Made by a program: the position numbers and the translations under genes
Shown: piece after piece, positions 1-32,368 of the stretch
Numbering within the stretch: the stretch's first letter is position 1
Layout of the letters: each line of letters opens with the position of its first letter
Notes under the pieces: generated by a model
Databases searched by the model: none
What the model saw: only the letters and a program-made list of their open reading frames with translations
What the model was told of the DNA's origin: nothing
Source of the DNA: a virus
DNA length: 32,368 bases
IMG/VR virus record: IMGVR_UViG_3300047312_000170
Location: 1 to 32,368 of that record
Reading direction: 5' to 3' (one strand)

Positions 1-165
1 CAACTCGAAGCCTGGACACCACAGGATGATGATGAGGCGTGGGCTGCTCAGTTTGGGCCTCAGACGTGGCTAGAGTATCAGTGGTGTAAGAACGTGAGTA
101 AGTGGCTCTCAGGATCGGCAGTGGACATTCTGAAGCGACGTATGGCAGAAAGAGAAGCATCATGA
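1..165 (+). CDS. C-terminal fragment of an unknown protein
   Basis: The window opens inside this reading frame, which reads through 54 codons to a TGA at 163-165. The visible part is acidic at first and rich in Trp (residues 5, 14, 23, 28 and 34 of the fragment) and ends with a basic, helical-looking segment. The next gene starts at the ATG overlapping this stop (ATGA), which supports a translationally coupled operon. I do not recognise the family. Confidence 0.55.
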   Translation, partial: QLEAWTPQDDDEAWAAQFGPQTWLEYQWCKNVSKWLSGSAVDILKRRMAEREAS

Positions 166-374
166 AAACGAGTTGTCTGCAAGTTGGTATGAACGCACAC
201 GTCAAGTACTGTCTGTGTACCGCCTGCTGGTTTATCCTTGCTCGCTCAGCGTTTGAGCCACAAGAGTTCATCGCACAAGCTGAGCAGCACGTGTTGAGCT
301 ATGACCAGCGAAAGGTGATTGACGGGATGAAGTTGCAGAGTTGGGATGATTGGGCAAAAGGAGAGGCATCGTGA
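162..374 (+). CDS. Small unknown protein, 70 aa
   Basis: I start it at the ATG at 162, which overlaps the previous stop; an earlier in-frame GTG at 102 would overlap that gene for no reason. The N-terminal third has four cysteines (CxxxxxxxxxxxCxCxxC spacing), which could bind a metal. The remainder is a soluble, mixed-charge helical segment. It overlaps the next gene by GTGA. No family is recognised; it belongs to the chain of tiny early phage genes. Confidence 0.6.
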   Translation: MKTSCLQVGMNAHVKYCLCTACWFILARSAFEPQEFIAQAEQHVLSYDQRKVIDGMKLQSWDDWAKGEAS

Positions 375-577
375 AAAAGAAAGCACTCCAAGAGCAGGTC
401 AGCGGATATTGCGAAGAAGTGATGCAGCTTGGCAACCAGCACCACTATAGGCCATTGCAGGTAAACGGCGCGTTGGTGATAGGCGGTGGCCCGGAAGGCT
501 GGCATGCATACGCGGTGCTGGCAACAGAGGCAAGGATAGGAGAGATTGAGCGAGCGATGAAGAGAGAGGTGAGATAG
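371..577 (+). CDS. Small unknown protein, 68 aa
   Basis: The start is GTG at 371, sharing bases with the upstream TGA (GTGA overlap), with GGAGAGG-like bases about 10 nt upstream. The protein begins with a Lys-rich helix, has a central Gly-rich turn (IGGGPEGW) and ends in a basic helix. The next gene starts immediately after its TAG. No recognised domain; its position suggests a small early or accessory phage protein. Confidence 0.6.
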   Translation: MKKKALQEQVSGYCEEVMQLGNQHHYRPLQVNGALVIGGGPEGWHAYAVLATEARIGEIERAMKREVR

Positions 578-901
578 GTGACCATTGATCAATTGAGAGC
601 ATTGCTAGAAGCCTCTGATCTGAACCTGCTCAGCAACTGGTCGCCTTGCTTCTTAGTGTCGTTGTATGTGCCCACAACATACGGCTGCCGGGTACAGACC
701 GGCAAGCTCGAGTTTGCATCCAAGCGAGCTTTTGAGGCTGCTACACCTGAAGAGGTGATGACAGCCATTGATGAGATGCATGCACGTCTGCTACGAGCTG
801 CTAAGACGCAACAGGGGGATGTAGCAAAGGGTGGCACGGTGAAGGTGGCAACGGAAGCGCATATTGCTGAGCAGGTGACGATCAACTACCCGGCGCATTA
901 G
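578..901 (+). CDS. Unknown protein, 107 aa
   Basis: GTG start directly abutting the previous stop, with AGAGAGGTGAGAT upstream acting as the ribosome binding site. The first two thirds look like a small alpha/beta domain (an N-terminal helix, then strands around residues 24-47, then a helix with TPEEVMTAIDEMH). The C-terminal 25 residues look like a flexible tail. The downstream gene follows after 8 bases. No family can be assigned. Confidence 0.6.
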   Translation: MTIDQLRALLEASDLNLLSNWSPCFLVSLYVPTTYGCRVQTGKLEFASKRAFEAATPEEVMTAIDEMHARLLRAAKTQQGDVAKGGTVKVATEAHIAEQVTINYPAH

Positions 902-909
902 GAGATGAA

Positions 910-1122
910 ATGAGCACTATCATCGAAGTTCTACGCACATCTAAAAGGTATATGTATCATCTAGTGTGTTATGTGCAACGGAATGATGATATCGTCTACG
1001 GTGTGCTAAGGCTGCGAGATAGTGCAAAATGCGAGAAATGCGGGATGATTATTCCATCAGGGGCGCATTCGAGAGAGGAGGAAGGCATTCCTGAGAAGGT
1101 GGAGCAACTGACGCTGTGGTAA
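910..1122 (+). CDS. Small single-knuckle cysteine protein, 70 aa
   Basis: ATG start preceded by GGAGATGAA at 901. It contains one CxxC knuckle (CEKC near residue 42) followed by GMIIP and a His, a pattern like half of a zinc ribbon. The C-terminus is acidic. Most similar in style to small phage zinc-finger proteins that bind nucleic acid or RNA polymerase, but this is inference only. The 134 bases after it (1123-1256) hold no convincing gene. Confidence 0.5.
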   Translation: MSTIIEVLRTSKRYMYHLVCYVQRNDDIVYGVLRLRDSAKCEKCGMIIPSGAHSREEEGIPEKVEQLTLW

Positions 1123-1256
1123 ATGGCAGGGATGTGTTTTTCTTGCGTACCATCTCGTCAAGAAACCGCTTGCAGTGGCTTAGAGCTAAAATCACCCGTC
1201 TCAAAATTGGTCGCCCAGAAAACGCAATGTAGGCCAAATAGAAGGGGTTAGATATA

Positions 1257-1421
1257 ATGGCACTTGAGAAATTAATCCTGAGCACTCGTGAGGGAACCTG
1301 TACCGACTGCGGACAGCAGTTCCCACCCAACACAATCGTCATGCTCAATACGCACAAAGGGACAGCTAGGCACAAGAAGTGTCCAATAGAAGCTGAGAAG
1401 AAAGAAGGAAAGAGTGCATGA
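1257..1421 (+). CDS. Small putative zinc-binding protein, 54 aa
   Basis: A short gene read from ATG at 1257 (GAAGGGG ribosome binding site at about 1240) to TGA at 1419-1421. The protein has a CTDC knuckle at residues 15-18 and a second potential ligand pair, HKKC, at 39-42, giving a Cys2-His-Cys arrangement, then a Lys/Glu-rich tail. Its stop overlaps the start of the excisionase-like gene (ATGA), so both are likely translated together. A TATAAT sits at 1253-1258 over the start, probably by chance. Confidence 0.55.
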   Translation: MALEKLILSTREGTCTDCGQQFPPNTIVMLNTHKGTARHKKCPIEAEKKEGKSA

Positions 1422-1639
1422 AAGACGGTGATGAGCTGCTCACGTTGAGAGAGGCGTACAACTACCTAAGGATAAGCAGATCGACAATCTTGAGAATGAG
1501 AGCAAGAGGCGAGATACAAGCGCACAAAGTAGGGAATGGGCTACGCTTCTACGAGAAAGACATCAAGAAGGCGGTAAGAGCTGTAGGGGTAGAAGGCGCG
1601 AGCGATCAAGTGGAATTGGTTGACACTGAGGGGAATTGA
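1418..1639 (+). CDS. Excisionase-like helix-turn-helix protein
   Basis: A 73-residue protein with a MerR/Xis-type winged helix-turn-helix: 'LLTLREAYNYLRISRSTILR' at residues 7-26 is the typical HTH_17 pattern, followed by the wing 'KVGNGLRFYEKDIKKAV'. Such proteins bind DNA next to the integrase recombination site and bias recombination toward excision. Its location just upstream of the integrase, on the same strand, supports that role. It could instead be a general regulator; the excisionase assignment is by family shape and neighbourhood. Confidence 0.75.
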   Translation: MKDGDELLTLREAYNYLRISRSTILRMRARGEIQAHKVGNGLRFYEKDIKKAVRAVGVEGASDQVELVDTEGN

Positions 1640-1652
1640 GTGGAACTGATAT

Positions 1653-1681
1653 TTGACAACCAGTGACCAATGTGGGATGAT
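1653..1681 (+). promoter_or_regulatory. Candidate sigma70 promoter of the integrase
   Basis: A consensus -35 TTGACA (1653-1658) and a weak -10 GATGAT (1676-1681) are separated by 17 bases. The -10 overlaps an 8-bp palindrome TGATATCA (1678-1685), a possible operator. It lies in the 89-base gap before the integrase, so the integrase can be expressed separately from the excisionase operon. Confidence 0.45.
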
Positions 1682-1728
1682 ATCACAACAAATAACCATT
1701 AGTTTTGATATACAGGGAGGTAAGTAAG

Positions 1729-2742
1729 ATGGAATATGACAATCATTCCATGCAGTTACAAGAGCAAAGTCCTAGGCAGAATAACATCAGGATAGCCATA
1801 AACGCATGGCTTAAAACGAAAGAGAGTGAAAGCGGGAGCATCCGAACTGGAAAGATATACAGTGAATATCTCACATCATTTCGTGAGATATTGCAGCTTT
1901 CAGGCTTGGATTTAGATGGGTTGCCAATAGGCAGAAACCCATCAGAAGAAGAGAAAGACAAAGGTATAGCTCTCATAGCTTTTGCGGCTCAAAATTGGGC
2001 TGGTAGGGCTCAAAGAAAGGAAAAGGTTAGCTCATCAACATACAATCAAAGGCTGGCTGTATTAAGTAGCTTCTATAGCTTTGCAAAGAAGCGGCGTTTT
2101 ATTAGTATAGACAATCCAATAGATATGATAGAGAGAGGAAAGGTGCAAGAGTATGCAAATGCGCAACCTCTGACTAAAGAGCAAGTGATGCAAGTGCTTG
2201 GAGGAATAGACAGGTCTGTATTAGCTGGCAAAAGAGATTATGCTTTACTTCTAGCACTTATAAGCACAGGGAGACGCGCTAGCGAAATATTAGGGCTACA
2301 GTGGAAAGATGTACATATTGAGGGTGATGTTATCACTTTGCATTTTGAGTACTGCAAGGGCGGCGTCAAAATGCGTGATAAGCTAGAGCCAAGGGTGGCT
2401 AAGCCTCTTATGGAATATCAACGTTCACTTATAAAACAGGACCTAGGGCTTGTAGAACCGGAGCGCTTTGTATGGGTCTCTCTCTCCATGAAGCGTCTTA
2501 TGCAGCCACTAACACAGAGAGGTCTAGCCGACATATTCAAAAGCCGACTGGGGACAATGAAGGTACACACGACACGGCATACCTTTGCCTACAACATGGA
2601 TAAGTCAGGGGCTAGTACTACAGACATTCAGGAAAGGCTGGGGCATAGCAATATTGCTACTACTGGTAAGTACCTAAAGCAGTTGAAGAGCGATGAAAAT
2701 AAACATGCCTCTCAACTACTGGACTTCCTGGGAATAGAATAG
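1729..2742 (+). CDS. int: Tyrosine recombinase (phage integrase)
   Basis: A 337-residue site-specific recombinase for integration and excision of the phage. I start it at ATG 1729, seven bases after GGGAGGT; a TTG at 1705 lies in frame but lacks a binding site. The N-terminal SAM-like core-binding domain (about 20-135) is followed by the catalytic domain. Visible active-site residues are Arg183 in TGRRASE, Lys210 in the YCKGG beta-hairpin, His280 and Arg283 in HTTRH, His306 in LGHSN and the nucleophile Tyr315 in TGKY. All are present, so the enzyme looks active. The attachment site has not been located; the adjacent tRNA-like genes are possible candidates. Confidence 0.95.
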   Translation: MEYDNHSMQLQEQSPRQNNIRIAINAWLKTKESESGSIRTGKIYSEYLTSFREILQLSGLDLDGLPIGRNPSEEEKDKGIALIAFAAQNWAGRAQRKEKVSSSTYNQRLAVLSSFYSFAKKRRFISIDNPIDMIERGKVQEYANAQPLTKEQVMQVLGGIDRSVLAGKRDYALLLALISTGRRASEILGLQWKDVHIEGDVITLHFEYCKGGVKMRDKLEPRVAKPLMEYQRSLIKQDLGLVEPERFVWVSLSMKRLMQPLTQRGLADIFKSRLGTMKVHTTRHTFAYNMDKSGASTTDIQERLGHSNIATTGKYLKQLKSDENKHASQLLDFLGIE

Positions 2743-2756
2743 GTAGGGAGAATAAG

Positions 2757-2948
2757 TTGAAACTTTTCTGTACTATCTGTGGGAACCTAGCGCATGATGT
2801 ACAGGTCCCTCATCAGAAGATGGAGCTTAGCATCTGTCAGGCGTGTCTTCCCTTCTACAATGAGCAGCAAGCTAAAATTAAAGAGATAGAGCGTACTATC
2901 TGGAAATACCACCATCTCACAGGTAAACTGACAGATAAATATGGATAG
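2757..2948 (+). CDS. Small zinc-ribbon protein, 63 aa
   Basis: TTG start at 2757 with GGTAGGGAG just upstream, 14 bases after the integrase stop. The N-terminal half has two CxxC knuckles (CTIC at 5-8 and CQAC at 28-31), a classic four-Cys zinc ribbon. The C-terminal half is a charged amphipathic helix that could dimerise. Probably cotranscribed with the integrase. Function unknown; possibilities include DNA binding or binding to host polymerase. Confidence 0.6.
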   Translation: MKLFCTICGNLAHDVQVPHQKMELSICQACLPFYNEQQAKIKEIERTIWKYHHLTGKLTDKYG

Positions 2949-2983
2949 ATTGCAAAGATTGACCCACATGCTACACTGAGGCT

Positions 2984-3067
2984 GGGCCTGTAGCTCAGTT
3001 GGTAGAGCGGTGCCGACATGCTTCGAGCAGAGGGCACTTGTCGCGGGTTCGAGTCCCGTCAGGCCCA
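2984..3067 (+). tRNA. tRNA-like gene with an enlarged anticodon arm
   Basis: A near-perfect tRNA frame: 7-bp acceptor GGGCCTG/CAGGCCC (2984-2990, 3060-3066), D-stem GCTC/GAGC with loop AGTTGGTA, a 5-nt variable loop, T-arm GCGGG-TTCGAGT-CCCGT and discriminator A3067. No CCA is encoded. The anticodon arm is abnormal: stem GTGCC/GGCAC (3010-3014, 3033-3037) encloses 18 nt instead of 7. Inside, TGC/GCA closes a further hairpin whose 7-nt reading CTTCGAG would give anticodon TCG (Arg) with U33. An alternative helix CGACA/TGTCG (3014-3018, 3039-3043) competes with it. Whether this RNA is a working tRNA is uncertain. Confidence 0.6.
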
Positions 3068-3140
3068 TGGCGTGGCTATCGCATACAACCTATTATTGAC
3101 TAGGATGCTAAAATGGAAGTGTTCAAATCTAAAACGGCAT
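3067..3140 (+). tRNA. Possible degenerate tRNA between two tRNA-like genes
   Basis: Exactly 74 bases separate the tRNA-like genes on either side. The ends can pair as an acceptor (ATGGCGT with ACGGCAT, 6 of 7 pairs), and a canonical T-loop motif GTTCAAATC sits at the correct 5+7 base distance from the 3' end. However, the T-stem does not pair well and no D-arm consensus is visible. A CCTA/TAGG hairpin lies where an anticodon arm would be. I read this as a decayed tRNA or chance; low confidence. Confidence 0.25.
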
Positions 3141-3216
3141 GATGATCGTAGCTCAGGGGTTAGAGCGTCGTATTGTGAAGATACGGAGGTGGATGGTTCA
3201 AGTCCTTCCGCTTATC
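3141..3216 (+). tRNA. tRNA-His(GTG)-like gene, degenerate
   Basis: The D-arm GCTC-AGGGGTTA-GAGC is canonical and the T-loop is TTCAAGT. The acceptor (3142-3148 with 3209-3215) has one mismatch and one G-T pair; the T-stem GATGG/CCTTC has one T-T mismatch. G at 3141 faces C at 3216, the G-1:C73 pair that is the hallmark of tRNA-His, and the loop contains TTGTGAA, giving anticodon GTG. The anticodon stem TCGTA/TACGG closes a 9-nt loop (or 6 bp with a 7-nt loop), so the arm is not standard. No CCA is encoded. Confidence 0.55.
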
Positions 3217-3252
3217 CTATACTGTTTGCGAGAGAGCACATCGTGGTACCAC

Positions 3253-3290
3253 AAGCCTCTCTTTGGAGCAATCTGAAGAGGGGCTTCTTA
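3253..3290 (+). terminator. Rho-independent-like terminator after the tRNA cluster
   Basis: An 11-bp hairpin (3253-3263 with 3276-3286, one G-T pair, 12-nt loop) with GC-rich base is followed by a pyrimidine-rich stretch CTTATTGCCTTTTC. It would end the transcript carrying the integrase and tRNA-like genes. The T run is interrupted, so its strength is uncertain. Confidence 0.5.
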
Positions 3291-3352
3291 TTGCCTTTTC
3301 TTGCTTCCCTCATGACTTTTATCCTTTAAGACTGTCATACTGATGTTTGCCC

Positions 3353-3381
3353 TTTACGACTAGCAGAGTACATGTTATGAT
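3353..3381 (+). promoter_or_regulatory. Candidate promoter for the packaging and late operon
   Basis: A -35-like TTTACG (3353-3358, 4 of 6) and a TATGAT -10 (3376-3381, 5 of 6) are 17 bases apart, and the -10 carries the extended TGn motif (TGTTATGAT). It lies between the tRNA-cluster terminator and the first gene of the terminase region, the place where a late promoter would be expected. Confidence 0.4.
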
Positions 3382-3525
3382 TGAGATGAGTAGCAATGGC
3401 TGCTCACAAGAGTTGAAAAGTTGGTTACACCCCGGCTCTCAGCTCAAAACCATTGTGTGTTAGATAACCGTTTTCGGTCATATGGCATACGAAAACCAAA
3501 GGTTAAGCTTTCAATCAGGATAGAC

Positions 3526-3813
3526 ATGAGAGTTCGGGTAAATGCTTTCATGTCTATCCACTCCAAAACATGGAATACGTGTGAATATATGAATGATGTA
3601 GCAGTTGACCCAACTGAAGATGCACAAGAGCCATTTGAGCTTACCATCAGCTTTACGCCTGATGAGTGGCAGCAGATAAAGTCTACTCTTGAGAATTATG
3701 ACCACACGAATATGACAAAAGATGAAATTATGGATAGGCTCAAGTTCTGGGCTTGTAAGTCAATCGACTCAAATATACGTTCGTTGAATACGCCAATAGG
3801 GTACAACTCATGA
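3526..3813 (+). CDS. Unknown protein, 95 aa, before the terminase genes
   Basis: The frame is open from a TTG at 3421, but the ATG at 3526 has AGGA five bases upstream and is my preferred start. The C-terminal 60 residues look like a compact domain beginning with strands (FELTISFTPDEW) followed by helices with a TKDEIMDRLKFWA motif. Its stop overlaps the next tiny gene by ATGA. No family is recognised. Confidence 0.5.
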   Translation: MRVRVNAFMSIHSKTWNTCEYMNDVAVDPTEDAQEPFELTISFTPDEWQQIKSTLENYDHTNMTKDEIMDRLKFWACKSIDSNIRSLNTPIGYNS

Positions 3814-3908
3814 TTGAGTGGGCAATCCGTGCTGGTTTTGCCATCGCTGGTGTGATAGTGGGATGCGGGCTGGCGCTGTATGTTGAGTCGAGAGGAATGC
3901 CATGGTAG
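3810..3908 (+). CDS. Membrane micro-protein, 32 aa
   Basis: An ATGA-overlapped ORF immediately downstream of the previous gene. It encodes one hydrophobic segment (about residues 5-25, FAIAGVIVGCGLALY) followed by a short basic-acidic tail. The start-stop overlap is the main argument that it is real. Such micro-proteins in phages can be regulatory or exclusion peptides, but nothing here indicates which. Confidence 0.4.
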   Translation: MIEWAIRAGFAIAGVIVGCGLALYVESRGMPW

Positions 3909-3973
3909 AGAGCGATGGATGAGCGTAAATCGGACAAATCGGACACCCTTACACGCGCGTAGGAAACTGTTGA

Positions 3974-4480
3974 ATGAATGATGAAGATAGAGCACAAGCA
4001 AAAGAGAGATTTTTAGTGGCATATGCTGCTGCTGGCAATATCTTGCTTTCTTGTAAAGCTGCAAGTATTGCAAGAAGCACATTCTATGAATGGCAAGAGA
4101 AGGATGAGGAATTCAGCCTAAAATGGCATCAGGCTGAGCGTGACTTTGCTGATCTTGTCCTTGCTGAGTTTATAAAACGGGCCAAGGATGGCTACGAAAA
4201 GCCAGTAGTAAGCGCTGGGAGAATCGTCTATGAAGAAATCCCTGAGTTGGATAAATACGGTTTCCCTGTCGTAGATGAGGGTGGGCATCCGGTCGTTAAT
4301 CGCAAGCCACTTATGGAGCGCGTGGTCAGTGATACTCTGCTTGCCATGGCAGTCAAGAAACACTTCCCTGAGTATCGTGATAAGCAACAAGTCGATCTTA
4401 CTTCTAATGGTGCTTCAGTAGTCGTCTACCTGCCTGACAATGGGCGTGACCCTGCCGTGAAGGAGGGTCAATCCGAATGA
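3974..4480 (+). CDS. terS: Terminase small subunit
   Basis: A 168-residue DNA-recognition subunit of the packaging motor. The N-terminal helix-turn-helix (about residues 5-45: 'GNILLSCKAASIARSTFYEW') is the typical homeodomain-like fold of phage small terminases. A central helical stretch (50-70) would oligomerise, and the C-terminal part includes 'LLAMAVKKHFPEYRDK', a segment common in this family. Its stop overlaps the start of the large subunit gene by ATGA, the usual arrangement for coupled translation of the two subunits. The preceding AGGA is at 3960. Confidence 0.85.
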   Translation: MNDEDRAQAKERFLVAYAAAGNILLSCKAASIARSTFYEWQEKDEEFSLKWHQAERDFADLVLAEFIKRAKDGYEKPVVSAGRIVYEEIPELDKYGFPVVDEGGHPVVNRKPLMERVVSDTLLAMAVKKHFPEYRDKQQVDLTSNGASVVVYLPDNGRDPAVKEGQSE

Positions 4481-5886
4481 GCACGGTAATGCAGCGGGAA
4501 CAAGAAGAGATAAGACCGCAACCCGGACCGCAAGAGATGTTTTTGTCAACATCGGCAGACATCGCTGTCTATGGTGGATCAGCAGGAGGCGGCAAAACGT
4601 TTGCATTGCTTATGGAGCCACTTCGTCATGTGGATAATGCAAAGTTTGGCGCTGTGACCTTCCGACGTACCTATCCTGAGATTAAAAATGAGGGTGGCCT
4701 CTGGGATGAAGCATCAAACATCTATCCTCTTGTTGGAGCAAAGCCACGTGAGACAACCCTAGAATGGGAATTCAATTCAGGCGCAAAGGTCAAGTTTGCG
4801 CACATGCAACTCGAGAAAGATAAATATAGTTGGCAAGGATCTCAAGTGCCCTTGATTTGCTGGGATGAGTTGACCCACTTTAGCGCATCGCAATTCTTTT
4901 ACATGCTTTCCCGTAACCGTTCAACCTGTGGTATCAAGCCATACATTCGCGCCACGACAAACCCTGATGCTGATAGCTGGGTAAAAGACTTCCTTGCTCC
5001 CTGGATTGATGCAACCTTTCCAAATCCTGCTGAGAGCGGAGAGATACGCTGGTTTATTCGCGATGGTGGTCAAATTATCTGGTGTAAGCCAAGCACACCC
5101 GATGCGAAGTCAGTCACGTTTATCCGGTCAAGTATCTATGACAACAAAATACTGCTAGAGAAAAACCCTGAGTATCTTGCTAACCTCAAAGCCTTGCCTC
5201 TTGTCGAGAGAATGCGTCTACTTGACGGTGATTGGTCTATTCGTCCCTCTGGCAATAAGTTCAAACGTCACTGGTTTGGGGAGCCTATTGCTGTGCCACC
5301 TGCTGACATGGATGCCATCGTACGCTACTGGGACTTAGCTGCTACTGAGCCAAAAGACGGCAGTGACCCAGACTATACAGCGGGTGTGAAGGTCGGGCGC
5401 AAAAATGATATGTATTACGTGCTAGATGTGCAACGTGAAAGAGCAACGCCGGGAGCTGTCGAGAACTTAATCAAAGCCATAGCTGCGCAAGACGGCGTTG
5501 ACACGTTGATTGTCATGGAGCAAGAGCCTGGCAGCAGCGGCGTCAACACTATCTCTACCTACCGTCGCCTGCTCGCTGGCTATCAGTTCAAGGCAAACAA
5601 GACGACTGGCAAAAAAGAATTACGTGCTAATATTGCATCATCACAAGCTGAAGGTGGCAATATCAAAATTGTCAAGTCATACTGGAATAATGACTTTCTG
5701 AATGAACTATCTGCATTTCCTATGAAAGATGTACACGACGACCAAGTTGACGCCTTTTCTGGAGCAATGGAGAAAATCATCAAGCTTGGCAGGGCAGGAG
5801 GTATGATTATTGATGCTGAGCCAGCGAAGCAACAACAAGAACAACAACAACAGTATGAAGAGGAGGATGAATTAGCATGGCGATAA
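4477..5886 (+). CDS. terL: Terminase large subunit (ATPase-nuclease)
   Basis: A 469-residue motor that packages DNA into the prohead and cuts concatemers. The ATPase domain has Walker A GGSAGGGKT (33-41) and Walker B PLICWDE (125-131), with the catalytic Glu131. The RNase H-like nuclease domain contains Asp286 in the WDLAATE strand, an acidic MEQEPGSSG motif (347-355) and the HDDQVDAFSGA motif (420-430), so all key acidic residues are present. The C-terminus is a Gln-rich run encoded by a CAA/CAG repeat (5826-5852). It overlaps the portal gene by 10 bases. Confidence 0.95.
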   Translation: MSTVMQREQEEIRPQPGPQEMFLSTSADIAVYGGSAGGGKTFALLMEPLRHVDNAKFGAVTFRRTYPEIKNEGGLWDEASNIYPLVGAKPRETTLEWEFNSGAKVKFAHMQLEKDKYSWQGSQVPLICWDELTHFSASQFFYMLSRNRSTCGIKPYIRATTNPDADSWVKDFLAPWIDATFPNPAESGEIRWFIRDGGQIIWCKPSTPDAKSVTFIRSSIYDNKILLEKNPEYLANLKALPLVERMRLLDGDWSIRPSGNKFKRHWFGEPIAVPPADMDAIVRYWDLAATEPKDGSDPDYTAGVKVGRKNDMYYVLDVQRERATPGAVENLIKAIAAQDGVDTLIVMEQEPGSSGVNTISTYRRLLAGYQFKANKTTGKKELRANIASSQAEGGNIKIVKSYWNNDFLNELSAFPMKDVHDDQVDAFSGAMEKIIKLGRAGGMIIDAEPAKQQQEQQQQYEEEDELAWR

Positions 5887-7430
5887 ACTTCCCAAACTGG
5901 ATACGCATTCCTAAGCGGCGCTCCCGTGTGATAGAACGCCCGTATGATGTCCCTAAATACCCTTCCAACTCGCATACCTCAGAGATGTACGAGCGCAACG
6001 TGGGTATCATCAACCTAGAAGCAGCATCAAAGCGTAGTGCTAAAGCCCCACAGTCGAGAGGGCCTAAAAATCTCAGCATGGCATGGGATGATACCTCCCT
6101 CGGCCTAGGCAGTGTCGTGACACGCGACGGGCTGCTAGATGACAGGCAAAAGAAAGACATTTATTACCAGGTCTATCTTGGTGATCAGTGGGTATCAGGC
6201 TGTGTGGATAGGATAGCTGCGCGTATGACATCAGGCGGATGGGAAAGTGTTGAAGTTGAGAAGGGCAAGGGGAGCGAAAAGAATGCAGGAAGAATAAAAG
6301 ATCTGCTGTCATTTGAAAGTCTGGAAGAAGATTTCTTGCAATTCTTACGCTCAATAGTAACAGATGAGCTCATATTTGGAGAAGCATTTTGTGAGTTAGG
6401 GTATCTAGGGGATGAAGTGGTAGCACTGTACCCAATTGACAGTCTCACCATGACGCCCTACTTCGATAAGCACGGAACTGTCACAGGATATACTCAGAGG
6501 CTAGAGAAGAGTACAGACATAGTGCGATTTGAGCCGCGTGAGATTGTCAGATGGTGGTTGCCTGACCCGAAAGCAAAGAAGAAAGCGCTCTCACCAATTG
6601 AGAGGCTAAGGGACCCTGTATTCTTGGATCGGAGCATGGTTACATGGGGAGAGAAGTTCTTTCGCCAAGGTGGCAAGCCTAGTTACTGGGTAGGAATGGG
6701 AGATGACTCAAATGAAGCTGATGCGAGCAGATATATCAAATGGTATAAAGAAAACTACACCGGCATGGAAAATGCTCATATCCCGCCTGTGATGTATGGA
6801 GGAAGCAAGATCAATGAGTACGGTAAAGGCTCTATAGAGCTTGACTTTGACAAAAGTCAGAATAAGCAGCGTGATAGGGTCTTGGTCGTCTATGGCGTGC
6901 CACCTGCTCAGCTCAACATCATAGAGAGTGGCAACTTGGGAGGTGGTACAGGTGATAGCCAGGAGAAGTCATTCGATTATAATACAGTAGCACCACATAA
7001 GAGAACGATACTTGAGAAGTTCAATTATAGAGCTATAAAAGTAGGGAAGGGTATTGAGGATTGGATAATAGACGTACATACAGCAGACTATCGAGACGAT
7101 AATGAGATAGCAGATGTTGAGGACAAAGGCATCCGCAATGGCTCTCTCACGATCAATGAAGCACGTGAGGGTAGAGGTCGCTTAGCTGTGAAAGGTGGCG
7201 ATACGAACGCTATCATCACAGGCAATATCATCACACCTGTCTCTCGACTAGAGACTATGGAAGAGGAGCAGACACAACAGGCTCAGCTCTCACTGCAAGG
7301 TGCTCAGCAGGCCATGCAACGTATGCAGCAAGGTGATAATCAGGACAATCCAGATGATAACCAAGATGGGAACCAACCGCCAAAGGATAAGCAACCTCCT
7401 AAGCAGAAGGATGAGAAACCGAAAGGATAG
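5877..7430 (+). CDS. Portal protein
   Basis: A 517-residue protein expected to form the dodecameric ring at the capsid vertex through which DNA is packaged. Recognised by its place directly after terL, by the 'GDQWVSGCVDRIA' helix typical of phage portals near residue 101, and by the conserved C-terminal region 'VYGVPPAQLNI' followed by a Gly-rich segment and FDYNTVAPHKRTILEKFN. The last 60 residues are Gln/Asp/Pro/Lys-rich and probably disordered. AGGAGG lies upstream within the end of terL. Confidence 0.9.
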   Translation: MAINFPNWIRIPKRRSRVIERPYDVPKYPSNSHTSEMYERNVGIINLEAASKRSAKAPQSRGPKNLSMAWDDTSLGLGSVVTRDGLLDDRQKKDIYYQVYLGDQWVSGCVDRIAARMTSGGWESVEVEKGKGSEKNAGRIKDLLSFESLEEDFLQFLRSIVTDELIFGEAFCELGYLGDEVVALYPIDSLTMTPYFDKHGTVTGYTQRLEKSTDIVRFEPREIVRWWLPDPKAKKKALSPIERLRDPVFLDRSMVTWGEKFFRQGGKPSYWVGMGDDSNEADASRYIKWYKENYTGMENAHIPPVMYGGSKINEYGKGSIELDFDKSQNKQRDRVLVVYGVPPAQLNIIESGNLGGGTGDSQEKSFDYNTVAPHKRTILEKFNYRAIKVGKGIEDWIIDVHTADYRDDNEIADVEDKGIRNGSLTINEAREGRGRLAVKGGDTNAIITGNIITPVSRLETMEEEQTQQAQLSLQGAQQAMQRMQQGDNQDNPDDNQDGNQPPKDKQPPKQKDEKPKG

Positions 7431-7433
7431 AGC

Positions 7434-7784
7434 ATGAATAGTAACTATAAAGGTGAATTGATGCTAGCTGATGGCACTCCTGTAGGGAAGGTAGTGGATT
7501 GGCATATAGTACATGAGTCTATAGAAGTGCCAACAGTCAGTTTCAAGGATATGTTCGATAGAAAAATTGAGGCCACCATAGAGGGGACATTTACACCCGG
7601 TGAAGGCCTGCTTGGATTGATTGACATAATCTTTCATGACTATCAATCCTCTAAAGTGTGTGTGTATGTCTCTAATGAGGCGGCAAGGATGCTTGAATAT
7701 GCACGGCAAGGGAAGTGGTATCCCAGCCACAAGAGGCGCAAGAGCCAATCTCGTATGAGCAGGAAATGGAGAGGTAGAGCTTGA
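7434..7784 (+). CDS. Unknown protein, 116 aa, first of an inserted cassette
   Basis: Starts 3 bases after the portal stop, with AAGGA before the ATG. The first 80 residues look like a small beta-rich domain; the last 25 are strongly basic (SHKRRKSQSRMSRKWRGR), suggesting nucleic-acid contact. It overlaps the next gene. No family recognised. It stands in the gap where most phages go directly from portal to protease. Confidence 0.55.
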   Translation: MNSNYKGELMLADGTPVGKVVDWHIVHESIEVPTVSFKDMFDRKIEATIEGTFTPGEGLLGLIDIIFHDYQSSKVCVYVSNEAARMLEYARQGKWYPSHKRRKSQSRMSRKWRGRA

Positions 7785-8299
7785 AAACCGTAGACCTTCT
7801 TAACTATCCCTATCCCGCTCTCATCCTGCCTTATCCATCTGGCATCATGATAAAGCAGCAAGTAGCAGGACTCGCTACCGAGCACCGTTCTGTAGAGGGA
7901 ATATTCCTCCCGTTGCCTGTGCCAGCTCATAGGCTAAAGCTTTTCATGAGTGCTCTTGAGGCGATCCATCCGGGGTGCTACAGTGAAGTTACATGGGATG
8001 AAGCGTGCAAGTTGGATGATGTGCTTAAACAATATAACATTCCAGTGGATGTAAATAAGGGCAAAAGGAAAGAAAGTACGGAATCATGGGTATATGTGCG
8101 CTTATTTGGGAAAGATGATAAATGGCCTTTAAAACCTAGCAGTGACTCTTCGTACATCAAGTTTGCCAAGAAGATCAAGCCTGATGTAACAGATGCGGAA
8201 ATTGAAGCGGCTTACTCCTGGCGTATCTTCGTGAATCTGGACATGCTAGCCGACTTTGCAGGTCAAGAGGCGATACTCACATGGGAGAATTGTGACTGA
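7781..8299 (+). CDS. Unknown protein, 172 aa
   Basis: TTG start at 7781, overlapping the upstream TGA by 4 bases, with GAGGTAGAG upstream. The protein begins with 'LLNYPYPALILPYPSGI', then has an alpha/beta globular look throughout, without signal peptide or membrane segment. The style resembles small soluble bacterial DUF proteins rather than virion structural parts, suggesting an accessory role. I cannot name the family with confidence. Confidence 0.5.
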   Translation: MKTVDLLNYPYPALILPYPSGIMIKQQVAGLATEHRSVEGIFLPLPVPAHRLKLFMSALEAIHPGCYSEVTWDEACKLDDVLKQYNIPVDVNKGKRKESTESWVYVRLFGKDDKWPLKPSSDSSYIKFAKKIKPDVTDAEIEAAYSWRIFVNLDMLADFAGQEAILTWENCD

Positions 8300-8535
8300 T
8301 GCACTACACAACCGTATCTGTTGATCTTACAGGGGGTTACGAAGAACAATGCATAGATGGGGCCATCGGACAAGGGCTAGAGGCACTAAGCAAAGAGATC
8401 AACGGTCCTGTGGAACTGGTGTCCGTTGTGCCTGTGCCTATCGGTGAAAAGCTCTATGTGACCGTACTTGCCAAGCCTTACCTGCCAGTAGCTGCCATTG
8501 CAAAGCCTTTCATGTCAGGAGTGCTGCCGTTATGA
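8299..8535 (+). CDS. Unknown protein, 78 aa
   Basis: ATG shares one base with the upstream TGA (TGATG overlap). A small soluble alpha/beta sequence with two strands near the middle (VELVSVVPVPIG, KLYVTVLAK) and a hydrophobic C-terminus. Overlaps the next gene by ATGA. Part of the same cassette; no family recognised. Confidence 0.5.
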   Translation: MHYTTVSVDLTGGYEEQCIDGAIGQGLEALSKEINGPVELVSVVPVPIGEKLYVTVLAKPYLPVAAIAKPFMSGVLPL

Positions 8536-8714
8536 TTAAGCATCCTATCAACTGCTCTACTACACATAGAAGGCTTGCTATGCTCAGTAGAGACGGTATC
8601 CACTTATGGTGTAGTAGGTGCAATGTTGAGCATGTTGTTTCACGTGAGGAGATCAATAGAATGTGGACTCAACTCGATGAGCAGCAATCTAGGCAAGAGG
8701 CTAGCGTAAAATGA
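8532..8714 (+). CDS. Small unknown protein with one CxxC, 60 aa
   Basis: Starts in an ATGA overlap. Contains a C-terminal-half knuckle CSRC (27-30) preceded by 'HLW' and followed by a helical, Gln/Glu-rich segment. Could be a zinc-binding fragment with Cys8 and His residues as extra ligands, but that is speculative. It ends just before two tRNA-like structures. Confidence 0.45.
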   Translation: MIKHPINCSTTHRRLAMLSRDGIHLWCSRCNVEHVVSREEINRMWTQLDEQQSRQEASVK

Positions 8715-8773
8715 TTGTATCGTGTTATACTGATGACAATGATTGCAGGTTCGATCCCTGCAAAGCAATCCCA
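8713..8773 (+). tRNA. Truncated, D-arm-less tRNA-like sequence with encoded CCA
   Basis: A perfect T-arm GCAGG-TTCGATC-CCTGC (8745-8761) is followed by an acceptor 3' strand that pairs with the sequence starting at 8713 (GATTGT with GCAATC), then CCA at 8771-8773. If C8770 is the discriminator it faces G8713, as in tRNA-His. Between acceptor and T-arm there is only one 5-bp hairpin (TGTTA/TGACA, 6-nt loop) and no D-arm. It may be a decayed tRNA or an unusual minimal one. Confidence 0.35.
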
Positions 8774-8774
8774 G

Positions 8775-8868
8775 TCCCGTCGTAGTGTAGCAGCGCACGC
8801 TCTCTATCGCGTATGGACTACCCATTGGAGGTAGAGAGAAGAGGGGTGCAACTCCTGTCTGACGGGAA
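8775..8868 (+). ncRNA. Cloverleaf tRNA-like RNA with an enlarged third arm
   Basis: A perfect 7-bp closing stem TCCCGTC/GACGGGA (8775-8781, 8861-8867) encloses a D-like arm GTGT/GCAC (8785-8798), a 7-bp stem CTCTCTA/TAGAGAG (8800-8806, 8832-8838) with a 25-nt loop, and a hairpin AGGGG/CTCCT near the 3' side. This is a cloverleaf of tRNA type, but the T-loop is not canonical and the central arm is too large. An alternative 17-nt arm CTACC-CATTGGA-GGTAG competes with it. It could be a class II-like tRNA with an odd sequence, or a tRNA mimic. Confidence 0.4.
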
Positions 8869-8888
8869 TAAATTGAATACGCAATCCT

Positions 8889-8915
8889 GAGCCTGAGCCC
8901 TTTGAGCCTGAGCCC
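8889..8915 (+). repeat. 12-bp direct repeat before the terminator
   Basis: GAGCCTGAGCCC occurs twice (8889-8900 and 8904-8915) with a 3-base spacer. The second copy supplies the left arm of the terminator, and the first copy could form an alternative, longer-loop version of it. Confidence 0.8.
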
Positions 8916-8942
8916 AACCTTTCGAGGTTAGGGCTCTTTTTT
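8910..8942 (+). terminator. Strong intrinsic terminator
   Basis: Stem GAGCCC-AACC / GGTT-A-GGGCTC (8910-8919 with 8926-8936, one bulged A) with loop TTTCGA, followed by TTTTTT. It closes the tRNA-like region only 18 bases before the protease gene, so capsid genes need read-through, antitermination or a promoter I do not see. Confidence 0.85.
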
Positions 8943-8959
8943 GTTTGTGAGAGAGATTT

Positions 8960-10297
8960 ATGGAAAACCGCATAGCTCGTATCAAATCTATCTTCCTAGA
9001 GGATGACGCCACGTCCCTTAATGGCAGAAAGTATCCTACTCAAACAGTCAACCGTCTTGTGCAGGCTGCTCAGGTACAACTGTCTGACCCTAATGCGCTC
9101 CCTCTCACTGTCTACCTCTCACATGACGACGCCTACATGGATTCCACCCGCGATATCGTCGGCAAAATTGCTGCCATCGGCAAGGAAGGTACACAAGCCT
9201 TTGCTCTCATCGATGTGCCTGATACAGAGGCTGGCCGCGATGTGGTGGAACTGGTCAAAGGTGGCTACATCAAATCTCAGAGCTTACGAGCGGTCAATGC
9301 GGAGATGTACATCGATAACAACGAGCCATTCCCGATGGTTGGCGGTGAGAATATCCGTCTGACTGGCATCGATTTCACCTCCTCACCAGGCATCCCTACG
9401 GCACGCGTTGAATATGTTTCTGAATCGAAAGAACCTCAAAACCTCACTGAAATCTTTGCATTTAAAGATACTGCACTTATAGAAGAAATAAAAGGCTCTA
9501 ATGAAGCTCTCTATCCACAATCACTCAATACTACTCATGACTATCTCGCATGCGCAATAGGGTTAGAATGCGCACCTGACAAAATGGAACGTGCAGATGC
9601 ACTAAAGTTCTTAGGTATCACTGAGGTGGGTGCTAAATTTAGTGCTAAAACCTTGGAATACCTAGCAAACGCACATAGCGGATTAGCCGCTTATCTCGGA
9701 AAAGAATGTAAGGAGAGTACGGGCGATACGTCTGCACCTCCAGAAACGGAGCAACCTATGACACCAGAGGAAAGAGCCCAGCTCCTAAAGGAGTTGCAAG
9801 AGGCTTTCACCCAGCAGCAGCTACAAAATCAACAGAAGGAAGCTGAGAAGCACCAAGAGGCACCTAAGCCAAGTGCAGAGGATGCATTGAAGCTTTTGCA
9901 AGAGGCTGGTTACACCGTCGCAGCTCCTAAGACATCAGATCAACTGATGCAAGAGACGCTCGATCAGAAGTTTGCTGAGTTGCAATCATCCTTTGACGCA
10001 AAGCTCACAGAAATGCAGCAGAAGATGAATCCCCGCTATGTCCCTCAGCGAAAGAGTATGGTGGAAGGATCGAGTGAGCAAGAGCCACCTAGGAAGCCTT
10101 ACTATCGCAGAGGCGATTATCTGAAAGAGCAGCTCAGAGATGTGAATACTCGTCTTGATCTGCTCGACCGTTCAAAGCCACTGCCCGAGGGAATGAAGCC
10201 CGAATGGATACTCAAAGAGCTTGAGGTTGAGATGATGGGGCTTATGGATGCTCAGCAGAGCTTGGATGGTAGCTTGCAATTTTTAAGGGAGGTTTAA
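8960..10297 (+). CDS. Prohead protease fused to scaffold
   Basis: A 445-residue protein. The N-terminal ~155 residues resemble phage prohead maturation proteases (herpes-type serine fold): 'SLNGRKYP' near 19-26, a histidine in 'YLSHDD' near 52, and 'GGYIKSQSLRA' near 105-115 carrying the candidate catalytic serine. The rest has a helical insert (about 170-245) and then a Gln/Glu/Lys-rich coiled coil typical of scaffolding, consistent with a protease-scaffold polyprotein that shapes the capsid and then digests itself. It directly precedes the major capsid gene. The start follows GAGAGAG. Confidence 0.75.
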   Translation: MENRIARIKSIFLEDDATSLNGRKYPTQTVNRLVQAAQVQLSDPNALPLTVYLSHDDAYMDSTRDIVGKIAAIGKEGTQAFALIDVPDTEAGRDVVELVKGGYIKSQSLRAVNAEMYIDNNEPFPMVGGENIRLTGIDFTSSPGIPTARVEYVSESKEPQNLTEIFAFKDTALIEEIKGSNEALYPQSLNTTHDYLACAIGLECAPDKMERADALKFLGITEVGAKFSAKTLEYLANAHSGLAAYLGKECKESTGDTSAPPETEQPMTPEERAQLLKELQEAFTQQQLQNQQKEAEKHQEAPKPSAEDALKLLQEAGYTVAAPKTSDQLMQETLDQKFAELQSSFDAKLTEMQQKMNPRYVPQRKSMVEGSSEQEPPRKPYYRRGDYLKEQLRDVNTRLDLLDRSKPLPEGMKPEWILKELEVEMMGLMDAQQSLDGSLQFLREV

Positions 10298-10301
10298 ATT
10301 A

Positions 10302-11744
10302 ATGCCTGCGAGTCTTAGAGAAATCAGGGAAGCTTTTAGCTTGGCTTCATCAGGGGGAGCAACTAACCTTACCCTTAAAATTATTGACCGTACACTCACT
10401 GAGTTGCGTCGTAACTGGGCACCGCTTGAGAGAGCTATCCCACATCAGACGTGGGAAACAGACATCTTTTACTTCAACAAGAGGACAGCACTTCCACAGC
10501 CTCAGCACACGACAGAGGCGCCTCCTAACAGTGGTACGGGATCGGTAGCAGCTTCTAACTCTACCTATACACAGGGATCATTCCCGATCAAGCATACTGA
10601 GAGCCTGGGAGACCTCTCGAACTTCACCGTACAGGTCGCACGTGCAAACGGAAACCTGTTTGACTTGGAACTTGGAGCCCATGCAAAGGCCATGGCGTGG
10701 TTGGAAGAGACCACCCACATGTATGGCTCAGCATCTGCAACCTTGAACACCAAGCGCCCTCAGTGGGACGGTATTGACCAGATGGTAGCCAATGCCAACA
10801 AGATTGATGCGGGCGGCCAGCTTCTTGCCTTCCAGATGCTAGACAACGCTATCGATGCGGTACGTGGTGTCTATGCCGCTGAGCTTGGAATGGACTACTT
10901 CTTGATGATGAGTCCAAAGATGCAATCATACGTCAATGGCTTGCATGTCCAAAATGCACGCTATGTGCAACAGATGGCGCGTATGTTCTTGCGTGATGAC
11001 TACGGCGATCCGAATGCTCCTGTAGGGGACAGTGCTATTGACGCGGGTGTAGAAGTTGCGACCTATAGAAATATCCCGATTGTGGTTTCAACCTTCATGG
11101 GCAATCAAGGTACGATGGGAACCATCTCAACCACTGGTAATACTGGCTCAGGGTCCTCCCTCTTGGCTGCTAATACCTACTACTACCGGATGGAAGCCGT
11201 TACCAGATACGGACTTACAGCAGCTTCAGCAGAGGCTTCACAAACCCCATCTGCAGACGCCAAGAACGTTGTCCTCACCTGGACTACACCGGCGCCAACT
11301 GATGCTGACGGCAATGTGATTGACATTCTCGGCTATCGCATCTTCCGTGGCACCTCTAGCGGCACTGAGAGCCTGTATGCACTAGTCGCAGCCTATGATC
11401 TCAGTGATGCATCGGTGGTTTCCTTCACAGACACTGGGCTCATCCAAAACCCAGCCACGACCAATACGCTGTACTGGGCAACGGTTGCCAGTTCCAGCAC
11501 CAATGCTGTCTCTGATGGTGTAACTTTCCCACGTGTGCAGGCTACCGGACAAAACACTGAGGACATCTACCTCATTCCACGCGATCCTGACATTCTGGTA
11601 TGCCCAGAGGTCAACCCCATTCAGACCACACTTCTGGCAGTTGTGAACGCACGTACAAGGCAGTTTGCCCTAACCAGTGACAAGTCTCTGGCACTACGAG
11701 CGCCGGGGTATGCAGCAAAGATTTCACGTGTGAGGTCTGCATAA
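10302..11744 (+). CDS. Major capsid protein with inserted Ig/FN3-like domain
   Basis: A 480-residue capsid subunit, probably of HK97-type fold, identified by position after the protease-scaffold and by long alpha/beta shell-like sequence (for example 'LLAFQMLDNAIDAVRGVYAAELGMDYFLM' region at 174-202). GGGAGG precedes the ATG. Residues about 272-390 form a separate module with fibronectin-type features (YYYRMEAVTRYG, VVLTWTTP, GYRIFRG), inserted before the last 90 residues of the capsid fold. Such surface domains on capsids are thought to aid attachment to mucus, polysaccharide or cells. The last residues return to capsid-like sequence. Confidence 0.85.
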   Translation: MPASLREIREAFSLASSGGATNLTLKIIDRTLTELRRNWAPLERAIPHQTWETDIFYFNKRTALPQPQHTTEAPPNSGTGSVAASNSTYTQGSFPIKHTESLGDLSNFTVQVARANGNLFDLELGAHAKAMAWLEETTHMYGSASATLNTKRPQWDGIDQMVANANKIDAGGQLLAFQMLDNAIDAVRGVYAAELGMDYFLMMSPKMQSYVNGLHVQNARYVQQMARMFLRDDYGDPNAPVGDSAIDAGVEVATYRNIPIVVSTFMGNQGTMGTISTTGNTGSGSSLLAANTYYYRMEAVTRYGLTAASAEASQTPSADAKNVVLTWTTPAPTDADGNVIDILGYRIFRGTSSGTESLYALVAAYDLSDASVVSFTDTGLIQNPATTNTLYWATVASSSTNAVSDGVTFPRVQATGQNTEDIYLIPRDPDILVCPEVNPIQTTLLAVVNARTRQFALTSDKSLALRAPGYAAKISRVRSA

Positions 11745-11995
11745 TGCCAATACTCTTCTATCACGACATAAATGAAGATGGGCATGTAGCTCTCTCCGAA
11801 GGCATCATAGCAGGGCAACGTACTCCCGAGCGGCATTATCAGCAGAAAGGCCACTTCCTAGAGGTCAACCCGCCTGCAAATGCTAGGGAGCATGATATCG
11901 AGGAGCTGCAAAAGGTTGGCTATCGTTTAGCTACTCCTACGGAACAAAACATCTATGTAAAGCAGCAAAAACGAGCTGGGACATTGGAGGAATAA
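11744..11995 (+). CDS. Small virion-region protein, 83 aa
   Basis: TAATG overlap with the capsid gene. Contains 'DIEELQKVGYRL' (51-62) followed by a Lys-rich segment 'VKQQKRAG'; the same layout recurs in the larger protein at 15346-15867. It may be a minor head component. No named family. Confidence 0.55.
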   Translation: MPILFYHDINEDGHVALSEGIIAGQRTPERHYQQKGHFLEVNPPANAREHDIEELQKVGYRLATPTEQNIYVKQQKRAGTLEE

Positions 11996-12574
11996 ATGAC
12001 CGCAACACAAGCACTCGACCAGAATTATCGCACGATAGGCGGGCCGACCGATGGACAGAAAGCAACGTACTCTGCTGCAAAAGTCGGTCTTGTTCCAGGC
12101 GCGTCTGCTACAGACATCTTTACAATCACAGGAAGTGCATCAAAAACTATACGTGTCACACGTATCGAGATTGTAGGCACATCAACATCAGCAACACCTG
12201 CTGCTCTTGATGTGTTACTGCTCAAGAGGAGTACAGCCAACTCAGCAGGTACAAGTACAGGAAGCCCGACCCCGGTAGCTCATGACAGTACAGACGCAGC
12301 ACCAAGCGCTACGGTGTTGAGCTATACCGCACCTCCTACTACAGGGACCTTGGTGGGTACAGCGCTTCGTAACCAGAAGCTTATGCTTGCACTGGCCACC
12401 TACACCGCTACCGACTTCCCACCTATGGATAGGGTGAATTGGGAATTTGGCAACCGACCATCAAAGGCTGTCACTCTACGAGGCACGAACGAGGTCCTAG
12501 CGGTCAACTTGAATGGGGTAACTCCTACTGCAACCGCGTCGGTTGATGTCATGATCGAGTGGTCGGAAGAATAG
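11996..12574 (+). CDS. Probable capsid decoration or minor structural protein
   Basis: A 192-residue beta-rich protein, low in charged residues and rich in Thr/Ala/Ser, starting one base after the previous stop with GGAGG before the ATG. Segments such as 'TIRVTRIEIVGTSTS' and 'VNLNGVTPTATASVDVMIEWSEE' are typical of virion surface proteins encoded between the capsid and connector genes. Decoration is an inference from composition and place. Confidence 0.55.
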   Translation: MTATQALDQNYRTIGGPTDGQKATYSAAKVGLVPGASATDIFTITGSASKTIRVTRIEIVGTSTSATPAALDVLLLKRSTANSAGTSTGSPTPVAHDSTDAAPSATVLSYTAPPTTGTLVGTALRNQKLMLALATYTATDFPPMDRVNWEFGNRPSKAVTLRGTNEVLAVNLNGVTPTATASVDVMIEWSEE

Positions 12575-12600
12575 GGTATTAGAAGCATAAGAGGAAGTAC

Positions 12601-13518
12601 ATGCCTAGACTGTATCTGACCCCTACGGAACTCAGTGAGACGCCCCTGGGGATCGGCTTGTCTTCCTCTATCTCTGCTCTTGGTACAAACGTTATCGATA
12701 AGCTTTTGGCGAGAGCATCACAGAGTTGTGACAGCGAGTGCAGACGACGATTGCAAGCACCTGGAAGCACTACACTTTCACAGAACGCTAGTCCAGGGTC
12801 TACTCAAATCTCGGTAGCCTCTACTCTTACACTTGATGCGTTGGATGAGCAGGCGGTACAGATCGGCACGGAGACGATCCTGATCAAGCCCGGTGGTGTC
12901 TCTGTCACGAATTGGGCGTCTCCCTATCCTGGAACAGTCAATCTTGCCAGTGCTACACAGTTCTCTCACAACTCAGGTGATCCGGTGACCTTTCTCTACA
13001 AAGAGACAACAGAGGCCGGGGGATCATCTAGCTCAGATCCCTATGCAGAGGCCATGTTCACTCAAGAGGCTGAGATAGCCTATGCACACATGCCATCTAT
13101 GTCGCAAGGTGGACTTACACGTGTCGTCTTTCTCAGGAATTATCCAATCATCAACATATCTGCTATAGAACATGCATTTTCATTCTCAAGTCAGTTTAGC
13201 TCAGTTGATACCTCTGTAGAGATACCTGCCCCTCATGATGGTTGGTACAGGTTTCAACCTGGAAGTGTCATCCTGAGAGAGGGCTTGATGAGGACAACGT
13301 ACACGGGAGGCTTCCAATCTGTACCCGATGACATTAAAGAGGCTACCTCACTCTTCTTTGCAATCCAGATGAGGATGCTAGCGAATCCGTATGGAGCAAG
13401 CGAAGTGCAAATGGGGAAACGTCGGCAAAAATGGGCGTCAGGTAGCGGAGGTCAATCGATAGATCCTTTGGTGGATCAAGCATGCGGCAAGCTAAAGAAA
13501 TATAAGAGGACAGTATGA
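12601..13518 (+). CDS. Head-tail connector (adaptor) with inserted beta module
   Basis: A 305-residue protein. The N-terminal helices (1-52) and the C-terminal helical stretch 'VPDDIKEATSLFFAIQMRM' (about 241-259) match the helical-bundle adaptors that bind the portal. A region at about 57-131 (STTLSQNASPGSTQISVAS to FSHNSGDPVTFL) is a separate beta-sandwich-like module also seen in the tail tube and distal tail proteins of this phage. GAGGAAG precedes the start. Confidence 0.7.
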   Translation: MPRLYLTPTELSETPLGIGLSSSISALGTNVIDKLLARASQSCDSECRRRLQAPGSTTLSQNASPGSTQISVASTLTLDALDEQAVQIGTETILIKPGGVSVTNWASPYPGTVNLASATQFSHNSGDPVTFLYKETTEAGGSSSSDPYAEAMFTQEAEIAYAHMPSMSQGGLTRVVFLRNYPIINISAIEHAFSFSSQFSSVDTSVEIPAPHDGWYRFQPGSVILREGLMRTTYTGGFQSVPDDIKEATSLFFAIQMRMLANPYGASEVQMGKRRQKWASGSGGQSIDPLVDQACGKLKKYKRTV

Positions 13519-13697
13519 ACATATTCTTAGATCCTAGTTTCCTAGCTATCTTCAATTTATTCGTGTTGCTTCTATGGCCCGTCTTTGGCACCTATACAGG
13601 GCCACGTCGCAATGTGCTAGATGTGATTGTGCTTATTCTTGCAGTTATCGCAGTAGTAGCTGATATTGTCTTTATAGTGCTTAGGCTAGTGCATTAG
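13515..13697 (+). CDS. Small two-helix membrane protein, 60 aa
   Basis: ATGA overlap with the connector gene. The protein has two hydrophobic segments (about 6-26 and 38-58) separated by a short basic turn (TGPRRN). Its topology is holin-like, but it lies in the neck gene cluster, not with the lysis genes. It could be an exclusion protein, a second holin or an antiholin. Confidence 0.55.
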   Translation: MNIFLDPSFLAIFNLFVLLLWPVFGTYTGPRRNVLDVIVLILAVIAVVADIVFIVLRLVH

Positions 13698-13705
13698 AGG
13701 ATAGT

Positions 13706-14017
13706 ATGAGTGATGACGTATTCGGGAAGGTTGCACGCAATAATGTGCAGGTCTATCCAAAAGAGCTGTTTCAGATGGATAGAATGAGCGATATAGAGGC
13801 AATGACGTACAGCTTGCCACCACATTATAGTTTTGATGGGTATCATTTAGGGATAATTGATCTCAGGCAGAATGATTATATAACTAATTTAAATGTAAAC
13901 AATCCAGTAACTACTATACCTAAAGCGTATCAAATAACCAATATGCCTGAAAGCTTTCCTGACAATCATATGGAGTTCCAATGTATCGATGCTGATAGAG
14001 CGGCCATAACAAGATAA
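13706..14017 (+). CDS. Possible head-closure (stopper) protein
   Basis: A 103-residue beta-rich protein between the adaptor and the gp10-like neck gene, where phages usually encode the stopper. The segment 'AYQITNMPESFPDNHMEFQC' has the look of the closing strands of that family (a parameter-like 'YxI..xPexFPdxH' pattern). Assignment is from place and pattern only. It is more AT-rich than its neighbours. Confidence 0.4.
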   Translation: MSDDVFGKVARNNVQVYPKELFQMDRMSDIEAMTYSLPPHYSFDGYHLGIIDLRQNDYITNLNVNNPVTTIPKAYQITNMPESFPDNHMEFQCIDADRAAITR

Positions 14018-14027
14018 GGAGAAAGTC

Positions 14028-14309
14028 ATGTCAAATCAAGTACCAAGCATAGGCAGAATTGTCCACTATGTGATGTCCGATGGGAGATATCCAGGAGAGC
14101 ACAGACCTGCAATCATTACAAAAGTTTGGGAAGAGGGAAATCCTGACTCTCTTGTGCAGCTTCAAGTCTTTACGGACGGGCTAAATGACTATGATGTTGG
14201 CGATCATGGATCTAGCGGGATTGCGTGGCGTACATCGGTTCACCATGACGAAACAGGCAAGAAGTGGGCTTCATGGCACTGGCCCGAGTTTGTGCCTGCC
14301 AAGGAATAG
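14028..14309 (+). CDS. Conserved phage protein of unknown function, 93 aa
   Basis: AAGGAGAAAG precedes the ATG. The pattern 'GRIVHYVMSDG...HRPAIITKVW...LQVFTDGLNDYD...SVHHDE...WHWPEF' is one I recognise as a small, widespread phage family, commonly ending in HWPE, without a known function. It appears to be a small beta barrel. It lies among neck genes but such proteins are not obviously structural. Confidence 0.6.
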   Translation: MSNQVPSIGRIVHYVMSDGRYPGEHRPAIITKVWEEGNPDSLVQLQVFTDGLNDYDVGDHGSSGIAWRTSVHHDETGKKWASWHWPEFVPAKE

Positions 14310-14312
14310 CTC

Positions 14313-14813
14313 ATGATACTCAAGAGTGACACATCAGGACTAGACATGCTTCTCTCACGTGTTCGCAGGGCGCGTGTCGAACTGCCAAGGATCACCAAGG
14401 ATGCCGCCCAGCGAGCTGGTGACACGGTGAAAGGACAACTGTCTAGTGCATCGCCACATGGCAGATCAGGAGGACCTCCACCACCTGGTGATAGCTCAGG
14501 GCCACTAGCAGGCTCTTTCTCCGCTCAGGCATCACAGGTAGGTACAGGGGCTCATATGGAGCTGACGACCAGCCAGCCATTGAAGCTCCAATATGTCACG
14601 CTTGGAACGGGCATTTACGTTGGCAAGGGACCTATTAGACCTTTAGTCAAACGAGCATTGTTCTGGCCGGGCGCTGCTCATCCATGGAGATCTGTGAAGG
14701 GCATGAAAGGCAAGGACTTTGTGAAGCCTGTCATGGCCAAAAGAGGCGATGCGGTGAAAGCTGAGATGCAGAGGGCTATCCAAGAGATCAAAGACATTCT
14801 AGGGGGTGCCTAG
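14313..14813 (+). CDS. HK97 gp10-like neck protein
   Basis: A 166-residue protein with the common layout of this family: an N-terminal helix containing 'LDMLLSRVRRARVELPRITKDAAQRAGDTVKGQL', then a Gly/Pro-rich 'SPHGRSGGPPPPG' processing-like loop, beta strands (QYVTLGTGIYVGKG), and a C-terminal helix. Such proteins act in joining or completing tails. Its stop overlaps the next GTG start. The assignment rests on motif style and the place before the tail terminator. Confidence 0.65.
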   Translation: MILKSDTSGLDMLLSRVRRARVELPRITKDAAQRAGDTVKGQLSSASPHGRSGGPPPPGDSSGPLAGSFSAQASQVGTGAHMELTTSQPLKLQYVTLGTGIYVGKGPIRPLVKRALFWPGAAHPWRSVKGMKGKDFVKPVMAKRGDAVKAEMQRAIQEIKDILGGA

Positions 14814-15334
14814 TGCCCACGCTCAGAGACCCAAACAATCCGAATACAGCAAAAGTCATTATGGGTATTCTCAAGAATATATTGCCAGTAGGCACACAGC
14901 TTGCAGCAACAAGTACATCAGGCACAGGACTAGAACTAATCTATATACAAGCCAAATATAAGATGGCTCTCAATATGACTGATGCAATACCAATAGCAGT
15001 AAATATGTCATCAGGTCAGCAAGAGCGGAGCAATGAGGCACAAAGAGCTTATTCAGGAATAATACCTATAGAAGTAGGATACTATTCGAGGTGGGATGAC
15101 AGGAATGACACCATTGATGCAATATGGGATGGGCTTGATGTGGATATAGAGCGCATGGCAGCAAATGTTGAGTCTAATGATGATACAGAGTATGGAGGAA
15201 CAAATCATACTATTAGCTTGGAAAAGATTGCATTTTCCTCATATGAGGATCAAAAAGATGAAACATTTGTAGGCTTGACATTGATTAAGCGTGTGATGAC
15301 GCTTACCTATAATGTACTACCATATGGCACGTAA
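14813..15334 (+). CDS. Probable tail terminator protein
   Basis: A 173-residue alpha/beta protein with GTG start overlapping the previous stop. The central 'GIIPIEVGYYSRWDDRNDTIDAIWDGLDVDIERMAANV' pattern (strand, then helix) and the closing strands 'VGLTLIKRVMTLTYNVLPYGT' fit tail terminators, which cap the tube before it joins the head. Place between the gp10-like and tail tube genes supports it. No catalytic motif is expected. Confidence 0.5.
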   Translation: MPTLRDPNNPNTAKVIMGILKNILPVGTQLAATSTSGTGLELIYIQAKYKMALNMTDAIPIAVNMSSGQQERSNEAQRAYSGIIPIEVGYYSRWDDRNDTIDAIWDGLDVDIERMAANVESNDDTEYGGTNHTISLEKIAFSSYEDQKDETFVGLTLIKRVMTLTYNVLPYGT

Positions 15335-15345
15335 AGGAGGCATAG

Positions 15346-15867
15346 ATGCCAGAAATACCAGAGGGACTTGCAGGTGCTCGCTACAAAGGCCATGGCGTGG
15401 GCCTGCGAGAGGGCATGAAGTACTACAACACTGATGGCTCACTCAGGAAAGACACAGAAGACAAGAGGGCACTCTCACTTGAGCCCGGTGATGAGATCAT
15501 GTTTCAGGATGAGGATGTGTACGGCAAAACTTTGTGGCACGATCCTAACCAGAGCTTGCCGTCCCAGTACATCGGGTTGGGCAAGGTCGTCAAACCTGAG
15601 CATGCAGGCAAAGATGATCAGGAATTGCAGGAAATCGGGTATGAATTCCACCAAGGCAGACCTGATGTTGAGCCTGTAGAGCCTCTTGAGGTCTTTCTGA
15701 AGCGGCGCAAGAAGGCAGGAAAGAAGGAAAAGGCTAGGGAGACATCACAGACCATCACTATTGAGCAATCTGCTGAAGAGCTTGATCCTCGTGATGCTAT
15801 GTATCAAGAAATTGAGGATATGGAGCAAAAAATTGGGATTAGCGAGCAAGAAAGAGAGCAACTCTAA
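15346..15867 (+). CDS. Unknown protein before the tail tube, 173 aa
   Basis: AAAGGAGG precedes the ATG. The first 100 residues look globular (DEIMFQDEDVYG, PSQYIGLGKVV), followed by a Lys-rich linker and an acidic, Glu/Gln-rich helical tail. The segment 'DQELQEIGYEF ... LEVFLKRRKKAG' parallels 'DIEELQKVGYRL ... VKQQKRAG' in the protein at 11744-11995. Overlaps the tail tube gene by ATG sharing its stop. Unknown function. Confidence 0.5.
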   Translation: MPEIPEGLAGARYKGHGVGLREGMKYYNTDGSLRKDTEDKRALSLEPGDEIMFQDEDVYGKTLWHDPNQSLPSQYIGLGKVVKPEHAGKDDQELQEIGYEFHQGRPDVEPVEPLEVFLKRRKKAGKKEKARETSQTITIEQSAEELDPRDAMYQEIEDMEQKIGISEQEREQL

Positions 15868-17132
15868 TGCCAACTGTATTAGTTCCATTTAGGGGTAGCA
15901 ACGCTTATCTAGGCTTCTCAGAAGAGACCGCACCCGGTACGCCTGTAGCACCTTCTATCTTCCCACGATGGAAGAATGGCACCAAGATCGAGATTGCTCT
16001 CAACACTGAGGAGATAGAAGAAGGTGATGGAGGCCGACGTACTACTCTGCTCATCAAGAATGGCCAGATGGTCAAAATCAAGTGGGTTGGCTCACTCAGG
16101 CCGAATGAGAAGGGCTATTTTGAGAAGTGGGCAGCGGGCGCAAGCAGTGATACCTACACAGCGCCAACGGTAGCCACCACACTGAGCGCATTGACGGCTA
16201 TAGGTGCCACAAGTATCACAGTAGCTGCTCAGACTGGCTTGACTGGAAGCGGCACGATAGCACTTGTTCTTGAGGCAGGCACGGCTACTGAAGAAATAGC
16301 CGTGTTCAACATCCCTGCGACCGGAGTCGGTCCTTACACACTCACGGTTGCCTCAACTTACAATGGCGGTGCGCTCAGGCTTGCTCATGCCAATACTGGT
16401 ACCGTGAAGAGCAAGGCTGCTCATGTCATCATTGATCAGAACGAGGGGCCATATATCACTGCTGAGGCTGGATTCGGGAACCTCTACTCTGCAGGTGGAA
16501 CCGCTATCCGCATCCGCTCCTGCAAGATCGACAAATTCACAACCACAGGTGAGCACGGCAAGATCTTGATAGATGAGATTGAGATGACTGGCATCGCTAG
16601 CACCGTGCAAGGCAGTCCTGCTACTATCACACTCGAGCAGCACGCGCCATTCATCTTCTATCAGGGTGCCTACACTGCTGATGGTGCCTCTACAGGCCAA
16701 GCTCTGCGCAAATTCATCCTAGAGCGGACTAATAACCTCGATAGCGATACGCAAGGCGAAGGGTTGAATCCGACGTGTTTGATTTTCGGCAAGCTTGATG
16801 TGAAGCTCAAGTACTCATTGATCCTCACCGCATTTTCCAAGATCTACAACACATTCTATGGAAGCGCGACTGGCACAACCGACTCTGTGCAAGTGGGCTA
16901 CGGCGCTTTCAACGCGCTCTTTACGCAGCCTGACACGCTCAACACGCTTCAGTACAACATCCTGACGGTGGGGTATACAAACAGCCCCTGGCCAGACCCA
17001 CAAGAGGACGGGAAACATTGGGATATCGACTACGAGGGGACGAGCGTCGTTGTGCCACCATCAGGCTCCGGGCCTAACAATGCATATAAGTTGCAGACCA
17101 CACTCACAAATACCCAATTCGCGGCATACTAG
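15867..17132 (+). CDS. Major tail tube protein with inserted beta module
   Basis: A 421-residue tube subunit. Residues 1-100 ('GSNAYLGFSEETAPGTP' then 'VKIKWVGSLRPNEKG') and 184-421 show the beta-barrel layout of tail tubes of this type, and the gene directly precedes the frameshifting tail chaperones. Residues about 103-183 (TTLSALTAIGATSITVAA ... LAHANTGTV) are a foreign-looking beta module shared with the connector and distal tail. The C-terminus 'LTNTQFAAY' ends a normal strand. Confidence 0.75.
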   Translation: MPTVLVPFRGSNAYLGFSEETAPGTPVAPSIFPRWKNGTKIEIALNTEEIEEGDGGRRTTLLIKNGQMVKIKWVGSLRPNEKGYFEKWAAGASSDTYTAPTVATTLSALTAIGATSITVAAQTGLTGSGTIALVLEAGTATEEIAVFNIPATGVGPYTLTVASTYNGGALRLAHANTGTVKSKAAHVIIDQNEGPYITAEAGFGNLYSAGGTAIRIRSCKIDKFTTTGEHGKILIDEIEMTGIASTVQGSPATITLEQHAPFIFYQGAYTADGASTGQALRKFILERTNNLDSDTQGEGLNPTCLIFGKLDVKLKYSLILTAFSKIYNTFYGSATGTTDSVQVGYGAFNALFTQPDTLNTLQYNILTVGYTNSPWPDPQEDGKHWDIDYEGTSVVVPPSGSGPNNAYKLQTTLTNTQFAAY

Positions 17133-17140
17133 GAGCATTT

Positions 17141-17677
17141 ATGAACAATGGAACAATAGAGGCTGATTTCAAGCAACTGAAAGCCTCACCAGAACAACCT
17201 AAGCAGGCACCTCGAGTAGTCAACAGCGATGAGGTCACGAACGAGGTCATCCCTATTCGGCTCTCCATCTATAAGAATGAGCCTCTCATCCTTGATGACG
17301 GCACGCCTTTCTGTGATGAGCATGGCAATCAGCATATGGGGCGTACTGTAGTTGGCACGCGTACCGCAAAGATCCTGAACATTGCGCCTATTGACCTCTA
17401 CACCCGTGCTATAGCCATGTTCGATGGAATTGAGGGAGGCGTTTCACTCAACAAGCTCAGCAAAGAGCAGCTTGATAGCTTGACTGATATGCTGCTCGAA
17501 TGTTGGAGGATATCCGAGCCTTTCATGACAAAGGATGCGTTGAGGGAGGGAGTTGATGGCATACGCATGATCGAGCTTTTCACTCAGGTTTTTTTCAAGG
17601 GGAGCCCCCAATCGAGCGACAATCCCTCGCAAGACGGGAGTATAACGCAAGACATGGGTCAGGTTCCCCAATCGTAG
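17141..17677 (+). CDS. Tail assembly chaperone, short form
   Basis: A 178-residue protein made by normal reading (analogue of lambda gpG). The segment 'KLSKEQLDSLTDMLLECWRISEPFMTKDALREGV' is typical of the helical chaperone domain, which binds the tail tube and tape measure during assembly but is not part of the virion. AGGAGCATTT lies before the ATG. The last 26 codons lie beyond the frameshift site and are a low-complexity tail. Located between tail tube and tape measure genes. Confidence 0.8.
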   Translation: MNNGTIEADFKQLKASPEQPKQAPRVVNSDEVTNEVIPIRLSIYKNEPLILDDGTPFCDEHGNQHMGRTVVGTRTAKILNIAPIDLYTRAIAMFDGIEGGVSLNKLSKEQLDSLTDMLLECWRISEPFMTKDALREGVDGIRMIELFTQVFFKGSPQSSDNPSQDGSITQDMGQVPQS

Positions 17678-18117
17678 TTGATAGCGTTCCTGTAGACCCT
17701 GATTGTGATTGGGGTGTGGTAGCCATTCAAAAAGCATTGGAGCAGGCCGAGGAGTTCGAGGATGAGGGAGACATAGACGCTGCAAATCTGCTCAGGGCAC
17801 AAGCACAAGCCGCTAAGGCAAGGCTAGATGGCACTAAGGAGACAAGCACGGCATTGGTGCCATACGACCCGATGAGGCTCTACGCTCGAGTGCTGTACTA
17901 CTACAGGGGCGCTATCGCTGACGCGGACTTTGCCCGAATCGACTACCGGCGCTTCTTCGGATATGTAAGGGAGCTAGATTTTATCTTGCAAGAGGAGGCA
18001 GAAGCCAAGGGAGGGACAGACAAACCCAAGAAGCAGCCACAAGGTGAGATTAACGCAATGCTCAATCAATTCCCACAACCACAAGAATACACGGGAGAAG
18101 TCATTCAGCTCATTTGA
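17141..18117 (+). CDS. Tail assembly chaperone, -1 frameshift product
   Basis: The slippery heptamer T-TTT-TTC (17590-17596), read as Phe-Phe in the zero frame, allows a -1 shift into the frame that is open from 17596 to TGA at 18115-18117 with no intervening stop. The product has 152 zero-frame residues plus 173 from the second frame, about 325 in all (analogue of lambda gpGT). The second frame holds a helical acidic/Ala-rich segment and 'MRLYARVLYYYRGAIADADFARIDYRRFFGYVRELDF'. A separate start at GTG 17716 exists but has no good binding site. A GGGG/CCCC pairing lies just downstream. Confidence 0.8.
17590..17596 (+). promoter_or_regulatory. -1 programmed frameshift site
   Basis: TTTTTTC in the register X-XXY-YYZ of the tail chaperone gene. 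It is preceded by an extra T (seven in all) and followed by GC-rich sequence able to form small hairpins (GGGGAGCCCC at about 17599-17608 and CGAG/CTCG at about 17613-17629). Confidence 0.75.
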
Positions 18118-18123
18118 GGTATC

Positions 18124-21100
18124 ATGGCAGACAACACAATCTGGAAATTAGATCTTCAAGCAGGCAACTCGGACGCGATTCTCAAGTCTTTTGAGAATAG
18201 TCTCAACGTGGCCAAAGATCGGATCAATCAGGTTGTAGCGGCTGGCCAGAACTTCGAGAAGCTTTCCTCATTCCAAACAAAAGCTGCTGAAGCTGCCAAG
18301 AAGCTCGAGGTAGCACAAGCGTCTGCAGCAGTCGCACTCAAGAAAGCCCAGGACGCCGCGTCAAATGGCAAAGCCTCTGCTGAGCAACTCGCACTCATGC
18401 AGGCCAAGGCTGGTCTCGCTGCTCAGAAGGTAGAGACGGCTGAGAACTCTCTCGGCTCAGCTATGGCCAAGGTCAAAGGCGAGAGTGATCGCCTTTCTTC
18501 TGCCATGCAAGAGGAGACACGATCGGCTGGCTCATTTGCTAATGCTATCAATGCCATCAAAGGTGTGCTTGGCAACGTTGCAACTCAAGCAAAAGCAGCA
18601 TTCTCAGGTATTGCAGATGCCACAAGTCATGTAAAATCAGCATTTTCAAGCGTTGCTGAGTTTGCGAGCTCAGCAGGGTCTTCTATCGTCAACGGATTTA
18701 AGAATGCTGCTACAGGCATCAGGGATTTTGTCGGCAATTTTCGCATGGCCTCTAGTGAGGTAGATACCTTCAAAGAGAAAGCCTCGACTATCCATATCTC
18801 TATCCTGTCAAGCCTCAGATCCGCAGGTGCAGGTTTTCTTGATCTAGCATCTAAAATCAGCAACGTCACGACTGGTATCCAAAATATCATCCAGTGGTCT
18901 ATCAATCTTGGGACAGCTCTCTTTAAGCCTATAGTCGCATCTGAGCAGCTTGGAATCGCTTTCACCACGCTCATGGGAGGTTCCAAGAAGGCCGCAGAGG
19001 ACTTGATCAAGACGCTCAACCACTTTGCTGATGTGACCCCATTTGAGCCTGGGCCTGTGCAAGAGTATGCAGCCCAATTGATCGGCATGGGTATTGATGC
19101 CAAACAAACCATACCAATCATGACAAGCCTGGGGGACGCCTTATTCGGAATAGGACATGGCACTGAAGCGGAAATGGCTTCTGTTGTGGACATCATCGGC
19201 AAGATCCGTGTTGCAGGCAAGGCAACGTGGGGCGATATCAGCCAACTCCAAACACATGGCATTGACGCCTTAGACGCTATGAGTAGGGCCACAGGCAAAA
19301 CTAAGGATGCTCTGCGAGATATGGCTGGCAAGGGTGGAATACCTGCCAAGGAAGCCATAGACGCGCTTACCAAGGGGATAGAGATGAATCCCCTGTACCA
19401 AGGCGGTATGGCCAAGCAAGCCCAATCTCTATCAGGCGTACTCTCAACACTCACAGGCTACCTCAAAGAGGCGCTTAACACATTCCTTGGCCTCAAAGAT
19501 GGAATGGTTATCACGGGCTCGATCCTTGATCAGCTAAAAACGGGATTTAGTATACTTGGCACGATGGTGTCAAATCCCATCTTCCAGGACTTTGCAGAAA
19601 AGACAGGTCAGAAGATAGCAGATGTCCTGACTAGTGTAGAAAAGACGACAGGACGGGTTATTAATGGTTTCAAGGATCTAGCAAAATCCTTGGATCAAGC
19701 TTCTGGTAAAGCTTTTGTCTCAGATCTCGCCTACATGGGGCGACAACTGAGCTACGTTTTTGGCACCATACAAAGCCTAGGGGGGAATGTCCTTAACGCC
19801 TTCAGAGGTCATCTCACAGGCGCAAGTGGGACCCTTTCAGGCGTATTTGCGGGTGCGCTACGCATTGCTGGCAACGGGCTCCGCGGGGTTGGTGACGAGC
19901 TGCATCACCTAATGAGCTTCCTTGGCAGCATCGATGTTAACCCTGTCATTGACGGTTTCTTCAAAGCAGGCAATTCTGCTGCTAAATTTATTGCCAATAT
20001 CGATCCTATCCCTGTACGGCTATTCTTCTCTAGCATCCAATATCTTGAGATGCAATTAAAGCGTACTGCAGGTATAGTTGAAGGAACTGTCCTCTACCTC
20101 TTTAAGCAACTAGCTAGCTCATTTGATTTTGTTACAGGAAAAACAACAGCATTTCATAAGTCATTCGATATCGTCAATGGCGTGCTCGTAAAGACGCGAA
20201 GTCCGTTACAGACTCTCATTGGCGATGGCTTCTTCAAGCTTGGCGCAATCATCACAAAGGTAGCTGAGGATGTCCATAGATTTGGCGATACAATTGATAA
20301 TAAGCTAAAAACAGCATTTCAAGATGTAAAAAAGGCTATGGAGCTTCCTGTTTGGCAGAAAATGGGGGATGTACTCGGCAGACTCGGTAAGGCCGCTCTT
20401 GATTTGGGAGGCTCAGTATTCTCTCTCTGGACAACTTTCTCTCCTATAGGCACTCTCTTCAAATCAATTGGCGACTCAGGACTAACTTTCTCAGGTGTTT
20501 TATCTAGTATAGGCGACATTGTTGATAATTATGTTACACCTGCAATAAATGGGCTAAATGGCTTTATCAAGGATATGGGGCCTCTTCTCAAACCAATATC
20601 TAAGCAGCTTTTAGACATGTTCGTGGGATTTGGCGCTTGGCTCAAGCAAAATGGGCCAACATTGATGGATCTAGGAGGGAAGATCTTTACAGGGATAGGG
20701 GCCACCATCAAGTTCCTCTTGCCGATTATATCGAATGACCTGCTCCCTGCTTTGTCCGGGATTGGCGGCGTGGTCGGTACGCTCACGACGAACTTTCTCA
20801 CTTGGGCCGATAGCTCAAAAGGTCTGCAGACCGATCTTACCAATCTATGGAATTGGATCTCACAAAATGTAGCACCTATTTTTACGTCTCTGGGCAACAT
20901 TATCAAGAATGATGTGATGCCACATTGGGATGGCTTCGAGAAGAGCACGGGCAAGCTCACCGATTCCCTTGGCAGGCTCTGGGACAAGATCTCACCTATA
21001 CTCACCCCAGCAATTGACACACTTGGCGTTTCAGGCGTTGAAACCAAAGGCAAGATGGATGGCATGAGAACAGCAATTGATGTAATTGGAGTTGCAATTG

Positions 21101-21702
21101 ACGCATTTATTAAAAACATCAATATGGCAATTGACACGCTATCGACATTAATCGATTGGCTGTCTACTGCGATAGGTTGGATGAATCAGTTTGACGCGGG
21201 TATGACGAACGTCGCTGCAGACATTATCAATTTTCTAAGCGGCGGTAGAGCCAATGCAAAACATGTCAATACGAGCGGCTCTGTTAGTGGGGGAGGCATA
21301 GGTGGTGGTGGAGCAGTCCGAAGCTTTGCCTCGGGTATCGAAAACTTTGGTGGTGGCCTAGCATACGTACATGCCAACGAGCTGCTCTTGAACCTTCCGA
21401 AAGGAACCTCAGTATTCAACCCTGCCAAGACTGCTCAGTTCATGCAGGGTCTCAAGATGCCCACGCCTACCTTCTCAATGGCTGCTCAATCATCCTCAAG
21501 CACATCACAGAGTGGCAACAATGATCAGGTCGTGGGACTGCTAGCCGCTATCCTGGACGCGCTACAGAAGCAAGGTAGAGGCGGGAATGTCACGATGAAT
21601 GCCAATGTTGCATCGGGCTCTGTGGACGCTCAGAGGATCAATCAAATGATACAGAGCTTGGGTGGGAAAGCTGCAGAAATGATGCAAAGAGGAGGTGGAT
21701 AG
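18124..21702 (+). CDS. Tape measure protein
   Basis: A 1192-residue protein that sets tail length and is ejected ahead of DNA. The N-terminal 180 residues are Ala/Lys-rich coiled coil. Residues about 270-460 form the conserved tape measure domain ('LGIAFTTLMGGSKKAAEDLIKTLNHF', 'GDISQLQTHGIDALDAM'). Hydrophobic and Gly-rich repeats follow through the middle, and the C-terminal part has a Gly-rich segment (GGGIGGGGAVRSFASG) and 'YVHANELLLNLPKG', common in such proteins. At about 0.15 nm per residue the tail would be about 180 nm. Confidence 0.95.
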   Translation: MADNTIWKLDLQAGNSDAILKSFENSLNVAKDRINQVVAAGQNFEKLSSFQTKAAEAAKKLEVAQASAAVALKKAQDAASNGKASAEQLALMQAKAGLAAQKVETAENSLGSAMAKVKGESDRLSSAMQEETRSAGSFANAINAIKGVLGNVATQAKAAFSGIADATSHVKSAFSSVAEFASSAGSSIVNGFKNAATGIRDFVGNFRMASSEVDTFKEKASTIHISILSSLRSAGAGFLDLASKISNVTTGIQNIIQWSINLGTALFKPIVASEQLGIAFTTLMGGSKKAAEDLIKTLNHFADVTPFEPGPVQEYAAQLIGMGIDAKQTIPIMTSLGDALFGIGHGTEAEMASVVDIIGKIRVAGKATWGDISQLQTHGIDALDAMSRATGKTKDALRDMAGKGGIPAKEAIDALTKGIEMNPLYQGGMAKQAQSLSGVLSTLTGYLKEALNTFLGLKDGMVITGSILDQLKTGFSILGTMVSNPIFQDFAEKTGQKIADVLTSVEKTTGRVINGFKDLAKSLDQASGKAFVSDLAYMGRQLSYVFGTIQSLGGNVLNAFRGHLTGASGTLSGVFAGALRIAGNGLRGVGDELHHLMSFLGSIDVNPVIDGFFKAGNSAAKFIANIDPIPVRLFFSSIQYLEMQLKRTAGIVEGTVLYLFKQLASSFDFVTGKTTAFHKSFDIVNGVLVKTRSPLQTLIGDGFFKLGAIITKVAEDVHRFGDTIDNKLKTAFQDVKKAMELPVWQKMGDVLGRLGKAALDLGGSVFSLWTTFSPIGTLFKSIGDSGLTFSGVLSSIGDIVDNYVTPAINGLNGFIKDMGPLLKPISKQLLDMFVGFGAWLKQNGPTLMDLGGKIFTGIGATIKFLLPIISNDLLPALSGIGGVVGTLTTNFLTWADSSKGLQTDLTNLWNWISQNVAPIFTSLGNIIKNDVMPHWDGFEKSTGKLTDSLGRLWDKISPILTPAIDTLGVSGVETKGKMDGMRTAIDVIGVAIDAFIKNINMAIDTLSTLIDWLSTAIGWMNQFDAGMTNVAADIINFLSGGRANAKHVNTSGSVSGGGIGGGGAVRSFASGIENFGGGLAYVHANELLLNLPKGTSVFNPAKTAQFMQGLKMPTPTFSMAAQSSSSTSQSGNNDQVVGLLAAILDALQKQGRGGNVTMNANVASGSVDAQRINQMIQSLGGKAAEMMQRGGG

Positions 21703-21703
21703 T

Positions 21704-22765
21704 ATGAGTTATGCTGCATACGGTTCATATTCTCTAGATACGTTCAACTCAGGCGTTGGCAATATATTCCGGTCAAAACCTGTGGGCGCACCTGCAATCT
21801 CACCTGTTGTCTCAACCGTGGCACGGCGCTATGGAGCAGTCAAATCAGGCGAGACTGTACCAGTGCGTGACATACCTGTCACAATCAAGATTGTAGCTTC
21901 TTCTAGATCTGATCTTAATGCACGCTTGGATGCTTTAAAGAAGGCGTTATGGTTAAGAGGACAGCAGTTAGTTATTTATGAGGATTTACGGTACTTCTCT
22001 AACGTAGATTGTGTTGCTGCTGAAGCTGTCCTATCAGGTGCTGCTAATATTTCTGCATGTGTCGTAAATATGACGTTTAGAACATATGATGTCATGGCAT
22101 ATGCTGCTGCAAGCTCGAGCTACGACACAGGGACAGTTGTCCTGACCTTGGCTAGTGGTGTGTGGAACTTCCCTGCTACTGCAGTAGTCGGAGGTGGCAC
22201 GGTCGAGAGTTATCCCCTAATTCGATTGACTAATCAGACATCCACAGGCGCAACGACGCTCACTACGGCACGCAATAGCGGCACGTCCTACACCACCTTG
22301 CCCGTAAATGCCACGTCATTTAGTGCTTCCGTGGGGGATCAACTGAAGCTAGTCAGTGGTGGCAATAGCCAGACGGTTACTGTGGCCACATCGTTTTCAG
22401 TAGGGGCTACGACTATCACCGTCAGCAGCTTTACCGCAAATGCCACATACGGCATAGGCTCAACAGTCACAAAGCAAACGCAGTGGACAGCGATCAGTGT
22501 CACACAAGCGAGCGATAGCCAGACGGTTAGTGCAAATTCGACGGCTACCGTTCCTCTTCCACTCAATAACGCGGATTATGTGGACATCCAATGTGATCCT
22601 GCTACAGGCTTTTCTATTATGACCAACGGCAATGGCAAGCTGAGCGATCCAGTGGGCGTATTTCCTACATTGCCGCCTGATAGTACAAATTTCAACATAA
22701 CAGTTACTAGCGTTTCTGCTGTGTCAGCAGATGCACTTTTCTCTTGGACAGCGAGGTACCTCTAA
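21704..22765 (+). CDS. Distal tail protein with inserted beta module
   Basis: A 353-residue protein following the tape measure, the normal place of Dit, which forms the hexameric ring joining tube and baseplate. I prefer ATG 21704 (seven bases after GGAGGTG) to the GTG at 21695. The N-terminal 130 residues ('VPVRDIPVTIKIVASSRSDLNARLDALKKAL' then YEDLRYFSNV) fit the Dit core. Residues about 181-258 are a beta module with 'SVGATTITVSSFTANA', also in the connector and tail tube. The C-terminus resumes a beta sandwich. Confidence 0.7.
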   Translation: MSYAAYGSYSLDTFNSGVGNIFRSKPVGAPAISPVVSTVARRYGAVKSGETVPVRDIPVTIKIVASSRSDLNARLDALKKALWLRGQQLVIYEDLRYFSNVDCVAAEAVLSGAANISACVVNMTFRTYDVMAYAAASSSYDTGTVVLTLASGVWNFPATAVVGGGTVESYPLIRLTNQTSTGATTLTTARNSGTSYTTLPVNATSFSASVGDQLKLVSGGNSQTVTVATSFSVGATTITVSSFTANATYGIGSTVTKQTQWTAISVTQASDSQTVSANSTATVPLPLNNADYVDIQCDPATGFSIMTNGNGKLSDPVGVFPTLPPDSTNFNITVTSVSAVSADALFSWTARYL

Positions 22766-24282
22766 TGGCACGATTACCAACCGTGAGCGGAGATCTAAAT
22801 AGCTGGGGAACAGTTCTCAATACCTTCCTGAGTGTCGCCCATAACACAAACGGCACGCTCAAAAACTACTTTTTCAATGTTACGGACTACGGTGCACTCT
22901 GCGATGGGATAACAGACGACACAGCGGCTATTATCGCAGCTATCGCAGCAGCTAGCCTCTCATTTGGTGGGATTGTCTTTATACCTGATGTATCTGCTGT
23001 TTCATCCACTATCACGCTTGGTAGCAACGTTACGCTGATGGGCTCTGGACAGAACAGCGGACTCAAGATCATGTCGAGCTTCTCAGGCTCAAGTGTGCTC
23101 TTGCTAAATGGTGACTTTGCTCAAGTCCTGAATATGCAAATAGCAGGGCCTACCTCAACATTTGGCTCTAATCCTGCTGCAGACGCGATACAGATAACAG
23201 GTGCAAGGCGCTGTATTGTCGATAAAGTTGTATTTTATTATATCAATGGATGGATGGTGCAATCCACCTCTACCTCTGGAGTTGCTAACTATAACTGTAG
23301 ATTTACGAACTTATACGGCTTCAACTGTGCAAATGGTATTCATACACTTGGTGTAACAGGTAGCTCGTTTGGCATGTCGGCATTTATTAGTAGTTGCAGT
23401 ATGGACTTCCAATCAGGCTCAGGCAACTGCTATCTGATCGAAGACAGCAATGACGTGCTCATGAGTGATATTTATGGGGACTATTTAGGGGGTACAGGCT
23501 CGGTTGTGCGCATAAAAGGGGCGTGCAACGGTATCTACATGACCTGCTTTGACATTGGGCCTTTCCCGAATCCAGGAACGACCGGGCCTACCGTGGTGAT
23601 TGAGTCAAGTGCGAATGGCTCACCAGCATTTGTAGGACTGGCAAACGGCATTATCGAAGGTGGGAGTGTAGGAGCTTTAGTGAGCGCTGGCCAGCAGATC
23701 ATGTTCACAAACTGCCAGTTCTATAACAATGCTTCACATGGGCTTCAAGCTACAGGCGGTTTTGGCATTCTCGCTACCTCTTGTCTGTTCTATCTGAATG
23801 GTGCAACGGCTGGTGCAGGTAGATACGATATTAGCATATCTAGTGGTGGTAACGGCGAGTTTCGCCAGTGTCACTTCCTCACACCGCAAGGCTCTGGCGC
23901 ACAGCAAGTAAACAACGCCGTCAACGTCACAGCAGGTACTTTTGTGATGTCCGAGTGTACGTTTTATGGGACTGGCTTCACATCAGCAAATATCTTCAAC
24001 ACTAAGCCAACAACCATCAAAAACTGTCCCGGCTACAACCCGCTTGGAATGATCACGCCTCCCGCTGTGCCTGCTACCACAGTTGCGACGGCTGTGCAGT
24101 CTACCGACATGACTGTCTACATCAAAGGCGGCACATTAACGGTCGTCAACGTGGGAGGCGTGGCAACTGGCATATCAGCAGCAGCTTCGGCGGGTGCTGT
24201 CCATACCGTGAGAGTCCCGGCAGGCTTGACCATAGCAATCACATACACTGTGGCTCCTACTTGGACGTGGTGTAGCGATTGA
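22765..24282 (+). CDS. Tail spike with pectate-lyase-type beta helix
   Basis: A 505-residue protein, starting at ATG 22765 in a TAATG overlap with the distal tail gene. The N-terminus 'MARLPTVSGDLNSWGTVLNTFL' is a short virion-binding domain used by many tail spikes. Then 'VTDYGALCDGITDDTAAIIAAI' and 'GGIVFIPD' give the standard opening of a right-handed beta-helix of the pectate lyase/Pectate_lyase_3 superfamily, continuing to about residue 425 in Asn/Gly/Ser-rich coils. The last 70 residues are a small beta cap. It likely binds or cleaves a host surface polysaccharide; no catalytic residues can be assigned. Confidence 0.8.
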   Translation: MARLPTVSGDLNSWGTVLNTFLSVAHNTNGTLKNYFFNVTDYGALCDGITDDTAAIIAAIAAASLSFGGIVFIPDVSAVSSTITLGSNVTLMGSGQNSGLKIMSSFSGSSVLLLNGDFAQVLNMQIAGPTSTFGSNPAADAIQITGARRCIVDKVVFYYINGWMVQSTSTSGVANYNCRFTNLYGFNCANGIHTLGVTGSSFGMSAFISSCSMDFQSGSGNCYLIEDSNDVLMSDIYGDYLGGTGSVVRIKGACNGIYMTCFDIGPFPNPGTTGPTVVIESSANGSPAFVGLANGIIEGGSVGALVSAGQQIMFTNCQFYNNASHGLQATGGFGILATSCLFYLNGATAGAGRYDISISSGGNGEFRQCHFLTPQGSGAQQVNNAVNVTAGTFVMSECTFYGTGFTSANIFNTKPTTIKNCPGYNPLGMITPPAVPATTVATAVQSTDMTVYIKGGTLTVVNVGGVATGISAAASAGAVHTVRVPAGLTIAITYTVAPTWTWCSD

Positions 24283-24304
24283 CTTTATTGCAGCAAATAC
24301 ATGT

Positions 24305-24412
24305 CTAGTCATCGTTATCCGGGAATGGGTTATACGTAACCAGCCAATAGACAAAATAGACAACAGCATAAATAGAGATGGCAGCCGCAATTATAGGTAA
24401 TATCGAATTCAT
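24305..24412 (-). CDS. Antisense membrane micro-protein, 35 aa
   Basis: In the 180-base gap between spike and hub genes, the opposite strand encodes a 35-residue protein with one clear membrane segment (about 3-26, SILPIIAAAISIYAVVYFVYWL) and an acidic C-terminus (PFPDNDD). No Shine-Dalgarno precedes the ATG; a perfect TATAAT lies six bases upstream, so the transcript may be leaderless. Its location outside the coding regions of its neighbours supports a real gene, but its length limits certainty. Confidence 0.45.
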   Translation of the reverse strand: MNSILPIIAAAISIYAVVYFVYWLVTYNPFPDNDD

Positions 24413-24418
24413 GAGTAT

Positions 24419-24424
24419 ATTATA
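24419..24424 (-). promoter_or_regulatory. -10 element of the antisense micro-protein gene
   Basis: TATAAT read on the minus strand, six bases before the ATG. The -35 is weak: TTTCAG sits 16 bases upstream. Transcription from here would start at or next to the ATG. Confidence 0.35.
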
Positions 24425-24462
24425 GCATAAAAAGCAAGATCTGAAAGAAAGGAGGTGAGAGC

Positions 24463-25869
24463 GTGTCAGGATACGGATCGGGTCTCTATGGTTCGGGCGT
24501 TTACGGCTCGGGGCCATATAGTGGGTCTCCTCAAGATGCAAATATAGGCAAATTCCAGGTTGTAAAGGTATACGGGCCAACCGGGAACTTCATAGATGTG
24601 ATTCGTGATGCGCCTCTCCTTTCCTGCAAAGAAAATATTAGTGCTGCAGCAGACACCGTACAGATCAGGCTTCCAAGACATATAGATTCCTTCGATGGCC
24701 CTGGGCAGCCTGGAAGCTTGGGGACAATTGTCCAAGGCAACATTGTTCAGTGGTGGTTATACGGAGCGGGAATCAGCTCGAGTGGCTTGCTCAAGTTCCA
24801 GGGTATCATTGATGAGATTGCGCCTACCCTAGAAGAAGGTGGTGCGGAATACGTTGATGTCACTGTCACGCCATACAGCCAAGTCTTGGGAGATCATGGC
24901 GTTGGTACCACGGCTATCAACTTTGGCACCGCTGGCAATTCTGCAACCTATCTCGACACTGCCACTATCCTCAAATCTTTCTTCGCTGGCTCGTACGTAG
25001 ACACCAGTGGCAACACAGTAGCCGTTACAGATCCGGTAACAAGCAAGCCCTATGCCGATCCTTTCACGCTTGATCCTACCTCCCTCGCGACAACAGGGCA
25101 GCTTGTACAATTTGCTTTCCAGAGTCAGAAACTCATTTCAGTATTTACTAACATTTTGTCTATTTCTACCAATTCATACTTTATTCGCATGAATCAGGAC
25201 AAAACAGCTTTCTTTGGCAAAATACCGACCGATCCCACCCATACCCTCTATCTCGGTCAGGACATCTCATCTATTGAGTACAGCACAAGCAACGTTCCAC
25301 GTAAGAATGTGATTGTGGTGATTGGAGCAGGGAGCGTAAAGGCAACAGCTACAGGCACAAGTGTTAGCTCAATTGGAGAACGGGTGTACTACAAGAGCGA
25401 TAATCGCATAACTGACAATAACACGGCTCAATTCCTGGCCAACGGTATTCTCTCCATTCTTGATCGAGAGACGGTGAGAGCCAAAATCAAGGTTCCCGAC
25501 TATCGCGGCTCTGCTCAGCAAGGCTTGGGCTATGACATAGAGACTTTCAAGGTAGGACAAACGGTCAAGATCGTTGACGCAAGAGCACCCAGCGCCTCTA
25601 CGGCAGGCTTAGGCTCAAAGTGGGGCTCGATGGTCTGGGGACGTGATACGTGGGGAGCACCCGCAGGAGCAACTATTTGGGGGTCATTCAACTGGGGAGG
25701 AGCTGTCTGGTCTGCCAGCGTGGGAAGCATATTCAATACGGTGAATACTATCATGTCTATCGATTATCGTTATTTTCATGTAGAACTCGAATTAGGCGCT
25801 AGGGCTCCTTCTCTATCACGCGCCCTGTTCGACCTAGAAATCCGATTTCAGGACGCTTCATTGGTATAG
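24463..25869 (+). CDS. Baseplate hub / tail-associated protein
   Basis: A 468-residue protein, GTG start after GGAGGTGAGA. It begins with a Tyr/Gly/Ser repeat (three YGSG units in the first 16 residues). The core ('FQVVKVYGPTGNFIDVIRDAPLLSCKENISAAADTVQIRLP') resembles the Gp37-like siphovirus tail proteins that form the hub at the tail tip. A Trp-rich segment at about 385-420 (WGSMVWGRDTWG, WGSFNWGG) is unusual and may bind carbohydrate. The end returns to a strand-rich domain (YRYFHVELELG). Confidence 0.65.
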   Translation: MSGYGSGLYGSGVYGSGPYSGSPQDANIGKFQVVKVYGPTGNFIDVIRDAPLLSCKENISAAADTVQIRLPRHIDSFDGPGQPGSLGTIVQGNIVQWWLYGAGISSSGLLKFQGIIDEIAPTLEEGGAEYVDVTVTPYSQVLGDHGVGTTAINFGTAGNSATYLDTATILKSFFAGSYVDTSGNTVAVTDPVTSKPYADPFTLDPTSLATTGQLVQFAFQSQKLISVFTNILSISTNSYFIRMNQDKTAFFGKIPTDPTHTLYLGQDISSIEYSTSNVPRKNVIVVIGAGSVKATATGTSVSSIGERVYYKSDNRITDNNTAQFLANGILSILDRETVRAKIKVPDYRGSAQQGLGYDIETFKVGQTVKIVDARAPSASTAGLGSKWGSMVWGRDTWGAPAGATIWGSFNWGGAVWSASVGSIFNTVNTIMSIDYRYFHVELELGARAPSLSRALFDLEIRFQDASLV

Positions 25870-25882
25870 GAGGTATAAATAG

Positions 25883-26425
25883 ATGCCAAGTGGTATAACA
25901 GGCGCATCAATCACCACGCTCACAAATGGTACAACGGCTTCGGCTGCAGATGTCATGGCCTCGCTCAACTCACTCAAATCGAACGGCGTGAATAATGACT
26001 CAGGTACCATCACAACGGACAATTCAGGCGGTATCACAGCGGTCAAATTCAGCACGGCGAATGGACAGATACGAGGAATATTCTTCCTTGGTTCGTTTTT
26101 CCAACTAACGACAAACCCGACCGTAAACAGCGGTGTAACATCTGCTCTTACCGCATCAGGAGGGGCTACAGGTGTCCCATCGGCCGCTATAGCAGTGCTC
26201 ATCTCTGGCTCGATCACCAGTGCGACGGTAGGGGCGTATGTCACGGTAGCAGCGCATAGCGCAAGTATGACAGGAGTACCGCAAATAGGCACCATCCAAG
26301 TGACCAATCAGTTTGCGGCATTTGGGAACCTGATAGTTCCGCTTGCTTCAAATCAGATCGACGTGAAGGCCAATACGGGCAACTGCATATTGCAAACTTG
26401 GTACATCAATGGCTACATCATCTAA
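25883..26425 (+). CDS. Probable tail fibre or receptor-binding tip, 180 aa
   Basis: Starts 13 bases after the hub gene with AGGAGG upstream. The N-terminus 'SITTLTNGTTASAADVMASLNSLKSNG' is a recurring opening of phage tail fibre tips. The rest is low in charge and rich in Thr, Ser, Val and Ile, as expected for a beta sandwich head. It lies before the lysis genes. Receptor binding is inferred from place and composition. Confidence 0.55.
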   Translation: MPSGITGASITTLTNGTTASAADVMASLNSLKSNGVNNDSGTITTDNSGGITAVKFSTANGQIRGIFFLGSFFQLTTNPTVNSGVTSALTASGGATGVPSAAIAVLISGSITSATVGAYVTVAAHSASMTGVPQIGTIQVTNQFAAFGNLIVPLASNQIDVKANTGNCILQTWYINGYII

Positions 26426-26526
26426 GGCATCCCGTGCCACAACATCAAAAAGGTGATGATGGCAAAGGGACCGAGCAAAAATAAAGCTCCAAGTGCTGTT
26501 AGTGCAAGATAAATGATGTTTTTCAT
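26422..26526 (-). CDS. Antisense membrane micro-protein, 34 aa
   Basis: The minus strand of the 163-base gap between fibre and amidase genes encodes a 34-residue protein: MKN, then one hydrophobic segment (about 4-29) and a short polar end (WHGMP). Its stop codon overlaps the fibre stop region, so the two genes converge exactly. No clear Shine-Dalgarno is visible. An inverted repeat joins its early codons with the sequence upstream of its start. Confidence 0.4.
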   Translation of the reverse strand: MKNIIYLALTALGALFLLGPFAIITFLMLWHGMP

Positions 26527-26549
26527 GTCTGTACTAACGCACTTGGAGC
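26486..26549. repeat. 17-18 bp inverted repeat over the micro-protein start
   Basis: Left arm 26486-26503 and right arm 26533-26549 are complementary except for one extra base; the loop is 29 nt. The right arm lies upstream of the minus-strand ATG and the left arm inside its coding sequence, so in RNA it would hide the start. No T-run follows in the plus direction, so it is not a typical intrinsic terminator. Confidence 0.75.
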
Positions 26550-26588
26550 ATCGAAGTAACTCAATATCTTGTTACACAGGAGGACCTG

Positions 26589-27434
26589 TTGAATATCACA
26601 CGAATACTCAATGGCAATTGCTTCCCTGGGGTGAATCGCCCTAAATTTGTCATTCTCCATGGTACAGCCGGGGGTATCTCTGCAGAGGCTATAGCTCGCT
26701 TCTTCCAAAATGCAGGTGTCTCAGCTCACTATGTGATAGGACAAGACGGGCAAATAGTGCAATGCAATAACGAATTAGATGGTGCGTGGGCGGATGGAAT
26801 TATTGATGGTATCCCCATGGCTGGCCTGCCATTCCGTACCCAGTCAGACGGCGTACACAGGGATGATTGGTGGAACCCCAATGGGATCAACCCTAACGAC
26901 ATGGGCATAGCTATAGAGCACTGCAAGCCTCACAATGACAATAGTGATGCGCTAACACCTGCTCAGCAAGCTTCTAGCTTGTGGCTTGTGAATGACATCT
27001 GCAATCGATGGAACATCCCTAAACGCTTTGCAGACGCGAATGGAGGCATCACGGGACACTTCTCTATCGATGCTGTGAGTCGCCAACGATGCCCAGGACA
27101 ATATCCTTGGCAGGAATTATTCAACTACTTGAATGGAGGACAGAAACCTATGCCGCCTATGCAACCTGGCGTAAATCAGATCAAGTCAGCTCATGACAGT
27201 TGGGACAGCGTGCTCAAAAACACAGTAGCAGGCCCAGCACCTACCGGATCGGGCATCTATAACGAATGGCTAGCAGCGCTCATCCAAGGCAAGTTCTACG
27301 GGCCGCCACTCACGCATGAGTACGCCTCTGTGGACTGGGCTGGTAACCCGATCGTTGTCCAAGAGTTCGGAAGAGTTCGGTGTGAGTGGAAAGATGGGGC
27401 GCCTAATTGGTACGGCGCAAACGGCAAGATATAG
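26589..27434 (+). CDS. Endolysin: N-acetylmuramoyl-L-alanine amidase
   Basis: A 281-residue peptidoglycan hydrolase that cuts the bond between muramic acid and L-Ala. TTG start after AGGAGG. The amidase_2/PGRP fold spans about 1-180: 'KFVILHGTAGG' gives zinc ligand His24, 'AHYVIGQDGQIVQ' is the conserved central strand, and 'GHFSIDAVSRQRCPG' provides His157 and Cys168. After a Pro-rich linker (190-200), a C-terminal domain (about 220-281, YNEWLAALIQGKFYGPP and VVQEFGRVRCEWKDG) is probably for wall binding. No signal peptide, so it needs the holin for export. Confidence 0.9.
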   Translation: MNITRILNGNCFPGVNRPKFVILHGTAGGISAEAIARFFQNAGVSAHYVIGQDGQIVQCNNELDGAWADGIIDGIPMAGLPFRTQSDGVHRDDWWNPNGINPNDMGIAIEHCKPHNDNSDALTPAQQASSLWLVNDICNRWNIPKRFADANGGITGHFSIDAVSRQRCPGQYPWQELFNYLNGGQKPMPPMQPGVNQIKSAHDSWDSVLKNTVAGPAPTGSGIYNEWLAALIQGKFYGPPLTHEYASVDWAGNPIVVQEFGRVRCEWKDGAPNWYGANGKI

Positions 27435-27449
27435 CCATAACGAGGCATT

Positions 27450-27797
27450 ATGCAGCAACAGCCACAGCAGTCAGATATGTCAACATTATCGTATCGATTA
27501 ACGTCATTGGAGACACATGTGCAGCAGTTGCAAGTTGAGTTGCGAACGTATGTACCTGCAAGAGAGAACGAGCTGCAATTGCAGAGTATACGTTCCACCG
27601 TAGAGCGCATTGAAAGAGATGTGCAAGAGGCAAAGACACAGGTTACTAGCTTAAACGGCAAGCTTGAAACACAAGTTAAAGAGCAGGATAAGATGCAAAT
27701 TAGTGCTCTTAGTAAGACTCTTATCGTTATTGTTGGTGGATTTGCATCTGTCCTAACAGGAGTACTTGTGTACTTTCTTACACATCCTGGGGGTTAA
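27450..27797 (+). CDS. Coiled-coil, C-terminally anchored membrane protein
   Basis: A 115-residue protein: polar helical coiled coil from about 10 to 85, then one membrane segment (about 88-110, LIVIVGGFASVLTGVLVYFL) and a short tail. This layout matches XhlA/hemolysin-type lysis helpers of phages. Located between endolysin and holin genes, it probably takes part in membrane disruption. Could alternatively be a minor virion protein. Confidence 0.65.
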   Translation: MQQQPQQSDMSTLSYRLTSLETHVQQLQVELRTYVPARENELQLQSIRSTVERIERDVQEAKTQVTSLNGKLETQVKEQDKMQISALSKTLIVIVGGFASVLTGVLVYFLTHPGG

Positions 27798-27799
27798 GC

Positions 27800-28414
27800 A
27801 TGAAACAAAAGAGAATGATAGTCATCATGCGTATCTTAGGATGGCTTGGTATTATCTTGCTTTTCTTCACTCTTGCATTTGAAGCCTTGCCACTCATGTC
27901 GAACACGACGCTTGGCACGTTCCGACTGATGACACGACAAAGAGTCCTGCAGCAGAGGATTGTCAAAAACGTCTTGATCTTGGCTTATCAGACCTCTTCA
28001 GATGAGCATGTAGAGGCCATTAACGAGCTTCAGACAACCTTGCCAGTCTGGGAGCAAGTACAAAAAGGTCTCAGGCTAGGGGACGCTTCACTTGGCATTT
28101 CTGCCAACCTGCCGGGCGATATTGAGCTTTTGCTCACCCAAGCACAGCCTGATTTTGCGTACATGGATGCGGCTGCTCGTCAGATCCTTGCGCGCCCATC
28201 ACCTGTCGATCCTGTGCAGCTTGCTATCATCCAACAACACGACCAGCCATACTACTTGACCATGGCACAGGTGAGCGACTTATTCCAGGAGCGCATCCAG
28301 GGTGCTGCAAAGATCTACTTTGGCATCGAATTAGGCATGGGTATTGCACTTATGTCTATCTGGATTGCATTCTTGCTTTTCATTCGTTCATTCAACAAAA
28401 GGAGTAAGACATGA
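27800..28414 (+). CDS. Stand-alone PilJ-like four-helix sensor, membrane protein
   Basis: A 204-residue protein with two membrane segments (about 8-30 and 174-196) flanking an external helical domain. The helix 'FRLMTRQRVLQQRIVKNVLILA' has the pattern 'RQRmLsQRI' of the N-terminal domain of type IV pili methyl-accepting chemotaxis transducers (PilJ domain), and the following 'LQTTLPVWEQVQKGLRLGD' helix and 'LLLTQAQPDFAYMDAAARQIL' also fit. No HAMP or signalling domain follows; it stops after 8 residues in the cytoplasm. Location in the lysis cassette, 2 bases after its neighbour and overlapping the holin, suggests a role in the timing of lysis or exclusion. The similarity is by eye. Confidence 0.6.
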   Translation: MKQKRMIVIMRILGWLGIILLFFTLAFEALPLMSNTTLGTFRLMTRQRVLQQRIVKNVLILAYQTSSDEHVEAINELQTTLPVWEQVQKGLRLGDASLGISANLPGDIELLLTQAQPDFAYMDAAARQILARPSPVDPVQLAIIQQHDQPYYLTMAQVSDLFQERIQGAAKIYFGIELGMGIALMSIWIAFLLFIRSFNKRSKT

Positions 28415-28794
28415 ACACAACCATTGTCAACGTTCTTATCGATCAATTCTCGTTGTACATCCTTCCACCGCTCATAGCATATTGTGTATCAGTGAGCATT
28501 GTGTATGTCAGGAAGGCATTTGAGAGACTTCCATCAAATGTACGCAAGATTGTCTGGGACTACACAAATACGGTAGTGAAGTCCATTATGCAAAAATCCG
28601 ATAAGGACTGGACGGATGAGCAAAAGAAAGACTATGCAGTAGGGGAGATACGCTTGCTTCTTGTCAAGACAAGCAAGAAAGTAAGTGCTATGGTATCAGA
28701 TGAGTTGATCGAGCATGTTATCGAGCAGGTCATCTTTGAAATCAAAAAGACGGCACCACCTACACAGCCTGCTATCAGGAGAGCAAGCTTGTGA
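28411..28794 (+). CDS. Holin, LL-H type
   Basis: A 127-residue protein with ATGA overlap with the upstream gene. One N-terminal membrane segment (about 10-32, FSLYILPPLIAYCVSVSIVYV) is followed by amphipathic helices with 'SNVRKIVWDYTNTVVKSIMQ' and 'DELIEHVIEQVIFEIKK', matching the Phage_holin_LLH layout in which a long cytoplasmic part follows one membrane segment. It would form the hole that lets the endolysin out. Its stop lies directly at the right end of the TnpB element. Confidence 0.65.
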   Translation: MNTTIVNVLIDQFSLYILPPLIAYCVSVSIVYVRKAFERLPSNVRKIVWDYTNTVVKSIMQKSDKDWTDEQKKDYAVGEIRLLLVKTSKKVSAMVSDELIEHVIEQVIFEIKKTAPPTQPAIRRASL

Positions 28795-28799
28795 CATCT

Positions 28800-28820
28800 C
28801 CCCATGGATAAATCCAGGGG
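28800..28820 (-). repeat. Right-end hairpin of the TnpB element
   Basis: CCCC and TGGAT pair with ATCCA and GGGG around a 2-nt loop with one bulged A. On the minus strand it lies just after the tnpB stop, the place of the omegaRNA scaffold end in this superfamily; the guide would be the bases immediately beyond it, inside the 3' end of the holin gene. Confidence 0.7.
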
Positions 28821-28830
28821 CTTCCCATTC

Positions 28831-30006
28831 TCACGAACGAGAGTTTCCTGTTTCAACGGGAGTTGCCTGTCGAACACGGGTCCGAACAGGTCTTACACTC
28901 CCTCCACAAGCAGACGCCGAGAGCCCCTCGGCCAGAATGTTACGAGCGGCGTTGATGTCTCTATCTTGGACAACGCCACATTCAGGACATGCCCATTCAC
29001 GCACGTCCAAAGTTAAGGAGTCTACCACATGCTTGCAGTCATAGCAGGTTTTAGAAGATGGGAAGAAGCGGTCAATCTTGACCAGGGTGCGTCCGTACCA
29101 CTGACTCTTGTAGTCCAGTTGTCGGACAAACTCTCCCCATCCTACATCGCTGATGGCTTTTGCAAGCTTGTGGTTTCTGACCAAATTCTTGACTGCCAGA
29201 CTCTCGACGCAAATCACTTGGTTTTCGTGAATTATGCGTGTCGAAAGTTTGTGCTGGTAGTCTCGACGCTGGTCATTGATACGAGCATGCACACGCGCTA
29301 CTTTGAGCCGCGCTTTGGCTCTGTTCTTGGAGCCTTTCTTCTTTTTTGCATGCCGACGTTGAGCTTTTGCAAGAGCTTTTTCGCTCTTTGCGTAGTACTT
29401 GGGATTGTCGATGCTTTCTCCAGTCGAGAGAGCCACCATGGATTTGATGCCAAGATCAAGTCCAACCATTTTGTTGACGACTGGAAGAGGTTCGATGTTG
29501 TCCTCTACCAGCATGGAGACAAAGTAGCGGTCAGCGCAATCTTTGGAGATCGTAACCGAGCTAGGTTTAGCATCTTTGGGCAAATCACGATGCAAGTGGA
29601 TATCCAAGGGAGCATTCATTTTTGCCAGAGTGAGGTGCTTGCCATCCCACTTAAACGCATCACCAACGTAGGTAGCAGACTGGTTCCCCTGTTTTTTCTT
29701 GAATGTGGGATACTTGGCGCGTCCCTCAAAGAAGTTTTTGTATGCTGTATCCAAGCGACGGAGGGATTGCTGCAATGGAACGGCAGCAACATCTCCGAGC
29801 CAAGGATACTCTTTCTTCAGGCACGGCAGCATAGCCGAGAGGGCATTGTAGTTGAGCTTTACACCAAGCTCGGCATAGGCAGTCTTGCGGGTGTTGAGCC
29901 CCCAATTGTACGCGAAGCGGCAACATCCGAACGTTTGCGCCAAGAGGCGCTTTTGCTCGTCGGTCGGATAGAACCGATACTTGAATGCCCGCTTCTGTTT
30001 GCTCAC
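28831..30006 (-). CDS. tnpB: TnpB RNA-guided nuclease
   Basis: A 391-residue OrfB/TnpB, GTG start three bases after the RHH gene, AAAGG upstream. N-terminal WED/REC-like part starts 'FKYRFYPTDEQKRLLAQTFGCCRFAYNW'. RuvC residues are all visible: Asp184 in VGLDLGIKS, Glu268 in CVESL and Asp350 in QDRDINAA. A Zn ribbon has CYDC (321-324) and CPEC (340-343). Length and motifs are those of active TnpB proteins, which use an omegaRNA from the element's right end to cut target DNA next to a short motif. Nothing looks broken. Confidence 0.95.
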   Translation of the reverse strand: MSKQKRAFKYRFYPTDEQKRLLAQTFGCCRFAYNWGLNTRKTAYAELGVKLNYNALSAMLPCLKKEYPWLGDVAAVPLQQSLRRLDTAYKNFFEGRAKYPTFKKKQGNQSATYVGDAFKWDGKHLTLAKMNAPLDIHLHRDLPKDAKPSSVTISKDCADRYFVSMLVEDNIEPLPVVNKMVGLDLGIKSMVALSTGESIDNPKYYAKSEKALAKAQRRHAKKKKGSKNRAKARLKVARVHARINDQRRDYQHKLSTRIIHENQVICVESLAVKNLVRNHKLAKAISDVGWGEFVRQLDYKSQWYGRTLVKIDRFFPSSKTCYDCKHVVDSLTLDVREWACPECGVVQDRDINAARNILAEGLSASACGGSVRPVRTRVRQATPVETGNSRS

Positions 30007-30009
30007 TGC

Positions 30010-30162
30010 CTATTTGCCTTTCTGATTTCGTTTGATATGCTCTTCCATTACGGTCAAGATCTCCCCATTCAGAGATCTGTTATTGCGCTTAGCAATCTCT
30101 TTCAATTGCTCCAAGATGTGAGCAGGAAACCGCAACGTGAGCGCTTTTATATCGTCTTTCAT
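30010..30162 (-). CDS. Arc-like ribbon-helix-helix DNA-binding protein, 50 aa
   Basis: A 50-residue gene on the minus strand directly upstream of tnpB. 'KALTLRFPAHILEQLKEIAKRNNRSLNGEILTVMEEHI' has the RHH layout: a short strand (LTLRFP), helix A, the NRS(L)N(x)E turn and helix B, as in Arc/Mnt-type repressors. It has no Shine-Dalgarno; its ATG lies six bases after a TACAAT -10, suggesting a leaderless message. It probably binds its own promoter and controls tnpB. Confidence 0.75.
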   Translation of the reverse strand: MKDDIKALTLRFPAHILEQLKEIAKRNNRSLNGEILTVMEEHIKRNQKGK

Positions 30163-30168
30163 GCAACC

Positions 30169-30197
30169 ATTGTACTATCAATTTGGTTGAATGTCAA
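30169..30197 (-). promoter_or_regulatory. Consensus sigma70 promoter of the RHH-tnpB operon
   Basis: On the minus strand TTGACA (30192-30197) is 17 bases from TACAAT (30169-30174), five to six of six matches in each box. The start point falls on or next to the RHH ATG. The -35 overlaps the left arm of an inverted repeat (30196-30208/30231-30243), a possible operator. Confidence 0.75.
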
Positions 30198-30243
30198 TAG
30201 GCTATGGGGCACTTGCTTTAGCCATTCACTCCCATAGCTTATT
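30196..30243. repeat. 13-bp inverted repeat at the element's left side
   Basis: AATAGGCTATGGG (30196-30208) is complementary to 30231-30243 with one mismatch; loop 22 nt. It could be the left-end hairpin of the IS605-type element, or an operator, as it touches the -35 box. Confidence 0.7.
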
Positions 30244-30254
30244 GCGATAGGTGC

Positions 30255-30283
30255 TTGACCGGACCTGCTCTATACCGTAGAAT
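30255..30283 (+). promoter_or_regulatory. Sigma70 promoter upstream of a structured leader
   Basis: TTGACC (30255-30260) and TAGAAT (30278-30283), 5 of 6 matches each, with 17 bases between. The start point would be at about 30290, the first base of the inverted repeat that follows. Confidence 0.65.
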
Positions 30284-30290
30284 TAGTGCA

Positions 30291-30360
30291 TGCCAATCCG
30301 CTGTACAGCCGTTCTGATACCACGGTCGTATTGCATAGATAATTCAATTGCGGATTGGCA
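30291..30360 (+). ncRNA. Structured leader or small RNA
   Basis: An 11-bp perfect stem (30291-30301 with 30350-30360) encloses 48 nt with a second hairpin GCCGT/ACGGT (9-nt loop) and a weaker ATTG/CAAT hairpin, giving a possible three-way junction. It begins at the predicted start point of the promoter and ends 27 bases before the next gene. It is not a recognisable tRNA. It may be a cis-regulatory leader or a separate small RNA. Confidence 0.45.
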
Positions 30361-30387
30361 CTCCTACTTCACAAAGCGAGACGTGAC

Positions 30388-30699
30388 ATGCAATTCAAAG
30401 AGCTTCATCCCAGCCCGTATCCTAAAGTGGACCTCAGCAAGCGCAATGTGGAGACATGCTGGCTCGATACAGAGCATGAAACGCCTGCTATGCCAAAGGA
30501 GAGCAGCTACAGCGGCGTGTCTAACCCCTATCCAAATAATCCCTGTCCGTATTGGCATGCTCCTGTGATGAAGCGTCCAGTTGATCGTGAGAGGATGGCT
30601 GCACGGGCCACGTGGGCTTATCTTGTCGTGTTCTCGCTTGTGATTATATCGATATGCCTGTGGAATGTTGTGGTGATGGTGGCGACGAAGCTCAAATAA
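30388..30699 (+). CDS. Tail-anchored membrane protein, 103 aa
   Basis: I start at ATG 30388; earlier in-frame starts lie inside the leader stem. Residues 1-75 are Pro/Asn/Tyr-rich and polar, then comes one membrane segment (about 79-99, WAYLVVFSLVIISICLWNVVVMV) and a short basic tail. No strong ribosome binding site is visible, so translation may depend on the leader. No family is recognised; a small phage membrane protein for exclusion or host modification would fit. Confidence 0.5.
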   Translation: MQFKELHPSPYPKVDLSKRNVETCWLDTEHETPAMPKESSYSGVSNPYPNNPCPYWHAPVMKRPVDRERMAARATWAYLVVFSLVIISICLWNVVVMVATKLK

Positions 30700-30730
30700 A
30701 AAGGCCCTGAGCTTTCTTTCACCCAGGGCT
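30698..30730 (-). terminator. Terminator of the leftward operon
   Basis: On the minus strand GCCCTG (30724-30729) pairs with CAGGGC (30704-30709) around a 14-nt loop, followed by CTTTTTATTT. It stops transcription from the genes at 30744-31631 just before the convergent gene. Confidence 0.75.
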
Positions 30731-30743
30731 AGACTAGATTGCG

Positions 30744-30938
30744 CTACTCAGGATTGGCTAAACGCTCAGCTTGCCTGTTCAACGTCCGTCTCCACGCGGC
30801 ATCATGCCCGAGTCGTTCGCAGTTCATACGAAAGCTTAGATCACTATCATACAGCTCTCTACCGACCTCACAAAGCCACTGCGGATACTCAGGAGAGTCG
30901 TACTTCTCATCACGAATGGTCACATTATTGTTGCTCAT
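30744..30938 (-). CDS. Small unknown protein, 64 aa
   Basis: I use ATG 30938 (MSNNNVTIRDEKYDS) as start; it overlaps the end of the upstream gene by 14 bases. The protein is polar, with a helix around 'PEYPQWLCEVGRELYDS' and an Arg-rich C-terminal helix (AAWRRTLNRQAERL). No family recognised; last gene of the leftward operon, followed by its terminator. Confidence 0.5.
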   Translation of the reverse strand: MSNNNVTIRDEKYDSPEYPQWLCEVGRELYDSDLSFRMNCERLGHDAAWRRTLNRQAERLANPE

Positions 30939-31188
30939 TTTTCTTTGCCTTTCGTACCAAGGTCTTGATGAATCGATCAAGACCTTCAAACATCGCTAAA
31001 TCTGCCAACTTGCCGTAGTCGCTTTCCTCAATTCCACTTACCGCAGCAGCCTCACAAAACTCTTGCCACACATGTTCAGGGATGCCAACAAGCCTGTATC
31101 TTGTATCAGGTCTGTCAGGAGCCTTGACGGTTTTGAGACGGGGGCGACCAGCACCAGGCCGAGCACCCCCACGATTGCTACCGTTCAT
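30925..31188 (-). CDS. Small DNA-binding-like protein with GARPGAGRP start
   Basis: An 87-residue protein, ATGA-coupled to the upstream gene. Its N-terminus 'NRGGARPGAGRPRLK' is the AT-hook-like motif found at the start of many small phage and transposon DNA-binding proteins. The core has 'IPEHVWQEFCEAAAVSGIEESDYGKLADLAMFEGL', helical, with a look of an RHH-type or HTH domain. Ends Lys-rich. Probably regulates DNA or transcription; partner unknown. Confidence 0.55.
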   Translation of the reverse strand: MNGSNRGGARPGAGRPRLKTVKAPDRPDTRYRLVGIPEHVWQEFCEAAAVSGIEESDYGKLADLAMFEGLDRFIKTLVRKAKKNEQQ

Positions 31189-31631
31189 GCAATCCTCACT
31201 CCGTCCTCATCAAACATTCCGAAGTCTGCAGGAACATCCATGTGACTCAGAGGACGAACACCGCCGAAGATTGATGCATTTCGCTCATGCCACCTCTTTG
31301 CATCTGCAAGGTCTTGTTCTGTGGCAGGTGCCAAGCTCTCATTGTCATACTCGTAGGTACCACCTGTGTGCAGCAATGTTGCTAAGATCTTTTCATCAGC
31401 AATGCTAGCCACTGTGGCGCAAACCGTACCACCAATTGCGTCGACGATTTTTACAGCCTGTCCAACTTGATAGCTCATCTCTTTCTCCTGTAGAAGCTTT
31501 TGAGCAAGTCTAGAAGCCCATTGATTTCTTTCAGCTAAAACTGCCTTGTGTGTTGCCAGCCACTTGATATAAGACACTGGACACTCTGCCAAATTTTCGC
31601 CTTCATGCTTTCCGAAATCTAGAGTCTTCAT
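31185..31631 (-). CDS. DUF3820-like protein with an SH3-like second half
   Basis: A 148-residue protein. I start at ATG 31631, which has AAGGAG eight bases upstream; the frame extends further but without support. 'LDFGKHEGENLAECPVSYIKWLATH' (4-28) is the DUF3820 (putative quorum-sensing-regulated virulence factor/exonuclease-associated) signature. The second half, from Met52 (SYQVGQAVKIVDAIGG), is SH3/KOW-like. Met52 itself has a strong AGGAG six bases upstream, so a second, shorter protein may be made. First gene of the leftward operon. Confidence 0.65.
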   Translation of the reverse strand: MKTLDFGKHEGENLAECPVSYIKWLATHKAVLAERNQWASRLAQKLLQEKEMSYQVGQAVKIVDAIGGTVCATVASIADEKILATLLHTGGTYEYDNESLAPATEQDLADAKRWHERNASIFGGVRPLSHMDVPADFGMFDEDGVRIA

Positions 31632-31654
31632 CGCTTGCTCCTTAGTTTTATTCC

Positions 31655-31705
31655 ATACCTCACTTGGTATAGTTGAATTATGCCATATTATCAAAACATT
31701 GTCAA
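31655..31705 (-). promoter_or_regulatory. Promoter and possible operator of the leftward operon
   Basis: On the minus strand TTGACA (31700-31705) and CATAAT (31677-31682) are exactly 17 bases apart. Downstream, in the leader, ATACC and GGTAT (31655-31659, 31666-31670) form a 5-bp dyad with 6-base spacer, a candidate operator. Confidence 0.65.
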
Positions 31706-31761
31706 GGGTATTTGCAATGAATATTGACTGTTTTTCAAAACTGATAGATATTCGTAGGCAC

Positions 31762-31790
31762 AAAAAAAGAAGACCAAACAGCGGCCTTCT
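31762..31790 (-). terminator. Intrinsic terminator of the rightmost small gene
   Basis: On the minus strand, an 8-bp stem AGAAGGCC/GGTCTTCT (31783-31790 with 31768-31775, one G-T pair) and a 7-nt loop are followed by seven T. It insulates the leftward operon from the gene at 31810-32019. Confidence 0.85.
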
Positions 31791-31809
31791 CACTCTTTCC
31801 TCTATGCCT

Positions 31810-32019
31810 CTATCGGCGTCTTGTCCTCTGTCCCCTCTTGATCAGATCGTTCCTGTATCTCTCCTCTATCCCTATGAGCTGCTCACTCTTGGCTATCTCG
31901 AGCTGTAGGCTCATCTGTCCGGACAGGAATGCAGCTCTCTTGCCGACCCTGCTGCGGATTATGTCCTCTACAAAAGGCGGAATCATCGGCTGGTTGGAAT
32001 GGTTGAAAGATCGCAACAT
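31810..32019 (-). CDS. Small basic protein, 69 aa
   Basis: I start at ATG 32019, five bases after AAGGAG; an upstream ATG at 32046 lacks a binding site. The protein has a Pro-rich N-terminus, a central helix (VEDIIRSRVGKRAAFLSGQMSLQLEIAKSEQ region) and an Arg/Lys-rich end (LIKRGQRTRRR). Could bind nucleic acid. Single-gene transcription unit with its own promoter and terminator. No family recognised. Confidence 0.55.
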   Translation of the reverse strand: MLRSFNHSNQPMIPPFVEDIIRSRVGKRAAFLSGQMSLQLEIAKSEQLIGIEERYRNDLIKRGQRTRRR

Positions 32020-32078
32020 ACATTCTCCTTGCTTTACATACAACATGAGCTACTAATGTCTTACTATCAGTTAATCCG

Positions 32079-32087
32079 ATTATACCA
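32079..32087 (-). promoter_or_regulatory. Extended -10 promoter of the rightmost gene
   Basis: TGGTATAAT on the minus strand (TATAAT at 32079-32084 with TGn before it). The -35 region is poor. Lies about 60 bases upstream of the ATG at 32019. Confidence 0.55.
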
Positions 32088-32099
32088 CCGGGCGTCAAA

Positions 32100-32149
32100 A
32101 TGCCTTCTATCTATAACAAAATAGAACATTTGTTATAGATAGAAGGCAT
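32100..32149. repeat. 21-bp perfect palindrome, 8-nt loop
   Basis: Arms 32100-32120 and 32129-32149 are perfectly complementary. On the minus strand TTTT follows, so it could act as a terminator for transcription entering from the right; it may equally be an operator or cruciform site next to the promoter at 32079. Confidence 0.9.
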
Positions 32150-32179
32150 GAAAAAGCCCTCCTGTGATATTGGGCCTCC

Positions 32180-32363
32180 GAGTATGAATGGAACGAAAAA
32201 CAACGCTAAGAGCTTGGAGAGATGATAACGACCGTTATTACACATCCAAAATGGCATGTCATATACGGCATATCACCTATACAAACTGTATAGGTCTTGT
32301 GGGAACACAGAGGTTAAGAGAGAACAAATTTCCTTAGCGTTGTTTTTCGTTCCGTTAGTACTC
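32180..32363. repeat. 184-bp element with 31-bp terminal inverted repeats
   Basis: Perfect 21-bp arms at 32190-32210 and 32333-32353 extend outward to about 31 bp (32180 and 32363) with a few mismatches or G-T pairs. The 122-base interior has no convincing gene but contains two smaller palindromes: ATAACG-AC-CGTTAT (32225-32238) and a 9-bp stem ACCTATACA/TGTATAGGT with 3-nt loop (32275-32295), plus two GGCATnTCA-like repeats (32254-32274). It resembles a MITE or an origin-like region. No target duplication is visible. Confidence 0.7.
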
Positions 32364-32368
32364 AAGGG

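Follow-up and report, generated by a model that had tools for sequence, protein, structure and literature searches.

Miniature elements derived from Tn3-family transposons have been described from Pseudomonas plasmids as 262-bp units with 38-bp repeats and 5- to 6-bp duplications, together with a relative, TIME-RES, that carries a resolvase and a res site (PMC4133298). The res of IS101 (209 bp) is functional and that of TIME244 putative, and structures bounded by TIMEs are known from putative phage-plasmids (PMC13367494). Here we describe the right end of a viral record of 32,368 nucleotides (the window, meaning the whole stretch analyzed), where the initial annotation had marked a palindrome-dense block without a gene and had offered three explanations: a replication origin with iterons, a multi-site operator for the lysis–lysogeny switch, or a non-autonomous MITE. 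The last of these is supported for positions 32173–32368, and the other two find no support there. With 2 bp more past the contig end, this stretch amounts to ∼198 bp and is very probably a miniature inverted-repeat element of the Tn3 family (TIME), carried by a temperate Ktedonobacteria phage. It is a further example of an already known kind, with the plan of a Tn3-derived miniature element, and extends the known locations of such elements to a phage of Chloroflexota.

Like the TIME of Pseudomonas plasmids, the window element is gene-less, has 38-bp terminal repeats (TIRs) of the Tn3 type, and lies in an AT-rich target. The two differ in length (262 vs. about 198 bp), in Tn3 lineage, and in host phylum, and the window element resides in a phage. 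IS101 and TIME244 share with it a miniature Tn3-type plan with a res interior, but they belong to other sequence groups (Tn3/Tn1000 and Tn21), and, unlike that of the window element, their movement is experimental or deduced from duplications. The autonomous Ktedonobacteria transposons of the Tn3 family (L044, L045, and L071) are likewise close, with TIRs 2–3 mismatches from those of the window element; these transposons, in contrast, are 7–11 kb long and carry tnpA and other genes, including tnpR in L045 and L071. A literature search returned no paper with both "Ktedonobacter" and "Tn3."

Terminal repeats and their full-length relatives

Two perfect 21-bp inverted repeats are present at the positions given by the initial annotation: a tight hairpin (32100–32120/32129–32149; 21 of 21 bases paired, 8-nt loop) and a longer repeat (32180–32210/32333–32363) with 122 nt between its arms. 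None of 30 first-order (dinucleotide) shuffles of the window contained a perfect inverted repeat of at least 16 bp with arms no more than 400 bp apart; the real window has two of 21 bp. The longer repeat had been said to extend to about 31 bp, and pairing does continue to that length (28 of 31 bases paired, the inner 21 perfectly), but its true length is 38 bp. The 31-bp repeat is the inner part of 38-bp Tn3-family TIRs, of which the left copy (GGCCTCCGAGTATGAATGGAACGAAAAACAACGCTAAG, 32173–32210, plus strand) begins at 32173 and the right copy (32333–32368, minus strand) loses 2 bp at the contig end, leaving 36 of the 38 bp.

The ends of the repeat were searched for elsewhere, as had been proposed with the MITE reading. 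A 20-mer of the longer repeat, searched in 84,980 species genomes, matched ten stretches, seven of them in Ktedonobacteria (Ktedonobacter racemifer, Tengunoibacter tsumagoiensis, and Dictyobacter arantiisoli, representing three genera); of the other three, two belong to Hymenobacter and one to a Chloroflexi MAG. The Ktedonobacteria matches were mostly convergent pairs, 3–11 kb apart, and alignment of the matches yielded a 38-bp end, GGCCCTTGAGTATGAATGGAACGAAAAACAACGCTAAG. Two elements have full 38-bp ends flanked by a 5-bp target duplication, GTTAA in Tengunoibacter and AATCC in K. racemifer, and both encode large transposases with a Tn3 DDE domain (E about 1e-147). A variant of the same ends is found at L071, where a Tn3 DDE transposase is also encoded. 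The flanks at L070 and at L071/L068 contained no matching 5-bp sequences, which leaves the elements of Tengunoibacter and K. racemifer as the ones with established target duplications. Compared with either end of the K. racemifer transposon that has the AATCC duplication, the left TIR of the window shows two mismatches; the right TIR has two to the L071/L068 ends and three to the Tengunoibacter ends. Ends of 36–38 bp thus lie within 2–3 mismatches of those of elements encoding a Tn3 transposase.

The two Hymenobacter genomes (Bacteroidota) carry the identical 20-bp inner TIR sequence (L016, 5798–5817; L019, 1902–1921) with different outer ends, so this inner end is common to distant Tn3-type elements. 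At another locus, in D. arantiisoli (L048; G002:C157, 1094–1141), two inner TIR halves stand head to head (CTTAGCGTTGTTTTTCGTTCA/TGAACGAAAAACAACGCTAAG), and the joined halves form a 42-bp palindrome consisting solely of truncated transposon ends. Among viral contigs, a 19-mer from the repeat matched one (L004), which at 6133–6161 has a solo TIR fragment of 28 identical bases around the inner left-TIR end and the spacer, with a weak model score and no second repeat arm in the contig. A small ORF of L004, near an integrase and terminase genes, reads through the fragment. Two readings of this shared repeat, as an attachment site and as a shared small gene (the repeat reads LLALFFVPF in both the window and L004), were dropped because the repeat is found in inverted pairs in host genomes.

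The res-like interior and probable derivation of the element

At 77%–80% identity, the DNA between the TIRs matches the region immediately preceding tnpR in L068, L071, and L074 (77% for the res of L071) and also a stretch of L072; the proteins encoded by L068, L071, and L074 are serine resolvases (Pfam PF00239). Two conserved dyads, of the types TAACG-AC-CGTTA and CTATAC-N5-GTATAG, begin 51 bp from each other, both in the window and in each of the four stretches. The two smaller palindromes that had been listed in the block, ATAACG-AC-CGTTAT at 32225–32238 and ACCTATAC-N5-GTATAGGT at 32275–32295, were both located and are these dyads. Homology to the resolvase-upstream DNA extends to the AGGTTAAGAGG leader before the tnpR start and then ends, and the window continues with the inner side of the right TIR. 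On the basis of homology and dyad spacing, we place a res-like resolution site at 32223–32320 (plus strand), comprising dyads at 32223–32240 and 32275–32295 followed by AGAGGTTAAGAG, the leader found ahead of tnpR in full elements. The interior is therefore, by its sequence, homologous to a res with putative resolvase-binding dyads, as in the res-bearing subtype represented by IS101 and TIME244. A 17-mer of a res dyad matched six viral contigs; none of the six fits the element model, and we took these matches as probably due to chance.

The block was described as lacking a gene, and we agree: its largest ORFs are 48–49 aa, none is a credible gene, and the one ORF checked (32111–32257) has no Pfam match. 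Taken together, the Tn3-family TIRs, the res homology, and the palindromes as res dyads identify 32173–32368 (plus strand) as TIR–res–TIR, about 198 bp without a transposase or any other gene, the final 2 bp lying past the contig end.

The element has relatives in three host-family genomes. Diverged, colinear TIR–res–TIR copies are found in G012 (C1:1664078) and K. racemifer (G003; C10:192366, left end degraded), and its left half is found in G020 (C2:111499). These host copies are only about 72%–75% identical over the element. All have the same spacer between the left TIR and res, and for this reason they look like one family, not independent deletions. No viral contig in the collection has the whole element, and searches of the phage and plasmid collections found no similar DNA.

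A matching longer element, L123, is present in G012, a genome from the family of K. racemifer (C1:8819604-8820463). This 0.86-kb element consists of left TIR, AGAGCTTG spacer, res, tnpR, and right TIR, making it a counterpart of TIME-RES (tnpR and res); its outer flanks do not agree as a target duplication. The left part of the window element matches L123 up to ...GGTTAAGAG, and the right part matches from AGAG..CAAATTT onward. This match places a deletion junction at 32316–32332 (plus strand), where AAGAG is common to the sequence before and after tnpR in L123. The window element most likely derives from a TIR–res–tnpR–TIR precursor, with tnpR lost across the short AAGAG repeat. A series from transposon to TIR–res–tnpR–TIR to TIR–res–TIR is thereby legible, with the junction of the probable tnpR loss.

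By this model, the TIRs would be bound in trans by a host Tn3-family transposase (TnpA), and replicative transposition would copy the element to a new site, where the target would be duplicated; a transposon-encoded serine resolvase (TnpR) acting at res, or else RecA, would then resolve the cointegrate. It is very improbable, in our estimate, that the phage itself uses the element's res, with host transposon resolvases resolving multimers of the phage genome or with phage and host transposons swapping modules by site-specific recombination. Were this true, the element would be kept in the phage by selection.

Probable insertion site and competing readings

Two related phages, L083 and L084, have a terminator upstream of a leftward gene that they share with the window, AAGCCGCT...AGCGGCTTTTTCATG. 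Of the matching terminator in the window, just the downstream arm remains (GGAGGGCTTTTTCATG, minus strand); by alignment to the complete L083/L084 terminator, this arm and its T-tail (GGAGGGCTTTTTC) occupy 32150–32162 (minus strand). The TIR starts 10 bases before the arm. Given the single remaining arm and its distance from the TIR, the element appears to have landed in the loop of the phage terminator. The upstream arm would then lie past the inserted element, and a left terminator arm resembling AAGCCCTCC would be expected beyond the right TIR. From the TIR start we predict the left copy of a 5-bp target duplication, TATTG, at 32168–32172 (plus strand), with the right copy past the contig end. 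The contig end itself was likely caused by a repeat present elsewhere in the sample; the element, as a repeat common to host genomes, probably explains why the contig stops there. We rejected the possibility that the contig is a circle simply opened at the element, because the window start has neither TATTG nor the terminator arm.

The contig stops inside the right TIR, and miniature elements are known to mobilise DNA between two copies (PMC4133298, PMC13367494), so the block could be one end of a larger Tn3-family composite (e.g., paired miniature elements carrying phage or host DNA) whose rest lies past the contig end. We consider this very unlikely, since the block is still a complete TIR–res–TIR unit, colinear units of the same length stand alone in other genomes, and the window contains no second copy of the element. 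A phage replication origin or multi-site operator would suit dense palindromes in non-coding DNA, as well as gene orientation and GC skew that switch close to the right end. Iteron-type origins have several direct repeats of ∼15–22 bp, but positions 32060–32368 contain none of at least 12 bp. The TIRs and res account for the palindromes, with the interior better identified as res and the same dyad spacing recurring beside tnpR genes; moreover, no regulator was recognized adjoining the block, and L083/L084 have the downstream gene without it. Both the origin and the operator, as proposed by the initial annotation, are thus highly improbable.

Least probable of all, to the point of being nearly negligible, is an invertible DNA switch in which recombination at the inverted repeats flips the intervening 122 bp. 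Such a switch would be compatible with a short segment between inverted repeats and with the tyrosine integrase encoded at 1705–2742, but elsewhere these repeats delimit large transposons, the interior is a res of the kind that adjoins tnpR, and the DNA between the long repeats yielded no promoter. The switch was also dropped on account of the inverted repeat pairs in host genomes. We therefore retain the miniature Tn3-family element as the reading of 32173–32368.

The adjoining hairpin, the phage, and its host

The other 21-bp repeat is separate from the element. This hairpin (32100–32149; perfect 21-bp stem, 8-nt loop, −30.8 kcal/mol) lies between the terminator and the extended −10 of the leftward gene (TGGTATAAT, 32087–32079, minus strand, from alignment with L083/L084), just upstream of the leftward phage promoter. 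It is absent from L083/L084 and had no other occurrences in our searches, and is a lineage-specific feature of this phage. It is possibly a terminator or a regulatory or protein-binding dyad, and could alone be a regulatory site. The small leftward gene downstream from it (31810–32046, minus strand) has relatives in L083 (83% identical) and L084 (77% identical).

The viral record is that of a temperate phage, with recognized genes for integrase, terminase, portal, major head protein, tape measure, and endolysin. The terminase has 55%-identical relatives in Tengunoibacter, which fits a host among the Ktedonobacteria, a group of soil bacteria; the identity of the element accounts for the palindromic block and further supports this indirect host assignment. 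Directly after the integrase are two tRNA genes (2983–3217), one a tRNA-Ser(TGA) and the other without a clear anticodon. A second insertion is found at approximately 28792–30250, where a TnpB gene of the IS200/IS605 type (28831–30006, minus strand; OrfB_IS605 and TNB domains) is preceded by a small Arc-like ribbon-helix-helix gene (30010–30162). The flanks of this insert are joined in L083, with window positions 28754–28791 and 30253–30380 adjacent at L083 4354–4181, and L083 thus provides an empty site for the TnpB insertion.
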